From Lentisphaera profundi (GTDB lineage Bacteria > Verrucomicrobiota > Lentisphaeria > Lentisphaerales > Lentisphaeraceae): a stretch of DNA of 64,000 bases. Numbering within the stretch: the stretch's first letter is position 1; every line of letters begins with the position of its first letter. The stretch lies in NCBI RefSeq assembly GCF_028728065.1, contig NZ_CP117812.1:1798001-1862000 (forward strand), written 5' to 3'. Position numbers and translations under genes: made by a program. This document shows positions 1 to 64,000 of the stretch, piece after piece. The notes below the pieces were generated by a model. The model searched no databases, was not told the DNA's origin, and worked only from the letters and a program-made list of their open reading frames with translations.

Positions 1-429
1 GAAATTGCGGTTTCTTTGGATAAGGGAAAGGTGCGTTGGCATCATTACTATATTGATAATCATAAAGGTTTTTATAAAGGAACTCTGGTGGCGAAAGATC
101 CCGATGGAACAGGCTACCTTGTGGGCCGTAATGGTGAGATATTAAGCAAAAAATATCCAAAATCCAACCTTTCTTATCAATATGGTTTCGTTAGCGCATT
201 TTCAGATAGTAAGTGGTCTTTATGTACTTTTGAGGGCAAGGCTCTTCATGATGAACCTTTTGATAGGTGTTATCAATCAAAGAATCATTTAGTGGTGATT
301 CGCAATGGTTTAAGCGGAATATTTAATAAGCAAGGTAAACTTATCCGAGAAGTTAAATATAAAAGAGTTCACATGGATCGCGATGGGATAAGCGCTACTA
401 TTGACGGCGAAAAAGTGCTTTTAGAATAG
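1..429 (+). CDS. WG-repeat protein, C-terminal part (5' end outside window)
   Basis: The reading frame is open from base 1, so this is the tail of a longer gene. A TTG at 16 is possible as a start but looks internal. The protein has spaced short beta-type units built around glycine and aromatic residues (GTGYLVGRNGEIL, then KWSLCTFEGKAL, then LSGIFNKQGKLI), as in WG/KWG beta-repeat proteins. Such repeats form beta-propeller-like or solenoid surfaces, usually extracytoplasmic or for protein contact; no enzymatic residues are visible. The gene ends at TAG 427-429. The N-terminus, and so any signal peptide, lies outside the window. The function is unknown and the family call is moderately sure. 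Confidence 0.6.
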   Translation, partial: EIAVSLDKGKVRWHHYYIDNHKGFYKGTLVAKDPDGTGYLVGRNGEILSKKYPKSNLSYQYGFVSAFSDSKWSLCTFEGKALHDEPFDRCYQSKNHLVVIRNGLSGIFNKQGKLIREVKYKRVHMDRDGISATIDGEKVLLE

Positions 430-882
430 ATTTTTTATTGCTCATAAAGGATTCATTAAGAGCTCCAAGTCGGCTCCTTCTTGAAGACTTTTCCTAAATC
501 TCATCATTGCTTTGACTATGTTCATTTTCTATTTAATCATTATGTAATGATAAATGACCTCAATCATTTTGTATACTTTTTTACAATTACTCAGGAAGCG
601 GCGCTATACCACTAATCGCTTGCTCAAGAGGTAATTCATTACTAGAGAGTGAGGCACCTCTCGCGTATGCGAAGCATAAGGAACTCTATTCTAGCTAATC
701 GAGACTTGTTTAATTTTGAATTAATAATCATCACTTGGAATATTACAGCCGCTATTTGCTAGTTAAATACTACGTTTAAGCTCCCTCTTCACAAAAGAGA
801 CATACTAAATAATCCATTTTGAATTAAATTATATACTTAGGCTACAAGTAAGTAGTCATCAAAAAAAGACCGGAGATATTTT
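430..882. other. Intergenic stretch with no recognisable gene
   Basis: This is 453 bases of AT-rich sequence between the WG-repeat gene and the small lipoprotein gene. I see no convincing ORF, tRNA or strong terminator. The last bases hold a ribosome-binding site (CCGGAGATATTTT before ATG 883) and AT-rich sequence that may carry the lipoprotein promoter. A weak AGAGGT...ACCTCT inverted repeat lies near 628-662. Confidence 0.5.
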
Positions 883-1101
883 ATGAAAAAATTTATTATG
901 AGCCTTATGGTATTTGCATCAGTATTTGCTTTTGCATCAGTATTTGCTTTTGCATCATGCAAAGAAGAATCATCAGCTGACAAAGCTCGTTCTGCAACAG
1001 AAGCTGCCGCTGGCGATGCTGAAGGCGAAATGAAAAAAGCTGAAGATGCTGCTAAAGATGTAAAAGTACCTGAAGCACCAAAAGCGCCTGAAGTAAAATA
1101 A
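883..1101 (+). CDS. Small alanine/lysine-rich lipoprotein
   Basis: This 72-residue protein has a lipoprotein signal peptide: MKK start, a hydrophobic run, then FASC at residues 23-26 as the lipobox. The mature part is short, acidic and basic (SADKARSATEAAAGDAEGE and so on), probably helical, and ends in a proline-rich EAPKAPEVK tail. It should be an outer-membrane or periplasmic lipoprotein of the small, abundant, Lpp- or entericidin-like kind. I recognise no family. The signal peptide has a tandem six-residue duplication (ASVFAF twice) encoded by an 18-bp direct repeat. The RBS CCGGAG sits 8 bases before the ATG. The gene stands alone and is followed by a strong terminator. The long ORF on the other strand here is a shadow. 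Confidence 0.8.
   Translation: MKKFIMSLMVFASVFAFASVFAFASCKEESSADKARSATEAAAGDAEGEMKKAEDAAKDVKVPEAPKAPEVK
916..957 (+). repeat. Tandem 18-bp repeat inside a signal peptide
   Basis: The unit GCATCAGTATTTGCTTTT occurs at 916-933 and 934-951 and is followed by a partial third GCATCA at 952-957. The copies are identical and in frame, adding six residues to the hydrophobic core of the lipoprotein signal peptide. Confidence 0.9.
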
Positions 1102-1122
1102 TACTTCAAAACATCTTTTAAG

Positions 1123-1152
1123 AAGGCTCTCTATTTATAGGGAGCCTTTTTA
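1123..1152 (+). terminator. Rho-independent terminator after the small lipoprotein
   Basis: AAGGCTCTC (1123-1131) pairs with GGGAGCCTT (1140-1148) with a G-T wobble, and a run of five T follows. It lies 22 bases after the lipoprotein stop codon. Confidence 0.85.
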
Positions 1153-1179
1153 GTTTCTAAGTACGGTTTAAAGTTTTCC

Positions 1180-1872
1180 TCAAGAACGCAAGGCTTTAAC
1201 TTCATCCAGCGTAAGGTGACGCCATTCGCCAAGATCAACATCGAGGGAGATTGCACCTATCTTTTCACGGTGGAGGGAGATAACTTTATTGCCCACAGCA
1301 GCAAACATACGCTTGACTTGATGAAACTTGCCTTCAGTTAAACTCAAGAGCACTTCCTTAGGAGTGATGATCGTCAACTCAGCGGGCAGAGTGAGCTTTG
1401 TTTCTCCTTGTAATTGAACACCCTCTTTAAATTGCTCGACGACATCTCCAGAAATCTCTCGTGATAAACCCACTCGGTAAACTTTTTTACAATTCTTTGA
1501 CGGGCTGATAATATTAAATGTCCAACGACCATCGTCAGTCATAAGAACTAAACCACTTGTATCCGCATCCAAACGTCCGGCAATATGGAGTTCAGAAGTT
1601 CTCGCAACATCTAATAAATTGAATAAAGATGGATAAGATTTCTCATCAATATTTGAACAAATGGTATTGATTGGCTTGTGCATGAGCAGGTAACGAAAGG
1701 CACGTGTTTTTAGGCGATTGCCATGAAGTATTATGGTATTATTCTCATGCACTTGAGTGGCTTCATTTATGATCGCCTCATCATTGACGAGGACTTCCCC
1801 TGCATGAATCAATTGTAGCGCTTCATTTTTCGTGAAGTCGGTACTTTTACAAACAAAGCGATCAAGTCGCAT
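1180..1872 (-). CDS. rsuA: 16S rRNA pseudouridine synthase RsuA
   Basis: This enzyme isomerises a uridine in 16S rRNA (U516 in E. coli) to pseudouridine. An N-terminal S4 RNA-binding domain (about residues 1-50) is followed by the RsuA/RluB/E/F catalytic domain. The GRLDADTSGLVLMTDDG motif puts the catalytic Asp at residue 102, the same position as in E. coli RsuA. The later motifs EGKFHQVKRMFAAVGN and LHREKIG are also RsuA-like. I chose the ATG at 1872 because MRLDRF matches the family start; a TTG at 1887 would add five residues. At about 230 residues the length is normal. The gene stands alone. Confidence 0.93.
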   Translation of the reverse strand: MRLDRFVCKSTDFTKNEALQLIHAGEVLVNDEAIINEATQVHENNTIILHGNRLKTRAFRYLLMHKPINTICSNIDEKSYPSLFNLLDVARTSELHIAGRLDADTSGLVLMTDDGRWTFNIISPSKNCKKVYRVGLSREISGDVVEQFKEGVQLQGETKLTLPAELTIITPKEVLLSLTEGKFHQVKRMFAAVGNKVISLHREKIGAISLDVDLGEWRHLTLDEVKALRS

Positions 1873-2241
1873 CAGAGCTCTTTTCAATAAAATGCATTAG
1901 ATTCTGTGAATTTAATTGATACAAACTGAATGATGAAAAATTTGTGTGAGGGAGAAATTTGCTATTTAACTTCCTAGTCATTGAGTATCGCTTTTTTTGT
2001 TTCTAATACTCTTACATCATCTCTTCATATTTACATATATCTTTACGATTCACCAGGTAAAAGGACACGGTTCTCCACACACGAAATGGACACTGCCCCA
2101 TCCAGCCGACTAGGGCTTTGCCGCTTAGTGTGGGTAATTGTGTTTATCCTTGCTTTATTCTTAAATTTTCTTCAGTAATATGACTGGCTATCGACCATCT
2201 AGCTCTACTTTTGATTGTGACTTTTAATACCTAAAATAACA
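1873..2241. other. Intergenic stretch, no confident gene
   Basis: The gap separates rsuA (minus strand) from the pseudopilin gene (minus strand). A 65-codon frame with a TTG start at 1981-2178 (plus strand) ends in a hydrophobic segment. It has no clear ribosome-binding site and no recognisable similarity, so I do not call it. The pseudopilin gene ends at 2242; no strong terminator is seen. Confidence 0.4.
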
Positions 2242-2892
2242 TTAAGGTTTATCTATGAGGTAGTAATAATCGTTTGCCCCATTTTTACCTGCAGACATTA
2301 ACTCAGTTGACTTCCAAGAGACATGACCATCTACCCAGGCGACATTAACACCACCGTTATGGCGATAACCAACATCACTATCTTTAGTATTTGAAGCTGT
2401 GTTATAGTCAGTATTATCTAAAGAATCGACGGTGCTTACTGTTTCTGTCGCATCTTCAATAGAGCTAAGCTGCTTAAAGGTATTAAATGCAGCTCCGTTA
2501 GAGTAATAGCGATTGGACCCAAAATAGCGATTATAAGCTATACCTGTGGCTTGGTAGATTGTTCCCGTAATATTTTCTTGACTTGGGCAATAAAAGACTG
2601 AGCCCTCAAAGTTATCTCTATTGGACGTGTCAATTTTAAGGTACCCACCGATGGCAAGCTGCCAGCCTTTCCAAGTATTTGATGTAGGGTGATCTACAGC
2701 CGGGAAATATTCATCATTATCTTCGGCGTACATATAAAGGGCAGTGCTTACTTGTTTCTGTTGTGAGTTACACACAGCCTGCTGAGATTTTTTTCGAGCT
2801 TTACCGAGGGCCGGGAGAAGCAAAGAGGCTAGAATGCCTAAAATGGCAATGACGACTAAGAGCTCAATAAGTGTGAATTTTTTCATATCCAT
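2242..2892 (-). CDS. Pseudopilin-like H-X9-DG protein
   Basis: The N-terminus is a type IV pilin/type II secretion pseudopilin signal ([12 protein letters not shown], then a hydrophobic helix to about residue 28 with Glu at pilin position 5). A globular domain follows, with C-terminal YRHNGGVNVAWVDGHVSW: the H-X9-DG signature of the Planctomycetes/Lentisphaerae/Verrucomicrobia pseudopilin family. The protein should be anchored in the inner membrane or assembled in a pseudopilus; its true role is unknown. The residue before the cleavage-site Phe is Lys rather than Gly. The start may be ATG 2892 or ATG 2886; AAAGGA lies 4 and 10 bases upstream respectively. It is not in an obvious operon. Confidence 0.85.
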   Translation of the reverse strand: MDMKKFTLIELLVVIAILGILASLLLPALGKARKKSQQAVCNSQQKQVSTALYMYAEDNDEYFPAVDHPTSNTWKGWQLAIGGYLKIDTSNRDNFEGSVFYCPSQENITGTIYQATGIAYNRYFGSNRYYSNGAAFNTFKQLSSIEDATETVSTVDSLDNTDYNTASNTKDSDVGYRHNGGVNVAWVDGHVSWKSTELMSAGKNGANDYYYLIDKP

Positions 2893-3417
2893 AGTTCCTT
2901 TAGGTTTTTTCTTACCCTAGAAATAGGAGTGACTATGTGATATTTGACAGCTTTTTAGGATTATTATTTTTGATGATGTCGGAATAGTAATGACACGGCA
3001 AACCAAGCCCTCAATTGAGACGGTAATGGGCGGTTCAACCGAACCGTTAAATCTATTACAAAAAATAAATGCGATATTTATGGATTTTTTTAACACTCTC
3101 TTACCCAAGAATTTCACTCCTCTCAAAAAAACTATTAATGCTCCATGTAAATAGAAGCACAATTAACTATCAAAAGTAAACGGAGATGGGGCATGAGGCT
3201 AGGCCGAGCTGGTGCTTGGCGCTCCCAGGGTATTAAATATGCTCAATGTATTTATTGGCATGTAAATAGAAGAACGGAGATGGGGTTTGAAGCTAGGCCA
3301 AGCTGGTGCTTGGCGTTCCCAGGGCATTAAAAATAATCAATGTATTTATTGGCAGGTAAAAGTAAACGGAGATGGGCCTGAGGCTAGGCCGAGCTGGTGC
3401 TTGGCGCTCCCAGGGTA
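2893..3417. other. Intergenic region carrying hairpin repeats
   Basis: These 525 bases lie between the pseudopilin gene and the AlbA_2 gene, both on the minus strand. The part near 3176-3420 is made of three ~93-bp repeats, described separately. An 81-codon frame on the minus strand (2917-3162) has low-complexity composition, no ribosome-binding site and no similarity that I recognise, so it is not called. Confidence 0.6.
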
Positions 3418-3420
3418 TTA
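3176..3420. repeat. Three tandem ~93-bp repeats with a conserved REP-like hairpin
   Basis: The block beginning AACGGAGATGGG occurs at about 3178, 3273 and 3365, a period of 94 then 92 bases. Each copy contains AGGCT, AGGCC, a hairpin GCC(G/A)AGC-TGGT-GCTTGGC, then G(C/T)(T/G)-type bases leading to TCCCAGGG. Copy 2 has a perfect 7-bp stem and copies 1 and 3 have one G-T pair, so pairing is kept. A less conserved linker (CAATGTATTTATTGGCA(T/G)GTAAA) follows copies 1 and 2. A further partial linker (ATGTAAATAGAAG) lies near 3144. Copy 3 ends next to the stop codon of the AlbA_2 gene. It looks like an extragenic palindromic element expanded in tandem. Confidence 0.85.
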
Positions 3421-4218
3421 ATTACTTTCCCAGCGGCTGGAAATGTATTTCATTGCTTCTTTGATATTGAGTTCACGGGTTCCGCCACCGGCACGCATAA
3501 AAAACTGGGTTTTGTTGCCATTTTGGGAGTAGACGGGGAACTTAGCGGGCAAGATTAAGATGCGACAAATTTCTTTATCATCTAATTGATGAAACATGAT
3601 ATTGATTTTTGCACATAAATCCGTACCTAAATAAGATGAGATAAGGCCATTGATATATTGTTCGTAACCATCGGAATTTTTTTTCTTTAGGGTCGAGTAA
3701 TCTTTATCCAAGCCAAGGCTTAGGCCATCGTCATCAACACCAATGAGCAGCGTACCACCACGGGTATTTAAAAAACCCGCAATCGTTTTTATAATCACCA
3801 CTTCCAGAACTTTATTGAGCTTATCATTCTGATAATCCCAGCGCATGGAAGACTTAAATTCTACTGTATCATTTTCACCTACTGCAATTAAAGCCGCCAA
3901 ATCATTGCCGGGTTGATTGGTCAAAAAATCGATCATTTGTTCGCGCTTAGCTACTTCTTTCAAAAAGAGCCAAAAGACCAAGCCAATAATCATTCCAATC
4001 GAAGCGAAAGCTAGCGTCACTAAAATCATTTCAAATGAAAATGATTTGAGCATATTATTAACCACATAAGTGGGCAAAGGTACGTCAGGATTAGCGGGAA
4101 GTTTAAATTCCAACCAAATCAGCATAATAACCAAAGGCTTAAGAACAAATACCCCAATAATGGCTCCCATTGGGATAAAGCTCAGGAGAACCTTTTTTGA
4201 TAGAACTCTATTTCTCAT
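3418..4218 (-). CDS. Membrane-anchored AlbA_2 (Schlafen-type) domain protein
   Basis: Two N-terminal transmembrane segments (about residues 10-35 and 55-85) are followed by a cytoplasmic AlbA_2-like domain. The motifs are ENDTVEFKSS, then FLNTRGGTLLIGVDDDG, then FFMRAGGGTREL near the C-terminus, all typical of PF04326 proteins (putative nucleic-acid-binding, sometimes called ATP-binding). Known family members include Schlafen-like nucleases and transcription-related proteins, but the substrate is not predictable here. The RBS AAGGA lies before ATG 4218. The pairing of a membrane anchor with AlbA_2 occurs in other bacteria but is little studied. The gene stands alone and its stop abuts the tandem repeats. 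Confidence 0.75.
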   Translation of the reverse strand: MRNRVLSKKVLLSFIPMGAIIGVFVLKPLVIMLIWLEFKLPANPDVPLPTYVVNNMLKSFSFEMILVTLAFASIGMIIGLVFWLFLKEVAKREQMIDFLTNQPGNDLAALIAVGENDTVEFKSSMRWDYQNDKLNKVLEVVIIKTIAGFLNTRGGTLLIGVDDDGLSLGLDKDYSTLKKKNSDGYEQYINGLISSYLGTDLCAKINIMFHQLDDKEICRILILPAKFPVYSQNGNKTQFFMRAGGGTRELNIKEAMKYISSRWESN

Positions 4219-4278
4219 ATTTTCCTTGTGAAATTCATTTCAAAAGGTGATCCATTGTAATTATAATACAACAAGTGC

Positions 4279-6039
4279 CTAGAGTTTGTCCAAAGTTTTG
4301 ATACCGACCATGGAAAGTCCCCATTTCAGCACACGTCCAACACCACCTGCCAAAGCTAAGCGAGAGCGCTTAAGTTCTTCATCTTCTATCTTAAGGATGG
4401 GACAAGAGTTCCAAAATGAACCAAAGTCACGAGCCACTTCATAGAGGTGATTGAGTAAGAGGTGAGGAGCTAAATCACTCACTACTCCCTGCCAAACATC
4501 TGGCGTTGAAGCAAGCTTTTTAATTAACTTCAATTCTTGTTCAGAACCTACAGGTAAGGATTCGATATCAACGAGGCTATCTACGTCAATTCCCGCTTTG
4601 CGTGATAGACCACGGGTACGTGCATAAGTCATGAGGATATAGATCGCGGTATTGCCATCGGTGGCCAACATTTTATCCCAATCAAATTTATAATCGGTGC
4701 CAACGCTGTGACTCAAATCGGAATACTTCACGCCACCTAAACCCGCTGCAAAAGCAATCTCTTTATACTCTTCTTCAGTGAGTCCTGGAGATAATTCGCG
4801 TGCTAAGATATCTGCACGGCTCTCGGCTTCTACCAAGAGATCTTTGAGTTTCACGGTTCCGCCTGTTCTTGTTTTGAAGGGTTTGCCATCCTTACCAAGC
4901 ATCATGCCAAAGCCAATGTGGCCCATGGAGTCTTTCGGCGCCCAATCCATCAATTCTGAGATCTCGAAAACTTGATCGAAGTGAGTTTTTTGACGCGCAT
5001 CAGTTACATAGATTAACTTATCGGTTTTTTGCTCAGCAAAGCGATAACGTATCGCGGCTAAATCTGTGGTTGCGTAGATATATCCACCATCAGATTTTTG
5101 TACAATTGTGGGTAAAGGCTCATCTTCTTTATTTTTGTAACCATCAAGAAAAACACCCCAAGCACCTTCAGTCTGGACTGCTTTGCCATCAGATTTTAAA
5201 TCTTCGACAACAGTTTTGAGCATATCATTGTAAGCCGATTCCCCGCGATCGCTGATTTTGATATCGAGCTGTCCATAAATTTCATGGCAATGCTTCAGGC
5301 TTTCTTCACAAAAGACTTCCCACACTGCGAGTGTGGCTTTGTCACCGGATTGGAGGTCGACAACCGCACGACGAGCCGCATCTTTAAAGTCATCTGATTC
5401 ATCGAAACGTTTTTTTGCTTCTCTATAGAAGTCTTCTAAATCCGCAATCTCAAATGATTCTGGATTATCCAGAGCACCTGGACGTGTTTCGCGAATATAC
5501 TGAATCAACATTCCGAACTGAGTCCCCCAGTCACCGACGTGATTCATACGTAAAACATCATGACCTTCAAATTCCATAAAGCGTGCAATTGAGTCACCAA
5601 TAATAGTGGAGCGCAAATGACCCACATGCATTTCTTTGGCTAAATTAGGACCTGAGAAATCTACTAAAACACGTTCAGGCTTAGCAGTTTTTGCCATTCC
5701 CAAACGATCATCACGAAGCATTTGTCTTGCGTAATCCGCTAAAGCTTCTTGCTTTAATTTAAAGTTAATAAAACCAGGACCCGCAATTTCAGGTGCTTCA
5801 CTGAACTCAGCGACTTCAAGTTTTTCCATAATTGCCGTAGCAATTTGTCTTGGATTGACTTTCTCTCCACTAGCTTTTGAAAGTTTGCCCGCGAGTTCCA
5901 TGGACACATTGCATTGATAATCACCAAACTTAGGGTTTTGGGAAGGAACTAAGATGGATCCCTTAATTTCAATATCACCAGCTACGGCATTAACGGCCAA
6001 ACTGACCTTGTCTCTTAATTGGGCGAGGAGTGATTTCAT
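4279..6039 (-). CDS. argS: Arginyl-tRNA synthetase
   Basis: A class I aminoacyl-tRNA synthetase that charges tRNA-Arg. The order is an N-terminal additional domain (Add-1, first ~110 residues), the Rossmann catalytic core with HIGH-type HVGHLRST, the ArgRS motif GKPFKTRTGGTVKL in place of KMSKS (a known ArgRS feature), and the C-terminal DALR anticodon-binding domain ending GVGRVLKWGLSMVGI. At about 586 residues the length is normal. The start is taken at ATG 6039; an in-frame TTG at 6045 is closer to AAGGA, so the first two residues are uncertain. The window also has two tRNA-Arg(ACG) genes, far away at 40.5 kb. Confidence 0.97.
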   Translation of the reverse strand: MKSLLAQLRDKVSLAVNAVAGDIEIKGSILVPSQNPKFGDYQCNVSMELAGKLSKASGEKVNPRQIATAIMEKLEVAEFSEAPEIAGPGFINFKLKQEALADYARQMLRDDRLGMAKTAKPERVLVDFSGPNLAKEMHVGHLRSTIIGDSIARFMEFEGHDVLRMNHVGDWGTQFGMLIQYIRETRPGALDNPESFEIADLEDFYREAKKRFDESDDFKDAARRAVVDLQSGDKATLAVWEVFCEESLKHCHEIYGQLDIKISDRGESAYNDMLKTVVEDLKSDGKAVQTEGAWGVFLDGYKNKEDEPLPTIVQKSDGGYIYATTDLAAIRYRFAEQKTDKLIYVTDARQKTHFDQVFEISELMDWAPKDSMGHIGFGMMLGKDGKPFKTRTGGTVKLKDLLVEAESRADILARELSPGLTEEEYKEIAFAAGLGGVKYSDLSHSVGTDYKFDWDKMLATDGNTAIYILMTYARTRGLSRKAGIDVDSLVDIESLPVGSEQELKLIKKLASTPDVWQGVVSDLAPHLLLNHLYEVARDFGSFWNSCPILKIEDEELKRSRLALAGGVGRVLKWGLSMVGIKTLDKL

Positions 6040-6242
6040 GCTCAATATGTCCTTATTAAATTAAATTATTTTGATGGATAATAATGGGAGCGTGGGCACT
6101 TACAACTCTATCAACTTACTTTTTTCATTTGAGGACTTGAATTATTAACTTTTAAGAGGATTTTACGCAAGCATTTTTTTGGCTTCGGCCCCACTTTTGT
6201 AGTAATCGCCTTTTTGTAGGCACAATATTTTAGGACTTTGAC

Positions 6243-6449
6243 ATGAAAAGAGTTTTTGGTAAAAAGAATAAAAACACTAGTCGCCCAAGAAAATCTGGCG
6301 CTAGAAAGAAACGTCGTATCGTTGAACACACAAAGCGCGTAATCGCTCTTGGTGTTCCTGAAGCTAAAGTTGCACAAATGAATACTAAGCAACTACGCGA
6401 CCACCTCAAGTCACCACAAAAAACTTTAGCCGCTTATAGCGCTGCATAG
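6243..6449 (+). CDS. Small basic protein, possibly nucleic-acid or ribosome associated
   Basis: This 68-residue protein is very rich in Lys/Arg in its first half (MKRVFGKKNKNTSRPRK, then SGARKKRRIVEHTKRV). It ends with a predicted helix-turn-helix-like stretch: VPEAKVAQMNTKQLRDHLK. The composition recalls ribosomal or nucleoid-associated proteins, and I have a vague recollection of similar short proteins in the PVC group, but I cannot name a family. The AGGA RBS, eight bases before the ATG, is good, and a strong terminator follows, so it is a single-gene unit, probably well expressed. Confidence 0.75.
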   Translation: MKRVFGKKNKNTSRPRKSGARKKRRIVEHTKRVIALGVPEAKVAQMNTKQLRDHLKSPQKTLAAYSAA

Positions 6450-6469
6450 TTTTTAGACTTACGATTTTG

Positions 6470-6499
6470 AAAGAGGCTCATTTTTGAGCCTCTTTTTTT
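6470..6499 (+). terminator. Rho-independent terminator after the small basic protein
   Basis: AAAGAGGCTCA (6470-6480) pairs with TGAGCCTCTTT (6485-6495) around a TTTT loop and is followed by further T residues. Confidence 0.92.
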
Positions 6500-6595
6500 G
6501 TGCCCAAATTAGCTGCTATATCAAGTAACAGCCTACTAAGTTAAACTTGTCTTTTTGCGCTCAACGCATAGTTTTCACTTATAAGGAAACGTAAA

Positions 6596-8056
6596 ATGAA
6601 TGAACGCGACGAATTTAGCTCACGAAAAATAACTCCCCAACCGGGTGTCTACGTCTTTCGTGACCGCTTTGCCAAAGTTATCTATGTCGGCAAAGCCAAA
6701 TCACTACGCAAGCGTCTATCGAGCTATTTCCAAGCCTCGCGACTCGCGACTGCTGACCCAAAACTCCGTTCACTCATTAATAGCATTGCCTTCTATGAAA
6801 CCTACGAAGTTAATTCTGAATCAGAGGCGCTTTTACTCGAATCAAGATTTATTAAAGAGTATTCTCCTCATTACAACATCTTAATGCGTGACGATAAAAA
6901 TTTCTACTTGGTCAAAGTCACTCTTAATGAGCCCTACCCGCGACTTTTACTCACCCGGGTAAGAAAGGATGATAACTCGGCCTATTTTGGCCCTTTCCCC
7001 TGCTCTAGTGCCATTCGCTCGACGGTAGATTTTTTGACGCGTTACTTTAAGCTGCGTACCTGTACGAGTCGTATCCCCGACTTGAGTGATCGCAAACATT
7101 GCAAAGAACAGATTTTACGCAATTGCTCCGCTCCTTGTGACCAAAGTGTTAGCCAAGAGCAATACCGTGAAAGTGTCGATGATATGATAAAGGTCCTCGA
7201 TGGCCACATAGCCGAAATCGTTGCCGACCTCACCGAAGCCATGCAAAATCATGTCGAAAAGCTGCAATTCGAAAAAGCAGCTCTCAATCGAGATATCATC
7301 ACCAATCTTAAGTCTTCCCTCAAACAAAGACGAAATTTTGTTAATGCTTCCATTAACCCGGAGCACAAAGAAGACCCCGTTGCGGACTTAAAGAAAAGAC
7401 TTGAGCTGAAAGACTCTCCTACGATTATTGAATGTTTTGATAACTCCAATTTCCAAGGTACCCATGCAGTTGCCTCGATGGTGCGTTTTGTCAAGGGTAA
7501 GCCCGATAACAAAAGCTACCGTCATTTTAAAATCAAAACGGTTGAAGGCCCCGACGATTTCGCTTCGATGAAAGAAATTGTCTTGAGGCGTTATAGCCGC
7601 CTGCTCAAAGAGAATCGTCCTTTGCCTGACCTCATTTTAATCGATGGGGGCAAAGGTCAGCTCAGCTCAGCACTACAATCTCTTGACGCACTCGGCATTG
7701 GTGAGATTCCGTGCTATGGCTTGGCAAAAAAATATGAATTACTCTATAGTCGTGATGATTCCGAAGGCAAAATCCTACCACGTTCCTCCGCTGGTCTAAA
7801 GATGCTACAGCACCTCAGAGATGAGTCACATCGCTTTGCGATTACTTTTCATCGAAAACTCAGACAGAAGCAAGTCGCCAACTCTCTATTAGACGACATT
7901 GCTGGCATTGGAAAAAAGAGAAAAATGACGCTCTTAAAGCACTTTGGTTCCGTTCGTGAAATCCGCAAAGCCTCTCCACAAGATATTGCCGATGCTGTGC
8001 CTGGCCTCGGCGAAAAATGTGCTCACCTCATCCTTGATCATCTCAAGAAAAATTAG
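6596..8056 (+). CDS. uvrC: UvrABC system endonuclease subunit UvrC, short form
   Basis: It makes the dual incision in nucleotide excision repair with UvrA and UvrB. Domains in order: GIY-YIG nuclease (PGVYVFRD...VIYVGKAKSLRKRL, residues ~18-100), a four-Cys cluster (C...C...C...C, about residues 155-180) matching the Fe-S site described for UvrC, a UVR motif (QFEKAALNRDII), the RNase H-like second nuclease (IECFDNSNFQGTHAVASMV and DLILIDGGKGQL), and a C-terminal helix-hairpin-helix pair (DDIAGIGKKRK and VPGLGEKCA). At 486 residues it is shorter than E. coli UvrC (610), by trimmed linkers rather than loss of a domain. The RBS AAGGAAA sits before ATG 6596. No uvrA or uvrB is in the window. Confidence 0.96.
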   Translation: MNERDEFSSRKITPQPGVYVFRDRFAKVIYVGKAKSLRKRLSSYFQASRLATADPKLRSLINSIAFYETYEVNSESEALLLESRFIKEYSPHYNILMRDDKNFYLVKVTLNEPYPRLLLTRVRKDDNSAYFGPFPCSSAIRSTVDFLTRYFKLRTCTSRIPDLSDRKHCKEQILRNCSAPCDQSVSQEQYRESVDDMIKVLDGHIAEIVADLTEAMQNHVEKLQFEKAALNRDIITNLKSSLKQRRNFVNASINPEHKEDPVADLKKRLELKDSPTIIECFDNSNFQGTHAVASMVRFVKGKPDNKSYRHFKIKTVEGPDDFASMKEIVLRRYSRLLKENRPLPDLILIDGGKGQLSSALQSLDALGIGEIPCYGLAKKYELLYSRDDSEGKILPRSSAGLKMLQHLRDESHRFAITFHRKLRQKQVANSLLDDIAGIGKKRKMTLLKHFGSVREIRKASPQDIADAVPGLGEKCAHLILDHLKKN

Positions 8057-8138
8057 TACGCTTCGTCCCTTGATCATCCTTTAAAAATCTGACTCTACGA
8101 GTATTTTAAACGCTCTTAATAATAAAAGGATGATTCAC

Positions 8139-8453
8139 ATGTCTGAATTTAATAATGTTACTATTATCAAAGCTGCCAATGTTTACTTTGATGGCAAAGT
8201 CACAAGCCGTGCAGTTGTTTTTGCTGATGGCACTAAAAAAACTCTTGGTTACATGAATGCTGGCGATTATGAATTTGGTACTGAAAAGGCCGAAATCATG
8301 GAAGCACTTGGCGGTAAAGCGCTTGTTTTACTTCCTGGTTCTGATGACTGGCAAACTTTTGAAGCTGGAAGCTCTTTCGATGTTCCTGCAAACTCGAGCT
8401 TCAAACTCAAAATCGAAGACGGTTTCGATTACTGCTGTTCTTACTTAGACTAA
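8139..8453 (+). CDS. ppnP: Pyrimidine/purine nucleoside phosphorylase PpnP
   Basis: A single-domain cupin of about 104 residues from the DUF1255/PpnP family, which splits nucleosides with phosphate to give a free base and ribose 1-phosphate. The order [56 protein letters not shown] matches E. coli YaiE closely. I take ATG 8139 (MSEFNNV); the ATG at 8130 sits inside the AAAAGG RBS region. The gene stands alone between uvrC and hrpB and has its own terminator. Confidence 0.92.
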
Positions 8454-8464
8454 GTGGAATTTTG

Positions 8465-8491
8465 AGCCCGACTCCATAGTCGGGCTTCTTT
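8465..8491 (+). terminator. Rho-independent terminator after ppnP
   Basis: AGCCCGACT (8465-8473) pairs perfectly with AGTCGGGCT (8478-8486) around a CCAT loop; TCTTT follows. Confidence 0.88.
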
Positions 8492-8504
8492 ATACCCTAA
8501 TCAC

Positions 8505-10988
8505 ATGTCTCAACTGCCCATACACCAAGTTGCCGAACAAGTCATTGAGACTGTTGTGCGCGACAAACTGCTCTTACTCTCGGCCCCCACAGGCTCAGGC
8601 AAGTCCACTTGCGTACCTGGTATCTTATTGGACTCAGGTAAAATCGATGGCAAAATCATTGTCATTCAACCGCGCCGAGCAGCAGCCAAATTCCTCGCTC
8701 ATCATACCGCATTTCTCCGTTCAGTTAAACTCGGAAGCGAAGTCGGCTATAGCATCCGCCACGATTCAAAAGTTAACAAAGACTCGAAAATTATTTTCAT
8801 GACGGATGGACTTTTTTTACAACAACTAAAAAGCAATCCTCAACTCAAGGGAATTGGCGCCGTACTCTTTGATGAATTTCATGAACGTCGCTGGCAAATG
8901 GATCTGGCGTTTTCGCTCTGTCGCAAAGTCCAAGAAAAACAAAGTCACTTACACATCATGCTGATGAGTGCAACCCTAGACGTCGACAAGCTCCAAGCTG
9001 CATTACAATGCCCATTGATCACCACTGAAGTCCGCAATTTCCCCGTCGATATTGATTACCTCATTCCCGACCGACAAAAAAAGATTTGGGAAGTCGCTGC
9101 GAATTCCGCAAAAAAAATCATGCAAACTACCAAGGGTAGCTTACTCATTTTCATGCCTGGAAAATACGAGATCATGAAGACTGTTAATGAACTCCAGAGA
9201 AGCCTTAAAGTTCCGGTTCATGCTCTTCATGGACAATTAAATCCCCAAGAGCAAGATCGCATTATTGAGAATACGGGACAGCAAAAAATTATTGTCTCCA
9301 CTAATATTGCTGAAACTTCGCTGACTATCCCCAATATCACCGCCGTCATCGACTCTGGCTTAGTTCGTCAAAATGCCTATGACCCACAGCGGCAAATCAA
9401 TACACTTTACACCAAGAGTATTTCACAATCGAGTGCAGAGCAACGAGCTGGTCGAGCCGGCCGAACGAGTGCGGGTCAATGCCTGCGCCTGTGGTCAAAA
9501 TCTGAACAGACTAGAAAAATGCAGCATTTTGAGCCCGAAATTTTGCGCTGTGACCCCTCTGAATTACTCTTGCAATGCCTCGCACTAGGTTTTTCTGATC
9601 TTGAAGAATTGAATTTGATTGATACCCCAAAAGAACTCGATCAAGCATGGAAAGTGCTCGAACTTTTGGGTTTCACGAATTCCCAAGGAAGCCTAAGTAC
9701 TGCAGGAATTCACGCTTCCAAAATGCCCTGCTCTCCTCGCTTGGCGGCCCTACTTTATTACGGCACTCAAGCCGATCAAATGGATAAGGCCTGTACTTAT
9801 GCGGCTTTAATTTCCGAGCCTTCCATTATCCTCAATCGCAACAAAAAGAAACTCACTGACTTAGTTCCTGGTAAAGAATTAGATTTCAGTTCCGATTTAG
9901 ACCTTATGGCCGAGATGCTCTTCATTGCCAAAAGCTGTAAATTCCAAGTTCAAGAATGCGATAAATATTCTCTCAACGCCAATAATTGTCGCTCGGCTGA
10001 TTTAGCTCGCATGCAATTTTTACGACTTTGCGAAACCATGCCTCGCCTACAAAACTTTAATGACATGCATCCTCATTGTTGCCTTTTACGCGCCTTTCCT
10101 GACTACCTCGCAAAACGCCGTGACTCGAGTTCTCTACAAGTGAGCCTCGGAAATCAATTAAAGGGAGAGATTGACCGCTTTAGTTCACAGAAGAAAGCGA
10201 CGCTTATCCTCGCTACTAGTATTGCGGATATCGCAACAAGCCTTGGCGCAAAAACTAAACTCTCGCAACTCACTGCAATAAGTCCCGAACTCTTGGATCA
10301 CACTTTCCCCGGCGAACTGCTCAGTAAAGATGAAGTCATCTGGGACCCTAGCAGTAAATCTGCCCGCAGAGCTCAACAAAGTTGCTTTCGCTCACTCATC
10401 ATAGAAGAAAAAATAGTCGATTGTGAGCCCGATGCTCAGACGGAACAAGTACTCGCAAACAAAATCATTGATGGCACCATCAAGCTCAATAAATGGAGTG
10501 AAAAATTAGATGACTGGATTGAGCGCGTACGTAAATGTGCCGAGATTTATCCCGATAAGGGCATTATCACTTATTCCCCTCAAGATTTAGAAATTGTTTA
10601 TATGGAAATGTGTTCGGGTCTCACTAAAGCCAAAGAAGTCCGTGATATGGATTGCTTGAGTTATTTAAAAAATCTTCTATCATGGGATGAACAATGCTTT
10701 ATTGAAGACGCCGTACCAGAGAATATTGATATCGGTAATGGCAAGAAATTGCGGATTTTTTACCAAGTCGGAAAAGAGATTTATGTAAGGGCTTTTATCC
10801 AACAGCTTTTTGACTTAAAAAAGACTCCTTTGATCGGTCCGGCACGTATTCCACTCACTTTTGAGATATTAGCCCCCAATCATCGCCCTATTCAGGTCAC
10901 TAAAAACCTTGAAAACTTTTGGTCAGGGTTATATCCTGAGATAAAGCCTGCTTTAGCTAGGCGTTATCACAAACACCAATGGATCTAA
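8505..10988 (+). CDS. hrpB: ATP-dependent RNA helicase HrpB
   Basis: An 827-residue DExH-box helicase of the HrpB family. Walker A is SAPTGSGKST near residue 30, the Walker B/DExH box is DEFHERR near residue 125, motif III is MSATLD, and motif VI is QRAGRAGRTSAGQCLRLW. The HA2/OB region and the HrpB-specific C-terminal domain follow, ending in a GLYPEIKP...RRYHKHQW-type tail like the RYPKHPW tail of proteobacterial HrpB. The biological role of HrpB is not well defined; related proteins act in RNA metabolism. Its TAA overlaps the ATG of coaX (TAATG), so the two are translationally coupled. Confidence 0.93.
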   Translation: MSQLPIHQVAEQVIETVVRDKLLLLSAPTGSGKSTCVPGILLDSGKIDGKIIVIQPRRAAAKFLAHHTAFLRSVKLGSEVGYSIRHDSKVNKDSKIIFMTDGLFLQQLKSNPQLKGIGAVLFDEFHERRWQMDLAFSLCRKVQEKQSHLHIMLMSATLDVDKLQAALQCPLITTEVRNFPVDIDYLIPDRQKKIWEVAANSAKKIMQTTKGSLLIFMPGKYEIMKTVNELQRSLKVPVHALHGQLNPQEQDRIIENTGQQKIIVSTNIAETSLTIPNITAVIDSGLVRQNAYDPQRQINTLYTKSISQSSAEQRAGRAGRTSAGQCLRLWSKSEQTRKMQHFEPEILRCDPSELLLQCLALGFSDLEELNLIDTPKELDQAWKVLELLGFTNSQGSLSTAGIHASKMPCSPRLAALLYYGTQADQMDKACTYAALISEPSIILNRNKKKLTDLVPGKELDFSSDLDLMAEMLFIAKSCKFQVQECDKYSLNANNCRSADLARMQFLRLCETMPRLQNFNDMHPHCCLLRAFPDYLAKRRDSSSLQVSLGNQLKGEIDRFSSQKKATLILATSIADIATSLGAKTKLSQLTAISPELLDHTFPGELLSKDEVIWDPSSKSARRAQQSCFRSLIIEEKIVDCEPDAQTEQVLANKIIDGTIKLNKWSEKLDDWIERVRKCAEIYPDKGIITYSPQDLEIVYMEMCSGLTKAKEVRDMDCLSYLKNLLSWDEQCFIEDAVPENIDIGNGKKLRIFYQVGKEIYVRAFIQQLFDLKKTPLIGPARIPLTFEILAPNHRPIQVTKNLENFWSGLYPEIKPALARRYHKHQWI

Positions 10989-11686
10989 TGAAAACACTAT
11001 TTGCTAACATCGGAAATACCCATTCTGAACTTGCTTGGGATAACCTCGTCAATGTAGATATCATCAAGACCGTAGATATCATGAAAGAGCTAGCTTATCG
11101 CGCTCATGAGGTTGACCGCCTTGTTGTGGCCTCCGTTGTCCCCAAAGTTACTGGTCAGCTCTGTGTACGTTTTGGACAAAAACTCATCCTGCTTAATGCT
11201 GAACTCGCAAAATCTATTAAATTTGCTGATGTGGATCATTTTTCTATTGGTGCGGATAGGATTGCGAATGCGATTGCCGCACAAAAACACTATAGTGCAC
11301 CTGTGATGGTCGTTGATTGTGGTACTTGTGTGACGACTGAGCTCATTGATAAAAGCAATCAATTTCAAGGGGGAAACATCCTTCCAGGTCGCCTTTTACA
11401 ACGAAAAATCCTTGCCTCTGCCACGGGCCAACTCCCCTTGGCCCCACTAAATTCAAGTCTTGCTAAAAGCCCCGGTCGCCATACTATGGAAGCTATTCAA
11501 AGCGGTGTCGACCTTGGATTAATTGGTGCAATCGAAAAACTGATCACGCATAATAGTAAGAACTTCCCCGACATGACCATTGTTTTCACCGGTGGGGATG
11601 CCAAGTTTTTCAAAAAACACTTCCCCGACGCTGAGCTCGCCCCGCCTCACTTCACTTTAAGCGGCTTATTAGAACTCGCGAAATAG
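10988..11686 (+). CDS. coaX: Type III pantothenate kinase
   Basis: It phosphorylates pantothenate with ATP, the first step of coenzyme A synthesis. It is an actin-fold kinase with the motifs NIGNTHSEL near the N-terminus, GADRIANAIAA, VVDCGTCVTTELI and TGGDAKFFKKHF. The first motif is normally D-x-G-N-[ST]; here the Asp is Asn (residue 7), while the other two conserved Asp residues (in GADR and VDCGT) remain. The length of 232 residues is slightly short for the family (usually about 240-260). The start is ATG 10988, overlapping the hrpB stop (TAATG); an ATG at 10979 would add three residues. Confidence 0.88.
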   Translation: MKTLFANIGNTHSELAWDNLVNVDIIKTVDIMKELAYRAHEVDRLVVASVVPKVTGQLCVRFGQKLILLNAELAKSIKFADVDHFSIGADRIANAIAAQKHYSAPVMVVDCGTCVTTELIDKSNQFQGGNILPGRLLQRKILASATGQLPLAPLNSSLAKSPGRHTMEAIQSGVDLGLIGAIEKLITHNSKNFPDMTIVFTGGDAKFFKKHFPDAELAPPHFTLSGLLELAK

Positions 11687-11760
11687 CGTCATCTCTAAGT
11701 TTCTACCTCATAAAGTCAGAGAAAACTTTATAAAAAAATAAAACTTCACATATTAAAGCT

Positions 11761-12591
11761 ATGACTATTATAATTCTCTTAATTTCTAGCTTGCTTGCCT
11801 TCCTTTTAGCCAGGCGAAAATTTATATTTCAAAAAGAATACTTGAGTCGGAATAATGCGGTCCATAAAAATATTGCGATTGTTTCCATCTTTGTTTTTAT
11901 TGCCTTCTTCGGTCTCATTTTAAGAGTCTTATCTCTTAATTACAACTATGCTCACCAACTGCCCTTACTTGCCCAAGCCTATGCTATTGAGACTTTCATT
12001 TTTGGCTTAAACTCTCTACTCGTCTTCTCTTCGACTTTATTACTTTTCATTGTTTTTAAACAAAAAAGTGATCGCCTAAGTACCTGTATCGCTACTAGCT
12101 TCATTCTTCTTTCAATCAATAGTATTTATCTCTATCACACGAGAAGTCCAGAAATCAAAGACCTTAAGTATGGTGTCATGACACTACAAAGTGATGCCAT
12201 GAGTTGTGCGGCCGCTTCCCTATCAAACATCTCTACCTATTACCAAATGCCTATTAGCGAGCAAGACGCCGCCACCGCCATTAAAACTACTGTGCAAGGT
12301 AGCTCACCCGCGCAAATTGTTCTGGGTGCTCGTCAATTAGGGTTTCATGCAGAAATTTTCCACAATACTAAGATCAAAGATCTGAGATACCCCAGTATGC
12401 TCTTTGTGGATGCTCCCTTGGGCCGAGAAAAACACGCCTTAGTTATTATGAAGAAAATCGACAATTTTTACATCAATAACTTAGGACTGTTTTATGAAGT
12501 TTGGGATCCCGAAAAAGGACCTGTCTATTGGAGTAAAGAACTTTTACAATCCCGCTGGCATGGTAATGGCGTCTACATAAAGCCAAAGTGA
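11761..12591 (+). CDS. Membrane-anchored C39-like cysteine peptidase
   Basis: Four hydrophobic segments (about residues 2-20, 36-58, 75-99 and 106-126) precede a papain-fold C39-type domain (about 135-276). The catalytic set is visible: Gln in LQSDAMSC with Cys149, His225 in KHALVIMK and Asp249 in YEVWDPEKG. C39 peptidases cut after double-glycine leaders of bacteriocins or peptides and are usually fused to an ABC exporter; here there is no ABC module and no neighbouring exporter or leader-peptide gene. Cys-Ala-Ala replaces the usual Cys-Gly after the motif. The ribosome-binding site is weak. Cleavage activity is plausible and the substrate unknown. Confidence 0.72.
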   Translation: MTIIILLISSLLAFLLARRKFIFQKEYLSRNNAVHKNIAIVSIFVFIAFFGLILRVLSLNYNYAHQLPLLAQAYAIETFIFGLNSLLVFSSTLLLFIVFKQKSDRLSTCIATSFILLSINSIYLYHTRSPEIKDLKYGVMTLQSDAMSCAAASLSNISTYYQMPISEQDAATAIKTTVQGSSPAQIVLGARQLGFHAEIFHNTKIKDLRYPSMLFVDAPLGREKHALVIMKKIDNFYINNLGLFYEVWDPEKGPVYWSKELLQSRWHGNGVYIKPK

Positions 12592-12819
12592 CTGGAATGA
12601 AACATATGCATCTCCTATTTCACCGCGCCTCTGCCAAGGTCTCTAAAAAGATATAAAGAATACTAAAACTTTGTCCACAACAGGTAATTTAAAACGAAGT
12701 ACTTATCAAATACGAGTTATTTGAACAAAACAATCATTTATTAAATTAATGTTAGATTGGCTTCATCTCACTCGTATTAAAAAAAATCGCCCTTCGATTG
12801 AACTAGATAAGGAATACAA

Positions 12820-13596
12820 ATGAAAAAGTTTTCACTGATTGAGTTGCTAATTGTTATCGCTATAATCGGGATTTTAGCTTCTTTACTTGCCCCTGCTCTA
12901 AGCAAAGCACGCAAAACCTCCAAAATGGCCGTATGTCTTAGTACACAACGACAAATTGGCATTGCTATTCAAATGTATACGTCGGATAATAAGAGTTATT
13001 ATCCCGCTGCTCACGGAAATTATGGCTGGGATGATATGATCACATCTTACTACGGACTCCCATGGACTGATGCAGATAAGCAAGAAATCGCCATGACTAA
13101 TACCAACTATAGCTATACCAAACTGCAATGTCCTTCAGATAATGTCGAATCGGCATCCGCTGCTAGGTTTCGAAAGTCCTATATCGTCAATGACTACCGT
13201 TCCACAGGAAACTGGAGTGTCGGTGTTATCGGTCGTGAAGACAGTGGCAATACAAATCCAAGTCAAGATCGTCTTTCGGAGTCCATGCAAATCACAGCCG
13301 TAAGCAATGCGAGTCGTACAATTGTCCTCGGGGAACACTGGAACAAATGGAACTTTGCAGGTGGAGGCGGTGATCAATCCCATGGAACTTCAGGCTATTT
13401 TTATCGGGAATTCATCTTCAATCCCAACTCAGCGGCCGCCGATAAAGTCTCTAATCATTTTGGTAAAGGCGAGAGTAACTTCAGCCTAGTGGATGGCAGT
13501 TCAAGAAGAATGAATTCTTATCAAGTTCTAGAAGGCACCCCGATTTCTTCAACTTTAAGTAATTTCCAAGGTTCTTGGTTCGATAGCCAGCAGTAG
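12820..13596 (+). CDS. Pseudopilin-like protein next to a sulfatase
   Basis: A three-residue leader (MKK) precedes the [18 protein letters not shown] pilin helix. The rest is a 230-residue globular domain with conserved AVCLSTQRQIGIAIQMYTSDN early on and NFSLVDGSSRRM near the end, the DG part of the H-X9-DG family signature. It is larger than the other pseudopilins in this window. The residue before the cleavage-site Phe is Lys. The RBS AAGGA lies 8 bases upstream. It converges with a sulfatase gene 32 bases away and could belong functionally to the polysaccharide locus that follows, but that is inference. Confidence 0.85.
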   Translation: MKKFSLIELLIVIAIIGILASLLAPALSKARKTSKMAVCLSTQRQIGIAIQMYTSDNKSYYPAAHGNYGWDDMITSYYGLPWTDADKQEIAMTNTNYSYTKLQCPSDNVESASAARFRKSYIVNDYRSTGNWSVGVIGREDSGNTNPSQDRLSESMQITAVSNASRTIVLGEHWNKWNFAGGGGDQSHGTSGYFYREFIFNPNSAAADKVSNHFGKGESNFSLVDGSSRRMNSYQVLEGTPISSTLSNFQGSWFDSQQ

Positions 13597-13628
13597 ATTC
13601 TACAAAAATCACTACTGGAAAATTTGAA

Positions 13629-15083
13629 CTAGTGTTTTTTATTTGATGGCTTTTTGGGATTTTTCTTGCGATCTAAACGCTTTTGCGTTGATCGCAAACC
13701 CTGCTTGCGATAATTGCCTACCGATTCTTCCATCGCTAGCATTTTACCATGAAGCTCTTTTGTCTTCTCAGGCATTTGCTTACTCAGGTCTTTACGTTCA
13801 CCAGGGTCATTTTCTAAATCGTAAAGTTCTATAGAGTCTTCATCAAACCATTCATGAATTTTATATTTCCCTTCTGTGTAAGCCATTCCGCGAGTATCGC
13901 CAGTACTATCCGGTCGCGCTGTATGTGAATACCAAAACATGCCATCACGTTGATAATCGTCTCCTTTTAAAGCTTTAAAATAAGTTCTGCCATCTATATG
14001 CTGTTTAGGCTTAAGATCTAAGCCCGCCATTTGCAAGATTGTCGGATAGTGATCCACTCCAATTGTTTGAACATGGCTCACTGTTCCTGCTTTTATTTTT
14101 TTAGGCCATCTCACGATATGTGGTACTCGAATACCACCCTCATAGACCCAGCCTTTGCCATGGCGATAAGGTAAGTTTGATGTAGCTAAAGGACGATTAT
14201 TATTCAAACCTCTAGAAGAGAGCCCTCCATGATCTGAGGACAGAATGATGGCTGTATTATCCGCTATTCCCAAATCTTCTAAAGTTTGCATGATTTTGCC
14301 TAGGCTGGTATCCACACTTTCGATCATGGCAGCGTAATTTGGATTATTCTGCACAGTCTTATAAATACCTGTGCCATCTTTTACTAAATCTGCATCATCT
14401 TTAGTCCCACCTTCAGACAGGCCCAATCTTTTAAGTTTTTGACGATATTTCTCTACTAAATCTTTCTTGCCTTCTAAAGGGGTATGCACCGCATAAGGAG
14501 CCATGACTAATAGAAAAGGCTGATCTTTTTTCTCACGAATAAATTCACAAGCTTCATCACGTAGTAAATCTGTGAGATAATCACCTTCTTTTCCCTTAAC
14601 GGGATTTTCAACACTATGACCTTTTTCCACTGGAAAGGGATAGAAAAAACTTCCCGTTGCACCAGCATGTCCCGTGTGAACTATATGATCAAAACCTTGC
14701 TTACTGGGATCTTGACCTTCATGCCCTAAATGCCATTTACCTATATAGGCCGTGGAATAACCTGCATCTTTTAAGGCTTCACCAAAAGTTATTTCTTCAA
14801 ACGGCAAATGTTGCTTGGGGTAGGCTTGGACATCAAAACGACTTGGGTATTTACCAGTCAACAAAGCCTGACGCGCCGGTAAACACCGTGGGAAAGCTGT
14901 ATAAGCGTTATTAAATTTCATTCCACCTGCAGCCAAGCGATCCATATTGGGCGTCTCGTAAAATGAGCTACCATTGCAGGAAAGGTCTTTTACCCCAAAG
15001 TCATCCACATAGAATAGAATTATATTGGGCTGCTCTGAAGCGAATAGTGTAAAACTAAAAAGTAATAATGTTAAAATTTTCAT
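13629..15083 (-). CDS. Secreted sulfatase (formylglycine-type, family S1)
   Basis: A signal peptide (first ~16 residues) leads into the alkaline-phosphatase-fold sulfatase domain. The metal-binding VDDFG (Asp27, Asp28) and the active-site motif R-C67-L-P-A-R, then LLTGKYP, are clear. Cys67 would be converted to formylglycine by a maturase not in this window. The CxPSR motif has Ala in place of Ser, a tolerated variant. Later metal ligands appear in SSDHGG. The C-terminus ENDPGERKDLS is typical of arylsulfatase A-like enzymes, and a basic Lys/Arg-rich tail ends the protein. It is divergent from the next sulfatase gene, with a 180-base promoter region between. The substrate is unknown; context suggests a sulfated polysaccharide. 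Confidence 0.93.
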   Translation of the reverse strand: MKILTLLLFSFTLFASEQPNIILFYVDDFGVKDLSCNGSSFYETPNMDRLAAGGMKFNNAYTAFPRCLPARQALLTGKYPSRFDVQAYPKQHLPFEEITFGEALKDAGYSTAYIGKWHLGHEGQDPSKQGFDHIVHTGHAGATGSFFYPFPVEKGHSVENPVKGKEGDYLTDLLRDEACEFIREKKDQPFLLVMAPYAVHTPLEGKKDLVEKYRQKLKRLGLSEGGTKDDADLVKDGTGIYKTVQNNPNYAAMIESVDTSLGKIMQTLEDLGIADNTAIILSSDHGGLSSRGLNNNRPLATSNLPYRHGKGWVYEGGIRVPHIVRWPKKIKAGTVSHVQTIGVDHYPTILQMAGLDLKPKQHIDGRTYFKALKGDDYQRDGMFWYSHTARPDSTGDTRGMAYTEGKYKIHEWFDEDSIELYDLENDPGERKDLSKQMPEKTKELHGKMLAMEESVGNYRKQGLRSTQKRLDRKKNPKKPSNKKH

Positions 15084-15263
15084 ACTGACTTGATCATCCT
15101 GTATAGTTTGTTGATTTCATAATACATAATCGCTAACAATATAATAAGTTTGACAGCCTTAATCACTTTTCAGCTAAATAAAAAGGCTACTTAGATGAAA
15201 GTTCATGTCAAAAAATGCTTAAGGAGCGACATTATTCATACAAACAAACCATTTGGAACTTCC

Positions 15264-16649
15264 ATGATCAAAACTTTCATACTTATTTGTACACTTTTAC
15301 CTTTTGCACTGAGTGCAAAAAATCCTAATATTTTATTCATTGCTATTGATGACTTAAAACCTGAATTAGGTGCCTACGGCTACACCCAAGTTAAAAGCCC
15401 CAATATTGATCAACTAGCCAAAAGCGCGACTACTTTTACTAATGCCCATTGTCAGTGGGCTGTTTGTGGACCTTCACGTGCTAGCTTAATGACGGGACTC
15501 TACCCAGAGAGCACAGGCGTTATGGATTTAAAAACAAAAATGCGCTCTATCAACCCGGACGTGCTCACTTTGCCTCAACATTTCAAGAACTCGGGCTATT
15601 TCACTGCCGCCACCGGAAAAATTTATGACCCACGATGTGTCGATGGCAGAGAAAAAGATGATGCCGCATCCTGGAGCATCCCTTACAAAGGTGTGAATTA
15701 TGGAAAAGTTAAACTTAAAGACGGAAAACGCTTTGCTCTAGCACCTGATATTGCTGACGAAGATTTAACTGACGGTCAAATTCTTTTAAATGGCTTAGAA
15801 CTACTTAAGCAGGCCAATGAACAAGAGAAGCCTTTTTTCCTTGCCGTTGGTTTTAAAAAGCCTCACTTAGCTTTTGTTGCACCAAAGAGATACTGGGATT
15901 TATATGATCGCAATAGCCTTACACTTCCCTCTTTTCGTGAGCAAGCTCAAGGTGCGAGTCCTTATGGTTGGCATGATAGTAATGAATTGAGAGGCTATGA
16001 CGGCATCCCTAAAAAAGGCCCCATCCCCATGGAACTCCAAAAAGAAGCCTTCCATGGTTACTTGGCTTGTGTCTCCTATATTGATACTTTAGTTGGCCGT
16101 TTAATTAAGAGACTTGATGATCTAAACTTAAGAGAAAACACCATTATTGTCCTATGGGGCGACCACGGCTTCCACCTGGGCGATCACAATATGTGGGGTA
16201 AACACACCAACCTGGAACAAGCTACACGAGTTCCATTAATCATTTATATTCCTGGGCAAACGGCGAATCAGAGTTCGACTCCTGCTGAACTCATGGATAT
16301 GTATCCCACCCTATGTGATGCCGCAGGAATAACTACACCGAAAATCGTTCAAGGGGACAGTCTTTTAAAAGTTATCAAAGGCACTGAGAAACAACATCAG
16401 AATGGCGCTATTAGTTTCTTCAAAAGCAAGGGTGCTAAAGGTTACTCATACCGTACTCAACGTTACCGTTATATCGAATGGATCAAAGCCAATAAGGTCG
16501 ATGCCATAGAACTCTATGATTACGAACAAGACCCCGGCGAAACGCTGAACTTAGCTACTAACAAGGATTACGCCGCTCTTATCAAAGAACTCAGTACACA
16601 ACTTCGTGAAGATGGTCAAGGCTGTAAACTTATGTACAAAGTCAAGTAA
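15264..16649 (+). CDS. Secreted sulfatase, iduronate-2-sulfatase-like
   Basis: A signal peptide (MIKTFILICTLLPFALSA) is followed by AIDDLKPELGAYG and the canonical sulfatase motif C68-G-P-S-R, then LMTGLYPES. GDHGFHLGDHNMWGKHTN contains the second set of metal and substrate residues and is typical of iduronate-2-sulfatase-like S1 enzymes. I start at ATG 15264; an upstream ATG at 15195 would add 23 residues before the signal peptide. GGAA lies upstream of ATG 15264. The stop is one base from the start of the GH10 gene, so the genes are co-translated. Confidence 0.93.
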   Translation: MIKTFILICTLLPFALSAKNPNILFIAIDDLKPELGAYGYTQVKSPNIDQLAKSATTFTNAHCQWAVCGPSRASLMTGLYPESTGVMDLKTKMRSINPDVLTLPQHFKNSGYFTAATGKIYDPRCVDGREKDDAASWSIPYKGVNYGKVKLKDGKRFALAPDIADEDLTDGQILLNGLELLKQANEQEKPFFLAVGFKKPHLAFVAPKRYWDLYDRNSLTLPSFREQAQGASPYGWHDSNELRGYDGIPKKGPIPMELQKEAFHGYLACVSYIDTLVGRLIKRLDDLNLRENTIIVLWGDHGFHLGDHNMWGKHTNLEQATRVPLIIYIPGQTANQSSTPAELMDMYPTLCDAAGITTPKIVQGDSLLKVIKGTEKQHQNGAISFFKSKGAKGYSYRTQRYRYIEWIKANKVDAIELYDYEQDPGETLNLATNKDYAALIKELSTQLREDGQGCKLMYKVK

Positions 16650-16650
16650 A

Positions 16651-18132
16651 ATGGCACATCCAAGTAAAGGCGCACGCAAACGGAGACCTAAGACGAAACC
16701 CCAACAAACAAGTTCTCCTTTACTGAAAGGGGTCAAAATCCTTTTGGTCCTTATTCTCATCTCCTTTATCTGCCTCTGTCTTCTCTGGGACCAAAATAAA
16801 CCTGAGAAAGTAACGCTAGCGAATACTGCTAAAATTGCCTATAGTCAGCTGACTGATAGATCGGGTCAAATCCCAAAGCAATACAAAGACATTTCTAGAC
16901 TCATTGAAACACAAAAAGCTAAACCTTGGTTCAAACAAGCTCAAAAACGTATTGAAGAACATAGGAAAGCTGACCTCGTGCTCGTTTTAATTGATGCCAA
17001 TGGTCAAAGACTCACTCCAACTGACGTGAAAATCAATTTAGATAGCCACGAATTCCATCACGGTGGGATTATCAGTCTATGGCAGTTTCATGGGGAGCGT
17101 AAAACTGGGAAACCTTATATCGACCCTAAGATTTATCGTTCCAAATTCCTCGAACTTTACAATGCTACGGGCTTTAATAATGCCTTTAAATATAAACTCA
17201 AAAAAAGCCATGAAACACTTATCCCAAAAGCAAAACAATGGTTAGAAGAAAAAAACATCCCCTTGCGTGGTCACACCTTAATTTGGCCCGGAGAAAAACA
17301 TTTACCCAAAGAAATTTTAGCGAACAAAAATAACAAGACGAAATTACGTCAGGCGACCAACAAAGTAATTCGCACTTGGGCTCAGAAGTGGGACCTCTAC
17401 GAATGGGATGTCATCAATGAACCCAGAACTAATCACTTGCTTCAAGATACTTTAGGCCAAGGTGAAGAAGCTAAATGGTTTAAACTCGCACAAAAATCGT
17501 CTAAAAACCCCAATGTAAAACTCTACCTCAATGAGTACCAAATCATCTCAGGTACTAAAGACAAGTTTAAAGATCTATATGAGCAAAATGTCCAGAAGCT
17601 CCTTGATCAAGGTGCGCCACTCCATGGATTAGGAGTACAAAGTCGCTATAAATTCAATCTTACACCAGAGCAAATTTATCAAGCACTAGAACGTCTCAGT
17701 AAATTTCAACTCCCCATCAAAGGCACTGAATTCGAAGTTGCTGATTTAAAAAGAAAGCTTTCTGATCAAGAAAGAGCCAAAATCACTTTTGAAGTTGCTG
17801 CGACTTATTTTAGTCATCGCTTGGTTCACGGCCTCTATGTTTGGACGATATTTCAGTCCTCAACTCATGCTGAAGTCAACGGGAAACCAAGCTGGGGACA
17901 CTCTTCTTATATGATCAATAAGGATGGCAGCTTAAAAGCTAATGGTTTAGTTTGGAAATATCTCTTCAAACAACTTTGGGTTACTCAAGGAAGCATAAAA
18001 AGCGATGCTCAAGGACTCATTAAAACTCGTGCTTTCAAAGGGCAGTATACCATTAGTTTTAAATATCGTGGAAAATCATTTACGAAAAAAATCCAATTGG
18101 ATAAAGATAAAATAGTTGAAATTAAAATCTAG
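16651..18132 (+). CDS. Membrane-anchored GH10 endo-xylanase-like glycoside hydrolase
   Basis: After a basic N-terminus comes one transmembrane segment (about residues 28-47), then a long periplasmic part. The GH10 barrel is recognised by LRGHTLIWPGE, the acid/base motif DVINEP (Glu257), YLNEYQ, GLGVQSRY, the nucleophile motif TEFEV (Glu360, where most GH10 have TE[LF]D) and YVWTIFQSSTHAE. A short Ig-like beta domain ends the protein (FKGQYTISFKYRGKSF). GH10 enzymes cut beta-1,4-xylan. It begins one base after the sulfatase stop and is followed by an SGNH esterase seven bases on. The frame upstream of ATG 16651 overlaps the sulfatase and is not used. Confidence 0.87.
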   Translation: MAHPSKGARKRRPKTKPQQTSSPLLKGVKILLVLILISFICLCLLWDQNKPEKVTLANTAKIAYSQLTDRSGQIPKQYKDISRLIETQKAKPWFKQAQKRIEEHRKADLVLVLIDANGQRLTPTDVKINLDSHEFHHGGIISLWQFHGERKTGKPYIDPKIYRSKFLELYNATGFNNAFKYKLKKSHETLIPKAKQWLEEKNIPLRGHTLIWPGEKHLPKEILANKNNKTKLRQATNKVIRTWAQKWDLYEWDVINEPRTNHLLQDTLGQGEEAKWFKLAQKSSKNPNVKLYLNEYQIISGTKDKFKDLYEQNVQKLLDQGAPLHGLGVQSRYKFNLTPEQIYQALERLSKFQLPIKGTEFEVADLKRKLSDQERAKITFEVAATYFSHRLVHGLYVWTIFQSSTHAEVNGKPSWGHSSYMINKDGSLKANGLVWKYLFKQLWVTQGSIKSDAQGLIKTRAFKGQYTISFKYRGKSFTKKIQLDKDKIVEIKI

Positions 18133-18139
18133 GAATCAT

Positions 18140-19249
18140 ATGAAATTATTTTTACTTCTCAGCCTTAGTTTCACCCAACTCATCTTCGCTGATCAAACCC
18201 TATCAGCATCTAGCAACACCTATAGTATTAGAGGTGCTAACTATAGCCGATTGATAGATCAAGGCATGGAATTTAGACGTTTTCCGCTAGAATTTCAAAA
18301 ACTGAACTCTCGAGAATTAGGTTTTAACATAAAAAAAGCCGAAACAACTTCAGGCGCCAGTATTTTATTCACATCAAATAGTGCAAAAATCAGCATTAGC
18401 TTCACCATCCCCGAAGAAAGTGAAAACCGCGGATCTGACTTCGCCCTTTACATCAATGGACAAGCGAAAAGACTCTACAGTTTCAAAAAAACTGAGTCCA
18501 TACAAATTAAAATGGCTAATCCCTTTCCTGGAGATGAAACCAGTTATGAACTCGTGCTCCCAAGCTTTTCTAACCCTATTCTAGAGCGCTTTACTATTGA
18601 TGACAAATCTTATTTAAGAGCAGATAAATCAAAACAACTAAAGAAATATCTAGCGATAGGTGATTCTATCTCACATGGCGTGGGACAAGATTCAAAATCA
18701 TATAAAACCTACCCCTTTATCCTATCTAAAAAGTTAAATCTACAAATCTATAACCTTGCAGTTGGAGGAGGAAAAATATCACCTGCCGTCGCCGAATGCT
18801 TAAGTGACTTTAAAAATGTTAAACTCATCACGATACTCATAGGCTATAACGATTTAAACTTCCAAGGAAAGTCCGTCAATCAATATATCGAGCAATACGA
18901 TGCTTTCATTCAAAAAACACGGACGGCTCAACCCACAGCCAAAATATTTTGTATTAGCTTACTCTTCACAAAAAACACTGCATCACCAAAGACAAAAATC
19001 ACTCCTGACGAATACCGCATTGCCTTGGAACAGTTCATCAATCAAAAACGACAAGAAGGCGATAAAAACATTCATTTCATTGCCGGAGATAGCATCACAT
19101 CCGAAAAAAATCTCCGCCCTGAATCTTCTGACCCTGTACATTTAGGTATTGATGGTGCAGCAAAATTTGCTCGAGAATTAGAAAAAATTATTGCTCCATT
19201 TCTTAACATAACTACAAAAAACTTGCCTCAAGGCCGGAAATCCATCTAG
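18140..19249 (+). CDS. Secreted SGNH/GDSL esterase, carbohydrate-esterase-like
   Basis: A signal peptide (MKLFLLLSLSFTQLIFA) is followed by a beta-sandwich region (about residues 20-165) and then an SGNH hydrolase domain. Blocks visible: GDSISHG with Ser176, NLAVGG, IGYND, and DPVHLG with Asp331 and His334. A beta-sandwich plus SGNH is the layout of CE2-type acetyl-xylan esterases, which remove acetyl groups from xylan or related sugars. It lies seven bases after a GH10 gene with an AGGA RBS, so a role in deacylating the same polymer is likely. Exact ester specificity cannot be read from sequence. Confidence 0.8.
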   Translation: MKLFLLLSLSFTQLIFADQTLSASSNTYSIRGANYSRLIDQGMEFRRFPLEFQKLNSRELGFNIKKAETTSGASILFTSNSAKISISFTIPEESENRGSDFALYINGQAKRLYSFKKTESIQIKMANPFPGDETSYELVLPSFSNPILERFTIDDKSYLRADKSKQLKKYLAIGDSISHGVGQDSKSYKTYPFILSKKLNLQIYNLAVGGGKISPAVAECLSDFKNVKLITILIGYNDLNFQGKSVNQYIEQYDAFIQKTRTAQPTAKIFCISLLFTKNTASPKTKITPDEYRIALEQFINQKRQEGDKNIHFIAGDSITSEKNLRPESSDPVHLGIDGAAKFARELEKIIAPFLNITTKNLPQGRKSI

Positions 19250-19339
19250 ATTTTACACTCAGTATATAAGGCTCCTTGATGCTTAGGAACTCAGCTCTAT
19301 AGTAGGCGTAATTTCTAAATTTTACGTAGGTATACAATT

Positions 19340-20452
19340 ATGGCTGGCAATTCATTTGGACAAGCTTTTAGAGTCACCACCGCTGGAGAGTCTCACGGCA
19401 AAGGTAATGTAGTGATCATTGACGGTTGCCCTCCAGGCATAGAATTCTCTGAGCAAGATATCCAACCTGATCTCGATCGTAGAAAACCAGGTCAAAGTGC
19501 GGTAACTACCCAACGTAAAGAATCTGATACGGCAACTATCCTTTCTGGTGTATTTGAAGGTCAAACTACTGGGACAAGTATTGCTATTTTCGTACCCAAC
19601 GAAGACCAACGAAGTCGTGATTACTCTAAAATATTTGATAAATATCGCCCTGGCCACGCTGACTACACCTTTGATAAAAAATATGGCTTACGCGATTACC
19701 GCGGAGGCGGACGATCTTCTGCTCGCGAAACGATTAGCCGTGTAGCGGCCGGTGCCCTAGCCAAGAAAATCATTGGCCAATATGGCATCAATACTCTCGC
19801 TTATGTAAAACAAGTAGGTCACATCAGTGCGGACATCCAAGACCCTGCTCAAATCACGCTCGAACAAGTTGAAGCCAATATTGTTCGTTGTCCCGATGCA
19901 AATGCAGCAGAGAAAATGATCACTTTAATTAAAGAAGTCCGCAAGGACCAAGATTCTATTGGTGGCTTATCTGAAATGGTCATTACTGGTGTCCCTGCTG
20001 GTCTCGGCGAACCTGTATTTGATAAACTGAAAGCTGATCTAGCCAAAGCCATCATGTCGATCCCCGCTGTAACTGCCTTTGAATATGGCGCAGGGTTTGC
20101 TGTTGTGGGAATGCGCGGTTCGGAGCATAATGATTTATTTGAACCAAGCGAAAATGGGGTTCATACCTGTACGAATAATCACGGTGGCATGTTAGGTGGC
20201 ATCTCTAGTGGTGAAACCATTATTATGCGTGCTGCTGTAAAACCAACATCCTCACTATCACGCACACAAAAATCCGTCAATCAAAAAGGTGAGGCCGTCG
20301 ATATCTCTACTGGTGGCCGCCACGACCCTTGCTTGCTTCCACGTTTTGCTCCAATTGCAGAATCAATGTGTGCCATTGTTATTGCGGATCATCTGCTAAG
20401 ATGGCGAGCGCAATGCCCTACTCAAGCAGGAAACATTGGAGATTTCTCCTAA
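19340..20452 (+). CDS. aroC: Chorismate synthase
   Basis: The last step of the shikimate pathway, converting EPSP to chorismate with reduced FMN. Typical motifs are all present: GQAFRVTTAGESHG at the start, the RRKPGQS-type segment, YRGGGRSSARETISRVAAGALAKK, and GGISSGETI later. At 370 residues the length is normal. The gene stop is one base before the gmhB ATG. The second shikimate gene in the window (aroK, 28 kb) is in another operon. Confidence 0.97.
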   Translation: MAGNSFGQAFRVTTAGESHGKGNVVIIDGCPPGIEFSEQDIQPDLDRRKPGQSAVTTQRKESDTATILSGVFEGQTTGTSIAIFVPNEDQRSRDYSKIFDKYRPGHADYTFDKKYGLRDYRGGGRSSARETISRVAAGALAKKIIGQYGINTLAYVKQVGHISADIQDPAQITLEQVEANIVRCPDANAAEKMITLIKEVRKDQDSIGGLSEMVITGVPAGLGEPVFDKLKADLAKAIMSIPAVTAFEYGAGFAVVGMRGSEHNDLFEPSENGVHTCTNNHGGMLGGISSGETIIMRAAVKPTSSLSRTQKSVNQKGEAVDISTGGRHDPCLLPRFAPIAESMCAIVIADHLLRWRAQCPTQAGNIGDFS

Positions 20453-20453
20453 A

Positions 20454-20948
20454 ATGAAGACCATTTTTATTGACCGCGATGGTTGCGTCAATGTTCGTTT
20501 AGTCGGTAATTGGGTAATGACTTGGGATGATTTCGAATTCATGCCAGGTGCTATAGAAGGAATTGCACTCCTCAAAAAAGCTGGCTACCGCTTAATCTTA
20601 GTCACCAACCAACGTTGCATAAACTTAGGGAAATTTTCCCTGGACGGCTTAAATAACTTACATTCACAAATGCAAGATGAGCTAAAAAGCGAAGGTGGAT
20701 TTTTCGACAAAATCTATCACTGTCCTCACGATAGACACGAAAATTGCGGATGTCGCAAACCCCAAGCGGGGATGCTTTTGCAAGCAGCAAAGGACTTTGA
20801 TGACATTGACTTAAGAAACAGCATAATGTTGGGTGACCAAGAGAGTGATCGCTTAGCTGCAAAAGCCGCCGAAGTTGGATGCTTCTATCAAATTTCACAT
20901 AATCAGACAATTGCGGACGCCGCAAAAATCATACTATCTTCTAAATAA
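20454..20948 (+). CDS. gmhB: D-glycero-D-manno-heptose 1,7-bisphosphate 7-phosphatase (GmhB-type)
   Basis: A HAD-superfamily phosphatase of 164 residues. Motif I is DRDG (Asp7, Asp9), motif II VTNQ, motif III KPQAGM, motif IV LGDQESD. The CPHDRHENCGC loop between motifs is the structural zinc site of GmhB. The enzyme acts in ADP-heptose synthesis for lipopolysaccharide. The start is ATG 20454, one base after the aroC stop; an earlier ATG (20436) lies inside aroC. No other heptose-pathway gene is in the window, and related histidinol-phosphatases share the fold, so the substrate is slightly uncertain. Confidence 0.85.
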   Translation: MKTIFIDRDGCVNVRLVGNWVMTWDDFEFMPGAIEGIALLKKAGYRLILVTNQRCINLGKFSLDGLNNLHSQMQDELKSEGGFFDKIYHCPHDRHENCGCRKPQAGMLLQAAKDFDDIDLRNSIMLGDQESDRLAAKAAEVGCFYQISHNQTIADAAKIILSSK

Positions 20949-21025
20949 GCTTATTTGTCATACCGGATTAAGCCTTTATACTTGTTGCTTCTAAATAAAC
21001 TCACGGGCTGACTCACACTATAATT

Positions 21026-21838
21026 ATGCTAGCAAACTTTTACATCTCAGGCTTTTTTCGCCTTAATGATCAGCTGGCTTTTGCCCGTGTATCTGATGAC
21101 GTCTTGGGACGCCCTCAAGTTAAATTCTGGGTCTGGGGAGTGAGCCCTTGGCACGACGAAGCCAACCCTAGAAAACTACAAGTCTCCGATTCTACACACT
21201 GGAGCCTTGAACCCTGCTTAAGCTTGATTTTAGATGTGAATAAAGGCATAGAACTCTACGCCGTTGTTGGCAGTGATTATGATCAAATAGAATCTTGGAG
21301 CTCTACTGAGCTTTCAGACATCTACGCCGAATGGGGCTATACAGGCTATGAAGAGATCTATGAAAAATACCAAAGTGATCCTGCTACTATTCTAGATATT
21401 TTAACTTTTTTATTAAATCCAGTTATTCGTTTAAGACAAATTACTGATTTAAATGATCTTGATCCTAAAAGTATGCAACTCATGGAGCATCGAAAAGCCG
21501 CGAAGGCCATGCACAAATCCCAAACGCTAAGTGACGATGTTAAACAACTTGGCTTTTTTGAATTTTTCCCCCATGAAAGAAACGATTTCGAATCTTTCCC
21601 TCTAGAGCATAAAAAACTACAAAAGAAGTATTGCGAAGGAAAAATGCATCTAGTCAGTAAATTCCCCTATGTCTACATCACTTATCGCGAGGGCGCCTTC
21701 GATGTCCCCGAACCCGTTTTCGTCTACAGAAAACGCGGCAAATGGTTTTTACATAACTTAGAAGGCATGGAAGAAATTTCCGGCCCCTTCTCTAGCAGAA
21801 AATCTGCTAAAGAAGCTATCATCAGCTACCAGGCCTAG
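21026..21838 (+). CDS. Hypothetical protein of 270 residues
   Basis: I recognise no family. The protein is soluble, acidic and rich in Trp and Tyr, with no signal peptide and no transmembrane segment. A middle part with many Asp/Glu (about residues 70-160) and a basic C-terminal region (FVYRKRGKWFLHNLEG) can be seen. It sits after the aroC-gmhB unit and converges with rph, overlapping its stop by four bases. Normal codon use and the open frame argue that it is real. Confidence 0.65.
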   Translation: MLANFYISGFFRLNDQLAFARVSDDVLGRPQVKFWVWGVSPWHDEANPRKLQVSDSTHWSLEPCLSLILDVNKGIELYAVVGSDYDQIESWSSTELSDIYAEWGYTGYEEIYEKYQSDPATILDILTFLLNPVIRLRQITDLNDLDPKSMQLMEHRKAAKAMHKSQTLSDDVKQLGFFEFFPHERNDFESFPLEHKKLQKKYCEGKMHLVSKFPYVYITYREGAFDVPEPVFVYRKRGKWFLHNLEGMEEISGPFSSRKSAKEAIISYQA

Positions 21839-22551
21839 AGAAAGAATTCCGGATAAATTTTTGCGAGTTCAGCACTAATTTCACTCGTACCCTTTTCTCC
21901 GGCATCAAGCAAGGCGTTCAATTCTGCTCGACTAAACACAGCTTCTTCCCCTGTCCCTTGAACCTCGACAAAATCACCACTTGCCGTCATAATTACATTC
22001 ATATCAACATCAGCAGCTGAATCTTCTTTATAACATAAATCTAACATTACTTCACCACCAACAACGCCGACACTAATAGCTGCGAGTGGTTTCTTTATAA
22101 CTCCTTCAATACTATGCCCTTGCTCTTCCATCTTTTTCAAAGCCACCATCAAAGCTAGCATTGCACCATTAATAGAAGCACATCTTGTACCTCCATCTGC
22201 ATTGAGTACATCGCAATCTATTTGGATCGTCCGATCACCTAATTTATCCAAATCGACAGCTGCACGCAGAGTCCTACCTATGAGTCGTTGGATTTCTGAC
22301 GAGCGCCCGCCAACTGCACTTTCTCTCTTGGATCTCGTATGAGTTGCTCCCGGAAGCATGCGATACTCGGCCGTCAACCAACCTCCTGAACCAGAACGTT
22401 TCCATGATGGCAAACCTTCTTTTATATTCACTGTACAAATAACCTCGGTAAGACCGCAGGCCGAAAGAGCTGATCCCAGGGAATTCTTTACAAATCCACG
22501 CTCGAAGCGAATCTCTCTTAGTTGCTCGTTTTGACGTCCATCTACTCTCAT
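21835..22551 (-). CDS. rph: Ribonuclease PH
   Basis: A 3'-5' phosphorolytic exoribonuclease that trims tRNA 3' ends. Motifs: MRVDGRQNEQLREI, SWKRSGSGGWLTAEYRMLPGATHTR, RLIGRTLRAAVDL, CDVLNADGGTRCASINGA. The length of 238 residues is normal. The RBS AAGGA lies 8 bases before ATG 22551. It converges with the hypothetical gene upstream in the map (4-bp overlap) and is divergent from a lipoprotein gene. Confidence 0.97.
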   Translation of the reverse strand: MRVDGRQNEQLREIRFERGFVKNSLGSALSACGLTEVICTVNIKEGLPSWKRSGSGGWLTAEYRMLPGATHTRSKRESAVGGRSSEIQRLIGRTLRAAVDLDKLGDRTIQIDCDVLNADGGTRCASINGAMLALMVALKKMEEQGHSIEGVIKKPLAAISVGVVGGEVMLDLCYKEDSAADVDMNVIMTASGDFVEVQGTGEEAVFSRAELNALLDAGEKGTSEISAELAKIYPEFFL

Positions 22552-22656
22552 TTTAGCATTCCTTTTAAGTTGACTTTTAGTTCCCTCAAGGTAAGTTGTT
22601 TGATAAATAAAAAAACGTGAAACTCCAAATTTCTTTCATTGATTAAAACACCCCTT

Positions 22657-23640
22657 ATGAGCACAAAACTACACGCCTTTTTCTTCTGCCTCATCCTGCT
22701 GAGCCTCCTATCTTGTAAGCGGGAGCAAAAAAGCACCACAGATTATTCTGAAACCATTCAGGATTATAGTGAGCTACTCAATCATCTTGAGCAAAACAAA
22801 ACCGAAAAGCTTAAATCCAAACTCGAACAAATGAACGTGGAGGAAAAATTCCATCTTCAAAAACTCTTAAAGAGTCATGGTGAAGCCGACATCCTCCACC
22901 AGTGCAATCAACTCCTTCAAAATAAAGAATTTGATCAGGCCCGAATTCTTATTACAGAACACACCAAACAGTATGGCGTCTCAAAATCTCTCGCAGATGC
23001 ATCTAGAACTTTAACTGCACTAGAAAAAATCCACCAACTAAAAGCACAACTGCAAACTAAAGATAGTTTAGCCCTGACTCTCAAGCAAGTGAATCAAATC
23101 GAAAATGAAATGCTGCTAACTTTCCCGAAAAACTCGGACCTTAAAACAAAAAAAATGAAACGATGGTTTTATCTGCAAAAGAAAAAGCTTACTCAAAAAG
23201 CCAATGAACAATTAGCTCGCCTCCGAATGATTAGCCTATTACAAATTGATCAGTCCAATGCCATCCTAGACTTTGACAGCAAAAGTGGTGCTGAAATCTA
23301 CTATCATCAGCTCACTAGAAATCAACAATTAAATAATAAAGAAAAACAATTAGCTGATAGTGTCATTACCCTAAAGAGTAATCTAAAAACAGCACCCGCC
23401 TCCATAAGCGATTTGATCCTCCATCTCTACTGGAAGGCATCTCAACAAAGCCCTGCAGAGACGATTATACAACTCAAGCATTTACAAGAAGCTTCACCCC
23501 TAGATGATTCCCTCAAAAACAGAATCATCCAAGCTTCCTTAAAAGCTCACAACATTAAACCCGAAGAACTGGAAGGCCCACCCCTACTTAACCTTCCGAC
23601 ACTCATGCACCTTATACTCAAATCTGAACAACAGGACTAA
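22657..23640 (+). CDS. Lipoprotein of unknown function, helical
   Basis: A lipoprotein signal with lipobox LLSC (about residue 20) is followed by about 300 residues of mostly helical, Gln/Lys/Leu-rich sequence with regular spacing, like a TPR or other helical solenoid. I recognise no family. I use ATG 22657; a TTG at 22639 would add six residues. The stop is two bases before the next gene (fabG), so it is the first gene of a three-gene operon with the reductase and a TraB-like lipoprotein. Confidence 0.7.
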   Translation: MSTKLHAFFFCLILLSLLSCKREQKSTTDYSETIQDYSELLNHLEQNKTEKLKSKLEQMNVEEKFHLQKLLKSHGEADILHQCNQLLQNKEFDQARILITEHTKQYGVSKSLADASRTLTALEKIHQLKAQLQTKDSLALTLKQVNQIENEMLLTFPKNSDLKTKKMKRWFYLQKKKLTQKANEQLARLRMISLLQIDQSNAILDFDSKSGAEIYYHQLTRNQQLNNKEKQLADSVITLKSNLKTAPASISDLILHLYWKASQQSPAETIIQLKHLQEASPLDDSLKNRIIQASLKAHNIKPEELEGPPLLNLPTLMHLILKSEQQD

Positions 23641-23642
23641 AT

Positions 23643-24374
23643 ATGCAATTTAATGATCAGAATATCATTGTCACTGGTGGTACCCGCGGTATTGGCAAAG
23701 CCATAGCCAAAAACTTCCTCGAACTAGGCGCCACAGTCCTCGTCACTTATAGTGGAAATAAAGCAGCTGCACTTGAGTTCATAGCCGAAAACGATGAGTA
23801 TAAAGACAGAATTTTCATCGATTGTTTCAACGTAGCTGACGCATCCGCTTGTGAAGACTTTTTTACTCGCCTTCCTTTTGAAAAAGTCCACGTTCTTGTA
23901 AACAACGCGGGAATTCGCAAAGACAATATTGTCGCTATGATGCCGAACGAGGACTGGCAACAGGTCCTAGATATAAACCTTACAGGAACTTTCAATATGT
24001 GTAAGGCCGCCGTCATGAAAATGTCACGCCAACGCTATGGCCGTATTATTAACATCACCTCACCATGCTCACATTTCGGTTTTGCGGGCCAAGCTAATTA
24101 CGCTGCCTCAAAAGCAGGCCAAATCGGACTTAGTCGCTCTCTTTCCAAAGAAGTGGCCAAAAGAAAAATCACGGTTAACTGCGTCTCACCAGGTTTCATT
24201 GGAACTGATCTCATCTCAGATTTACCTGAAAAATTAGTCGATGAATACAAGCAGCAAATCCCAATGAAACGCTTTGGCACCGTCAATGAAGTGGCCAATT
24301 GCGTAAGCTTCCTTGCTTCAGAACAAGCCAGCTATGTAACGGGTACAGTTTTAGAAGTGAGCGGTGGCCTATAA
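23643..24374 (+). CDS. fabG: 3-oxoacyl-ACP reductase-type SDR (FabG-like)
   Basis: A short-chain dehydrogenase with NADP-binding TGGTRGIGKA (residues ~11-20), NNAGI, and the catalytic set Ser140, Tyr153 and Lys157 (Y-A-A-S-K). The ending TGTVLEVSGGL resembles FabG's V-D-G-G tail. FabG reduces 3-oxoacyl-ACP in fatty-acid synthesis. This copy is not beside fabD, fabF or acpP, but lies between two lipoprotein genes, so it may be a specialised FabG or another SDR. I give the symbol on fold and motif grounds only. The next gene overlaps its 3' end. Confidence 0.8.
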   Translation: MQFNDQNIIVTGGTRGIGKAIAKNFLELGATVLVTYSGNKAAALEFIAENDEYKDRIFIDCFNVADASACEDFFTRLPFEKVHVLVNNAGIRKDNIVAMMPNEDWQQVLDINLTGTFNMCKAAVMKMSRQRYGRIINITSPCSHFGFAGQANYAASKAGQIGLSRSLSKEVAKRKITVNCVSPGFIGTDLISDLPEKLVDEYKQQIPMKRFGTVNEVANCVSFLASEQASYVTGTVLEVSGGL

Positions 24375-25539
24375 CATAAGACATCAGCTTCAGTCTTTAG
24401 CATTTTTGAGCGTAGTCCTATGGCTATGCTCATCATGCCAGAACGATTCGACCATCTACGCAGCGACACTGCGTGACATCCCCGAAAAAAACTACATTTA
24501 CGCTCTAGGGAAAAAAGGTGAACCGGAGGCCATTTCATGCAAGCTATCACGCTTCACCCATTCCAAATCGGGTAAATCAGTCTCTGTCTTAGGCATGATT
24601 CACATGGCAGACGGATCCTTCTACAATCAAATTCATCACCTCACCTTTGAACATGATATCACCTTAACTGAGGGAGTTCGAGGCAAAGCAAGCATTTCAC
24701 CTCACCATTTTCTTGTTCAATACATAAGTGCCTATTTTTCGCGCATCAATTACTACAATCGCCTCGTACCACAAAATTTATTCCTCCAACCTGGAGGCTT
24801 AGAACGCAATGCAGATGTAAGCCTACAAGAGTTCTCCAAAGAGGGAGGCTTTTTTACCTCGTTTTTACAGCTTATCTCCCTGCCCTTTATCATAATTGGC
24901 GGCGAAGTTAATAACCTCGCTTTATACAGTAAATATCAACTTAGTGGTGCAGGCTTATCAAAAAAATTTCAACTTAAAGAAATTAGCAATAATCGCAAGC
25001 TACTCTTTGGAAACATGCGCTCAGTAGATGAAACTGACCACGCGATTCTCCCTGGAATCATCTCAAGCAGAAATCAAAAATTATTTACTGTGATGAATGA
25101 AGAACTCAAGAAAGATCAAATCCAATCAGTCCTCATCCCATGGGGAGCAGCTCACTCTCCCGATATTGAACGCGAATTAATAAGCCAAGGCTTCATAAAA
25201 AACGCTCCTGATCAATGGCTTCGTGCTATCAACTTTCATCCCAGTCAAAGTTCTGAAGCCTCACAATTTTACATCCCCTTAATCGCCTACATATATAATG
25301 ACCCCTTAGCATATGAATACTCTTTCCTATTCGGCACCATCAAAGGCTCCAAGAAGCGGTCATCAACTTCCTCTTCTTTATTATGGAGCTTACTCTATGA
25401 TAAATCTTCCAGCAACCAGCACTATTACTTTTCCATTTTACCTCGTTTATTTGACCATCCTGTATTATTTGATTATTCCCGCACACAGTCAAAAAAACAA
25501 ATACGAGCCTTATTTTTCATAAAATTCTGCTGGGAATAA
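24364..25539 (+). CDS. TraB/GumN-like lipoprotein (putative metalloprotease fold)
   Basis: An N-terminal hydrophobic stretch ends at a lipobox-like CSSC (about residue 25). The rest carries the scattered TraB/GumN/PrgY signature: V-L-G-M-I-H-M, then LTEGV, then an Arg-containing RSVDETDHAIL, then GAAHSPDIERELISQGF. Members of this superfamily include putative metalloproteases and the Tiki protease; bacterial members are mostly uncharacterised. The start is GTG 24364, overlapping the fabG end by 11 bases; no ATG fits. The C-terminal 130 residues (aromatic-rich) do not match what I know of the family. Confidence 0.65.
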   Translation: MAYNIRHQLQSLAFLSVVLWLCSSCQNDSTIYAATLRDIPEKNYIYALGKKGEPEAISCKLSRFTHSKSGKSVSVLGMIHMADGSFYNQIHHLTFEHDITLTEGVRGKASISPHHFLVQYISAYFSRINYYNRLVPQNLFLQPGGLERNADVSLQEFSKEGGFFTSFLQLISLPFIIIGGEVNNLALYSKYQLSGAGLSKKFQLKEISNNRKLLFGNMRSVDETDHAILPGIISSRNQKLFTVMNEELKKDQIQSVLIPWGAAHSPDIERELISQGFIKNAPDQWLRAINFHPSQSSEASQFYIPLIAYIYNDPLAYEYSFLFGTIKGSKKRSSTSSSLLWSLLYDKSSSNQHYYFSILPRLFDHPVLFDYSRTQSKKQIRALFFIKFCWE

Positions 25540-25691
25540 ATAAATACATACACACTTGTATATCTAATTAAAGTCTTGATTAAGCATAAAAAACTCACCA
25601 ATCACAGTTTTTACTGTTAATAAATCAAGAAATCTAAAGTTTTCTAAGGCATAAGGGCCTAGCCTGTTCTTTTTTCTAATGAAAGAAATGC

Positions 25692-25697
25692 TATAAT
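25692..25697 (+). promoter_or_regulatory. Perfect -10 box (TATAAT) ahead of ptsP
   Basis: TATAAT at 25692-25697 lies 40 bases upstream of the ptsP start, in a 198-base gap. No good -35 box is visible at 17-base spacing, so the promoter call is tentative. Confidence 0.4.
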
Positions 25698-25737
25698 TAG
25701 CCTAGAAAAATCAAATTAATTAAACAAGAGTGACCAA

Positions 25738-28038
25738 TTGAGTGATATCGTTGACATACTTAAAGAAGTAACCAACTCAATACTAAACCATGACCCCACC
25801 TCCAAGATTTTACAGAAGGTGACTGAGTTAGTATGTGAGAAGTTACATTTGGATGTTTGCAGTATCTACACCTTTGATAGCAAGAAAAAAACGCTCAACC
25901 TTCGAGCCAACACCGGATTCCTCAAGAAAACACAAGTTTCATTCTCCATTAAAGAAGGCTTAACCGGACTTGTTTATCGCGAACAAAACGCCCTCAATTT
26001 GACCAAACCCATGGATCACCCCAGTTTCACTCTCGTTAATTCTATCGGTGAAGAAAAATTTCAGTCATACCTCGGCATCCCTATGATTGATAGTAGTGGA
26101 CTAACCCTTGGCTGCTTCGTGATCCAAACTCGCTTCACTTCCATGCTTGATGAATCTGCCGTGGATTTAGCCAATACCTTAGCTTCGCAAATGGCCACAC
26201 TCATTTCACAAGAAGGCCTACAAAGAGTTTTATCTGATCACACAATTCAAGACCGCGATGAAATTGCACAAGCCTTGGAAGATGATGAACCAGATAGTCA
26301 CATCGACTTAAAACTTGAAGGCTCAGCAGTCTCCCCAGGTGTCATTCACGGCCCCATTCGCATGCTCAACACAAGAGAAATCTGGGATAGAATCGTACTT
26401 GAAACAGGCGAAAATCGTCAAATTGAAACAGGGCGCCTTGAGGAAGCCCTAAAGCTTTCCTGCGAAGAAACTGTTCACATTCAAGAACGTGCTCAAAAAG
26501 TTTTCATAGAAGCTGACGCCTCTATATTTTTTGCTCAATTACTTCTCCTCGAAGATGAGAACTTCATTAAAGATATGTATTTTGGCATAGATTTTTATAG
26601 CTACACGGCCGAAGCCTCAGTAAAAAACACTGTCGAAAAGTACATAAAAAAATTCCAAGAAGCACGCCTTCCCCAATTACGTGAACGAGCTCTCGATCTA
26701 CTTGATGTCGGCATCCGTCTTATACTTCAATTGCAAGGGCTCGGCTTAGAGCAAGAAGTAAGCCAACAAAAAGTCATTCTTGTTGCCCCTGAAATAATGC
26801 CCTCAGATCTCGTTCGCATTCCAAATGAAAATATATTAGCTATTGTCTGCTCTCATGGCGGCAGCACCTCTCACACCGCCATACTCTCACGTTCACTTCA
26901 AATCCCTGCAGTCATGGGTGTTAACGATATTGATGAACTATGCGAAGCAGGCGATACATTCTTGGTCGATGGAGATAACGGCTCTATTGTTATCAATCCT
27001 GGCGATGAAATCCTCAAAATGTACGAAGAACGCCTAAGTGTTGGCGTTGTTAATATCGAACACCCTACCGTCAACCTACCTACACTCAGCAAGGATCAAG
27101 TATCCATTAAGATGCGTGGTAATATATGCATGGTGAGTGACTTTAAGCTGCTCGAAAAAGTGCAAAATGACGGAGTTGGACTCTACCGTACTGAGTTCAT
27201 GTTTATGATGCATGAAAATTTTCCTGTTGAAAATGAGCAGTATAGAATTTTCCGCCAAGTCGCCAAACTAGGCGAACCCAATTCAGTTGTCATTCGTGCA
27301 CTTGATATTGGTGGAGATAAACCCTTATCCTACTTTGATCACGGCACAGAAACTGATCCCATGCTAGGGTATAGGTCCATAAGAATTTTACTTGAGCATC
27401 CAGAGGTCTTCATCCCACATCTTCGCGCTATGTTACGTGCAGCACAGAGAGGAAACATGAAGATACTTTTCCCTATGATAGCTCATTACGAAGATGTGGT
27501 TGCACTCAAAAAAGTCATCAAAGAACAAGTTGCTGAATTAAGAAAAATTTACGGCCGCAAATTTAAAATTCCGCCCCTCGGTGCCATGATTGAAATGCCC
27601 TCTGCTGTTTGCCAACTCAACGAACTCCTTGATTACTTCGACTTTGTTAGTATTGGCACAAATGATCTAGTCCAATATTTCTTTGCAGTTGATAGAGGCA
27701 ACAAAAAAGTCTCTAACTACTTCTGTCCGATGCACCCTTTAATCCTACGTGTCTTGAAAAAAATCATTGATTCATGTACCGAAAGGAATAAACCAGTTTC
27801 GATCTGTGGTGAAATAGCCAGCAATCCATTAGCCACCCCCATACTTATTGGAATCGGCCTAATAGATTTTTCAATGACGCCTATGCAACTCAGTAAAATC
27901 AAACACCTCACCTCTCAGCTTGACTCGAAAAAATGTAGCAAGCTAGCAAGAAAAGCTTTACAGTGCTCTACGCAACAAGAAGTTATTGACCTTGTCGAGG
28001 CCTTTTATAAAAAAGAGAAGATTTCCATAGAGTATTAA
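25738..28038 (+). CDS. ptsP: PTS phosphotransferase with GAF domain (EI-Ntr, PtsP)
   Basis: It transfers phosphate from PEP to a phosphocarrier protein. Domains in order: a GAF sensor (residues ~1-165), the PEP-utiliser N-terminal helical domain (~195-330), the swivelling phosphohistidine domain with GGSTSH-TAIL (His379), and the PEP-binding barrel with RALDIGGDKPL, GYRSIR, GAMIEMPSA, IGTNDLVQYFFAVDRG and CGEIAS. In PtsP a GAF domain replaces sugar input, so the enzyme probably belongs to a regulatory nitrogen-type PTS. No NPr or EIIA-Ntr gene is in the window. The start is TTG 25738 with AAGAG upstream; no ATG fits the start of the GAF domain. aroK follows after one base. Confidence 0.93.
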   Translation: MSDIVDILKEVTNSILNHDPTSKILQKVTELVCEKLHLDVCSIYTFDSKKKTLNLRANTGFLKKTQVSFSIKEGLTGLVYREQNALNLTKPMDHPSFTLVNSIGEEKFQSYLGIPMIDSSGLTLGCFVIQTRFTSMLDESAVDLANTLASQMATLISQEGLQRVLSDHTIQDRDEIAQALEDDEPDSHIDLKLEGSAVSPGVIHGPIRMLNTREIWDRIVLETGENRQIETGRLEEALKLSCEETVHIQERAQKVFIEADASIFFAQLLLLEDENFIKDMYFGIDFYSYTAEASVKNTVEKYIKKFQEARLPQLRERALDLLDVGIRLILQLQGLGLEQEVSQQKVILVAPEIMPSDLVRIPNENILAIVCSHGGSTSHTAILSRSLQIPAVMGVNDIDELCEAGDTFLVDGDNGSIVINPGDEILKMYEERLSVGVVNIEHPTVNLPTLSKDQVSIKMRGNICMVSDFKLLEKVQNDGVGLYRTEFMFMMHENFPVENEQYRIFRQVAKLGEPNSVVIRALDIGGDKPLSYFDHGTETDPMLGYRSIRILLEHPEVFIPHLRAMLRAAQRGNMKILFPMIAHYEDVVALKKVIKEQVAELRKIYGRKFKIPPLGAMIEMPSAVCQLNELLDYFDFVSIGTNDLVQYFFAVDRGNKKVSNYFCPMHPLILRVLKKIIDSCTERNKPVSICGEIASNPLATPILIGIGLIDFSMTPMQLSKIKHLTSQLDSKKCSKLARKALQCSTQQEVIDLVEAFYKKEKISIEY

Positions 28039-28039
28039 T

Positions 28040-28570
28040 ATGAATATTATTTTAGTGGGTTTTATGGCCAGCGGAAAAAGCTCCCTGAGTAGATATATGG
28101 CTACGCGTACAAAACGCCAGGCACTTGACCTTGATATTGAAATTGAGAAAAGAGCTCAAATGAGCATCCCTAAAATCTTTGAAACCGTTGGCGAAAAAGC
28201 GTTTCGCGACTTAGAATCTTACGTAACTAAGCTCTGTAAAAATTATCACAACACTATAATAGCTACTGGTGGAGGTTGTATACTTCGCGAAGAAAACCGC
28301 CGTGCCCTCAAAGAAGCTGGTTTAGTCATATGGCTCAACACAAGCCCAGAAAACGTACAAAAGTACACCGCAAAAAGAAATAATCGTCCCCTACTTAAAG
28401 GTGACAAAAGCTTAAATGATATCACACAAATGATGAAAAAAAGAGAAGCTTTATATGCTGATTCAAGTCATTTAAAAATAGATGTCTTCCAGCATAACCT
28501 CGAAGAGATTTTTGATATCATCCAAAGTTATAAAGATCAATTTTTAGCGCAAGAATACGCAAAACCATAA
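28040..28570 (+). CDS. aroK: Shikimate kinase
   Basis: It phosphorylates shikimate with ATP in aromatic amino-acid synthesis. The P-loop GFMASGKSS lies at residues 7-15. The shikimate-binding residues follow: DLDIEIEKR, FRDLES and ATGGGCILREENR. The lid region KRNNRPLL is typical. At 176 residues the length is normal. It starts one base after the ptsP stop and is followed 12 bases later by a Lon N-terminal domain protein. The symbol could equally be aroL. Confidence 0.95.
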   Translation: MNIILVGFMASGKSSLSRYMATRTKRQALDLDIEIEKRAQMSIPKIFETVGEKAFRDLESYVTKLCKNYHNTIIATGGGCILREENRRALKEAGLVIWLNTSPENVQKYTAKRNNRPLLKGDKSLNDITQMMKKREALYADSSHLKIDVFQHNLEEIFDIIQSYKDQFLAQEYAKP

Positions 28571-28582
28571 GCCACAGTTCAA

Positions 28583-29164
28583 ATGTCGTTAAATAAAAAA
28601 CTCTACCTCATCCCGATCCACAACCCCATTATTTTCCCCGGTGTAAAAACACGCATAGACATACCGTATCACTACGAGGAAACTATCCAAAAGCTCCTTG
28701 ATTCTCCCGGAAACCTGATCCTTGCCTACCAACAAGAAGGCTTAGAACCACAACTATATAATACCGCTAGCCTCGTATGTATAGAAAATTTTGACAAGAA
28801 AGCCGATGGTCACTGGGAACTACTCGTAAAAGCTTACGCTAGAGCAAGCCTCAACGAGCCAAACCTCATTAAGGCCCACGAACAAAGTAGTGATTACCAA
28901 TTACTCTCTTATCTTGATGAAGAATTTATTTCTAGCGAGGAAGAGGCTAACATAAAAGGTGCTTTACAAATAAAAATAAAGAAGAATTTCCCCAACATGG
29001 CTCCTCACCTTTACAGTGAACTCATGGAAGACTTCTCTATTTCTAAATTCCTTCACTACCTCTGTTTTAGCTCAAACAAAAGTCAAAATACAAAGATTGA
29101 GCTACTAAAGTACACTTCACTCTATAAGCTATATCAAAAACTGATTGATGGATTCATGAAGTAA
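28583..29164 (+). CDS. Standalone Lon substrate-binding domain protein
   Basis: About 193 residues that resemble only the N-terminal (LON) domain of Lon protease. KLYLIPIHNPIIFPGVKTRIDIPYH matches the family start LPLLPLRNVVVFPGM. No ATPase or protease domain is present. Similar standalone Lon-N proteins exist in many bacteria with unknown function; they may be substrate adaptors. It is the last gene of the ptsP-aroK unit (12 bases after aroK) and converges with the FHA-kinase gene (2-base gap). Confidence 0.75.
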   Translation: MSLNKKLYLIPIHNPIIFPGVKTRIDIPYHYEETIQKLLDSPGNLILAYQQEGLEPQLYNTASLVCIENFDKKADGHWELLVKAYARASLNEPNLIKAHEQSSDYQLLSYLDEEFISSEEEANIKGALQIKIKKNFPNMAPHLYSELMEDFSISKFLHYLCFSSNKSQNTKIELLKYTSLYKLYQKLIDGFMK

Positions 29165-29166
29165 GA

Positions 29167-30867
29167 TCAATCAAACGTTTTTGTATCACCCCGATCTTTC
29201 CCTTCATTAAGTTGACTTAAAAAATCTTCTGGCAAATCAATGAGTCGAGTATTATTATTACGTTGATGAAGCGGTAAACGAATAGAAAAAATAGTCCCAT
29301 TGGGGTCTGATGAAAAACTTATATTGCCCTTATGACTCTCAATTATCTTTTTAGACACAGCTAAACCTAAGCCTGTACCTTCATCCCCTTTCCCCGTATA
29401 AAAGACTTCAAATACTCGAGATTTCATTTCTTCTGGAATTCCTTCTCCATTATCAATCACATCAATCTCTAGTAACTGCTCCGATTGAGATAAATCTACC
29501 CTCAACTCAATCATTCCTCCCTCTTCTCCTTTGTACTTCCCTACAATTGCATCTGCCGCATTATTTAATAAATTTAAAAACACACGATGTATCGCCATTG
29601 AATCCAGATCTACCACGAGGCTTTTAAAGCGAATTTGGTCGCTCACTTTAAGCTTAATCCCACGGTTCTCGAAACCTTGTTGCAAGAGATCTACCACTTC
29701 CACTATTATTTCCGTGAGTGAATGAGGCTGTATATTGAGACTCGATTCTTTAGCTAAATTGAGTAAATCTAGCATTAAACCCGTCAGTCGTTTATGATTC
29801 CTTGAGAGTACATTCCACGCATCATTCATTAAGTTTGAATCTTCTTCATCAATCCCCATCCTCATCAAATAGAGACAGCCATCTACACCCGTTAAAATAT
29901 TTTTTATATAATGAGATAAACTAGCCGCAGTTGTACCTAAGGCTGCTAAACGCTCTGATTCTACTGTACGCTGATTAAGCCTGACACTAAATAAATGACT
30001 TGCCGTCGTAAATACCACTCCTGTCAGGAACTGCAAATCTCCCTCAGTAAAACTCAGTTCATTCACCACAAAAGAAGAGCTCAGACACACAACGCCGAGC
30101 AACTCGCGTTCATGTATTAATGGCGCCACAAGGAACTGTTGATTCCTACCCATAACAACCGATTGCGTCGCATCTTTAATTTCTTGCATGTTATACACAC
30201 ATAAAATCGCGCGTAATTTCATGGAAACATAGTTTAAAATTTTGCGACTCACTGGGTATTCAGAGTACTCTAAATGCTGATATTCACTATCAATCCCTTC
30301 CGCGGGGGTGAGATATTCCCCATTATCTTTTAAAAGATAAATACAGCACTTTTCTGCCTGGGGCATGGACTGGATTAAATAACGTGTGACTAATGAAAAA
30401 AGTTCATTTTCATCCTGCACTCCTTTAATAAGGTCAGTCAGACCGTAAATAGCCGCTAATCTTCTATGCTCAGAAGGGTACATCATTTCATCTTCTGCCA
30501 TGGATAGGTTACGCAGATGGAGAGGATCTATACTGTGTAAGATTCGCAAATTAGAGCGCGGATCGTCATCTGGAAAATCAACTTCTAATACTGAAGAACC
30601 AATACGAATATGCTGAAGATTTTTTAATTCATGCGTCCCTGTTATACGCTCAGTCCCTAACCATGTCCCATTAGAGCTTTTTAAGTCTTCTATCCACCAC
30701 AATTCATCTTTCGAAAAAATCTTGACATGAGTTCTCGACATGCGCCTATCAGCAACAGGAATATTCGATTCAAGCGCTCGCCCAATCGTCGTACTCTCTT
30801 TGACTGAAATACTTTTCCCCGCAGAGGGCCCCGCGATAAAATGCAACATGACTTCAGTATGCTTCAC
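29167..30867 (-). CDS. Histidine kinase with FHA and GAF domains
   Basis: A 566-residue soluble kinase with no transmembrane segment. An N-terminal FHA domain (about residues 15-100, with IGRALESN, SRTHVK and SSNGTWLG, which bind phosphothreonine) is followed by a GAF sensor (~140-290), a HisKA box (TAASLSHYIKNIL, His319) and an ATPase domain with N box NLLNNAADAI, DNGEGI and GTGLGLAVSKKI. No receiver is fused and none is adjacent. Start GTG 30867 is supported by AAGGAG six bases upstream. FHA plus GAF plus kinase suggests a cytoplasmic signal tied to Ser/Thr phosphorylation; the partner regulator is unknown. Confidence 0.9.
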   Translation of the reverse strand: MKHTEVMLHFIAGPSAGKSISVKESTTIGRALESNIPVADRRMSRTHVKIFSKDELWWIEDLKSSNGTWLGTERITGTHELKNLQHIRIGSSVLEVDFPDDDPRSNLRILHSIDPLHLRNLSMAEDEMMYPSEHRRLAAIYGLTDLIKGVQDENELFSLVTRYLIQSMPQAEKCCIYLLKDNGEYLTPAEGIDSEYQHLEYSEYPVSRKILNYVSMKLRAILCVYNMQEIKDATQSVVMGRNQQFLVAPLIHERELLGVVCLSSSFVVNELSFTEGDLQFLTGVVFTTASHLFSVRLNQRTVESERLAALGTTAASLSHYIKNILTGVDGCLYLMRMGIDEEDSNLMNDAWNVLSRNHKRLTGLMLDLLNLAKESSLNIQPHSLTEIIVEVVDLLQQGFENRGIKLKVSDQIRFKSLVVDLDSMAIHRVFLNLLNNAADAIVGKYKGEEGGMIELRVDLSQSEQLLEIDVIDNGEGIPEEMKSRVFEVFYTGKGDEGTGLGLAVSKKIIESHKGNISFSSDPNGTIFSIRLPLHQRNNNTRLIDLPEDFLSQLNEGKDRGDTKTFD

Positions 30868-30910
30868 TCGAACTCCTTAATTTCTTAGACTTGATTAATA
30901 TATGCTAAAA

Positions 30911-31813
30911 TTAATCTAAGTGAAAGACTAGGCGGCTCAAGTCTGCAAAAGGACGGTATTTTTCTTTCAAAATCCGCTCAAAACCCTTTTTACAGCTCTT
31001 TTTAAAGACTTTTCTCAATTCTTTATCTCGAATAGATCGCACCTTCACCGATAAATAATCGTATTCTCCACCAGACTTCAAATAATCGCCCAAAGCTTTT
31101 TCTAAGTAAATAACTGACTTTTCACATAAGTCTTCTACGTATTCATAAAACACTAAATCAAGTAAAGGCGGCATTGATAAATCATGCAATATCTCATCCA
31201 CAAAAACCTCAAGATGGATAGATTGAAACAAATACCCTCCCGAATCAATCTGCAACTGACTTGTTTTCCAATTGACCTGATCTGCACTAAAATTCAGCAC
31301 CGACCGAAAACTCTGATTAGGCATCAATAATCCTTCACCCAAACGATAAGGCCGTTGTTCTATTTTACTGAGACGTAACTCTTCTAAGCATAGAGCATGA
31401 ATAAAAACATCACTCAAATCATCTTTCACATAAGCCGCGCGGTCAATTCTTTGTTCAATCTTGACTAAGATTACTTCATCAAAATCTTTATCTAAAGCCG
31501 ATAACTTAGCCTTAATCCTTTCAGGTAACAAGGGAATTTCTTTTTTATAGACTCCACGATAATGAGCTGCCACATCCGTTAAACCATTATCGATTAAAAC
31601 GCGATACAACAAATGATCTAAATCATCTTTCTCAACAATTTTATTACGAGCAAACAAACTCATTGCAACAAGAATATCATCAATCAGAAACACATCATGA
31701 AAACCACACTTCTTAAAACTAGCCTCTAAAACAGGCTGATAGTCCCCCAAATCAACACTTATAATCCGCCCATCTTGATCAACAGGAATAAGTTTATCAT
31801 TTATCTGAATCAT
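30911..31813 (-). CDS. Uncharacterised protein with an ATP-cone-like N-terminus, downstream of nrdR
   Basis: About 300 residues. The first ~95 resemble a degenerate ATP cone: VDQDGRIISVDLGDYQPVLEAS, then an insert, then DHLLYRVLIDNGLTDVAAHYRG, which mirrors the ATP-cone pattern of a V-x-KRDG start and an L..G..EVA..Y.YR end. The KR of KRDG is absent. The rest (residues 96-300) has no family I recognise. ATP cones sense nucleotides in NrdR and ribonucleotide reductase. I start at ATG 31813, inside the nrdR 3' end (17-base overlap). It is probably a transcript partner of nrdR. Confidence 0.6.
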   Translation of the reverse strand: MIQINDKLIPVDQDGRIISVDLGDYQPVLEASFKKCGFHDVFLIDDILVAMSLFARNKIVEKDDLDHLLYRVLIDNGLTDVAAHYRGVYKKEIPLLPERIKAKLSALDKDFDEVILVKIEQRIDRAAYVKDDLSDVFIHALCLEELRLSKIEQRPYRLGEGLLMPNQSFRSVLNFSADQVNWKTSQLQIDSGGYLFQSIHLEVFVDEILHDLSMPPLLDLVFYEYVEDLCEKSVIYLEKALGDYLKSGGEYDYLSVKVRSIRDKELRKVFKKSCKKGFERILKEKYRPFADLSRLVFHLD

Positions 31814-32267
31814 AATCCGAGGCCTGCATTGATTGAATCGTTTCGATAAATTCTGACGCGTCTTTAAATTCACGATACACAGAAGCAAAACGAACATAGG
31901 CCACTTCGTCTAAGCCTTTTAACTCCATCATCACCATCTCACCAATTTCATGAGAGGAAACTTCCCTATCGAGACGATCTGACACTCTGGATTTGATATT
32001 CTCTACTGCCTCATTAATGGCATCATCCCCTACAGGACGTTTCCTCAAGGCTAATTGTAGCCCTTCTCTCACTTTCTGAATATTAAAGTCTTCCTTACGC
32101 CCACTTGATTTAATTATCATCAAGTCGCCTCTAACTAATTCTTCCTGCGTGGAAAAACGAGTTTCACAGCCATTGCATTGGCGACGACGACGTAAAAGAT
32201 TGCGATCTTTTGACAAACGAGTTTCTAGGACCTTATTTGATGTGGAAGAACATTCAGGACAACGCAT
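31797..32267 (-). CDS. nrdR: Transcriptional repressor NrdR
   Basis: A 156-residue repressor of ribonucleotide reductase genes. A zinc ribbon (MRCPEC...CNGCETRFST, four Cys in the first ~35 residues) is followed by an ATP-cone (IIKSSGRKEDFNIQKVREGLQLAL to VAYVRFASVYREF), which senses ATP/dATP. ATG 32267 overlaps the stop of the Trm112-like gene (TAATG). No nrdA or nrdB is in the window. The downstream gene overlaps it and looks ATP-cone-related. Confidence 0.95.
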   Translation of the reverse strand: MRCPECSSTSNKVLETRLSKDRNLLRRRRQCNGCETRFSTQEELVRGDLMIIKSSGRKEDFNIQKVREGLQLALRKRPVGDDAINEAVENIKSRVSDRLDREVSSHEIGEMVMMELKGLDEVAYVRFASVYREFKDASEFIETIQSMQASDYDSDK

Positions 32268-32455
32268 TATTCCCCCTCAATTTCAAGGAAATCTGGCATC
32301 AAAACACCCTCACCATCAGGCCCGTCTAATGCCTTTAACCTGAACGCCTGCTCACAGGTCGTACAACGCAACACTTGTTCGCTTTGCTCCAACCCTGCTC
32401 CAGACTTACAAACTGGACAATCTAGTATGCTTAATAAATCTTGCTTTAATTGCAC
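32267..32455 (-). CDS. Trm112-like small zinc-binding protein
   Basis: A 62-residue protein with LSILDCPVCKSGAGL and a second Cys pair CTTCEQAF, the zinc-ribbon of the Trm112/YcaR (UPF0434) family, followed by PDFLEIEGE. Bacterial members are uncharacterised; eukaryotic Trm112 activates methyltransferases. I start at GTG 32455, just after GAGGGGGAATA, rather than the TTG at 32473 that would add six residues. The stop TAA overlaps the nrdR ATG (TAATG), and nrdR is preceded by the same GAGGGGGAATA string, so the two are co-translated. Confidence 0.78.
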   Translation of the reverse strand: MQLKQDLLSILDCPVCKSGAGLEQSEQVLRCTTCEQAFRLKALDGPDGEGVLMPDFLEIEGE

Positions 32456-32624
32456 TATTCCCCCTCTAATCAATACATATTCTTATCTAATAAAAGCAAC
32501 ACTAACTCTTCGCCTATTTTCTTCAATAAGAAACTTTACTTTTCCACTTTAACAACAGCACTTTCCGATTATATTCATAGCTCGAAAATAACCCTACTAG
32601 AGAAGATCCCACAAGCGAAAATTA

Positions 32625-33131
32625 ATGAGTATCCTAAGTCCGCGATTTTACCGCATCCAATTCTTTAAAATCCTCCGCTCTGGAGGCAGCCCCGAGTATA
32701 TTGCTCGATCGGTTTTTTGTGGCGTATTTGCGGGATTGACTGTCCCTCTTCTACAGATCCCCGTCGCCATTTTTATCGCATGGATCTTTAAAGCGAACAA
32801 AACTATTGCCTCTTTATCAACTTTTGTCTCCAATCCATTAAGCTACCCGGTTTTTTGGTTTGGCGCACTTTACATTGGCTCCTTCTTCATCCCTGGCAAC
32901 GAACAATTTCTCGCCGATTGCCAAAAACACTTTTTCGAACTCTCTTTTTGGTTCAATCTAGATTGGTGGGAACTCGGCAGCAGTACCATTTTAATGTTTA
33001 TCACAGGTGGGTCCATCCTAGGACTTTTCCTTGGAACACTCGCTTATTTCTGGACAAAAAAGAACGTGATTAAAAAACGAGCAAAAAGATTAAAAAACGA
33101 GCGTTTAAAAAAAATAAACAAAGAGGCATGA
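32625..33131 (+). CDS. DUF2062 membrane protein
   Basis: A 168-residue membrane protein with several hydrophobic segments (about residues 25-48, 52-75, 115-140) and a positively charged C-terminal tail (KKNVIKKRAKRLKNERLKK). The GGSPEYIARSVFCGVFAGLTVP pattern and TFVSNPLSYPVFW match DUF2062. Members are often found beside cell-envelope or polysaccharide genes; function is unknown. The stop is one base from the ribE start, so the genes are translated together. Confidence 0.75.
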   Translation: MSILSPRFYRIQFFKILRSGGSPEYIARSVFCGVFAGLTVPLLQIPVAIFIAWIFKANKTIASLSTFVSNPLSYPVFWFGALYIGSFFIPGNEQFLADCQKHFFELSFWFNLDWWELGSSTILMFITGGSILGLFLGTLAYFWTKKNVIKKRAKRLKNERLKKINKEA

Positions 33132-33132
33132 C

Positions 33133-34380
33133 ATGTTTGGCGGAATAATAAAACACAGCGGATCAGTACATTCAATTTCTGGCAACAACTCTAATGGCAT
33201 CGTTCTTGAGCTAGAGACCTCTATTGTTTCACAAGTTCAAATCGGGGATTCCGTAGGAGTAAACGGCGTTTGCTTAACTGTTACGGAAATCATTTCTGAT
33301 TCGATCCTCAAGTTTGACGTATGGCCGGAATCTCTACAAAGAACAACTCTCGCTGATCTGAAAATCGCTCAAGAAGTCCACGTTGATCTCCCTCTCAAAG
33401 CTAGTGATTTTATTGGGGGCCACCCTGTATTAGGCCATGTTGATTTTGTCGGCTCTATTGTATCTATGAGCCAAGTTGATAATGCGAGTCAGCTAAAAAT
33501 CTGGATTGCCTTACCCGCTGAATACTCTAGTCTCATTCCAGCTCGTGGCTCAATTGCTGTTGATGGCGTCAGCTTGACCATCACAGGACGAAACGAAAAC
33601 TCATTTGCCATCTCATTAATCCCAGAAACCCTACGCCTTACCCACCTCGGCGAACTTAAAGCTGGCGACGCCCTAAATATAGAAGTAGATTTTAGTAGCC
33701 GAGCTCTTCAAGACAAATCAGGGATGATTAACCTAGCTAATGAAGCAGAAACCATTTCTGATAAAATTGATACCATAGCAGCCGCCATCGACACCTACAC
33801 CAAAGGCGGTTTACTTCTTATTCAAAATAAGGAAAGCTTCGCGCTCTGCTCTTCAGCTGAAAAAATCACTGATCGCAACCTCAGTTTTGCCCTCTCTTTA
33901 TCCCGAACTCCATGCACCGTAGCTGTCACCGAAGGCTTAGCCGAAAAACTTTTTATTCCTGCTCCAGTTATTAATACTAAAGCAGAAGAACGTCGCTTTT
34001 TACTCCCTGTTAACCACAGAGCCAATGAACTACACGACTACACAACTGCGGCTATGAAAAAATCCATTAGCTTATTTTGCTCCGACGAGCTGACTATTGA
34101 CGACTGGATGACCCCTGGTAACATCAACCCTTTACAAATCTATGGTGCTAATTCATCATCTAGACCAGGCCTACCGGAAGCCGCTGTTGCACTCTGCTTT
34201 AAGAGCAAACTTCCTCATGCCGCGATCTGCCAAAACCTTATTGATGCCGACGGTAAAGAAATGAATTCAGAGCAGGCACACGTCATATCTACAAGATATC
34301 AAATTCCTATTTATCAAGTGAGTGAACTAATCTCAGAAAACTCTGAACTCTTTGAAGATGATTATTTTGGTGATCTTTAA
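33133..34380 (+). CDS. ribE: Riboflavin synthase fused to a degenerate DHBP-synthase (RibB-like) domain
   Basis: Residues 1-200 are riboflavin synthase: two lumazine-binding repeats with GIIKHSGSV, GVNGVCLTV, GGHPVLGHVD and a second repeat with ARGSIAVDGVSLTI. Residues ~208-400 align along their length with E. coli RibB (3,4-dihydroxybutanone-4-phosphate synthase), sharing the start AAAIDTYTKGG, PGNINPL and RPGLPEAAVAL. The catalytic parts are gone: the DREN acidic loop reads NKESFALC, the TGVSAADR segment reads ELHDYTTAAM, GHVFPL reads GNINPL, RGGHTEA reads RPGLPEA, and the CEL motif reads CQN. The first domain probably works; the second is likely a pseudoenzyme. The order RibE-RibB is unusual. 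Confidence 0.88.
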   Translation: MFGGIIKHSGSVHSISGNNSNGIVLELETSIVSQVQIGDSVGVNGVCLTVTEIISDSILKFDVWPESLQRTTLADLKIAQEVHVDLPLKASDFIGGHPVLGHVDFVGSIVSMSQVDNASQLKIWIALPAEYSSLIPARGSIAVDGVSLTITGRNENSFAISLIPETLRLTHLGELKAGDALNIEVDFSSRALQDKSGMINLANEAETISDKIDTIAAAIDTYTKGGLLLIQNKESFALCSSAEKITDRNLSFALSLSRTPCTVAVTEGLAEKLFIPAPVINTKAEERRFLLPVNHRANELHDYTTAAMKKSISLFCSDELTIDDWMTPGNINPLQIYGANSSSRPGLPEAAVALCFKSKLPHAAICQNLIDADGKEMNSEQAHVISTRYQIPIYQVSELISENSELFEDDYFGDL

Positions 34381-34454
34381 AGAAAATTAACTTATTATTT
34401 TTTGTTTTAAGCTCGACTGACACATACTTTAATCTGTCAACAAAAGGAGTCACT

Positions 34455-34910
34455 ATGACAAAAATGATTAAACACCTCGGCCTCATATCACTAGCCCTGA
34501 TTTTTACAGCTACATTAAGTGCCAAAGACGAATGGGTCACCGACTACGAAAAAGCACTTAAAACTGCTAAAGCCGAGAAAAAACATCTATTGCTCAATTT
34601 CACCGGTTCAGATTGGTGTGGCTGGTGTATCAAACTCGACAAAGAAGTCTTTGATACAAGTAAGTTTAAGAAATACGCTAAAAAAGAACTCATTTTAGTC
34701 AAACTTGACTTCCCCAGAAAAGGAAAACAAAGCAAGGAAGAAAAAGCTCAAAACCAAAAACTCGCCAAAGAGTTTGGTGTACGTGGCTACCCGACTATCC
34801 TCATTCTAGATCCTGATGGAAAACTCATCCAAAAAACTGGCTACCAAAAAGGTGGTGAAAAAAATTATATTCAGCATATCGAAGATATAATCAAAAAAAG
34901 TAAAAAATAA
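34455..34910 (+). CDS. Periplasmic thioredoxin-like protein
   Basis: A signal peptide (first ~22 residues) is followed by a thioredoxin fold with a W-C-G-W-C active site (Cys55 and Cys58). GVRGYPTILILDPDG holds the conserved cis-Pro. The CGWC pair and the Thioredoxin_7-like start (EWVTDYEKALKTAKAEKKHLLLNFTG) suggest a periplasmic reductant or disulfide-handling protein, possibly for cytochromes or sulfatases; the partner is unknown. AAAGGAG lies seven bases before ATG 34455. A terminator follows. Confidence 0.88.
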   Translation: MTKMIKHLGLISLALIFTATLSAKDEWVTDYEKALKTAKAEKKHLLLNFTGSDWCGWCIKLDKEVFDTSKFKKYAKKELILVKLDFPRKGKQSKEEKAQNQKLAKEFGVRGYPTILILDPDGKLIQKTGYQKGGEKNYIQHIEDIIKKSKK

Positions 34911-34929
34911 ATCCCCCATACCTTTAATT

Positions 34930-34956
34930 AGCCAAGCTTAATTGCTTGGCTTTTTT
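34930..34956 (+). terminator. Rho-independent terminator after the thioredoxin-like gene
   Basis: AGCCAAGC (34930-34937) pairs with GCTTGGCT (34944-34951) around a TTAATT loop, and T residues follow. Confidence 0.88.
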
Positions 34957-34985
34957 ATGCATTAATACAATTAACAGGACATCCT

Positions 34986-35987
34986 ATGACAACAGCCTAC
35001 GCAGCACAAATCCCCAGTGGCCCACTAAGTAAAATTTCATATTCCCCTGGCGAATTAGAAGCTGGTGAAATAGAAATAGACGTGAAATACTGTGGCCTTT
35101 GCCATAGTGACATCAGCATGATCAATAATGACTGGGCCATTAGTCAATACCCTCTAGTCCCAGGCCATGAAATTGTTGGCACGATCACTAAAATCGCCCC
35201 CTCAGTAACAAATTTAAAACTGGGACAGACTGTAGGCATTGGTTGGCATTCCGGCTTCTGTAACACATGCACTCATTGCATTGAAGGCGATCATAACTTA
35301 TGCTCACAAGCACAAGGAACTATTGTCTCACATCACGGTGGCTTTGCTGACAAATTTCGAGCTCAAGCCACTAGCGTAATCCCCATTCCCGATGGTCTAG
35401 ATCTTTCTACCGTCGGACCTCTATTCTGTGGTGGCATTACCGTTTTCAATCCACTCATTCAATTTGATATCCCTCCAACGGCAAAAGTTGCCGTTATAGG
35501 AATTGGTGGCCTTGGTCATCTAGCGCTACAGTTCCTAAATGCATGGGGCTGCGAAGTCACTGCCTTTACTTCTAGTGAAGATAAAAAACAAGAAGCTTTA
35601 AAGCTGGGTGCGCATCATACCCTAAACTCTAGAAGCTCCGATGAAATTGAAAAAGCCGCAGGCAGTTTCGATCTCATCATCTCTACCGTCAATGTAAAAC
35701 TAGATTGGGAACTCTACATAAATACTTTAAAAGCCAAAGGAAGACTCCATTTTGTCGGAGCGACTCTCGAGCCCATAGAGATACAAGCCTTCTCCCTAAT
35801 CATGGCACAAAGATCAATATCCGGCTCTCCTGTTGGCAGCCCTGCTACCATCGCTAAAATGCTAGATTTTGTCAAACTCCATAACATTCAAGCAAAAGTA
35901 GAACTTTTTCCAATGAGCGAAGTCAACGAAGCTATTGCTCACTTGGAATCAGGCAAAGCTCGCTACAGGATTGTACTCGAAAATTAA
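34986..35987 (+). CDS. Zinc-dependent alcohol dehydrogenase (MDR, cinnamyl/YahK type)
   Basis: A 333-residue medium-chain dehydrogenase. Catalytic zinc ligands are in CGLCHSD (Cys36, Cys39 region) and GHEIVG; the four Cys of the structural zinc are in CNTCTHCIEGDHNLC. The nucleotide fold is GIGGLGHLALQF. The pattern matches YahK/cinnamyl alcohol dehydrogenases, which act on aldehydes with NADPH. The substrate is unknown. It converges with gph (4-base overlap at the 3' ends) and has no operon partner. Confidence 0.9.
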   Translation: MTTAYAAQIPSGPLSKISYSPGELEAGEIEIDVKYCGLCHSDISMINNDWAISQYPLVPGHEIVGTITKIAPSVTNLKLGQTVGIGWHSGFCNTCTHCIEGDHNLCSQAQGTIVSHHGGFADKFRAQATSVIPIPDGLDLSTVGPLFCGGITVFNPLIQFDIPPTAKVAVIGIGGLGHLALQFLNAWGCEVTAFTSSEDKKQEALKLGAHHTLNSRSSDEIEKAAGSFDLIISTVNVKLDWELYINTLKAKGRLHFVGATLEPIEIQAFSLIMAQRSISGSPVGSPATIAKMLDFVKLHNIQAKVELFPMSEVNEAIAHLESGKARYRIVLEN

Positions 35988-36622
35988 GACTGAAGTTTAT
36001 CCTCTAAAGAGCTATAATCATCAAAGACAAAGGTGGGGATTACCCCATCTTTGTTACCCATTCCCGAAGTAAAAAACGCATTGTCAATTTTTGCATTTTG
36101 CGCTACTCGCAAATCTGTATGGTGATCCCCCACCATCAGTGCTTGAGCTGCTTCGATTTGATGAATTTCCAAACATTTGTAAACACCTCCGGGCTCAGGC
36201 TTATGACATCCCGCACCCTCTGGCCCCAATATTGGATTAAAGTATTGATCCAAATCTAATTCTTTCAAAATAATATCAGTCATCGCCTGGGGCTTATTAG
36301 TCAAAACAGCCATAGCTATACCCTTAGATTTCATTAGTTTTAAGAAATCTCTACAGCCCTCGTATAAATGACTAAAGACACAGATATTCTTTTTATAGAA
36401 ATCAAGCATCAGCTTCAACGCTTCAACCGGATCTACATTTTCTCCTTGCAAAGAGCGCTCTACTAATTTTTGAGCGCCATCACCTACATAAGAAACTATT
36501 ATTTCTAAGGGTAAAATCGGTAAGCCATAGGAGCGACGCATCTCATTCACTGCGGCAGCTAAATCTTTTCTCGTATCTACTAAAGTTCCATCTAAATCAA
36601 ATATCAGAAGTTTATATTTCAT
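35984..36622 (-). CDS. gph: HAD phosphatase, phosphoglycolate phosphatase-like (Gph)
   Basis: A 212-residue HAD subfamily IA phosphatase. Motif I is FDLDGTLVDT (Asp9, Asp11), motif II LTNKP, motif III KP(EP), motif IV VGDHHTDL. It is like Gph (2-phosphoglycolate) or related 5'-nucleotidase and beta-phosphoglucomutase enzymes. The start is ATG 36622, overlapping the truC 3' end by 11 bases; an ATG at 36658 would add 12 residues and is less likely. It is the last gene of the nadD operon. Substrate not determined by sequence alone. Confidence 0.8.
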   Translation of the reverse strand: MKYKLLIFDLDGTLVDTRKDLAAAVNEMRRSYGLPILPLEIIVSYVGDGAQKLVERSLQGENVDPVEALKLMLDFYKKNICVFSHLYEGCRDFLKLMKSKGIAMAVLTNKPQAMTDIILKELDLDQYFNPILGPEGAGCHKPEPGGVYKCLEIHQIEAAQALMVGDHHTDLRVAQNAKIDNAFFTSGMGNKDGVIPTFVFDDYSSLEDKLQS

Positions 36623-37352
36623 CGCTATACTCTCGCTCAAGTTTTTTATACTGTTCATCCATACCTAAAACCTTATAAATATTTCTCAAATCCTTATCCG
36701 CTTCTAAGTAAATTTTAATTGGGTCATTCGTAATCGGATGCCTGAAACTCAAGAAAAAGCAGTGCAGCATCAAACGGCGGAGATTAAATTTTTCGCGAAA
36801 AAAACGATTCTGGTGTGAATCACCATCCGTACTATCTCCAATTATGGGATGTGCTAAGCCTCTCATGTGCCGACGAAGCTGATGAAAACGTCCCGTTACC
36901 GGCTCTAATTCAATTAAAGAATAGCGAACTGTCGGATATCCGTCCAATGCCTCGTCGAGCTCCACTGTCCCAAGTCCTCGATAACGACTCAAACAGTCCT
37001 GTATCGCACCATTGCTTTTCTTAATTAGCTGCCTATCAACTTCACCATTCGCTTCAAGCCAGCCTCTTACCAGTGCAATGTACTTTTTCTCAACTGTCTT
37101 CTCTGTAAATTGACGCTGTAATTCGCGGCACATTTCAGGGCTTTTTGCAAAGAGCACCGGCCCAGAAACTGGTCTATCTAAACGGTGAACGGCATAAACA
37201 TATTGACCATCAAGTTTATTGCGCACCATACTCTGCAAAGTCCGCCTATCACGACACATTTCTGAACGGTGAACACTAAACTTTGCATTCTTCTGAGCTA
37301 CCACCAAGTATTCATCTTCATATAAAAATTTTACGTGCTGAGGACCGCTCAT
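36612..37352 (-). CDS. truC: tRNA pseudouridine synthase C (TruC-like)
   Basis: RluA/TruC-family pseudouridine synthase of 246 residues. The catalytic motif is HRLDRPVSG with Asp59. IELEPVTGRFHQLRRHMRGLAHPIIGD is the second family block, and the spacing (GDSTDGDSHQNRFFRE) resembles TruC, which modifies U65 in tRNA, more than the larger RluA/C/D. No S4 domain is present, as for TruC. It overlaps the hydrolase gene before it (ATGA overlap) and gph after it. Confidence 0.85.
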   Translation of the reverse strand: MSGPQHVKFLYEDEYLVVAQKNAKFSVHRSEMCRDRRTLQSMVRNKLDGQYVYAVHRLDRPVSGPVLFAKSPEMCRELQRQFTEKTVEKKYIALVRGWLEANGEVDRQLIKKSNGAIQDCLSRYRGLGTVELDEALDGYPTVRYSLIELEPVTGRFHQLRRHMRGLAHPIIGDSTDGDSHQNRFFREKFNLRRLMLHCFFLSFRHPITNDPIKIYLEADKDLRNIYKVLGMDEQYKKLEREYSDEI

Positions 37353-38302
37353 GACCTCAAAAAGCCACCTATAAAATCATATACTTCTTCATAACATGGC
37401 GCTCTTAAAAGATCATGACATGCATGATCCTCTATACAAAGATGACTATTTTCATAATATCGACTAAAGCGTTTAATTTCTTTGGGATTAACAATACTAT
37501 CACCCGACGACCACGCCAAACCAATCTTGATCTTACGGCTAAGCTCAGACATGTCTTTAGACCTTAACTCTAACATAAGCTCCTGAATTGCATTGAGATA
37601 AGACAAGGGGACTCGCTTAGCAATTAAAGGATCATTTTGGAAAATAAATTGCTCTCGACGCAACTCGCATACATTAGAAGTCACTTCATTACAAGGGATA
37701 CTCAACTTCGCCTTACTCAAATATTTACCTAAAGATTTCATCCCAGGGAAATTCAAATAACGCAGTTCATGAAAAACCTGCAAAACACTATTAGCCATTA
37801 GCCGAACCGGCTTCATTACGCCTCTTCCTTTAGGAATATTCACTCGTAAAGCAGGACTAAGTAATAATAGTTTACTGATTCGCTTAGATATATATCGTTC
37901 CGCCAAAGCCAGGGCAAGTAAGCCACCCATACTAAAACCCACAATGATAATAGGCTTATCGGATTGAGCTTCAATTGCTTTAAGGTCACCCTCTAACTCC
38001 TGTAGATGACAAGCCATACTTACATTGGCACGACTGTACTGATACTCTTTTTCAAGTTCAGAGCCTTTATGAGTATGACGTAATAAATCCAAATCTTTTG
38101 AATCATTAAGATAAAAATTTTGAATATCCTTAAACGCACTGCTATTCAACGCTCGTTCACCATGACCAAGGTGCGTGGGCACATGTACCTGGCAATCATT
38201 CTTCTGTAAGAATTTAGCTAAATCATACATGCGCCCCTCATGCTCGCATAAACCATGCAAAAGTAGACACTCGTATTTGGCTGAAGGGTTTTCGAATTTC
38301 AT
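37349..38302 (-). CDS. Alpha/beta hydrolase (serine aminopeptidase/monoacylglycerol lipase-like)
   Basis: A 317-residue alpha/beta hydrolase. LLLHGLCEHEGRM (oxyanion-hole block) and the nucleophile elbow GFSMGG (Ser124) are clear. The acid is probably Asp in WSSGDSIVNP and the base His is in DHACHDLL. Related proteins are lysophospholipases or lipases. No signal peptide. It overlaps the nuclease gene upstream and truC downstream by 4 bases each, so it is tightly co-translated. Substrate unknown. Confidence 0.8.
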   Translation of the reverse strand: MKFENPSAKYECLLLHGLCEHEGRMYDLAKFLQKNDCQVHVPTHLGHGERALNSSAFKDIQNFYLNDSKDLDLLRHTHKGSELEKEYQYSRANVSMACHLQELEGDLKAIEAQSDKPIIIVGFSMGGLLALALAERYISKRISKLLLLSPALRVNIPKGRGVMKPVRLMANSVLQVFHELRYLNFPGMKSLGKYLSKAKLSIPCNEVTSNVCELRREQFIFQNDPLIAKRVPLSYLNAIQELMLELRSKDMSELSRKIKIGLAWSSGDSIVNPKEIKRFSRYYENSHLCIEDHACHDLLRAPCYEEVYDFIGGFLRS

Positions 38303-39312
38303 TTCTTTTCCTTACTAGCTTTTCTAGGACCTTCGAAATGCTCCCAGCTTTGATACTGAGGGCGGATATTTTTTCGCGTAGCATTCTCAAAGAGCGCAAA
38401 GGATTCATTTGCCTCTTTCTCCACAGGAGTGAAAGCAAGTAATAATGGACGATGGTCCGAAGCAATAAACCAATGGGGAGAATGAGGGATACTCAAAAGA
38501 TCATAATCTATTTCACCTAACATACTGTATGAACAAAAGAAGTAATCAATACGTGAATATTCATCACTCTTATCATAGTAATGAGTCCACGACGCATGGC
38601 TCTTGTCGTAGGGACGCAAATCATATAAACGCTTCTCGTATCTATATCTTCGATATTGAATTTCTTTTATTGGAGAACTATCAAAAGTATCGTTCATGTC
38701 ACCCGCCACTACAATATTAGCTTGCGGATCATTTTTTAGTATGCTATCAACTAAATAATGCAACTGCCTAGCTTCATAGCGACGCATATCAGTTTGCCCT
38801 AAAGCAGTGGGTATCTTAGACTTTAAATGGGCGCCGATAAAATGAAGACGATAGTCATTTTGCCATTCAAAAACACAATAAGCAAAACCACGAGAGACAA
38901 ACACATCTTTACCCTTGAGCTTAAATTTCACTCGTGTGCGATGATCTATTTTCTTAGGCGCAGATTTAGCTAGTATACATAGCCTACGCAAGGAATCAGG
39001 TCCCTTCACAATGGAGCTAAACGAGTAATTAACTTCCCTCGCAAGTAAATCCGCTAGTAACTCCTCTAGCGCTTCACCATGCCCCAGCTCCGATAATAAG
39101 ACAATATCCGCATCAATTCCAGCAATAATATTTGCTGTCGCCTTACGTGAAACAGAGCTTTTTAACTGATATGAAGATTGTGAGGGATTATAATTATAGA
39201 GGTTGTAGGATAATACTTTAACAGGCTCAAGCTTTAACTTGATTTGCCCAGAAGCAACTACCTGGGTAAAAAAAATAAGTAAAAAGAGCAGTTTTAGATA
39301 CCCCACTTTCAT
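38299..39312 (-). CDS. Secreted endonuclease/exonuclease/phosphatase-family protein
   Basis: A signal peptide (first ~21 residues) precedes an EEP-fold domain: LSYNLYNYN, the Glu of LSELGHGE, VAGDMND, SRIDYFF and SDHRPLLLAF are the standard metal and catalytic blocks of the DNase I/exonuclease III/inositol-phosphatase superfamily. It is exported, so it may degrade DNA or phosphoesters outside the cytoplasm. It lies in the nadD-rsfS operon, three bases after rsfS. The substrate cannot be told. Confidence 0.8.
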   Translation of the reverse strand: MKVGYLKLLFLLIFFTQVVASGQIKLKLEPVKVLSYNLYNYNPSQSSYQLKSSVSRKATANIIAGIDADIVLLSELGHGEALEELLADLLAREVNYSFSSIVKGPDSLRRLCILAKSAPKKIDHRTRVKFKLKGKDVFVSRGFAYCVFEWQNDYRLHFIGAHLKSKIPTALGQTDMRRYEARQLHYLVDSILKNDPQANIVVAGDMNDTFDSSPIKEIQYRRYRYEKRLYDLRPYDKSHASWTHYYDKSDEYSRIDYFFCSYSMLGEIDYDLLSIPHSPHWFIASDHRPLLLAFTPVEKEANESFALFENATRKNIRPQYQSWEHFEGPRKASKEKK

Positions 39313-39315
39313 TAA

Positions 39316-39720
39316 TTAGTGAGTATTACGACGCATTAATTCATCACGAAGAATCTGATTCTCAGGACACTCGTAAGGAAATTCATCTGACTTGCGTTTC
39401 CAAAATTCTTCAATATTATAATGACGACGAGCATCAGGGTGAAAAATATGTAAAATTACATTGCCATAATCCTGAACAACCCAATGGCTTTGCTCATCGG
39501 CATCAACCGTATTATAATCCATATCTTGATCTTTAAGCTCAAGGTGAATACGGTTGGCAATAGCTTTTAAATGCGGCTCAGAATTACCTGTACAAATCAC
39601 ATAATAATCCGTAATTGATGAAGTTTCTTTTACATCAATTGTTTTTATATCAACAGCTTTTGATTCTTCACAAAGCTCTGCAATAAGTTTTGCTTTAGCC
39701 TCAGAGTTAATTTGACTCAC
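39316..39720 (-). CDS. rsfS: Ribosome silencing factor RsfS
   Basis: A 134-residue Iojap/RsfS protein that binds uL14 on the 50S subunit and blocks subunit joining under starvation. SSITDYYVICTGNSEPHLKAIANRI and DYGNVILHIFHPDARRHYNIEEFW are diagnostic. The order nadD-rsfS is common in bacteria. ATG 39720 lies 14 bases inside nadD. Confidence 0.96.
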   Translation of the reverse strand: MSQINSEAKAKLIAELCEESKAVDIKTIDVKETSSITDYYVICTGNSEPHLKAIANRIHLELKDQDMDYNTVDADEQSHWVVQDYGNVILHIFHPDARRHYNIEEFWKRKSDEFPYECPENQILRDELMRRNTH

Positions 39721-40336
39721 AATATAATCCTTTGTCTTTTACGTATTCCATAACTTCTGGAATCACTAAATTTTTATTGACATTCCCTTTTGCAATACCT
39801 TTTCGTATCTCAGAAGAAGAAATGTTATTTTGTGGACCATCATCGATTATTCCACTCATCAAGTTTTCTACTTGTCTACCGGCAAAATGCTCGATCAAGT
39901 TAAATTGAAACTGTTTTTTCACTCCTGGGCGACCATAAGTTATAATCGGATAATTCTTAATTATATCCGCATATTTGTACCATGTGTGAAAAATCGCTAA
40001 ATTATCCATACCAATCACTAGCTTAAAGCGTCTTGAAGGCATCGCAGTTCTTAAAGCCGTCAAAGTATGTATTGTATAAGATTCACGATAATTATTTTCA
40101 ATCTCGTAATCAGAGACTAAAAAACGATCTTCATCTTTTACCGCCAACTCGAGCATTGCCAAACGATCTGCTGATGGACTGATTTTCTTTTCGCTCTTAT
40201 GAGGGGGACGAGCACTGGGAACAAACATCACTTCCTGAGCTAATTCACGCTCAAGAATATCGTAAGCTAAGGCTATATGGCCTTGATGAATTGGGTCAAA
40301 GGTGCCGCCCAATACTGCAGTTTCAATTATTTCCAA
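39707..40336 (-). CDS. nadD: Nicotinate-nucleotide adenylyltransferase
   Basis: It makes deamido-NAD from nicotinate mononucleotide and ATP. The nucleotidyltransferase motif GGTFDPIHQGH lies at residues ~10-20, PSARPPHK follows, and ISSSEIRKGI near residue 175 is the second signature. The length of 209 residues is normal. The start is TTG 40336 preceded by AGGATCG; there is no better ATG. It is the first gene of the minus-strand operon leading to rsfS, the nuclease, hydrolase, truC and gph. Confidence 0.95.
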   Translation of the reverse strand: MEIIETAVLGGTFDPIHQGHIALAYDILERELAQEVMFVPSARPPHKSEKKISPSADRLAMLELAVKDEDRFLVSDYEIENNYRESYTIHTLTALRTAMPSRRFKLVIGMDNLAIFHTWYKYADIIKNYPIITYGRPGVKKQFQFNLIEHFAGRQVENLMSGIIDDGPQNNISSSEIRKGIAKGNVNKNLVIPEVMEYVKDKGLYCESN

Positions 40337-40420
40337 TTTTCGATCCTATACTTTAGAACTTTTTATCAAACTAGTGCGCCAAGATTAAATTACAAAAATC
40401 AGCAGCTTGATTATTAAATA

Positions 40421-40453
40421 AAAAAAGGGCTTATCCTCTAAGGAATAAGCCCT
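40421..40453 (-). terminator. Rho-independent terminator of the tRNA-Arg pair
   Basis: Read on the minus strand, GGGCTTAT (with TCC) and GGATAAGCCC form a stem with one bulged base, followed by six T residues. It lies just after the second-transcribed tRNA-Arg gene. Confidence 0.85.
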
Positions 40454-40457
40454 CAAG

Positions 40458-40531
40458 TACACCCATCAAGATTCGAACTTGAGACCTCCTGGTTCGTAGC
40501 CAGGCGCTCTATCCAGCTGAGCTATGGGTGC
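40458..40531 (-). tRNA. tRNA-Arg (anticodon ACG), copy 1 on the map
   Basis: Read on the minus strand it starts GCACCCATAGCTCAGCTGG and ends TTCGAATCTTGATGGGTGTA. The anticodon stem is CCTGG/CCAGG with loop CTACGAA, giving anticodon ACG (inosine-modified to read CGN). D and T arms are standard (AGCTCAGCTGGATAGAGC and GTTCGAATC). Base 1 G faces base 72 T, a G-U pair in the acceptor stem. CCA is not encoded. An identical copy lies 14 bases away. Confidence 0.97.
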
Positions 40532-40545
40532 ATTTGCTTATTTGG

Positions 40546-40619
40546 TACACCCATCAAGATTCGAACTTGAGACCTCCTGGTTCGTAGCCAGGCGCTCTAT
40601 CCAGCTGAGCTATGGGTGC
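40546..40619 (-). tRNA. tRNA-Arg (anticodon ACG), copy 2 on the map
   Basis: Identical over all 74 bases to the neighbouring copy (40458-40531). The two are co-transcribed on the minus strand toward the terminator at 40421-40453, separated by 14 bases. Confidence 0.97.
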
Positions 40620-40785
40620 TTATTAAGCGCTGTCAGTATAAAAAGATTTTGCCTTTTATCAAGACAGTTCATCAAAAAAAATGTACTTTTTTCAATTCAA
40701 TCAAAAAACGCGGGAGATTTTTTGTCGAGTGCTCCTATATTCAGCCATCTTTATAATATATAACCTCATTCAAAAAAGGCTGTTC

Positions 40786-41379
40786 ATGAAACTTTTCAAG
40801 TACCTCACTTTCTCCACTCTTCTTGCTCTACTCGCCAGCTGTGCAAACGACGATAATACCTACACTCGTAACAATACTCGTGAACCAGTAGCTACAATCC
40901 CAGGCGGATCAGGCCCTTTATATGGCGAAGGCGATGATACGAATGGTGGATTACCTGAAATAGAGGAAGGTGTATTTGTTGGAGAGGAAACAATTGGTGC
41001 TGTAATCAATGGCAATATTCACGGAACTCCAGTAGCTCACGATATTGAACCTGTATACTTTGCTTTTGACAGTGCGGCAGTGCGCAGTGCTGAAGATGAA
41101 AAAATCCAAGCCATTGCAGAATTTTTAACTGAGAACGAAACTTTCACTTTAGTTATTGGTGGTCACTGTGACGAACGTGGTAGTGATGAATACAATCGTT
41201 CACTCTCCGAAAAACGTGCACTCTCAGTTAAAGAATCATTATTTAGTATCTCACCTGATTTAGAAATTCGCATTGAAACTGTCGCTTATGGCGAAGAAAA
41301 ACCTGCCGTCATTGGTGCAGACAGTCAGTCCTATGCAAAAAACCGTCGTGCTGAATTCGAAGTTTACGAAGCGAACTAA
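40786..41379 (+). CDS. pal: Pal-like peptidoglycan-associated lipoprotein (first copy)
   Basis: A lipoprotein signal with lipobox LASC (about residue 18) is followed by a linker of ~80 residues rich in Gly/Asp and an OmpA C-terminal domain (about 85-197) with VYFAFDSAAVRS, GHCDERGSDEYNRSLSEKRA and AKNRRAEFEVYE. This is the peptidoglycan-binding Pal fold that links outer membrane and cell wall. I use ATG 40786 with AAAGG upstream; an ATG at 40681 would add 35 residues. It is followed by a second Pal-like gene after two bases. Confidence 0.88.
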   Translation: MKLFKYLTFSTLLALLASCANDDNTYTRNNTREPVATIPGGSGPLYGEGDDTNGGLPEIEEGVFVGEETIGAVINGNIHGTPVAHDIEPVYFAFDSAAVRSAEDEKIQAIAEFLTENETFTLVIGGHCDERGSDEYNRSLSEKRALSVKESLFSISPDLEIRIETVAYGEEKPAVIGADSQSYAKNRRAEFEVYEAN

Positions 41380-41381
41380 GC

Positions 41382-41981
41382 GTGAACTTTAAAACTTTAC
41401 ATCTCTGCGCTTTCGTGGCGGTCATAACTTTAATGACTGCCTGCCAATCCACAAATGGAGACGGCACTTCAGCTAATGCGTCTGCGATCACCGCAAATAA
41501 CACCGCAGAAGACCCCGCAAGTAAAGTTTTTAAACCAGAGGATCATTCCCCTGAACTCAACCCATTAAAAGACATAAGCGACGGCCAATTCAACAAGGGC
41601 GCGAATAATCCCTTTGAAATCGAAGGTGAGCAAATCCACCACGATTTCTCTCCTGTTTATTTTGCTTTCAACTCCACCGCCATCGATAAAAGTAATTTGC
41701 GCCCTCTGAAAATTTTAGCCAAGTACATCGCTGACAACAAAAACTTTCATCTGATCATTCACGGACATACCGATGAAAAAGGCTCCGAACAGTACAATAG
41801 AATTTTAAGTGAAAAGCGCGCACTCGCCGTAAGAGAAGTCCTTTTATCATATTACGATATCACGACTAAAATCCATACCATTGGCATGGGAGAAGAACAA
41901 CTCGCTACTCCTGGTGATTCGATCAAGGATCATGCCAATAATAGAAGAGCGCAATTCGAAATTATTGCCGTCTCAAAATAA
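41382..41981 (+). CDS. Pal-like peptidoglycan-associated lipoprotein (second copy)
   Basis: A lipoprotein signal with lipobox MTAC (near residue 20), a ~70-residue acidic linker and an OmpA-like domain: VYFAFNSTAIDKSN, GHTDEKGSEQYNRILSEKRA and NNRRAQFEI. It is a paralogue of the preceding gene, diverged in sequence but equal in layout, so a tandem duplication. The start is GTG 41382 (two bases after the first gene's stop). miaB follows 26 bases on. No tolB, tolA, tolQ or tolR is in the window. Confidence 0.85.
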   Translation: MNFKTLHLCAFVAVITLMTACQSTNGDGTSANASAITANNTAEDPASKVFKPEDHSPELNPLKDISDGQFNKGANNPFEIEGEQIHHDFSPVYFAFNSTAIDKSNLRPLKILAKYIADNKNFHLIIHGHTDEKGSEQYNRILSEKRALAVREVLLSYYDITTKIHTIGMGEEQLATPGDSIKDHANNRRAQFEIIAVSK

Positions 41982-42007
41982 GTAACCCCACAAGCTCAGC
42001 TCAAAAA

Positions 42008-43360
42008 ATGTCAAAAGAAAAAGTTCTTATTAAAACTTACGGTTGTCAAATGAATGACCGTGATTCCGAAGCCGTAGAAATGGACCTCATCAAAAGTGGC
42101 TATGAGATTACCTCTGAAGAAAAAGAAGCGGATGTCATCATTTTAAATACTTGCTCGGTTCGCGATCAAGCAGAAAGAAAAGCTCTCGGTAAAGTAGGTA
42201 GTTTAAAAAAATTACTCCGCAAGCAACCCAACTTACAGATTGGCGTCATCGGCTGCATGGCTCAAAGTCGTGCCGATGACATCGTAGATAAACATGCCAA
42301 TGTGAGCTTTGTCGCAGGCACTGACCAACTCCATAAAATCCCCAGCTTAATCGCCGCATCAAAAAAATCTGAAACTGCACTGATCGAAACGGGCCTCTCT
42401 AGAGATATCATGGAGCGCTTAGACAATCACCCCGAAGGGCAAACTAATGCGTCCATCGCCATCATGCGTGGCTGTAATGAGTATTGTACTTATTGCATTG
42501 TCCCTTTTACTCGAGGACAAGAAAAGAGTCGCTCCATCGGCTCTGTCATTGCCGAAGTCAAAGCACTCGCCGAAAAAGGTGTTCGCGAAGTCATGTACCT
42601 CGGCCAAAACATCACTGCCTATGGCCTCATTGAAGCTCGCCGTGATCGCACTTTTGACAAAGAAATCTCCCCTTTCGCAGAATTACTTCGCGAAACGGCA
42701 AAAATTGAGGGCATTAAGCGGATTCGCTTTACATCTCCTCATGCTCGTTATTTCAACGATGACTTAATTAACACTATTGCCGCAGAGCCAAAAATCTGTC
42801 GTGCTATTCACTTTCCTCTTCAATCTGGCTCCGATCGTTTACTCAAGGTTATGCGTCGTCGTCACACGGCCGCAGAATTTCTCTCTTGGATCAACAAAAT
42901 GAAAGCACGCATTGAAGGCATCACCTTTTCTACTGATTTAATTGTCGGTTTCCCAGGTGAAACTGATGAAGATTTTCAGGCTACCCGTGATCTCTGTAAT
43001 GAAGTAGATTTTGACCAACAGTTTATTTTCCGCTATTCAACCAGAAAAAATACTCCTGCTGCTCAGATGCCTAATCAATTAGGCGAGGAAATTAAGATTG
43101 AACGTAATCAGATCCTTTTACAAGACTTACAAGAACGTCTCATTGCAAAAAATGAAGCTCGTGTCGGCACTGTTGAAGAAATCATGGTCGAAGGTGTGAG
43201 CAAGCGAAATGATGAGAAATGGGCCGGACGAACCACCAATTATAAGATTGTTATTTTTGATCCTCAAGAAAACATCAAAGTCGGTGATATGATCAATATT
43301 AAAATCGAACGAGCCACACAGCATTCTTTATATGGGTCATACCTCAAGCACCAAGACTAA
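42008..43360 (+). CDS. miaB: tRNA-2-methylthio-N6-dimethylallyladenosine synthase MiaB
   Basis: A radical-SAM methylthiotransferase of 450 residues acting on A37 in tRNA. An N-terminal UPF0004 domain with cluster Cys residues (TYGCQMND, ILNTCSVRD and GVIGCMAQ) is followed by the radical-SAM motif RGCNEYCTYCIVPFTRG and a C-terminal TRAM domain. Length and motif spacing match MiaB. It lies after the two Pal-like genes and converges with a secreted-protein gene. Confidence 0.95.
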   Translation: MSKEKVLIKTYGCQMNDRDSEAVEMDLIKSGYEITSEEKEADVIILNTCSVRDQAERKALGKVGSLKKLLRKQPNLQIGVIGCMAQSRADDIVDKHANVSFVAGTDQLHKIPSLIAASKKSETALIETGLSRDIMERLDNHPEGQTNASIAIMRGCNEYCTYCIVPFTRGQEKSRSIGSVIAEVKALAEKGVREVMYLGQNITAYGLIEARRDRTFDKEISPFAELLRETAKIEGIKRIRFTSPHARYFNDDLINTIAAEPKICRAIHFPLQSGSDRLLKVMRRRHTAAEFLSWINKMKARIEGITFSTDLIVGFPGETDEDFQATRDLCNEVDFDQQFIFRYSTRKNTPAAQMPNQLGEEIKIERNQILLQDLQERLIAKNEARVGTVEEIMVEGVSKRNDEKWAGRTTNYKIVIFDPQENIKVGDMINIKIERATQHSLYGSYLKHQD

Positions 43361-43392
43361 GCAAATGCTCTCAACTGCTTACTCAGTCTTGG
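43351..43392. terminator. Hairpin between convergent genes (possible bidirectional terminator)
   Basis: CCAAGACT-AAGCA (43351-43363) can pair with TGCTT...AGTCTTGG (43376-43392) with a short bulge. It covers the end of miaB and lies just before the convergent gene's stop. No long T run is present on either strand, so its termination strength is uncertain. Confidence 0.45.
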
Positions 43393-43403
43393 TAATATTG
43401 AAA

Positions 43404-43901
43404 CTAAATATCTAAGCCAGCTCTTATACACAGCTCTTGATCGATGATCTCGAGCTGCGCCGAGTATCCGGCTTGCTTTTCAGCAGGTAAATTCTGCAAA
43501 ACTAAAGTACGGTATTCATCTAAAGAAATTAATAAATTTTTTCTTTCTTTAGTCACCTGTTCTACATCTTTCGAAATGATATAAAGTTGCCTAATCATAG
43601 CGTTAAGTTCTTTATAATAGAGCTGTTTCGTTTCTTCATTGCTACGGTCTTTCGTAAATTTCTCTCGTCGCTTCACATATTTTTCATGAATTTTTTCAAA
43701 TTCACGATTAACTTGTTTGAGTGCCACTTCAAGTTTCACCCGATCGTAATAAAGTTCACCCTGGGCTTCACGAACAAATGAGCTCAAGTCAGCTGCTGAT
43801 TTCTCAAATGATCCAGCTCTCCCTTTCGCCAGTTCATACTCATTCTTTTCCTGTGCAAAAATCACACCACAGGCAAACAGTAAACATATAAATGCTTTCA
43901 T
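43404..43901 (-). CDS. Secreted coiled-coil protein of unknown function
   Basis: A 165-residue protein with a signal peptide (first ~16 residues ending FAQ) and a long helical, charged middle (KLEVALKQVNREFEKIHEKY, then KRREKFTKDRSNEETKQLYY) likely to form a coiled coil. Two Cys-free helices and a C-terminal Cys (ELCIRAGLDI). I recognise no family. It follows the pseudopilin pair on the same strand after 31 bases. Confidence 0.6.
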   Translation of the reverse strand: MKAFICLLFACGVIFAQEKNEYELAKGRAGSFEKSAADLSSFVREAQGELYYDRVKLEVALKQVNREFEKIHEKYVKRREKFTKDRSNEETKQLYYKELNAMIRQLYIISKDVEQVTKERKNLLISLDEYRTLVLQNLPAEKQAGYSAQLEIIDQELCIRAGLDI

Positions 43902-43932
43902 AATTCTTCCTTTTATTTTATTGATTTATTAA

Positions 43933-44535
43933 CTAATAAGAAATTTTTGATTGGGAAAAAATGTACGAAAAGCCATGTATAGCTTTTAGCGTCACTCCCG
44001 ATAGGCTCTCTACATGGCCATCAAAGAATAAGACGTTAGCCTTATCCTCATGAATTAAATAAGGCTGACTATAAAGATTTGTTTGACTTGGGTGCATACG
44101 AAAAACAGAATCATCATCGCTTGCGAAATACGCATCTGCTACTAACCAATCTACAGAGCTATAATCTGCCATATTCATTAAATAGGGATCGTTATTTTCA
44201 TAACGTCCTCCATAGCTATTCCAGCCATTGTCACTCATCTCGCCTTCCATTTCAAGGCAACGGTAAAGCTCTAAGTTTCCGTAGCCTTCATCTAAAAGAT
44301 TCTTGGACCAAGTTTTTATTGTAGGTAATGAAGATGTATTACTGGCATAGATATACCCATTTTTATCTTCTGCTGAAGTAAAAAACGCTAAGCCCACCTG
44401 CTTCTGTTGATTCAGGCAAACTGTCTGACGCCCTTTAGCGCGAGCCTTAGCCAGCGCAGGTAGAAGTAAACTGGCTAGGATGCCGATAATGGCAATTACG
44501 ACCAACAATTCTATAAGTGTAAATTTTTTATTCAT
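43933..44535 (-). CDS. Pseudopilin-like H-X9-DG protein (second of a tandem pair)
   Basis: [11 protein letters not shown] pilin start, hydrophobic helix, early [19 protein letters not shown], and near the end [15 protein letters not shown], a full H-X9-DG signature. Some 200 residues. It is a clear paralogue of the gene just upstream (44593-45195), sharing SDNGWN(S/A)YG and PYLM segments. I start at ATG 44535 with AAAGG eight bases upstream; a TTG at 44538 would add one residue. The residue before the cleavage-site Phe is Lys. Probably part of the chondroitin-lyase locus. Confidence 0.85.
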
Positions 44536-44592
44536 CAATGTACCTTTACTAAATCTATATCCTGTACAAAATTTATCAAAATTTTAATTGAG

Positions 44593-45195
44593 TCAAATCT
44601 CATCACCCGATTCACTAAATAGCGAACTAAAATTCATTCCTGCCTTCAGATAAACTCCTGACACTCCTGACACGTGTCCATCAAAAAAAAGTACATTCGC
44701 CTTATCTCCGTGAATAAGTTGTGGCCAAGCATAGCCCGTACTCGTCCCAGTTGTCATCCGGAACATGGCATCATTAGAACTCGCTTTATATGAATCAGCC
44801 AGAAGCCCATCCGAAGAATCATAATCCGTCAATTTCATTAAATAGGGTGCGCTATGTAAATAACGTGCGCCATAGGCATTCCAACCATTATCAGAAAGTT
44901 CCGCTTCATTTTTTGGACAACGAAAAACTTCAGCTGATACATAATCATTATTAACTAAAAAGTAGGCATAAGTACTACGAGTCGGTAGTGACGATGAACT
45001 CGATACATATATCTGGCCATCTTCATCAATGGCTGAACTATAAAAAGCCCCACCCACCTGCTTCTGGTTATTTACACAGACACTCTGACGGCTTTTATCC
45101 CTCGCCTTCCCCAATGTAGGCAGAAGTAAACTTGCCAAAATCCCAATAATCGCGATCACAACTAGTAACTCTATTAAGCTAAATCTCTTTTTCAT
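44593..45195 (-). CDS. Pseudopilin-like H-X9-DG protein (first of a tandem pair)
   Basis: The pilin start [11 protein letters not shown] is followed by the hydrophobic helix, the conserved [21 protein letters not shown] segment, [12 protein letters not shown] and [16 protein letters not shown] with the H-X9-DG signature. About 200 residues; a paralogue of the next gene. AAGG lies eight bases before ATG 45195; GTG 45204 and ATG 45201 are alternative starts. The residue before Phe is Arg. A LacI-type palindrome and a promoter lie directly upstream, matching those before the sulfatase gene, so it is controlled together with the lyase locus. Confidence 0.85.
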
Positions 45196-45217
45196 TTTCA
45201 TCACCTTATCTACTTTT

Positions 45218-45231
45218 TGCCAACGTTGGCA
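45218..45231. promoter_or_regulatory. LacI-type operator, perfect 14-bp palindrome
   Basis: TGCCAACGTTGGCA is its own reverse complement with a central CG, the classic LacI/GalR-family operator form. It lies 23-36 bases upstream of the pseudopilin ATG (45195), just downstream of a sigma-70-like promoter. A copy differing by one base precedes the sulfatase gene (49931-49944). Confidence 0.8.
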
Positions 45232-45239
45232 TTTTTAAT

Positions 45240-45268
45240 ATTAAACAACCAAAACCATCGAAAGTCAA
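45240..45268 (-). promoter_or_regulatory. Sigma-70-like promoter ahead of the pseudopilin pair
   Basis: Read on the minus strand, TTGACT (45268-45263) and TTTAAT (45245-45240) are spaced by 17 bases, close to TTGACA-N17-TATAAT. The LacI-type palindrome starts eight bases after the -10 box, so a bound repressor would block transcription start. Confidence 0.6.
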
Positions 45269-45284
45269 GTCTTTCTACTTACTT

Positions 45285-48200
45285 TTATTTAATTTCTTTT
45301 AAACTTAAAGATCTACTAAGACCAGACTTACATTCAATCTCCAATAGACTCACACCTCTATCATAGTTCACCACTAGCCCAGGCTCCTCACTCGCCCACT
45401 CACCTTTCAAGATCAAATTTATCTTTGATACTAAACTTCTGCCAGAAAGCCGTTTTTTGTCCTCAGCCAAGGCATCATTCACATCTGGATCGGCTACAGA
45501 AAGTGTGATACCTTCTTGCGACCTTTGCATCGTGATTAAACAGGGATTAGAAACTTTCTTAATTATTAGTTTTTCAAATTCAACTTTATCAAAAACCGCC
45601 ATTGCTAAAGTTTTTGACTGAGTATCGTATATTGCATGCACCTTGCTATCTCTTCGTAATATTTTTGTCTTCACTCCATCCCGCAATATAGCGTCAGGCC
45701 AAACCTCATAAGCATAGCTTCCGCCACGGGGGTTTTTCCCATGATCAATAACGGCCGATGCAAACAAACCTTCCCCAAACTTCTCTTGCCCTAAACGACC
45801 ACGGTGCATATCATCTCGCCTCATAGAATATTTATTATTGGGACTTCTTTGTTTTTTAATGCGTACATTCAGATCTGCCGCTTCTAGAAAATGGTATAGA
45901 TTGCCCTTACCATCTTTAAGCCAATCGCCCTGTTTCACTTGAATATTTTGCTCTGGCACCTGAACGTCAGCACTTATTCCAAAACTATTTTCAAGCTTTA
46001 CACTATCCTCTGAAGCATGCTGAAATAAAACTGTACTCGTGGGATAAACCTCTTCGCGACTGCGTACCTGACTCCCTAGACAAATCAGCCGATCTCCAAA
46101 GGCAAAGACAGATTTAAATGCTTTTAAACGCCCTTCTAAGCCCATACTATTTAGATACATAGCAAAAACACCATTATCATTCACTTTGAGTGAGCCCGCA
46201 AAAGAAGAGCCAGACATATACATCAGTGTTGAATCTTTTTTGGGCTCCAATTTTTCCGCGGGATATTCAATGACTGTAGCACCCGGTACCCGACACCAAT
46301 CCCAACCCGCTTCAACATAGCCATCGGCCTCATTACCTTCTTTCATAATCTGGACACTGCCATTGGAATGATAGCGCCCATAGCGATTATCCTTAGTATA
46401 TATCTCAGATGACCACACGTTTTTACTATAGCCTTTCACCGATGCCATCCAACTAGAACGGCGATGCACCATCAAGTCTGCATAAGGAAAAGCCCAGTTG
46501 CCACTTAAAACTTCCGCTTCTATCTTCTCCTCTTCAAAAACTTTTGCGAGCTCCGCATTCTCTACATTTCCCCAGAGACGTCTATACGCTGCGGCAAGTT
46601 CTTTATCCAAGCTCTCACGACCATCAGGAGTCCCTGCTAGAGCTAAACTTAAAAAGCTATTCTTCAGTCCGTTAATATTACCATGTAAAGGATGACGCCC
46701 AGAAAGCCCAATTCCCCAATCAAATTTTTGGGAGTATACTCTTGACGCAAGCAGGGCTCGACGGAAATTGCTGTGCCCCTCTGACCATATGCTAAAACTT
46801 GTTCCGTGAAATGCCTGAAAAAGTTTCCCCACACTGGTAAATGCACCTACACCATAAGCAGGATAATGCCCTCGGTGATGCCAGGAGGTACCGTCAATTT
46901 TAAAAACTCCACGCTCATCAGTATAAGATAACGTTTTTCCCAAATGATAACTAAATAGCTCTATATTCCTATAAGCTTTTGTTTGGTCGGGACAGATCGA
47001 CAAGGCCATGAGTCGATGAATGGCTATTGTATTAAGATAATCAATATTCGCTTTAAATTGACTTTCGTCTGCATATACTTCTCCTGCATTCATAAACCAG
47101 CAAAGATCACGGTAAACCTCTCCCAATAAATGATGTGAAGCAATTAAATCTCGTGCTATATACATGGCCCTCACGTAATTGCGGAATTGATAACCCAAGT
47201 GATGCAGTGTCCCCTGTGAGCTTCCGCACTGAAATCCTTGGTCGCGAGTATACCTCAATCCCGCTATAAAAAGTTCTTCAAATAAGTATTTGTCATCATC
47301 ATTTGCTGTCCGCCAAGACCTTGCCAACTCTAATTGATAAATCCAAAAAGCATCAAAATCCACCGCTTTTATTTGTAGATTTTTAGCTCTTTTATAATGA
47401 ATAGTTTTATACTGAACTGCTAGCTTCAAAGGCAAGCTGGTAATGATACCCTGCTTATACATCAAACCTAAACTCTCTAAACTAGCCAATGCTTCTGCAT
47501 AAGTGCGTTTCGACACTACATTAACTTCTTCATCTAAATTGGATTTCAATCTTGCAATACTTTGCTGATCAACTTCACTGACTTCATCAGCTACTGCTTG
47601 ATCAATGAGTCCCATCAGCTTTAAATGAGGCATCCAATGATCGCTATTTATCTCTTGATCCTTTTTTACAAAAGGCGCTTGGAATGACTGATACTGATGA
47701 CGATCATCAGCAAACTGCGAAAATACGATATCATCGAAATAAATTCGTCCACCATCACTGCCTTGAGGGGCTTTTATAATGCAAGTATCAATTTCAAATT
47801 CTTGACGTTTCTTACTTGGGCCCCCTCGCATGTCGTAAAAAGGAATCCATAGAGTTCGCCAACCCACAAAATTTAGGTTTAAATCGAAATCTGCTTGCTC
47901 ACCTTCGGGACCAAAGAAAGTGAAATTCATTTTCTCATCTATCGCTTTTTCATTGTATAAGCTCATGATAAAAGTTGGACTCTGTGCTGACCCCTGCCCT
48001 ACAACCTTACTTTCTTCTTTATTGAGCGCACGAATTCCATTCACTTCTAATTGAGCATTCTTTTTCCAATCCCATTGAAATGATCTTTCACCAAACTGGA
48101 TTTTTCTTTTACTCGCAGAAATAGAGGAGTTCTCCGCTGTGAAGTAATAAAAATCATCATCACTCTCAAAAGAAAAGACACTGCGTTTATCCGCTTTCTT

Positions 48201-48344
48201 TTTCCAAGCTTGGTAAATCTTTGAATCTACATCTGTTTCATAGCCGACATCCTCAGTTCTTTGAGACTTAGAAGGCGCTTGGGTTTCTGTTCGACATGAT
48301 GCGAATAATAAAATTACACAGATTGATAAATAAATGTTTTTCAT
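45285..48344 (-). CDS. Chondroitin ABC-type lyase (polysaccharide lyase family 8), lipoprotein
   Basis: A lipoprotein (lipobox FASC near residue 17) of about 1019 residues. The first ~210 residues are a CBM-like jelly roll (QFGERSFQWDWKK, then NLNFVGWRTLWIPFYDMRG), as in Proteus vulgaris chondroitinase ABC I. The alpha-toroid catalytic part holds WHHRGHYPAYG with His490 and Tyr497, SGRHPLHG with Arg550, and NVWSSEIYTKDNRYGRY with the catalytic Glu; these correspond to His501, Tyr508, Arg560 and Glu653 of that enzyme. C-terminal beta domains follow. It should cut chondroitin or dermatan sulfate by beta-elimination. ATG 48344 follows AAAGGA; ATG 48350 is possible. The sulfatase gene is 71 bases upstream. 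Confidence 0.93.
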   Translation of the reverse strand: MKNIYLSICVILLFASCRTETQAPSKSQRTEDVGYETDVDSKIYQAWKKKADKRSVFSFESDDDFYYFTAENSSISASKRKIQFGERSFQWDWKKNAQLEVNGIRALNKEESKVVGQGSAQSPTFIMSLYNEKAIDEKMNFTFFGPEGEQADFDLNLNFVGWRTLWIPFYDMRGGPSKKRQEFEIDTCIIKAPQGSDGGRIYFDDIVFSQFADDRHQYQSFQAPFVKKDQEINSDHWMPHLKLMGLIDQAVADEVSEVDQQSIARLKSNLDEEVNVVSKRTYAEALASLESLGLMYKQGIITSLPLKLAVQYKTIHYKRAKNLQIKAVDFDAFWIYQLELARSWRTANDDDKYLFEELFIAGLRYTRDQGFQCGSSQGTLHHLGYQFRNYVRAMYIARDLIASHHLLGEVYRDLCWFMNAGEVYADESQFKANIDYLNTIAIHRLMALSICPDQTKAYRNIELFSYHLGKTLSYTDERGVFKIDGTSWHHRGHYPAYGVGAFTSVGKLFQAFHGTSFSIWSEGHSNFRRALLASRVYSQKFDWGIGLSGRHPLHGNINGLKNSFLSLALAGTPDGRESLDKELAAAYRRLWGNVENAELAKVFEEEKIEAEVLSGNWAFPYADLMVHRRSSWMASVKGYSKNVWSSEIYTKDNRYGRYHSNGSVQIMKEGNEADGYVEAGWDWCRVPGATVIEYPAEKLEPKKDSTLMYMSGSSFAGSLKVNDNGVFAMYLNSMGLEGRLKAFKSVFAFGDRLICLGSQVRSREEVYPTSTVLFQHASEDSVKLENSFGISADVQVPEQNIQVKQGDWLKDGKGNLYHFLEAADLNVRIKKQRSPNNKYSMRRDDMHRGRLGQEKFGEGLFASAVIDHGKNPRGGSYAYEVWPDAILRDGVKTKILRRDSKVHAIYDTQSKTLAMAVFDKVEFEKLIIKKVSNPCLITMQRSQEGITLSVADPDVNDALAEDKKRLSGRSLVSKINLILKGEWASEEPGLVVNYDRGVSLLEIECKSGLSRSLSLKEIK

Positions 48345-48415
48345 TTTCATTCCTTTGTTTAAAATAAAGCTTTTGAAGCCAAGCACAAGAGACTAGACAA
48401 TTCCGAAGTCTCTTT

Positions 48416-49912
48416 TTAATCTTTTTGGACTAAAGTTTTTTCCCAAGCTTTAAAACGGCGACGCATTTCGTTCACCTTCTCGGGGTAATCATTAATTAAA
48501 TTGATTTTTTCTCCAGGATCTTTTTCTAAATCGTAGAGGAACTCACCTAATTCGAGCTCCACCATTTCTAGTTTTGCATCATCATTATTACTCACCGATT
48601 TATACTTCCAGTCACCCCGGAGCATCGCTTTCTCATGCCCACTATGCCAAAAAAAGTTACGCTCTTTATCATCTAATAACTGCAGAGCAACACCATCTAA
48701 AAAATCTTTTTTCTCTTCGCCTAAAAGCTCTACAATAGTAGGATATATATCTAAAAGACTTACTTTTTGATCAAGTCTTGTATTTCGAAAACCCTTAGCG
48801 TAAACAATAATCAAAGGAATCCGTATCCCTCCTTCGTATAAGGTATATTTACTCCCTCGTAAGGCTCCATTTGAGGCATAAATTGGCGTGGATCCACCAT
48901 TGTCACTGGCGTAAATAATCATCGTTTTTTCTTTTATTTCCAAATCACTTAAGATATCTAAAATTTTGCCAATTTCACGATCCATATATTCGAGATGGCC
49001 TAGATAGTACTCACGACCCTGAGGATTATTGGGATAACGTCCTTTTTTATACCACTCCAGATAATCTTCTTTTTCGGGGTCCCAATCCTGTACACTATTA
49101 AGCTTATGCTTACTCAAATAGCTTTTCGGCAGCTGATGAGTAAAGTTGTGCACCGCATTAAACGATAAGTGCAGAAAAAATTTATCCTGCTTATGCTTTT
49201 TTATAAAAGTTCGAGCTTCTTTACCAAAAATCTCCGTCGCAAAACCTTTGACTTCAACTTTCTGCTTATTCCTCCAAAAACTCCCTTTCTTTAATGTCTC
49301 AAATTTTGCAAGGCTCGTGCCTCCTTTGACGGGATTGGCACTTGAGCGATTTGCTCGCTTTTGTCCTGCGATAAATTCGCTCTCTAATTCATCATCATGA
49401 GATAAATAATGCTTGCGCCCTCCGCAAAAGCCAAAAAATTCATCAAAACCGTGATTTAAAGGGAAATCCACAGAATGAGGATCACTACTTCCATAATGAA
49501 CTTTTCCCACATAGCCCGTGGCGTAAGCTTGGCCCTGTAAAAATTCTGCCAAGCTTGCACTTGTTTTATGTTTCATTCCAGGGTTACTATACCAATAAGC
49601 TCCGAGTTTTGCTTGATGAATACCTGTCATCAATGCTGTTCTTGATACGTTACAAATAGGAGCGTTCGCATAAGCATGAGTGTAGTAAGTACCTTCATTG
49701 ATGAGTCTGTCTATCGCGGGTGTTTCTACATCATCATGAATCCCCAAAACAGAAATATCAGCACAGCCGTGATCATCTGCTACCATGAGGATAATATTCG
49801 GATGTTCTAATGCACTTAAATAGAATCCGAACAGAGTACACAAAACAAGTATGTGCGACTTGATAGAAATTTGAATATGTACTCTGCTCAAATTCTGTAA
49901 AATATTTTTCAT
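48416..49912 (-). CDS. Secreted sulfatase of the chondroitin-lyase locus
   Basis: A signal-anchor or signal peptide (residues ~20-35) precedes the sulfatase domain with VADDHG and the active-site motif Cys87-N-V-S-R, then ALMTGI. The usual Pro after the second residue is Val here. Metal and substrate blocks ASDNGG and the DPGEKINL ending are typical. It probably desulfates a glycosaminoglycan such as chondroitin or dermatan sulfate, inferred from the adjacent PL8 lyase. The longer frame to 49945 begins in the operator; the real start is ATG 49912 with GGAG upstream. The lyase start is 71 bases downstream. Confidence 0.9.
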   Translation of the reverse strand: MKNILQNLSRVHIQISIKSHILVLCTLFGFYLSALEHPNIILMVADDHGCADISVLGIHDDVETPAIDRLINEGTYYTHAYANAPICNVSRTALMTGIHQAKLGAYWYSNPGMKHKTSASLAEFLQGQAYATGYVGKVHYGSSDPHSVDFPLNHGFDEFFGFCGGRKHYLSHDDELESEFIAGQKRANRSSANPVKGGTSLAKFETLKKGSFWRNKQKVEVKGFATEIFGKEARTFIKKHKQDKFFLHLSFNAVHNFTHQLPKSYLSKHKLNSVQDWDPEKEDYLEWYKKGRYPNNPQGREYYLGHLEYMDREIGKILDILSDLEIKEKTMIIYASDNGGSTPIYASNGALRGSKYTLYEGGIRIPLIIVYAKGFRNTRLDQKVSLLDIYPTIVELLGEEKKDFLDGVALQLLDDKERNFFWHSGHEKAMLRGDWKYKSVSNNDDAKLEMVELELGEFLYDLEKDPGEKINLINDYPEKVNEMRRRFKAWEKTLVQKD

Positions 49913-49930
49913 AAGTAAAACTCCATAAAA

Positions 49931-49944
49931 TACCAACGTTGGCA
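49931..49944. promoter_or_regulatory. LacI-type operator before the sulfatase-lyase unit
   Basis: TACCAACGTTGGCA has the perfect core CCAACGTTGG and one mismatch from a full palindrome. It lies 19-32 bases upstream of ATG 49912. The same word, one base different, precedes the pseudopilin pair at 45218-45231. Confidence 0.78.
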
Positions 49945-49945
49945 A

Positions 49946-49974
49946 AAGATAGTGTTTATGATCAATAAATACAA
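49946..49974 (-). promoter_or_regulatory. Sigma-70-like promoter ahead of the sulfatase-lyase unit
   Basis: Read on the minus strand, TTGTAT (49974-49969) and TATCTT (49951-49946) lie 17 bases apart. The LacI-type palindrome follows the -10 box by one base. Confidence 0.55.
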
Positions 49975-50113
49975 ATCCTTTTAATAAAAAACTTTATTTC
50001 GCCCTACCCAAATATTGGTATTTACACATATATATAAGGGGCTCTCTAAATATCCTAGAATGATGCTTCATCCCGATTATGTATAGTTACCTTCTTGCTC
50101 TGTTCTAGCACAA

Positions 50114-50138
50114 TAAAAAAGCCTCGTAAAAACGAGGC
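50114..50138 (-). terminator. Rho-independent terminator after the small secreted protein
   Basis: Read on the minus strand, GCCTCGT-TTTT-ACGAGGC is followed by six T. It lies 23 bases past the stop codon of the gene at 50162-50470. Confidence 0.88.
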
Positions 50139-50161
50139 CCTTTATATAGTTGTGAATAGAA

Positions 50162-50470
50162 TTATTTTTTGTGTTGCTTTTTACTATTTCCTTTTACTTT
50201 ATGTAGTTTTTTAGTGAGCTCATGGTACTCATCCCAAGAAATCGCATCCCACTTGCCTTCATCGGCTAACTTTGCCGCATTCTTCTTAATGGCCGCTAAA
50301 CGATAATAAATTTTAGATGCCTCCGCATTGCCTTTATCTAAACTCACCTTAGCTTTTTGTTCATAGGCAGCTCCCGCCGCACGGAAATCATCCCCTGCCT
50401 TGCCTTTCTTATTTTCAGCCATTAATAAGGTGCTCATACTCATAATTAAAATCATCAATAATGTTTTCAT
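50162..50470 (-). CDS. Small secreted protein of unknown function
   Basis: About 102 residues with a signal peptide (MKTLLMILIMSMSTLLMA), then a helical, charged domain with GDDFRAAGAAYEQKAKVSLDKGNAEASKIYYRLAAI, which looks TPR-like, and a Lys-rich tail (KKLHKVKGNSKKQHKK). I recognise no family. I use ATG 50470, with AAAAAGGAT about 8 bases upstream; ATG 50476 is too close to the RBS. It stands alone. Confidence 0.62.
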   Translation of the reverse strand: MKTLLMILIMSMSTLLMAENKKGKAGDDFRAAGAAYEQKAKVSLDKGNAEASKIYYRLAAIKKNAAKLADEGKWDAISWDEYHELTKKLHKVKGNSKKQHKK

Positions 50471-50909
50471 CTTCATATCCTTTTTATTTTTTCTTTAGGT
50501 TCAAAGCCACCAAGAGCTCTTACTAACTTAATCTTAAGTATAAATGAAAATCTTGCATGAATAAAGAACTATTTTGTTTTTATTTTTAATTAACCGAATT
50601 TCTCTGCCAATTTCAAATGGCTACTTTATTGACAAAGCTATCACAAATCACTTTTTACCGAACAAATAAAAGATTCCCTCAAAGCTTAAAAAGCCTATTT
50701 AAACCATCAAAACACTAAAAAAACACTAGCCCTTCCTGTTTCCAGCTTGCTTTATCATTTTGTTAAAGTATTAGGAGGACTGCAAAATAAAACTGAGGCA
50801 TACCGATAAGAGTCCAGCTTCGACTGGCGTAAGGTTTTATGATATAAGAAATAAGCACTTCTGTTTATTTGTTTTTTTGTCGGTGAGCCTAACATTACAG
50901 GTATCTATT
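50471..50909. other. Long leader upstream of the DEAD-box helicase
   Basis: These bases lie between the divergent small secreted-protein gene (minus) and the helicase gene (plus). A likely promoter is TTGCTT...TATTAG near 50749-50776 followed by a 5' leader of about 130 bases. The leader has a CCAG-CTTCGA-CTGG hairpin and a terminator-like hairpin (see 50849-50878). Nothing else is seen. Confidence 0.55.
50849..50878 (+). promoter_or_regulatory. Terminator-like hairpin with U tract in the helicase leader
   Basis: AAATAAGC (50849-50856) pairs with GTTTATTT (50863-50870) around ACTTCT; G then seven T follow. It sits 31 bases before the helicase ATG. The stem is AT-rich, so strength is uncertain. 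It could be an attenuator. Confidence 0.4.
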
Positions 50910-52535
50910 ATGGATAAATTCACCGCCCTGGGCCTCGAGCCCTGGATCATTAAATGTCTAGAAGCAAAAGGTTTCACAGAGCCATCTCCTATTCAAGAAC
51001 AAGCTATTCCAGTACTACTAGCTCAGGATCACGACATCATTGGTCAAGCTCAAACTGGTACAGGTAAAACTGCTGCTTTTGGTCTTCCTATCGTTCAAAA
51101 AATCGAACCCGGACTCAATAAACCCCAAGCCCTCATTCTTTGCCCTACTCGCGAACTTGCACTTCAGGTTAACGAAGAAATTAAAAGTTACTGTAAAGGC
51201 CGTGGCATCACTACTGTTACACTTTATGGTGGCGCACCGATCATGGATCAACAACGCGCACTTAAAAAGGGTGTTGATTTAGTTGTTGCTACACCGGGCC
51301 GTTGCATACACTTTATAGAAAATGGCAAACTCGATCTTACTGGACTTCAATACCTAGTACTAGATGAAGCCGACGAAATGCTTAACATGGGCTTTGTTGA
51401 AGATGTTGAGAAAGTTCTCAAAGCATCTCCTGATGATCGCACTATCTTAATGTTCTCTGCTACAATGCCTCCTCGCTTAAAGAAAATTGCTGAATCTTAC
51501 ATGAAGAACAGCATCACTATTAAAGCTAAATCTGAAACTATGACGATGGAAACAATCGATCAGGTTGTTTACGAAGCTTATCCAGAGAATAAATTCAGCG
51601 CTCTTTGTCGCATTATGGATCTTGAGAAAGATTTCTATGGTATCATTTTCTGTCGTACAAAAGTAGAAGTAGAAAAAGTTGCTGCAGGTCTTAAGAACGA
51701 TGGCTATTCCGCTGACTACATCCATGGTGATGTAGCCCAAGAAAGCCGTGAGCGCCTCTTAAAACGCTTCCGTAATCGTAACATATCTTTACTTATCGCT
51801 ACTGATGTAGCTGCTCGTGGTATTGACGTAACTGATCTTTCACACATTGTCAATTACTCACTTCCTGAGCAATTCGAATCCTACGTCCACAGAATCGGCC
51901 GTACTGGTCGCGCAGGCAAAAAAGGAACAGCAATAACTCTCATCACGCCAAAAGAACGTAGCAAGATGAGCTTCATCGAAAAGAAGACCAATGCAAAGAC
52001 TACACGTCTTAAACTTCCTTTTGGCGATGACATGATTAAGCTTAGAATCCAAAAGCTTAGCAAGGAACTCACTCACTTTCAAGAAAACAATGCTGAACTA
52101 GAATCTCTAGCACCAGTCAAAGACGTGGTAGCACAACTTCTCGAAGAAAACGCTCCAGCAGATATCATCACTGCCTTACTTTCTAAAATGTTCGGTAACA
52201 AACTTGATGCAGGTAATTACCCTGACATCAACTGCTCTGCAGCTAAAAAGAAAAATCGTGACTCACGTACTTTCAGTGGTAATACTAATTCTGGCGACAC
52301 TAAATCACTTTTCTTTGCTATGGGTAAAAGAGATGGCATGATGTCCAAAAAGTCATCAGCTTCATTTGCGACAAGAGTAAAGTTTCACCTCGTGGAATTG
52401 ATAACCTTAAAGTTTTTGATAAATTCTCTTTGTTCACAACTAACGAGAAAGATGCTGAACGCATCATCCGTTCTTGTAACCGCAAAGGCAAAAGTCCTGT
52501 TGTTCGTTTCGACCGTGACTAAGATCTCTATTTAG
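50910..52535 (+). CDS. DEAD-box RNA helicase, DbpA-type C-terminal domain interrupted by a -1 frameshift
   Basis: DEAD-box helicase with a full motor: PIQEQAIP, GQAQTGTGKTAAFG, PTRELA, the DEAD box in LVLDEADEML, SAT, then the second RecA domain with ATDVAARGID and HRIGRTGRAGKKG. The C-terminal DbpA-like RNA-binding domain begins LFFAMGKRDGMMSKK. From AAAAAG (52347-52352) the true domain continues in the -1 frame: ISFICDKSKV, RGIDNLKVFDKFS and RKGKSPVVRFDRD, ending at TAA 52520-52522. The zero frame instead runs on with unrelated residues to TAG 52535. So it is a mutation, a sequencing error or programmed frameshifting. The start is ATG 50910; an earlier TTG-frame extension is not used. Confidence 0.85.
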   Translation: MDKFTALGLEPWIIKCLEAKGFTEPSPIQEQAIPVLLAQDHDIIGQAQTGTGKTAAFGLPIVQKIEPGLNKPQALILCPTRELALQVNEEIKSYCKGRGITTVTLYGGAPIMDQQRALKKGVDLVVATPGRCIHFIENGKLDLTGLQYLVLDEADEMLNMGFVEDVEKVLKASPDDRTILMFSATMPPRLKKIAESYMKNSITIKAKSETMTMETIDQVVYEAYPENKFSALCRIMDLEKDFYGIIFCRTKVEVEKVAAGLKNDGYSADYIHGDVAQESRERLLKRFRNRNISLLIATDVAARGIDVTDLSHIVNYSLPEQFESYVHRIGRTGRAGKKGTAITLITPKERSKMSFIEKKTNAKTTRLKLPFGDDMIKLRIQKLSKELTHFQENNAELESLAPVKDVVAQLLEENAPADIITALLSKMFGNKLDAGNYPDINCSAAKKKNRDSRTFSGNTNSGDTKSLFFAMGKRDGMMSKKSSASFATRVKFHLVELITLKFLINSLCSQLTRKMLNASSVLVTAKAKVLLFVSTVTKISI

Positions 52536-52541
52536 AGAATC

Positions 52542-52577
52542 AAAAGGCTGAATGATTTATCATTCAGCCTTTTTTAT
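52542..52577 (+). terminator. Rho-independent terminator after the DEAD-box helicase
   Basis: AGGCTGAATGAT (52545-52556) pairs perfectly with ATCATTCAGCCT (52559-52570), followed by a T run. Confidence 0.93.
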
Positions 52578-52950
52578 GGCTTCATATAAAGAACTACAAC
52601 CATTCCAGTAAGCCTTCAAACAAGTGAGCATAGTTCCTCAACATGCGTAAAGTGCCTATATGTACTGTCGAATCTACTCGCACCGTCATACCCTTAAAAC
52701 CTTAAGTCACTAGGCTCGCAAATCAACTTCAGCCTATATCCTGAATCCGCAAGCTGGCTTTAGAGTTATTCCATAGAGTTTTTATTCTCAGAACTTTATA
52801 ACTTTTCACAGGAACGCCCGTAGGTCTTTTGAGAAAAGTTATAAGTCAATGAGGACCAAAGATCAAGATAATTAACTAAATGCGGCTCACGGATTCAGGT
52901 ATATGGCAAAGAACTTAAGTAAGTCTTATTTCAGTTAACTCAGAAACGAA
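52578..52950. other. Intergenic region with a long foldback sequence
   Basis: The stretch lies between the helicase terminator and the convergent znuB gene. No gene is visible. The central part (52734-52906) is a large imperfect inverted repeat, listed separately. Confidence 0.6.
52734..52906. repeat. Long imperfect inverted repeat (foldback, ~173 bp)
   Basis: CCTATAT-CCTGAATCCG (52734-52749) pairs with CGGATTCAGG-T-ATATGG (52890-52906) with one bulged base. Inside it TTATAACTTTTC (52796-52807) pairs with GAAAAGTTATAA (52833-52844) perfectly. Both pairs share one centre near 52820, so it forms one hairpin with a partly paired middle. No gene is inside. It may be a MITE-like element, a structured RNA or a convergent-gene barrier; I cannot decide. 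Confidence 0.6.
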
Positions 52951-53802
52951 CTAGGCTTTTGCCGTCTTCAGGAAAACGCTTGTAATGACGTAAACAAATA
53001 CATAAAGCGCCGATGAAATCAAAACGATGCAAGGCCCAGTAGGAATATCCCAGCTAATACTACAAATAAAACCTAGGGTTACCGATACCAAACACAAAAT
53101 CGATGCCCACACCATGCATTGCCATAAGCGCTTACTCAACAAAGCTGCTGTCACAGCAGGTAGAGTCATTAAGGCAATCACTAAAACGATACCTACAATA
53201 ACAGTCATCGCTATTACTGACAATGAAATAATACTGAGTAATAGATAATAATAAAAAGCTGAATTCACACCTCGTAAGCGCGCATATTCCTCATCAAAAC
53301 ATACCATTTTTAGCTTGTTGTAAAACACCACCCCACAGAAAATCACCACGGCATTCACCCATAAGATCACAATTACATCTTGCTTGGTTACAAACATGAT
53401 ATCCCCAAAAAATATAGCCGTGGTAGATAAGGTCTGCACATTCTCTACCATGTGTAGTAATATCAAACCCAAGGCCATGCTCACGACCATTGTCGATGAA
53501 ATAACTGAATCGCCTTTTTCTTCATTACGCAAAGTACAAAAACCAATAAATAAGGCCATCAATATCGTAAAAAATGCGCCTCCAATAAAGGGATGCATCA
53601 ACCAGCCCGTTTTATCCTGAATAAAATAAGTAATACCTATACCCGCAATAGAACTGTGGCCGATAGCTGTCGCTACATAGGAAAGCTTACGAACATAAAC
53701 GTAGGAACCCACAACCCCAAATGAAAAACTCCCCACTAGGCCTGCTAAAAAGGGCCAAAAGAGAAAGCCGCCCGGAAGCAATTCTTTAAATAATTCCATC
53801 AT
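52951..53802 (-). CDS. znuB: Zinc/manganese ABC transporter permease (ZnuB-type)
   Basis: A 283-residue polytopic membrane protein (about eight hydrophobic segments) of the ABC-3 family, with FLAGLVGSFSFGVVGSYVYVRKLSYVATAIGHSSIAG near the N-terminus and IVLVIALMTLPAVTAALL late, typical of ZnuB/MntB permeases. Start ATG 53802 overlaps the znuC stop (ATGA); ATG 53799 is an alternative. It is the third gene of a znuA-znuC-znuB operon. Confidence 0.92.
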   Translation of the reverse strand: MMELFKELLPGGFLFWPFLAGLVGSFSFGVVGSYVYVRKLSYVATAIGHSSIAGIGITYFIQDKTGWLMHPFIGGAFFTILMALFIGFCTLRNEEKGDSVISSTMVVSMALGLILLHMVENVQTLSTTAIFFGDIMFVTKQDVIVILWVNAVVIFCGVVFYNKLKMVCFDEEYARLRGVNSAFYYYLLLSIISLSVIAMTVIVGIVLVIALMTLPAVTAALLSKRLWQCMVWASILCLVSVTLGFICSISWDIPTGPCIVLISSALYVFVYVITSVFLKTAKA

Positions 53803-54560
53803 TGACCCGTACCCCGGTAATAGCTCATCAGCTTATCTTCATGGATATCCGCGGCTGATAAATCTTGTAGGTTTCGATTCACTACAAAGGCACGGTTAAT
53901 ATCACCCGTGATAAAAGAAATATCATGTGATACAGTTAGAACAGTCGCCTGCCCCTTAAGCTTACTAATCAGCTCACGAAAATCTTCTGCCGAGCCCGGA
54001 TCTACATTTGCAGTCGGTTCATCAAGCAATAATAACGCAGGATGAGATGCGATTGCTCGAGCAATCAATACGCGCTGACGTTGACCTCCCGAGAGACTAT
54101 TAAATTGCTGCTTGCCCAAATCCCCTATACGCATAAACTCCATGGCCTCTTGAGCCTGATCATGGCAAGCTTTTTTATGACGGCTAAAAATCGAGTGTAA
54201 GTGACAGCCCATTAAAACGACTTCTTTCACTGTAATCGGAAAATTGCCATTGAGCTTCACGTGCTGTGGTACGTAACCAATTTGATCACAAGTATGATGG
54301 GCGGCAGTACCAAAAATTTTAACCGTTCCAGAGCCAGGGCGCAAAAAGCCTAATAATAACTTGAGCAGAGTCGTCTTGCCTCCACCGTTCGGACCAATGA
54401 CGCAAATATTCTCTCCGTGTTTAACCTCTAAATTGATATCTTGAAGAATATTTTTATCTCCATAAGAAAAAAACATATCCTTAATCTCTATTACGGGGCC
54501 TTTAAGATCATGGCAGTGATGATGGTGATTTTCGTGATTGTGATCTTGGCAAGAATGCAT
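53799..54560 (-). CDS. znuC: Zinc ABC transporter ATPase with a His-rich N-terminal extension (ZnuC-type)
   Basis: An ABC ATPase of 253 residues: Walker A GPNGGGKTT, signature LSGGQRQR, Walker B LLLLDEPT, and the switch His in VSHD. The first ~20 residues form an unusual metal-binding tail: HNHENHHHHCH with two Cys in MHSCQDHNHENHHHHCHD. The ATPase powers zinc uptake with ZnuA and ZnuB. It starts three bases after the znuA stop and overlaps znuB by four bases. Confidence 0.93.
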   Translation of the reverse strand: MHSCQDHNHENHHHHCHDLKGPVIEIKDMFFSYGDKNILQDINLEVKHGENICVIGPNGGGKTTLLKLLLGFLRPGSGTVKIFGTAAHHTCDQIGYVPQHVKLNGNFPITVKEVVLMGCHLHSIFSRHKKACHDQAQEAMEFMRIGDLGKQQFNSLSGGQRQRVLIARAIASHPALLLLDEPTANVDPGSAEDFRELISKLKGQATVLTVSHDISFITGDINRAFVVNRNLQDLSAADIHEDKLMSYYRGTGQ

Positions 54561-54563
54561 AAG

Positions 54564-55334
54564 CTAGAGAGACTCGATCGCTAACTTGAGAAGTGCGAGA
54601 GGATCTTTTTGCAAAGGATTAATTTTAATGATTTTCGCTCCTGTTCTCGAAGCAATCATCTTGGCTGGACGATCATTAAATTGCTCTTGCATGAAAATAA
54701 CTTTAACTTTATCTTTTTTGGCTTTATTAATGATGCTTAAGAGTTCTCTAGGAGTTGGGGTTTTCTGATTGACCTGAATATAAACTTCTTGTAAATCGTG
54801 CTCTTTGGCAAGATAATAAAAGACACCATGGTAAGAATAAAACATGGGTTGTGTGATTTTTTTGCGCTTCTCTTTGATTAATTTCTCACATTCGTCTAAG
54901 CGTTTTAAATAAGCGGTCAAATTCTTTTCTACATCGACCCTAGTTGCACTCTTTTTACTAATTATGGCTTTGGCCACTGACTTTGCCGCCGATCTTAAAA
55001 AATATATATCGAGCCATAGATGCTCATTTTCAATATTGATATTGACCGCTAAATTTAGTGTCTCTTCCCGTAGTTTTATCAATTTGTGCTCAAAGTCCAT
55101 TGAGCCCACGACCAATAAAAGATCCGCTTGACGAACTTGAGAAATTTGTCCGGGACTAACACTAAAGCTATGAGGATCAAGAGTCTCGCTCATTAAACTA
55201 TTTACGGTCACCCATTTACCACCGATACTTTTCGCCAAGCTCTGCAATGGAGGAATGGACACTTCTATAGTCACTTTATTAAGTCCGAATACTTGAAAAC
55301 TTAGAAGGGTAATTATACAAAATAGATACTTCAT
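54564..55334 (-). CDS. znuA: Zinc-binding periplasmic protein of an ABC transporter (ZnuA-type)
   Basis: A signal peptide (~17 residues) is followed by a cluster A-I metal-binding fold: His55 in LDPHSF, His105 in ENEHLWLD, His169 in YSYHGVFYY and a fourth acidic ligand, probably in EQFNDRP. The His-rich loop common in ZnuA is missing here; a His-rich tail is found on the ATPase instead. A Zur-like palindrome lies directly upstream. It is the first gene of znuACB. Confidence 0.9.
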   Translation of the reverse strand: MKYLFCIITLLSFQVFGLNKVTIEVSIPPLQSLAKSIGGKWVTVNSLMSETLDPHSFSVSPGQISQVRQADLLLVVGSMDFEHKLIKLREETLNLAVNINIENEHLWLDIYFLRSAAKSVAKAIISKKSATRVDVEKNLTAYLKRLDECEKLIKEKRKKITQPMFYSYHGVFYYLAKEHDLQEVYIQVNQKTPTPRELLSIINKAKKDKVKVIFMQEQFNDRPAKMIASRTGAKIIKINPLQKDPLALLKLAIESL

Positions 55335-55342
55335 TATATTCC

Positions 55343-55366
55343 TTACTGATAATTAATTATCAGTAA
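55343..55366. promoter_or_regulatory. Perfect 24-bp palindrome upstream of znuA (Zur/Fur-like operator)
   Basis: TTACTGATAATTAATTATCAGTAA equals its own reverse complement. The TGATAAT-TA-ATTATCA core has the form of Fur/Zur-family boxes. It is 9 bases before the znuA start codon, so it may block translation initiation or transcription start. Confidence 0.75.
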
Positions 55367-55393
55367 CCTAAAAGCTTTAGAATAAAAAGCAAT

Positions 55394-55413
55394 AATGATA
55401 ATCCATTTTCATT
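55394..55413. promoter_or_regulatory. Second Fur/Zur-like box upstream of znuA
   Basis: AATGATAAT-CC-ATTTTCATT has 8 of 9 matching positions between its two arms. It lies about 60 bases upstream of znuA, next to the first palindrome. Confidence 0.5.
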
Positions 55414-55540
55414 AAAGAATACTTAGATGCAAACTTCACATCCTAGCTAAGTTTGAAGTTTATCTCCTCACTGTGACAAATCTTAAGCTTTTGCTTCGTA
55501 TTAAATCTATAGGGCGGAATAAAACACTAGAGAGGGACAC

Positions 55541-55618
55541 ATGTTTGCAACATTACTTACAATACAAATCTTAGCTTTTCTCTTCATTATTGGAGATTTA
55601 GTCAAAGGACTAAAATAA
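55541..55618 (+). CDS. Small membrane protein of 25 residues (candidate)
   Basis: An ATG preceded by AGAGAGGG (spacing ~5-6) opens a 25-codon frame: MFATLLTIQILAFLFIIGDL, then VKGLK. A single hydrophobic helix with a short charged tail, in the manner of small membrane-bound regulators. No family is recognised and there is no partner gene. Support is the RBS and composition only. Confidence 0.45.
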   Translation: MFATLLTIQILAFLFIIGDLVKGLK

Positions 55619-55653
55619 GTTAAGAAAATCATGGCTATGCGAAATACGCAAAG

Positions 55654-56301
55654 CTAGCTCCTTAAGCGCGAAACAAAGCCATCTTTCCAATTTGCTGAGA
55701 GAGGCGCATATTTACTTAAATCATCTAAAGCTTTACGATTATTTTTATCTTTGTATTTTATTTGATTACAGAAATCTACCGAGTACTGACCTCGCTCAAC
55801 AAGTTCGAGTTCTTGCCCCGCCTCCACATACCCACAGTTTAGAACTCGGAAATAAAAACCTGTATAAGCACTCACTTCTACTCGTTTAGTCAGATCCTTA
55901 ATTTTCCACCTTCGCGACAATTTCCAACAGGGCTGGCGAGGCTGAGAGATCTGAACTAAAGCATCTTTGCCTATTCTATAGATATCGCCCACGCACACTT
56001 CTTTCTCTACTCCTCCAGAAAGAGTCAAATTCTCACCAAAAGCTCCACCTTCAAATTCCCCTAAATGCTGACGCCAATAATTATCATGCTCTGCCGAATA
56101 TACGCACACAGCTTTATCACTCCCCCCATGATTGCGACGATCCGCCTGTCCATCATCACTAAAACCTTCATAGCCCAACCACACAGCCCCCTCAACCTTC
56201 ACTTTGTAAAAGCCCGTCGTCCATTCCTTATCCCACCACTCACCACTACCTGTACTCGCAATAGTTTTAATCTCACTTACTTGCAAACTTTTAATTTTCA
56301 T
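55654..56301 (-). CDS. yiiM: MOSC-domain protein, YiiM-like
   Basis: A 216-residue MOSC-domain protein with DRRNHGGSDKAVCVY and the molybdenum-ligand Cys in SQPRQPCWKLSRRW. E. coli YiiM detoxifies N-hydroxylated base analogues with a molybdenum cofactor. I start at ATG 56301, with GAGG eight bases upstream; a GTG at 56310 would add three residues. No molybdenum-cofactor gene is in the window. The gene stands alone. Confidence 0.82.
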   Translation of the reverse strand: MKIKSLQVSEIKTIASTGSGEWWDKEWTTGFYKVKVEGAVWLGYEGFSDDGQADRRNHGGSDKAVCVYSAEHDNYWRQHLGEFEGGAFGENLTLSGGVEKEVCVGDIYRIGKDALVQISQPRQPCWKLSRRWKIKDLTKRVEVSAYTGFYFRVLNCGYVEAGQELELVERGQYSVDFCNQIKYKDKNNRKALDDLSKYAPLSANWKDGFVSRLRS

Positions 56302-56461
56302 TGAACACACCTCTGTATCTCAAGCTAATCCCCTGCTACACACTTCTTTTAGTTTATTGACGGAAATATTTCTTAGTGAATTAAAGTAGTAATAATAAGT
56401 GAAATTCCGACTCAAGCATTTTCTTTTTCTAAAAAAATAGGCATTTTCTTATTAACATGAA

Positions 56462-57538
56462 ATGGCACTAAAGATGAAAGAAAATATAAGAAAAATTATT
56501 CACGTTGACATGGACTGCTTTTTTGCTGCCGTTGAAATCAGAGACCGCCCAGATCTAATAGGCAAAGCCGTTGCCGTCGGCGGCTCCTCTAAACGACGCG
56601 GGGTCATTGCCACCGCAAATTACGAAGCTCGCGTCTTTGGAGTTCATTCCGCACTCTCCACCGTCATGGCACTCAAGCGTTGCCCCGATCTTGTTATTAT
56701 CTCAGGAAATATGGCTAAATATAAGGACGTCAGTACTGAGGTTTTCAAAATCTTTAAAAAGTACACACAGATCATTGAAGCCATCTCACTCGACGAAGCT
56801 TTTCTTGATGTCAGTGACTGCCCACTCCATCACGGCAGTGGCACACTCATTGCTCAAGCGATCAAAGATGACATTTATTCTACGACTGGGCTTAAAGCCT
56901 CCGCAGGAGTGGCGCCCAATAAATTCCTAGCAAAAATCGCATCCGACTGGATGAAACCCGATGGCCTCTACACCATCCCCCCTCAAAACATCGAAAAGTT
57001 TGTTAAACAGCTACCGGTAAAAAAGATCTGGGGCGTCGGCAAAGAAACCCTTCGGGAACTCAGTAAATTCGCCTTAGTAACCTGTTCGGACCTACAAGAA
57101 ATCTCACCTCAGAATCTTGAAAAAGTTCTAGGAACAAATCGAGCTCAGGAACTCATTGATCTCGCCCACGGAATTGATGAACGCCCCGTTAAGGCCAATC
57201 GCGAACGGAAATCTTATACCAGAGAAAGAACTTTCGATCACGACCTCAGTCATCATGAGTGCGCTGACGCCCTAAAAAATATTTTTAAAGAGTGCCAATC
57301 AAAGCTCAAAATATATTTACAGGCCAAACCTCAGTACAAAATCAAAACATCTGTGGTAAAAGTCAAATTTGCAGACTTCACTTCCACCACCGTAGAGTGC
57401 GCTGATTTAGATTTTGATTGGCAGAAAATCGAGCTATTACTCAACAAAGCTTTAGAACGCAATCAACTGCGCGTCAGACTTTTAGGCTGCGGAGTCAAAT
57501 TCACTAAAAATGATTTAAGCCAACCCGAATTATTTTAA
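56462..57538 (+). CDS. dinB: DNA polymerase IV (DinB)
   Basis: A Y-family polymerase of about 358 residues. The palm motif HVDMDCFFAAVE holds the first catalytic Asp; SLDEAFLDV holds the second acidic pair. A helix-hairpin-helix thumb and the little-finger domain follow. The C-terminus QPELF fits the beta-clamp-binding consensus. It acts in translesion synthesis. The start is ATG 56462 or ATG 56474; no strong RBS is seen. No LexA box was found upstream. Confidence 0.93.
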   Translation: MALKMKENIRKIIHVDMDCFFAAVEIRDRPDLIGKAVAVGGSSKRRGVIATANYEARVFGVHSALSTVMALKRCPDLVIISGNMAKYKDVSTEVFKIFKKYTQIIEAISLDEAFLDVSDCPLHHGSGTLIAQAIKDDIYSTTGLKASAGVAPNKFLAKIASDWMKPDGLYTIPPQNIEKFVKQLPVKKIWGVGKETLRELSKFALVTCSDLQEISPQNLEKVLGTNRAQELIDLAHGIDERPVKANRERKSYTRERTFDHDLSHHECADALKNIFKECQSKLKIYLQAKPQYKIKTSVVKVKFADFTSTTVECADLDFDWQKIELLLNKALERNQLRVRLLGCGVKFTKNDLSQPELF

Positions 57539-57590
57539 TAATAAACATCTCAAGTCAGACACTAAGCTCGATTCGGCATCCTCACATAAA

Positions 57591-58577
57591 CTAATTATGT
57601 TTATCTACAACCACATCCGTAATTGGAAATGAAGCACAAGCCAAACGGCGCCCCTCAGCTAAATCTTCTTCACTAAAGAAATCTTCATTGAGGTGACGAA
57701 CTTCTCCTTCTTTAAGCTGCACCTCACAAGATCCACAAATACCTGATTTACATGAATGACGAACTCGTACTTTTTTACTATGTAAAAAATCGAGTAAGCT
57801 CTGCTCTTTATTATACTCATAATCCACACCCTTGTAATTCACCGTAAGCTTACCAGAGAAACCCGAATTCACGGGCGCCGCAATCATGAATAACTCTTTA
57901 TGGAAATTGCTTTTGGAACCTTTGTTAGCCAAGAACATATCTTCTAAGTCTTTCATCATTTCATCGGGTCCGCAGGTATAAATTTCTGCACGTTTAAAAA
58001 TTACACCTGTTTTTTCTAGTAATTCCTTTGTCACACGGCCACGTTCACCTTCCCATGCAGAACCTACATCACCACTTATTATGGGAACATATATCAAATT
58101 TGGATGCTCAGAAGCGAGTGCCAATAGTTCTTGATGAAAGACTAGATCTTCTTCGTGCCGCGAAGCATAAAAGAAAAAGAGTTTACGCGTATCATTTATT
58201 CCCAAGGCGTATTTCACCATAGATAAAACCGGCGTCACGCCTATCCCAGCAGCCACAAATACACTCGTCAAAGCTGCCTGCTGAAGTGTAAATTTGCCTT
58301 CTGGTTCATCACAAATCAGTTCATCACCTTCCTTTACTTGCGTGTGCATCCAAGTTGAGCCCGAACCACCTTCAATTAATTTCACACTAATCTCATAAGT
58401 TCCAGGATTTGTCGGTGAGCTACTTAAGGAGTAAGGGCGTAATACATCTCCATCTTTCCCCGTATGGACTGTTAGATACTGGCCTGCAAAATATTTTTGA
58501 TAGCTATCCAGTGGATCCAAACAAAAAGTTTTAATGCTTGAACTATGTTCAATGATTTTACTAACTTTTAAACGCAT
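57591..58577 (-). CDS. Flavin/[2Fe-2S] oxidoreductase (Hcr- or PaaE-like)
   Basis: A 328-residue reductase with a ferredoxin-NADP reductase N-terminal module (RPYSLSSSP for FAD, GIGVTPVLSM for NAD, and YTCGPDEMM) followed by a plant-type ferredoxin domain with Cys ligands CKSGICGSC and a distal Cys in LACAS. It resembles HcpR/Hcr, PaaE and benzoate 1,2-dioxygenase reductases. The electron acceptor is unknown; no hcp is nearby. The start is ATG 58577 with AGGA upstream; ATG 58589 is an alternative. Confidence 0.85.
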   Translation of the reverse strand: MRLKVSKIIEHSSSIKTFCLDPLDSYQKYFAGQYLTVHTGKDGDVLRPYSLSSSPTNPGTYEISVKLIEGGSGSTWMHTQVKEGDELICDEPEGKFTLQQAALTSVFVAAGIGVTPVLSMVKYALGINDTRKLFFFYASRHEEDLVFHQELLALASEHPNLIYVPIISGDVGSAWEGERGRVTKELLEKTGVIFKRAEIYTCGPDEMMKDLEDMFLANKGSKSNFHKELFMIAAPVNSGFSGKLTVNYKGVDYEYNKEQSLLDFLHSKKVRVRHSCKSGICGSCEVQLKEGEVRHLNEDFFSEEDLAEGRRLACASFPITDVVVDKHN

Positions 58578-58756
58578 CTTTATCCTCATATAATAAAATT
58601 CTTAATATCATCTTTAGAAAATCCTCCTTTTTGCCATCTTTTCAAATCAACTAAAGATTTACTAGCTCATGTTTCTACTCGACGTGAATTGACTTTAGCC
58701 AAGCTCAATCTAAAATAAGCACCTGCTAAGAAATCATCCTGGGAAATAATCATTTA

Positions 58757-60670
58757 ATGGTCAATAAAGAAGACAAAGAAGCGGCGAAAAAAGTTTTTCG
58801 CACCGTGAAAGGACTTGTGAAAAACTTCTTTTCTAATGAACCGCGTCCTCTTCCAGAAAAAAATCACTCTCCCAAACTAGAAAAACAGCCTCCTTCTCCT
58901 CATCAAACTGAGGCTATCAGCAAGGAAGACCTTACACCTTCTCCAAACACCGCTATTGCACCAAAAATCGAGAGCTATCAAGAACTCATCGAACAATACA
59001 AAGCTGAACAAGAAAGTTACACATTACAGAGTGACCAAGCCCAAGTCGTCATTGCACATTATCGTCAAGTCAATTTATCCAAACCAAGCTTAGATACCAT
59101 TGCTCACCTCAGCCTCAGCGCAGATGAGCACAAGGATATTATTGAAGAAGCTCCGATACAAGTCGATACCCCTGCTGAAGAAAGCCTTGATGAAGAAGCG
59201 CTCATAAGCGACCACCTTCATAAGCGCGAAGAAGAAAGCCTAAACTACCAAATCCCCGATCTCTCTTGCTTCATTGACTCAGATGAATACGTTCATACCT
59301 CCGATCAATGGAAGCAAGAAACTATGGAGACCATCCAAGATACCCTCGACAGCTTTCGCATTGATGCCGTTGTTCAGCAATTAACTTGCGGCCCACGTAT
59401 TGCTCGCATCGATATCCGCCCTGCTCCTGGCGTCAAGGTTTCCGACATCGCCCGATTAAATAATAACTTCGCCATGGAGCTACATTCCAAATCCATTCGA
59501 ATTTTGGCCCCCGTACCTGGGCAACCTTACGTCGGCTTAGAGATCCCTTCTCCCAATCCTAACCCCGTGGCAATACGCGATCTTTTCACAACTTCGACTT
59601 GGCAAAACAACAAAGATGCCCTCCCACTTGTCTTAGGTAGAAATACCTCGGGAGAAGCCATTATCTTAGACCTAGCGCGAGCACCACATCTTTTAATTGC
59701 GGGCTCTACTGGCAGCGGTAAATCAGTTTGTATCAACACCATCCTCGCCTCGCTCCTAAGTAAATTCACTCCCGCAGAACTCGAACTTATCTTAGTCGAC
59801 CCCAAAGTTGTGGAGCTCAGCGTATACGGAACAGTGCCTCACCTACTCATGCCCGTTATTAACGACCCCAAGAAAGTTCCGGCAATTCTACAATGGGTGA
59901 TTGATGAAATGAAACGTCGCTACAGCGTGCTTGCTAGTGTTGGCTCAAGAAATATCGCAGCCTTTAATTCACGTACGAGCAAAGATAACGAAGACCCTAG
60001 TACGCCAAAACGCTATCCTTATATGGTTATAGTCATTGACGAATTGGCCGACATCATGATGACTGCCGGCAATGAAACAGAAGGCTGTCTCGCTCAGATT
60101 GCTCAACTTTCTCGTGCTGTAGGCATTCACACTATCGTCGCTACCCAGCGTCCAAGTGTCGATGTCATAACTGGTATTATCAAAGCCAACTACCCCACGC
60201 GCATTGCGTTTAAAGTCTCCTCTCAAATTGACTCTCGTGTTATCCTCGATACCAAAGGTGCTGAATCACTTCTTGGCCAAGGCGACATGCTTTTCCGTGC
60301 CCCGGGTGGCGCTTCCAGCGAACGACTTCAGGGTGCCCTCGTACGCGATGAGGAAATCGAAGATCTCGTCAAAGAGTGTTCATCACTCATTCAAGCCGAT
60401 TTTGATAATGACCTAGCTCAACTCCTCATGCGTCAAGCACCCAAAGAGAACGAAGAAAACAAAGAAACTCTAGAGATCGACGAGGATGACTCGCTTCTTA
60501 ACCAAGCTATTAATATCATTCGCCAAGATCGGAAATCATCAACTTCTTATATTCAGCGTCGTTTGCGCATCGGTTACAACCGAGCGGCTACTATTGTTGA
60601 AGAATTAGAAGCTCGCGGCATTTTAGGCCCCCAGAAACCTGGTGGTAAACGTGAAATCTTTTTGGATTAA
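58757..60670 (+). CDS. ftsK: FtsK/SpoIIIE-like DNA translocase without the usual membrane domain
   Basis: A 637-residue protein. The FtsK ATPase core is clear: Walker A AGSTGSGKSVCIN, VDPKVVELSVYG, the Walker B IDELADIM and ATQRPSVD. The C-terminal winged-helix gamma domain (SYIQRRLRIGYNRAATIVEELEARGILGP) is the DNA-reading domain of FtsK/SpoIIIE. The N-terminus is charged and low-complexity (residues ~1-190, with many Pro/Glu) and has no transmembrane segment, unlike typical FtsK with four. It may rely on a separate membrane partner. It is followed by a helical repeat protein after seven bases. Confidence 0.88.
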   Translation: MVNKEDKEAAKKVFRTVKGLVKNFFSNEPRPLPEKNHSPKLEKQPPSPHQTEAISKEDLTPSPNTAIAPKIESYQELIEQYKAEQESYTLQSDQAQVVIAHYRQVNLSKPSLDTIAHLSLSADEHKDIIEEAPIQVDTPAEESLDEEALISDHLHKREEESLNYQIPDLSCFIDSDEYVHTSDQWKQETMETIQDTLDSFRIDAVVQQLTCGPRIARIDIRPAPGVKVSDIARLNNNFAMELHSKSIRILAPVPGQPYVGLEIPSPNPNPVAIRDLFTTSTWQNNKDALPLVLGRNTSGEAIILDLARAPHLLIAGSTGSGKSVCINTILASLLSKFTPAELELILVDPKVVELSVYGTVPHLLMPVINDPKKVPAILQWVIDEMKRRYSVLASVGSRNIAAFNSRTSKDNEDPSTPKRYPYMVIVIDELADIMMTAGNETEGCLAQIAQLSRAVGIHTIVATQRPSVDVITGIIKANYPTRIAFKVSSQIDSRVILDTKGAESLLGQGDMLFRAPGGASSERLQGALVRDEEIEDLVKECSSLIQADFDNDLAQLLMRQAPKENEENKETLEIDEDDSLLNQAINIIRQDRKSSTSYIQRRLRIGYNRAATIVEELEARGILGPQKPGGKREIFLD

Positions 60671-60677
60671 GTGAACT

Positions 60678-61901
60678 ATGCCTATTGATATCACAGCAAA
60701 AAAACTCATTAGCGAAGTCAAGCGTGACCTGCAAGGCACTCTCGATTCACTCAAAGATGACTATATCCCCACTCGTATCCTCCAAGACGCTTTTCATGAA
60801 CACAACTGTCCTGAATTTGAAAATTTTCTTGCTTCTTTTAATGACACTCCTTCGGCACTCATCGAGGAACTCTGCAAAAAAGAACTCCAGGAGAATGCCG
60901 CTATTGCTCTGGCTTCTCATTCTCGACTACCCGTGTCTGCGATGGTGCAAATTGCTCGCGAGAGCCAACACATCAGCCAAAAAATTGCCCTAGCCGCTAA
61001 CCCCGCGATCTCACCGCAAGCCGCCAACATCCTAGCACAGGATGACGGGCCTAATGTCCGCGCTACCTTAGCTTCCAACAAAGAAACTCTCCTGCGGATT
61101 CGAGAATACCTACATTTTGATGAGTCACCAGTAGTAAGAATAGCAGGCCTCCAACGCTTCGCCGATGAAGATGCCTTTAAACGCGCTTGCTTCGACCTCG
61201 ATATCCAAGTCAAGATCAAGGCTATATTAACGGGGAAATACGATGATGAATTTCTCGCCGTCCTCGCTCACTCCAATGATCATATTATTCAGAGTACCTT
61301 ATTAGAACGCAAGAACTTGAGCTCCCAAATCCTACGCCCCATGCTCTTTAGCCCTTACTTCGACATAGCTCAGCGCACACTAGAACTCATGGAGCTTAAG
61401 CCTGCCGACCAAGCTGGCATTCTTAGTTTTCATCCGCAACTGCTCGAATCTATGCTCAAAAATCAAAAAATATGTCCGCAAGTCCTGGCTGAGTTTATTC
61501 GTGGAGCAGAAACTGACGCCCTTATTTTACTAATCGAAACTCAATCACTTGAAATCGAAACTTTAATAAAACTTGCTGACAACGCAAAACCCGAACTCGC
61601 CAAAGAATTAATTATCACTTCGGAAAATCATCCCGATATCATTCGCAAACTTTCACGTGGCAATAAAGAAATTTTATATACCCTGGCACTTTATGCTGAA
61701 CTCAACTCGAGCCAAATTGCTCAACTTTTTTCAGATGCTGATCGCCTTCTCATTTTTATTTTAGCAAAACGCGGCTTTACTTGTCCCGATTTACCCGGGC
61801 TCATTGCTCAGGACTTAGTTAATGATTCACTTCCTAGCATCCGCGAATTTGCCCTGAGTTCTAAGGAACTCATCCCCCAATCTCAAATAACACAGGACTA
61901 A
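60678..61901 (+). CDS. LRV/HEAT-like helical-repeat protein
   Basis: A 407-residue all-helical protein with repeating units such as ENAAIALASHSRLPVSAMVQIA, then QKIALAANPAISPQAANILAQDD and ATLASNKETLLRIREYL. The pattern L..LA.N..[LI]...V...LA is like leucine-rich-repeat variant or HEAT-type solenoids. No catalytic residues. It should be a scaffold or protein-binding surface. It is translated right after the FtsK-like gene and 4 bases before the next gene. I do not recognise a specific family. Confidence 0.65.
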   Translation: MPIDITAKKLISEVKRDLQGTLDSLKDDYIPTRILQDAFHEHNCPEFENFLASFNDTPSALIEELCKKELQENAAIALASHSRLPVSAMVQIARESQHISQKIALAANPAISPQAANILAQDDGPNVRATLASNKETLLRIREYLHFDESPVVRIAGLQRFADEDAFKRACFDLDIQVKIKAILTGKYDDEFLAVLAHSNDHIIQSTLLERKNLSSQILRPMLFSPYFDIAQRTLELMELKPADQAGILSFHPQLLESMLKNQKICPQVLAEFIRGAETDALILLIETQSLEIETLIKLADNAKPELAKELIITSENHPDIIRKLSRGNKEILYTLALYAELNSSQIAQLFSDADRLLIFILAKRGFTCPDLPGLIAQDLVNDSLPSIREFALSSKELIPQSQITQD

Positions 61902-61905
61902 AAAC

Positions 61906-62283
61906 ATGGCTAAAAAAACTCTTAGCTTCATTGACCTTGTCACTGGCGCTGATACCGATACTCTGCGCGCCGCTCTAGAAGCCCGTAGTAAAATCGATGA
62001 ATTGCTCGTCCTTCGACACGAGGCTTATCGCAAAATTGCCGAACTCGAAGAACAAGTCAATAATATAGTGGGCGACGAAGGCACCTTTGAATTTGACGCA
62101 CCAGAATTCGACGTCGCTTTTGGCGGTAAATCACCCAAGAAAAAAGCACCTACTAAATCGACTAGCTCAAATACAAATAAAACTCAACTTAATAGTGATG
62201 AAGATACCGATTCAGAAGATCCTATCGAAGACACTCCTAAAGAGAAAATCAAAAATACTGTAAGTAAGGACAAAGCTGAATAA
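61906..62283 (+). CDS. Small coiled-coil protein of the FtsK operon
   Basis: 125 residues with an N-terminal helical part (TLRAALEARSKIDELLVLRH, then EAYRKIAELEEQVNNIVGDE) and a low-complexity Lys/Asp/Ser-rich, probably disordered tail. I recognise no family. The N-terminal helix resembles that of the next gene product. AGGA lies nine bases before ATG 61906, four bases after the repeat-protein stop. Confidence 0.6.
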   Translation: MAKKTLSFIDLVTGADTDTLRAALEARSKIDELLVLRHEAYRKIAELEEQVNNIVGDEGTFEFDAPEFDVAFGGKSPKKKAPTKSTSSNTNKTQLNSDEDTDSEDPIEDTPKEKIKNTVSKDKAE

Positions 62284-62298
62284 ACCCAGCCCTTAACT

Positions 62299-62688
62299 AT
62301 GACGCCTAATGATCACATCCGTTTGCAAGAACTGCTTCTCCAGAGGCAGGAACTCTTTGCGTCCATATTCAAAGCGGAAAGTGAAATGATTTCTTTGACT
62401 GAAGGGGAATTTAAGATCCCTGCTGTACCTATTGCTTTAGCTTCCTCACAAAAATTTATTACTAAGAAAAATGCGAAACCAAAAACAAGTAAAGTGAAAA
62501 TCCCTGCACTTCCCCATCGTCAAGCCTTTTACCTCATCAAAAGCGGAGAAACCAGGGAAGAGACATACGAGAGCCGCGCCCTACTCATGGCTCGACTCAA
62601 ACTCCAAGACATCCCCATTACCAGTTCCCACCTCGCACATTACCGCATGGGCCTGCTAGAAATCATATCTGACTTCTCCACTCATTAA
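62299..62688 (+). CDS. Small protein related in layout to its neighbour
   Basis: 129 residues: N-terminal helix with LQELLLQRQELFASIFKAES, a basic linker (KKNAKPKTSKVKIP), then a second helical half with KSGETREETYESRALLMARL, IPITSSHLAHYRMGLLEI. No family is recognised. It is 15 bases after the preceding gene and probably in one transcript with the FtsK-like gene. The next gene begins 109 bases later. Confidence 0.55.
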   Translation: MTPNDHIRLQELLLQRQELFASIFKAESEMISLTEGEFKIPAVPIALASSQKFITKKNAKPKTSKVKIPALPHRQAFYLIKSGETREETYESRALLMARLKLQDIPITSSHLAHYRMGLLEIISDFSTH

Positions 62689-62797
62689 GTTTTCACTACT
62701 TCATCAACAAAGTATCAAGAAAACTCTCGTCACTCGCTCTCTCCTTAGTCCTGTGAATTGATTTTCTCTCCTACAATGGGTAAACTATCCCAACAAA

Positions 62798-63961
62798 ATG
62801 AGTGTAGACATGACCACCCTAAGTGAATCTAAAGAAGAGCAAACCCTGCTAAATTGTTTGCGCGATCCGCAAAACTACGACTTCTCCACCACTTATGATT
62901 TCGATAAGCTCCAAGAACTCTGCAGCTATCACCGTATCAGACCTCAACTTTATGAGATGCTTAAAAACAATCCCTCTTTACCCTCAGAATTCCGATCCTA
63001 CCTCAAATCACATCGCGAGCAATGGGCCTTTCGCAACCTCGCTTTTTTAGCCGCTGCACAACAAATCAATACCGCTTTTAAAGATTCCCATATTGATCTC
63101 CTTTTCTACAAAGGCGGACTCCTTTCTCAGGCTATTTACCAAGATTTTTCTTTACGTGAGTCCTCTGATCTCGACATTATTGTATCCCCGGAAAACCTCA
63201 AAGAAGTCACACTCATCCTTACTGAACTTGGTTACTCACTCTGCCGTGACAATAATCTTTGGAATAAAGAACTTTTCATCTCCTCCGATTCGGAGATAGA
63301 ATGGTTCCATCCTGATAAACAAATCACTCTTGATCTGCATTGGCGTCCTAATCACCCCCGCACCGGACTCAACTTTTCTTTTGAGGACTGCCTACAACAT
63401 AGTCAAAAACTCGAAATTCAGAACTACTCTTACCCCATCATGACTGAAGCTTTTTCATTCCTCGTCTTATCCTGCCACCGTGTAAAATCACCACAAAGGA
63501 GACTTTGTCATTTACTCGACCTTATCCGCCTCAGCGAAAAAGACACTTTTAACTGGCAAGAACTCGCTCAGCTTAGTCAACACTTCCAACTTGAAAAAGT
63601 CATTGCGAAAACCCTGATTTCTATTCAATCAGTTAAGCCCACTTGGCAGACCTCCACTGAAATCATTAGAATACTTCCTTGTAACTGGAAACAACTTGAA
63701 CAAAAAACCGAAGATCTTCAACCTGTAATAAATATCCCCGCACTTTCTCTAACGCGGGTAGCACAAGCGATAAGATTCCTTCTTTACTCTACCTCTAATC
63801 ATTACTCTATTCGAAAAAAAATAAGCTCTAGTACTTTTGTCTTTTTTCATCCCAGCGTACAGGTCATGCGACAAGTACTGCTCCCTAACAAGCTGCGATA
63901 TCTTTACCCTCTTATCATCCCCATGATTTATTTACGTATGGCACTCACAAAATCAAGATAA
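62798..63961 (+). CDS. Nucleotidyltransferase-family protein (NTP_transf_5-like)
   Basis: 387 residues. FYKGGLLSQAIYQDFSLRESSDLDIIVSPENL matches the nucleotidyltransferase pattern GG(A/L)...L.....R..(S/G)D(L/I)D(L/I)LV of PF14907-like proteins, with the DLD acidic pair. The rest is helical. Such proteins occur beside polysaccharide and peptide-modification genes; the substrate is unknown. There is no signal peptide. ATG 62798 has a poor RBS; ATG 62810 is an alternative. Confidence 0.7.
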   Translation: MSVDMTTLSESKEEQTLLNCLRDPQNYDFSTTYDFDKLQELCSYHRIRPQLYEMLKNNPSLPSEFRSYLKSHREQWAFRNLAFLAAAQQINTAFKDSHIDLLFYKGGLLSQAIYQDFSLRESSDLDIIVSPENLKEVTLILTELGYSLCRDNNLWNKELFISSDSEIEWFHPDKQITLDLHWRPNHPRTGLNFSFEDCLQHSQKLEIQNYSYPIMTEAFSFLVLSCHRVKSPQRRLCHLLDLIRLSEKDTFNWQELAQLSQHFQLEKVIAKTLISIQSVKPTWQTSTEIIRILPCNWKQLEQKTEDLQPVINIPALSLTRVAQAIRFLLYSTSNHYSIRKKISSSTFVFFHPSVQVMRQVLLPNKLRYLYPLIIPMIYLRMALTKSR

Positions 63962-64000
63962 AACATCTCTCACTTTAAGGCCTTAAAAGTAATCCTTTAC

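Follow-up and report, generated by a model that had tools for sequence, protein, structure and literature searches.

A recurring sulfatase, GH10 and SGNH esterase gene set in Lentisphaera profundi with a divergent GH10 and a possible sulfated, xylose-containing substrate

Sulfated xylose-rich polysaccharides are often predicted to be marine carbon sources, and the parts of the literature available to us describe no demonstrated endo-hydrolase for them. Two kinds of candidate system are already in print (PMC6388578, PMC6794258). Genes that fuse an S1_7 sulfatase to a GH10 occur in Pontiella F1 and F21, where the authors suggest a xylan-type substrate (van Vliet 2019, PMC6388578), and in Bacteroidetes from the North Sea, loci predicted to target ‘sulfated xylan’ hold GH10s, some with a sulfatase domain, together with GH3 and more sulfatases (PMC6794258, PMC6298971). 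Among individual sulfatases, P18_S1_7 (6HHM) is an ulvan 2-sulfo-xylose sulfatase (PMC9096561), with one review describing its action as endo (PMC9096561) and another as exo (PMC8360166); S1_7 also includes iduronate and carrageenan sulfatases (PMC6388578, PMC9096561). Characterised S1_16 members act on galactose-4-, GalNAc-4- or GalNAc-6-sulfate (PMC11760155).

A compact four-gene locus

In a 64,000-nucleotide stretch of Lentisphaera profundi DNA (the window), we read back four open reading frames at 13629-19249 that encode two sulfatases (s1 and s2), a GH10-family protein and an SGNH protein (Table 1). These genes, with their Pfam matches, are those that a sequence-only reading of the same DNA had described there. 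It had also placed genes one to seven bases apart, and indeed the s2 stop lies 1 nt from the GH10 ATG and the GH10 stop 7 nt from the SGNH ATG; its divergent second sulfatase is s1, on the strand opposite s2. The longest frame of s2 begins at 15195 (15195-16649, plus strand), but the ATG at 15264 is the more likely start, as it gives a signal-peptide start resembling that of an orthologue.

Table 1. Positions of genes, the shared intergenic region and selected GH10 features in the window
Feature	Position	Strand	Basis
s1, secreted S1 sulfatase, nearest subfamily S1_16	13629..15083	-	PF00884 195.9 bits; Cys-type formylglycine site CLPAR
Intergenic region common to both divergent sulfatases; possible two-way promoter	15084..15263	.	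Read directly
s2, secreted S1 sulfatase, S1_7 type	15264..16649	+	PF00884; formylglycine site CGPSR
GH10-family protein, Arg/Glu clade, predicted membrane-anchored	16651..18132	+	PF00331 97.1 bits
Predicted inner-membrane anchor helix of GH10, residues 23-48	16717..16794	+	Model helix H23-48; hydropathy peak
GH10 Asn176 codon, Glu in ordinary GH10s (minus-2 subsite)	17176..17178	+	Alignment
GH10 Glu257 codon, acid/base, motif WDVINEP	17419..17421	+	Glu in 124/124 aligned GH10s
GH10 Arg332 codon, in place of family His	17644..17646	+	Arg 28/28 in clade, His 96/96 outside
GH10 Glu360 nucleophile and Glu362 (replaces Asp), motif TEFE	17728..17736	+	Alignment
Secreted two-domain esterase, beta-sandwich and SGNH hydrolase, CE2-like	18140..19249	+	PF13472 (Lipase_GDSL_2) 64.9 bits

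All three Lentisphaera genomes examined share the gene order, the strands and the short stop-to-start junctions, and in each species conserved housekeeping genes flank the set. Promoter-like matches between the two sulfatases are at chance level (10 found, 14.2 expected from shuffles), and terminator patterns at the locus likewise do not exceed chance. In keeping with the earlier statement that no SusCD-like pair is present, Pfam found no TonB or SusCD family among the 17 of 53 window ORFs (at least 150 aa) that were scanned.

The L. profundi genome encodes at least 151 sulfatases and a xylose isomerase. Each of its seven GH10s has a sulfatase within 10 kb, and the six outside this locus lack the Arg described below, so that adjacency to a sulfatase is, by itself, not special in this genome. 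With so many sulfatases, the four genes might be chance neighbours. Two or more listed sulfatase starts fall within at least 2.9% of random 5.6-kb windows of the genome, a lower bound calculated from 150 of the 151 sulfatase matches (with the best 122 of 134 pseudopilin matches). This frequency, together with the gene fusions and cross-phylum recurrence reported below, makes mere chance very improbable.

The GH10 active site defines a separate clade

The GH10 protein scores 97.1 bits against Glyco_hydro_10 (PF00331, cut-off 22.1), and its AlphaFold model (mean pLDDT 77.9) gives TIM-barrel matches to GH10 structures, with 7d88 and 8b73 as the nearest folds. Its basic N-terminus is followed by a hydrophobic stretch (top 19-residue window at residue 27, mean hydropathy 2.9) that, with the helix of the model, makes a membrane anchor and a catalytic domain outside the cytoplasm plausible, as had been suggested.

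Both catalytic residues, Glu257 and Glu360, are present, the latter being Glu in 124/124 GH10s. In contrast, the family pattern of a His near the nucleophile and an Asp two residues past it is absent. The His, equivalent to Cex His205, is Arg332, and the Asp is Glu362, a position occupied by Glu in 27 of 28 clade members and by Asp in 92 of 96 GH10s outside. The minus-2 subsite Glu, presumably Cex Glu43, is found in 85/97 His-type GH10s and in 0/22 Arg-type proteins having a residue there. Closest in fold is XynA, a thermostable GH10 xylanase (7d88; Z 36.8, rmsd 2.4, 348 aligned), which in the alignment carries the family His and Asp that the Lentisphaera protein lacks. Judged by homology, the protein is a GH10, but of a divergent group.

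To find relatives, we used an alignment-based scan of genome contigs, a single-protein scan having given none. The Arg/Glu GH10s form a single clade, 28 of 124, with support 100 when the trait columns are masked (LG+G4 tree; L014, L079_2 and L092_2 left out as duplicate or fragments). We found no description of an Arg/Glu site in GH10 in the portions of the literature available to us.

The sequence-only reading held that the GH10 acts on xylan, which follows from the family name only. Its simplest form, an ordinary endo-xylanase working with sulfatases and an acetyl esterase on sulfated marine xylan, draws on GH10 family membership, on the fold match to GH10 xylanases and on reports of ‘sulfated xylan’ loci in which GH10 occurs with sulfatases (PMC6794258, PMC6298971). 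We nevertheless consider it unlikely: the active-site residues are altered throughout the clade, and Pontiella sulfatireligans F21, which carries a GH10-S1_7 fusion, is described as growing on xylose and not on beechwood xylan (PMC7356697). On its active-site residues, the Lentisphaera GH10 does not look like an ordinary xylanase, and a plain-xylanase annotation of the Arg/Glu GH10s is probably wrong.

Sulfatases, esterase and recurrence of the set

For s2, the best PDB chain is 6hhm (E 9.5e-77), the closest solved structure, followed by human iduronate-2-sulfatase (5fql/6ioz), consistent with its earlier description as iduronate-2-sulfatase-like. As both are S1_7 members (PMC9096561, PMC6388578), we assign s2 to the S1_7 type by its closeness to them. 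The structure closest to s1 is 9fo1 (E 6.1e-101), the kappa-carrageenan sulfatase AMOR_S1_16A, and second comes 6ust; both are named S1_16 (PMC11760155). AMOR_S1_16A has a Trp79 loop and His149, whereas the equivalents of both residues are absent in 10/10 aligned sequences (s1 and nine relatives). The argument from two sulfatases to a sulfated xylan finds support in s2, nearest to a xylose-2-sulfatase, and not in s1, whose nearest subfamily is known for galacto-sugars and which lacks two marker residues of that subfamily.

The SGNH protein model (mean pLDDT 84) has an N-terminal beta-sandwich and a C-terminal SGNH domain. Foldseek places it nearest to 3skv (SsfX3, 1.9e-26) and 4lhs, and then to the CE2 enzymes 2waa (E 7.9e-20), 2wao and 4dev, so that the proposed CE2-like esterase is borne out as a two-domain fold. 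No CE2 Pfam model matched at E 0.01, and NCBIfam AxeC2 gave 16.4 bits with a cut-off of 500.

Across genomes, an S1_7-like sulfatase lies within 10 kb of the GH10 in 13/25 Arg/Glu-clade loci and in 2/68 other GH10s, both of which sit inside clade loci. SGNH homologues adjoin the GH10 in 7/25 clade loci and 0/68 others. Within Verrucomicrobiota and Planctomycetota alone, the figures are 9/18 versus 2/40 for S1_7-like sulfatases and 5/18 versus 0/40 for SGNH. (These counts leave out the second clade gene of L119, the window and L013/L014, with the genus counted once, as L053; wider stretches L052 and L151 represent L015 and L019.) Fusions of GH10 to sulfatase occur in Pontiella sulfatireligans (L058) and Pontiellaceae B12227 (L056), and of SGNH to sulfatase in L056, L102 and L059. 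A reverse search by SGNH alone matched 8/288 genomes of the phylum; of the six outside the genus, three (G081, G227, G172) have an Arg/Glu GH10 and one more, G232, has S1_7 and s1-like genes next to its SGNH gene. Collectively, synteny, cross-phylum co-occurrence and gene fusions support the view that the four genes are a recurring functional set across distant bacteria.

The association is not strict. Seven of the 25 clade loci lack a sulfatase within 10 kb, and G232, from a sister genus, keeps both sulfatases and the esterase but has no Arg/Glu GH10. A 735-aa protein between the G232 sulfatases was considered as GH39-like and rejected, as Pfam identifies a protein kinase. In other clade loci, GH39-like proteins have GH51 arabinofuranosidases and GH39 beta-xylosidases as their closest sequence relatives, a result that does not discriminate between substrates.

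Some neighbours point to glucose. GH94 phosphorylases adjoin three Arg/Glu GH10s (L054, L067, L151), a GH1 beta-glucosidase is found in L063 and a BglX-like GH3 in L057; red algae are listed with sulfated mixed-linkage glucan (PMC4807772). By PDB titles, the GH10 Cex binds cellobiose too. The target could be a different sulfated beta-glycan, for instance a mixed-linkage glucan carrying sulfate or a heteroglycan with glucose in it, and the GH10 would then cut beta-glucosyl instead of xylosyl linkages. We think this a less probable alternative, since GH94 is missing from the Lentisphaera cluster and from most clade loci and s2 is most closely related to a xylose-2-sulfatase (PMC9096561). Ulvan was weighed as a substrate as well: the S1_7 type is compatible with it, but the annotated neighbours include neither an ulvan lyase nor a GH105.

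A proposed module and its place among known systems

Our preferred reading, at slightly better than even odds (roughly 0.55), is a periplasmic module that dismantles a sulfated, acylated, xylose-containing glycan. The recurrence of the gene set and the changed GH10 active site suggest that the target is probably a sulfated xylose-containing polymer instead of ordinary xylan. For substrate, sulfate positions, role of the Arg and order of steps alike, we propose the following. s2 would desulfate xylose, probably at O-2, while s1 would take off sulfate of another kind. O-acyl groups would be stripped by the CE2-like esterase, and the anchored GH10 would cleave the beta-linked backbone through the standard two-Glu retaining mechanism, its nucleophile supported by the Arg/Glu pair in place of His/Asp. 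This pair and the missing minus-2 Glu would suit a substrate that is charged or in some other way non-standard.

In favour of this module are the synteny, the co-occurrence, the fusions and the single Arg/Glu clade, along with the solved structure nearest to s2 and the xylose isomerase of the genome. Weighing against it are the known substrates of S1_7 and S1_16, which are broader or galacto-type, the GH94, GH1 and GH3 genes beside some clade members, the sulfatase-free clade loci and the gene content of G232. The sulfated, acylated marine xylan first suggested for the locus survives in part: the recurring set, the likeness of s2 to a xylose-2-sulfatase and the CE2-like fold agree with it, and the unusual GH10 and the S1_16 affinity of s1 do not.

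The same genes might instead remodel or recycle the cell's own sulfated exopolysaccharide. The cluster has no transporter gene, sits amid housekeeping genes in all three species and encodes a GH10 with a predicted membrane anchor, and published titles and references indicate that Lentisphaera and Pontiella make exopolymers. Some clade relatives, however, adjoin a TonB receptor, sugar symporters and catabolic hydrolases, and we judge recycling improbable compared with the feeding module.

More tentatively, and at somewhat less than even odds, the Arg/Glu GH10s may be a functionally separate group that directly hydrolyses sulfated or anionic xylose-containing backbones. Arg-Glu would take over from His-Asp in positioning the nucleophile and would also hold a charged group. 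The repeated partners would be a CE2-like esterase and two sulfatases, one a dedicated S1_7 enzyme and the other S1_16-like but lacking the pocket-closing Trp. The clade, tied to specific sulfatases and an esterase through operons and gene fusions, is a short list of enzymes worth assaying.

Among described systems, P18_S1_7 acts in the ulvan pathway alongside lyases, whereas no such lyase is seen in the Lentisphaera cluster. The North Sea Bacteroidetes loci, as far as described in the portions available, have SusCD, and none is seen among the scanned window ORFs. Only one of 397 Flavobacteriaceae genomes has an Arg/Glu-clade GH10, and among the matches to that group in these 397 genomes no open frame is long enough for a fused sulfatase. 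The accessible parts of the Pontiella report (PMC6388578) make no mention of the Arg/Glu site, an esterase partner or the unfused operon of Lentisphaera. The two enzyme types joined in Pontiella F1 and F21, S1_7 sulfatase and GH10, are also paired in Lentisphaera, and the fusion in L058, which is Pontiella F21, is a candidate for the fusion gene named in that report.

The four-gene set and its surroundings

All four open reading frames that the sequence-only reading had grouped at 13629-19249 as a cluster with divergent sulfatases are present, the sulfatase s1 pointing away from the other three genes. The spacing of one to seven bases claimed for s2, the GH10 and the SGNH gene also held, as the stop-start junctions are 1 nt between s2, the second sulfatase, and the GH10 gene and 7 nt between the GH10 and SGNH genes. 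For s2, a start at 15264 is more likely than one at 15195.

Features of the locus and of the same window
Feature	Coordinates	Strand	Description
s1	13629-15083	minus	secreted sulfatase, first gene
s2	15195-16649	plus	second secreted sulfatase, longest ORF
GH10 protein	16651-18132	plus	follows s2
SGNH esterase	18140-19249	plus	follows GH10
Pseudopilin-like protein	12820-13596	plus	beside s1
C39-like protein	11761-12591	plus	membrane protein with C39-like peptidase domain
Lyase family 8 protein	45285-49945	minus	polysaccharide lyase adjoining a sulfatase

The source genome comprises 5.46 Mb in two contigs, and its genus-mates include Lentisphaera marina IMCC 11369. In 3/3 Lentisphaera genomes examined the gene order is the same, the 1-nt sulfatase-GH10 gap recurs, and identities are 81-83% for s1, 78-80% for s2, 61-65% for GH10 and 71-73% for the SGNH protein. 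The set is embedded in a block of housekeeping genes in all three.

The pseudopilin-like protein has 134 matches in the source genome. Among the best 122 of these, 54 have a listed sulfatase no more than 5 kb away, compared with 22.6 expected from circular shifts and a maximum of 39 in 1000 shifts. Pseudopilins also lie 3' of the esterase in a sister-genus genome (G232, locus L174), and the adjoining C39-like membrane protein is kept in both genus-mates. Elsewhere in the window, the lyase family 8 protein and its adjoining sulfatase are likely a sulfated-glycosaminoglycan pair.

A divergent GH10 clade

The GH10 fold was confirmed by structural comparison (best match 7d88, Z 36.8, rmsd 2.4 over 348 residues) using a predicted model with mean pLDDT 77.9, built from 5 sequences. 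The enzyme had been read as membrane-tethered and cleaving in the periplasm; its N-terminus is basic, and model and hydropathy place a hydrophobic helix at residues 23-48, which makes such an anchored, periplasm-facing domain plausible.

Relative to aligned relatives, the protein has Asn176 for Glu, Arg332 for His and Glu362 for Asp. Among 122 GH10 sequences, 25 pair Arg with Glu (Arg-type), 91 pair His with Asp and 6 have His with another residue or a gap; none pairs Arg with Asp or His with Glu. Glu occupies position 176 in 85/97 His-type sequences versus 0/22 Arg-type sequences having a residue there. When four further Arg-type genes from genome searches were included, the Arg-type GH10s formed a single clade of 28 in a set of 124 sequences, with support of 100 when the three trait columns were masked. 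Position 332 is Arg in 28/28 members and His in 96/96 sequences outside, and position 362 is Glu in 27/28, the exception (L152) having His. All 124 keep both catalytic Glu residues, the Asn preceding the acid/base, and Trp398 of the active site. Arg332 replaces what we take to be the His that contacts the nucleophile in Cellulomonas fimi Cex, for which a PDB title records the mutant E127A/H205N with covalent cellobiose. The Arg/Glu pair may help to accommodate a sugar that carries charge close to the site of cleavage. We found no paper on this site in the open-access literature searched.

Recurring partners of Arg-type GH10s

Any sulfatase occurs within 10 kb of 18 of 25 Arg-type loci versus 7 of 68 other GH10s, although Fisher values for these co-occurrences overstate certainty because the loci are related; 7/25 Arg-type loci have none in that range. 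The same comparison gives 13/25 versus 2/68 for s2-like sulfatases (both of the 2 inside loci that also have an Arg-type gene), 5/25 versus 1/68 for s1-like sulfatases and 7/25 versus 0/68 for SGNH-esterase relatives. Within Verrucomicrobiota and Planctomycetota, sorted by record title (18 Arg-type, 40 other), the counts are 12/18 versus 5/40 for any sulfatase, 9/18 versus 2/40 for s2-like, 3/18 versus 1/40 for s1-like and 5/18 versus 0/40 for the esterase. The source genome's other six GH10s, all without the Arg, each lie within 10 kb of a sulfatase, several within 1 kb, so proximity to a sulfatase is common to the GH10s of this genome. The sulfatases near these six (loci L047-L051, on both contigs) include s2-like ones at 37-41% identity.

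Gene fusions are stronger evidence for the set than these counts. GH10 and sulfatase share one polypeptide in Pontiella sulfatireligans F21 (L058) and Pontiellaceae B12227 (L056), and the SGNH protein is fused to an s2-like sulfatase in L056, L102 and L059; that the four genes are chance neighbours is very improbable. An esterase-only search matched 8 of 288 phylum genomes, G081, G227, G172 and G232 among them. In G081 and G227 the esterase occurs together with an s2-like sulfatase and an Arg-type GH10, 19 kb separates esterase from Arg-type GH10 in G172, and G232, from Lentisphaera's own family, clusters s2-like, s1-like and esterase genes without an Arg-type GH10.

Other genes near Arg-type GH10s, among them GH94, GH1, GH3, GH5, GH29, sugar symporters, a TonB receptor and a GH51/GH39-like family, do not point to a single polymer, and another sulfated beta-glycan is a possible, if less favoured, target. 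GH94-type phosphorylases adjoin Arg-type GH10s in L151 (12695-17617, a tandem pair), L054 and L067, and match no NCBIfam model. The Arg-type loci L176, L181, L086, L062, L067, L063, L071 and L056 share a family of remote GH51/GH39/GH79 relatives, ~600-790 aa long.

Proposed pathway and published precedents

The structures nearest to s2 are 6HHM, then iduronate-2-sulfatase. 6HHM is P18_S1_7, described as removing 2-sulfate from xylose in ulvan (PMC9096561, PMC8360166); its subfamily's action is given as exo in PMC8360166 and endo in PMC9096561. The structures nearest to s1 are 9fo1 and 6ust, both assigned to S1_16, whose features in that account are Trp79, said to block the pocket, and His149 (PMC11760155). 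Equivalents of both residues are missing from s1 and 9 relatives (10/10 aligned), and the absence of the Trp suggests that s1 may accommodate larger substrates. For the esterase, the predicted model (mean pLDDT 84) has SsfX3 as its top match, followed by CE2 esterases.

We favour, at a little better than even odds (roughly 0.55), periplasmic breakdown of a sulfated, acylated, xylose-containing glycan, a substrate that we wholly infer. Its oligosaccharides would enter the periplasm and be stripped by both sulfatases and the esterase, the anchored GH10 would cut the backbone, and released xylose would pass into central metabolism; the genome encodes a xylose isomerase. A plain xylanase is unlikely in our judgement, and turnover of the cell's own polymer seems to us quite improbable.

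S1_7-GH10 fusions have been described in Pontiella strains, with the suggestion that the sulfatase may share the xylan specificity (PMC6388578). Also reported are 'sulfated xylan' loci of Bacteroidetes whose GH10 carries a sulfatase domain (PMC6794258), and sulfated beta-xylan loci (PMC6298971). The sulfatase-GH10 link is thus already in print; the four-gene set is a genuine, conserved module, and the divergent GH10 clade with its recurring partners looks new.

Follow-up and report, generated by a model that had tools for sequence, protein, structure and literature searches.

The window, a 64,000-nucleotide stretch of the genome of Lentisphaera profundi, carries on its forward strand a gene (positions 33133..34380, ATG start, 415 amino acid residues plus the stop codon) whose product joins a riboflavin synthase (RibE) to a domain related to the DHBP synthase RibB. 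Residues 1-192 (33133..33708) comprise two lumazine-binding barrels that keep the RibE motif residues, an assignment based on PF00677, NF006767, and a fold match. They are followed by a junction (residues 193-212; 33709..33768), which occupies the site of the GKY helix and the cage-signal-like tail of related enzymes and contains neither, and by the RibB-like domain, here referred to as RibB* (residues 213-401; 33769..34335), which, on the evidence of PF00926, fold, residue comparisons, and selective constraint, represents a full-length DHBP synthase fold devoid of the catalytic residues. The protein ends in an acidic tail (residues 402-415; 34336..34377), delimited by alignment, sequence identities, and low pLDDT values. 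Directly upstream and on the same strand lies a gene for a DUF2062 membrane protein (32625..33131; PF09835, 95.2 bits), recognized by its profile and its adjacency, whose stop codon ends one nucleotide before the start codon of the fusion.

Both halves of the protein are recognized in Pfam searches. PF00677 (Lum_binding) matches it in two stretches with 131 bits (cut-off, 27), and PF00926 (DHBP_synthase) matches residues 218-401 with 63.9 bits (cut-off, 26.4), aligning from position 3 to position 190 of the 191-position profile. The first-pass annotation had proposed such a RibE-RibB fusion, with a second half that aligns with RibB from start to end, and the profile, fold, and comparative data all agree with it; the alternative, a family that fits the second half better than PF00926, found no support, as Pfam offers no competing match there. 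Among the NCBIfam equivalogs, the riboflavin synthase model NF006767 scores 182.6 bits against a threshold of 155 on the RibE half, and the RibB model TIGR00506 scores 41 bits against a cut-off of 177 on the RibB* half, whose sole matches among the sequences of solved structures are RibB chains. The open reading frame and its translation are conserved in six genomes, and the identical frame with the same boundary is present in six separate assemblies, so the fusion is neither an assembly artifact nor the product of a frameshift.

Retained motifs and missing C-terminal elements of the RibE half

The RibE half contains the conserved barrel motifs GDSV..GVCLTVT, GGH...GHVD, and DGVSLTIT (in G001, a metagenome-assembled genome of the family, the Asp of DGVSLT is replaced by Asn), and the columns S40, C47, H97, H102, and D186 are invariant in the six fusions. 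The modeled fold of this part matches riboflavin synthases with a Z score of 24.4. The genome encodes no RibE other than the fusion, which makes it likely that the synthase is active.

What sets the fusions apart is the region after the second barrel. A GKY(V/I)-type helix follows this barrel in each of the 11 RibE proteins recovered from the class and in none of the six fusions, and 10 of the 11 end in a peptide similar to (S/T)M..L..AG(F/W), which is absent after the barrel in all six fusions; it is here, where the relatives carry helix and tail, that the fusions have the RibB* domain. In the structural model, pLDDT is below 50 at residues 187-211, and no helix is formed at residues 190-211. 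The sequence and this low-confidence stretch of the model together suggest that the fusion RibE is devoid of the C-terminal trimerization helix. It also appears to be devoid of a C-terminal amphipathic cage-localization signal, the protein ending in the acidic tail instead. The C-terminal helix of RibE is held to trimerize the enzyme, and neighboring subunits are needed because the N-barrel of one chain and the C-barrel of another enclose the active site between them (PMC10366380). In Aquifex and Bacillus, end peptides of the kind described act as cage-localization signals, by which RibE is docked inside the RibH cage (PMC13376624), and their likeness to the tail peptides of the class relatives suggests that the latter could also be cage-docking signals.

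The acidic tail at positions 34336-34377 is 93-100% identical among the three congeners, which is above the rest of the protein, and the fusions from other genera do not have it. This tail is probably disordered, judging from the model, and may be a short interaction motif.

In Aquifex RibH, two hydrophobic positions, 121 and 125, are required for RibE docking (PMC13376624). The corresponding residues are Ile or Leu combined with Ile (once Val) in 26 sequences of the class from outside Lentisphaeraceae and Val combined with Leu or Met in all five Lentisphaeraceae sequences read (L127, L128, L123, L133, and L014). Such mild changes in the pocket, found in a single lineage, would be compatible with lost docking, a fit rather than a proof. 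Both positions were placed on what we take to be the sequence of Aquifex RibH. The seven residues named in PMC13376624 fall on the right numbers in that sequence.

Fold and missing catalytic residues of the RibB* domain

AlphaFold2 models built from five family sequences had a mean pLDDT of 73 and a pTM of 0.50 for the whole fusion and values of 77 and 0.79, respectively, for the second domain alone. The modeled RibB* domain matches the RibB structure 3h07 with a Z score of 24.6 (2.5 Å over 192 residues), as opposed to 7.7 for the first other fold, so that the second half of the fusion is predicted to have the RibB fold.

When the six fusions were aligned with 23 RibB domains from the class, only 7 of the 65 columns that are near-invariant in the latter proved to be kept in all six fusions. 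The residues kept in none of the fusions include the Arg, the first Glu, and the Asp of RENEGD, the Thr and Gly of TGISA, the His of GH.F, the Thr of HTE, and the Glu of ICEI, and the fusion in the window retains none of the catalytic or metal-binding residues of the RENEGD loop or of the TG(I/V)SA, GH.F, GHTEA, and CE motifs. The loss of catalytic residues claimed for the second domain is thus confirmed by comparison with both the RibB domains of the class and the fusions of the family. Among the motif changes listed in support of that claim, the last, CEL to CQN, has to be corrected: the canonical form in the relatives is ICEI, and the fusion has ICQN. The RibB of V. cholerae is inactivated by a change of the corresponding Glu or His, and that of M. 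jannaschii by a change of the Glu (both as reported in PMC5228156). Because this required pair is gone from all six fusions, we strongly infer that RibB* is devoid of DHBP synthase activity.

Across the six fusions, which come from three genera, 32 positions of RibB* are invariant, and most of them do not hold the canonical residue. They include R287, D302, and N330, at places where all 23 canonical RibB domains have Thr, Gly, and His, respectively.

Selection, distribution, and genetic context

Each half of the fusion gene in the window was compared with its counterparts in two congeners by substitution counts. Silent divergence is at or near saturation (pS of 0.69-0.77), and dN amounts to 0.10-0.11 in the RibB* half versus 0.13-0.15 in the RibE half. 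Constraint on the RibB* half equals or exceeds that on the RibE half, and selection keeps the dead domain. As judged from these comparisons, RibB* would count as a pathway pseudoenzyme, i.e., an enzyme homolog without catalytic residues that is kept by selection.

The fusion was detected in all six Lentisphaeraceae genomes examined. In a sample of 289 genomes of the phylum, including four from Lentisphaeraceae, every match listed for a genome outside the family is confined to the RibE part, with no RibE-RibB fusion among the matches listed for the 285 other genomes. Two peptide patterns taken from RibB*, compared with 84,980 species genomes in a search that differently sequenced independent fusions would escape, retrieved four loci, all of them from Lentisphaeraceae, one being Lentisphaera marina IMCC 11369. 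A scan of viral contigs revealed no relative of the fusion. Long open frames that contain RibE in four other genomes (G163, G147, G257, and G277) were also considered as candidate fusions and rejected: they have no RibB domain behind RibE, the frame being merely open upstream.

The DUF2062 gene lies directly upstream of the fusion in five of the six family genomes, and among the loci read in other families it was not found next to RibE. The suggestion that DUF2062 and RibE are translated together thus holds at the level of conserved gene adjacency, with which cotranslation would be consistent. FMN riboswitches were detected neither near the fusion gene nor in the six family genomes, and control of the fusion by such an element was rejected.

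The rest of the riboflavin pathway

The first-pass annotation had raised the question of whether the genome encodes another complete RibB. Such a protein does exist: an intact RibB (285 bits) is encoded beside ribH elsewhere in the genome. In three genomes of the family (G001, G003, and G002; loci L060, L058, and L057), the stand-alone and otherwise intact RibB reads GQTEA where the metal-binding His of GHTEA is expected. RibD is encoded in all six family genomes.

Five of the six also carry a pair of tandem, overlapping RibBA-like genes (L002:1462-2556 and L043:979-2067; about 810,650-812,760 on contig C1 of the L. profundi genome itself), which are conserved at the protein level. Both halves of the first gene product are degenerate, its RibB residues being lost and the zinc cysteines of its A half replaced. 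The second gene codes for a GTP cyclohydrolase II that keeps the zinc cysteines and is preceded by a hardly recognizable N-terminal half, which matches the profile of the degenerate domain of the first product only weakly (probability, 22) and that of canonical RibB not at all. The 92%-complete genome G001 yielded RibD, RibB, RibH, and the fusion but no match to GTP cyclohydrolase II (PF00925), which may reflect a gap in a fragmented assembly.

Elsewhere in the class, genomes usually encode one canonical RibBA, often directly 5' of ribH, and one relative (G057) has ribD, ribE, ribBA, and ribH in a row. The pattern in Lentisphaeraceae suggests that an ancestral RibBA was broken up, with the B activity staying beside ribH, a tandem copy retaining the A activity, and the dead parts being kept for some other use. 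The order ribE-ribBA seen in G057 would offer an easy route to a RibE-RibB fusion. The phylogenetic tree, with branches of 3-6 changes per site, does not separate an origin of RibB* from RibBA, the stand-alone RibB, or the tandem copy.

Possible roles of the RibB* domain

The reading that we prefer, with a probability of roughly 45%, is that the fusion is a working RibE carrying a noncatalytic RibB-fold domain that assembles or docks it and that arose during the break-up of the ancestral ribBA. An ordinary RibE would trimerize through its C-terminal helix, its intersubunit active site demanding neighboring subunits. In the fusion, a RibB-like domain descended from dimerizing ancestors would bring the RibE subunits together or dock them on a partner, a role that would replace docking in the RibH cage. 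As for the origin of the arrangement, the B activity of the ancestral ribBA would have passed to the ribB-ribH pair and the A activity to the tandem RibBA copy, and the spare B domain would have become attached to RibE. Three functions had been suggested earlier for the inactive domain, namely, binding of a pathway intermediate, stabilization of RibE, and sensing of flavin; the apparent absence of both the helix and the docking tail in the fusions favors assembly or stabilization among them.

The main rival, which we regard as rather unlikely, makes RibB* a sensor: a sugar phosphate, an intermediate of the pathway, or a flavin would bind in its altered pocket, and the domain would thereby tune the activity of RibE. 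The 32 invariant and mostly noncanonical positions, with R287, D302, and N330 at former catalytic places, could line such a changed pocket, and protein-level control would be useful in a family in which no FMN riboswitch was found; however, the same residues may be structural, the loop of acidic residues by which metal and substrate are held has been lost or rewritten, and nothing indicates a ligand. The invariant polar residues specific to the family could also belong to a new catalytic activity, yet no catalytic motif of another family was recognized and the context points to no substrate, which makes a new enzyme very improbable. It is harder still to credit either a decaying passenger without function or a DHBP synthase that still works. 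The low identity between genera (29-34%) would agree with decay, but the constraint on RibB* at least equals that on RibE and none of the six genomes has a stop codon or frameshift in the domain; likewise, the RibB fold would suit a remaining activity, but the Glu and His required for it (PMC5228156) are kept in none of the six fusions.

Another proposal, improbable in our estimate, is that RibB* uses the interface by which RibB dimerizes to pair with the intact RibB or, alternatively, with the degenerate tandem RibBA proteins and so joins several enzymes of the pathway in a single complex. RibB forms dimers, the active site of one chain being covered by loop 4 of its partner (PMC5228156), and the family has several degenerate RibB-type domains attached to riboflavin enzymes, the tandem ones being conserved at the protein level; the genes, however, are located at three separate places in the genome. 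Of the readings considered, such pairing would be the most striking if true. A broader and equally speculative version has the dead RibB domains organizing riboflavin synthesis in Lentisphaeraceae as a whole: RibE-RibB*, RibB*-RibA* (the first tandem product), and the RibA with an eroded N-terminal domain would assemble through RibB-type interfaces with one active RibB and replace the RibH cage.

In a single bacterial family, several enzymes of a core vitamin pathway have left dead domains in the pathway's own proteins, one of them attached to the enzyme of the last step of vitamin B2 synthesis at the very site of the trimerization helix and cage signal of other bacteria. This raises the question of how RibE assembles and obtains its substrate when the classical helix and the cage tag are both missing. 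The family offers a natural experiment in the redivision of the bifunctional RibBA and in the use of pseudoenzyme domains as assembly parts.

Comparison with known systems

The first half of the fusion resembles ordinary RibE (PF00677; E. coli 1i8d and Brucella 4e0f) in its two lumazine-binding barrels, its equivalog score above the cut-off, and its fold (Z score of about 24) but differs in lacking the C-terminal trimerization helix and tail and in having RibB* behind the second barrel. The second half aligns over the full length of the fold and profile of DHBP synthase RibB (PF00926; 3h07, 1g57, and 4p8e), from which it differs in being devoid of any catalytic residue and fused behind RibE. 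In the RibE proteins of A. aeolicus and B. subtilis, which carry a cage-localization signal and reside in RibH cages (PMC13376624), it is likewise the region after the second barrel that decides assembly; in the fusion, a folded pseudoenzyme domain replaces the helix and the short signal peptide. No account of a dead RibB that follows RibE and stands where its helix and docking tail would be was found in the literature searched, which consists largely of freely accessible papers. Other two-domain riboflavin proteins include RibBA, RibBX (6mnz), and the Arabidopsis proteins RIBA2 and RIBA3, each of which has lost one activity while the protein was kept (PMC3509567). In all of these, RibB comes first and its partner is GTP cyclohydrolase II, whereas in the fusion RibE comes first and is itself the partner. 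Dead halves of riboflavin proteins are already known from RIBA2 and RIBA3 and from the two-domain RibBX.
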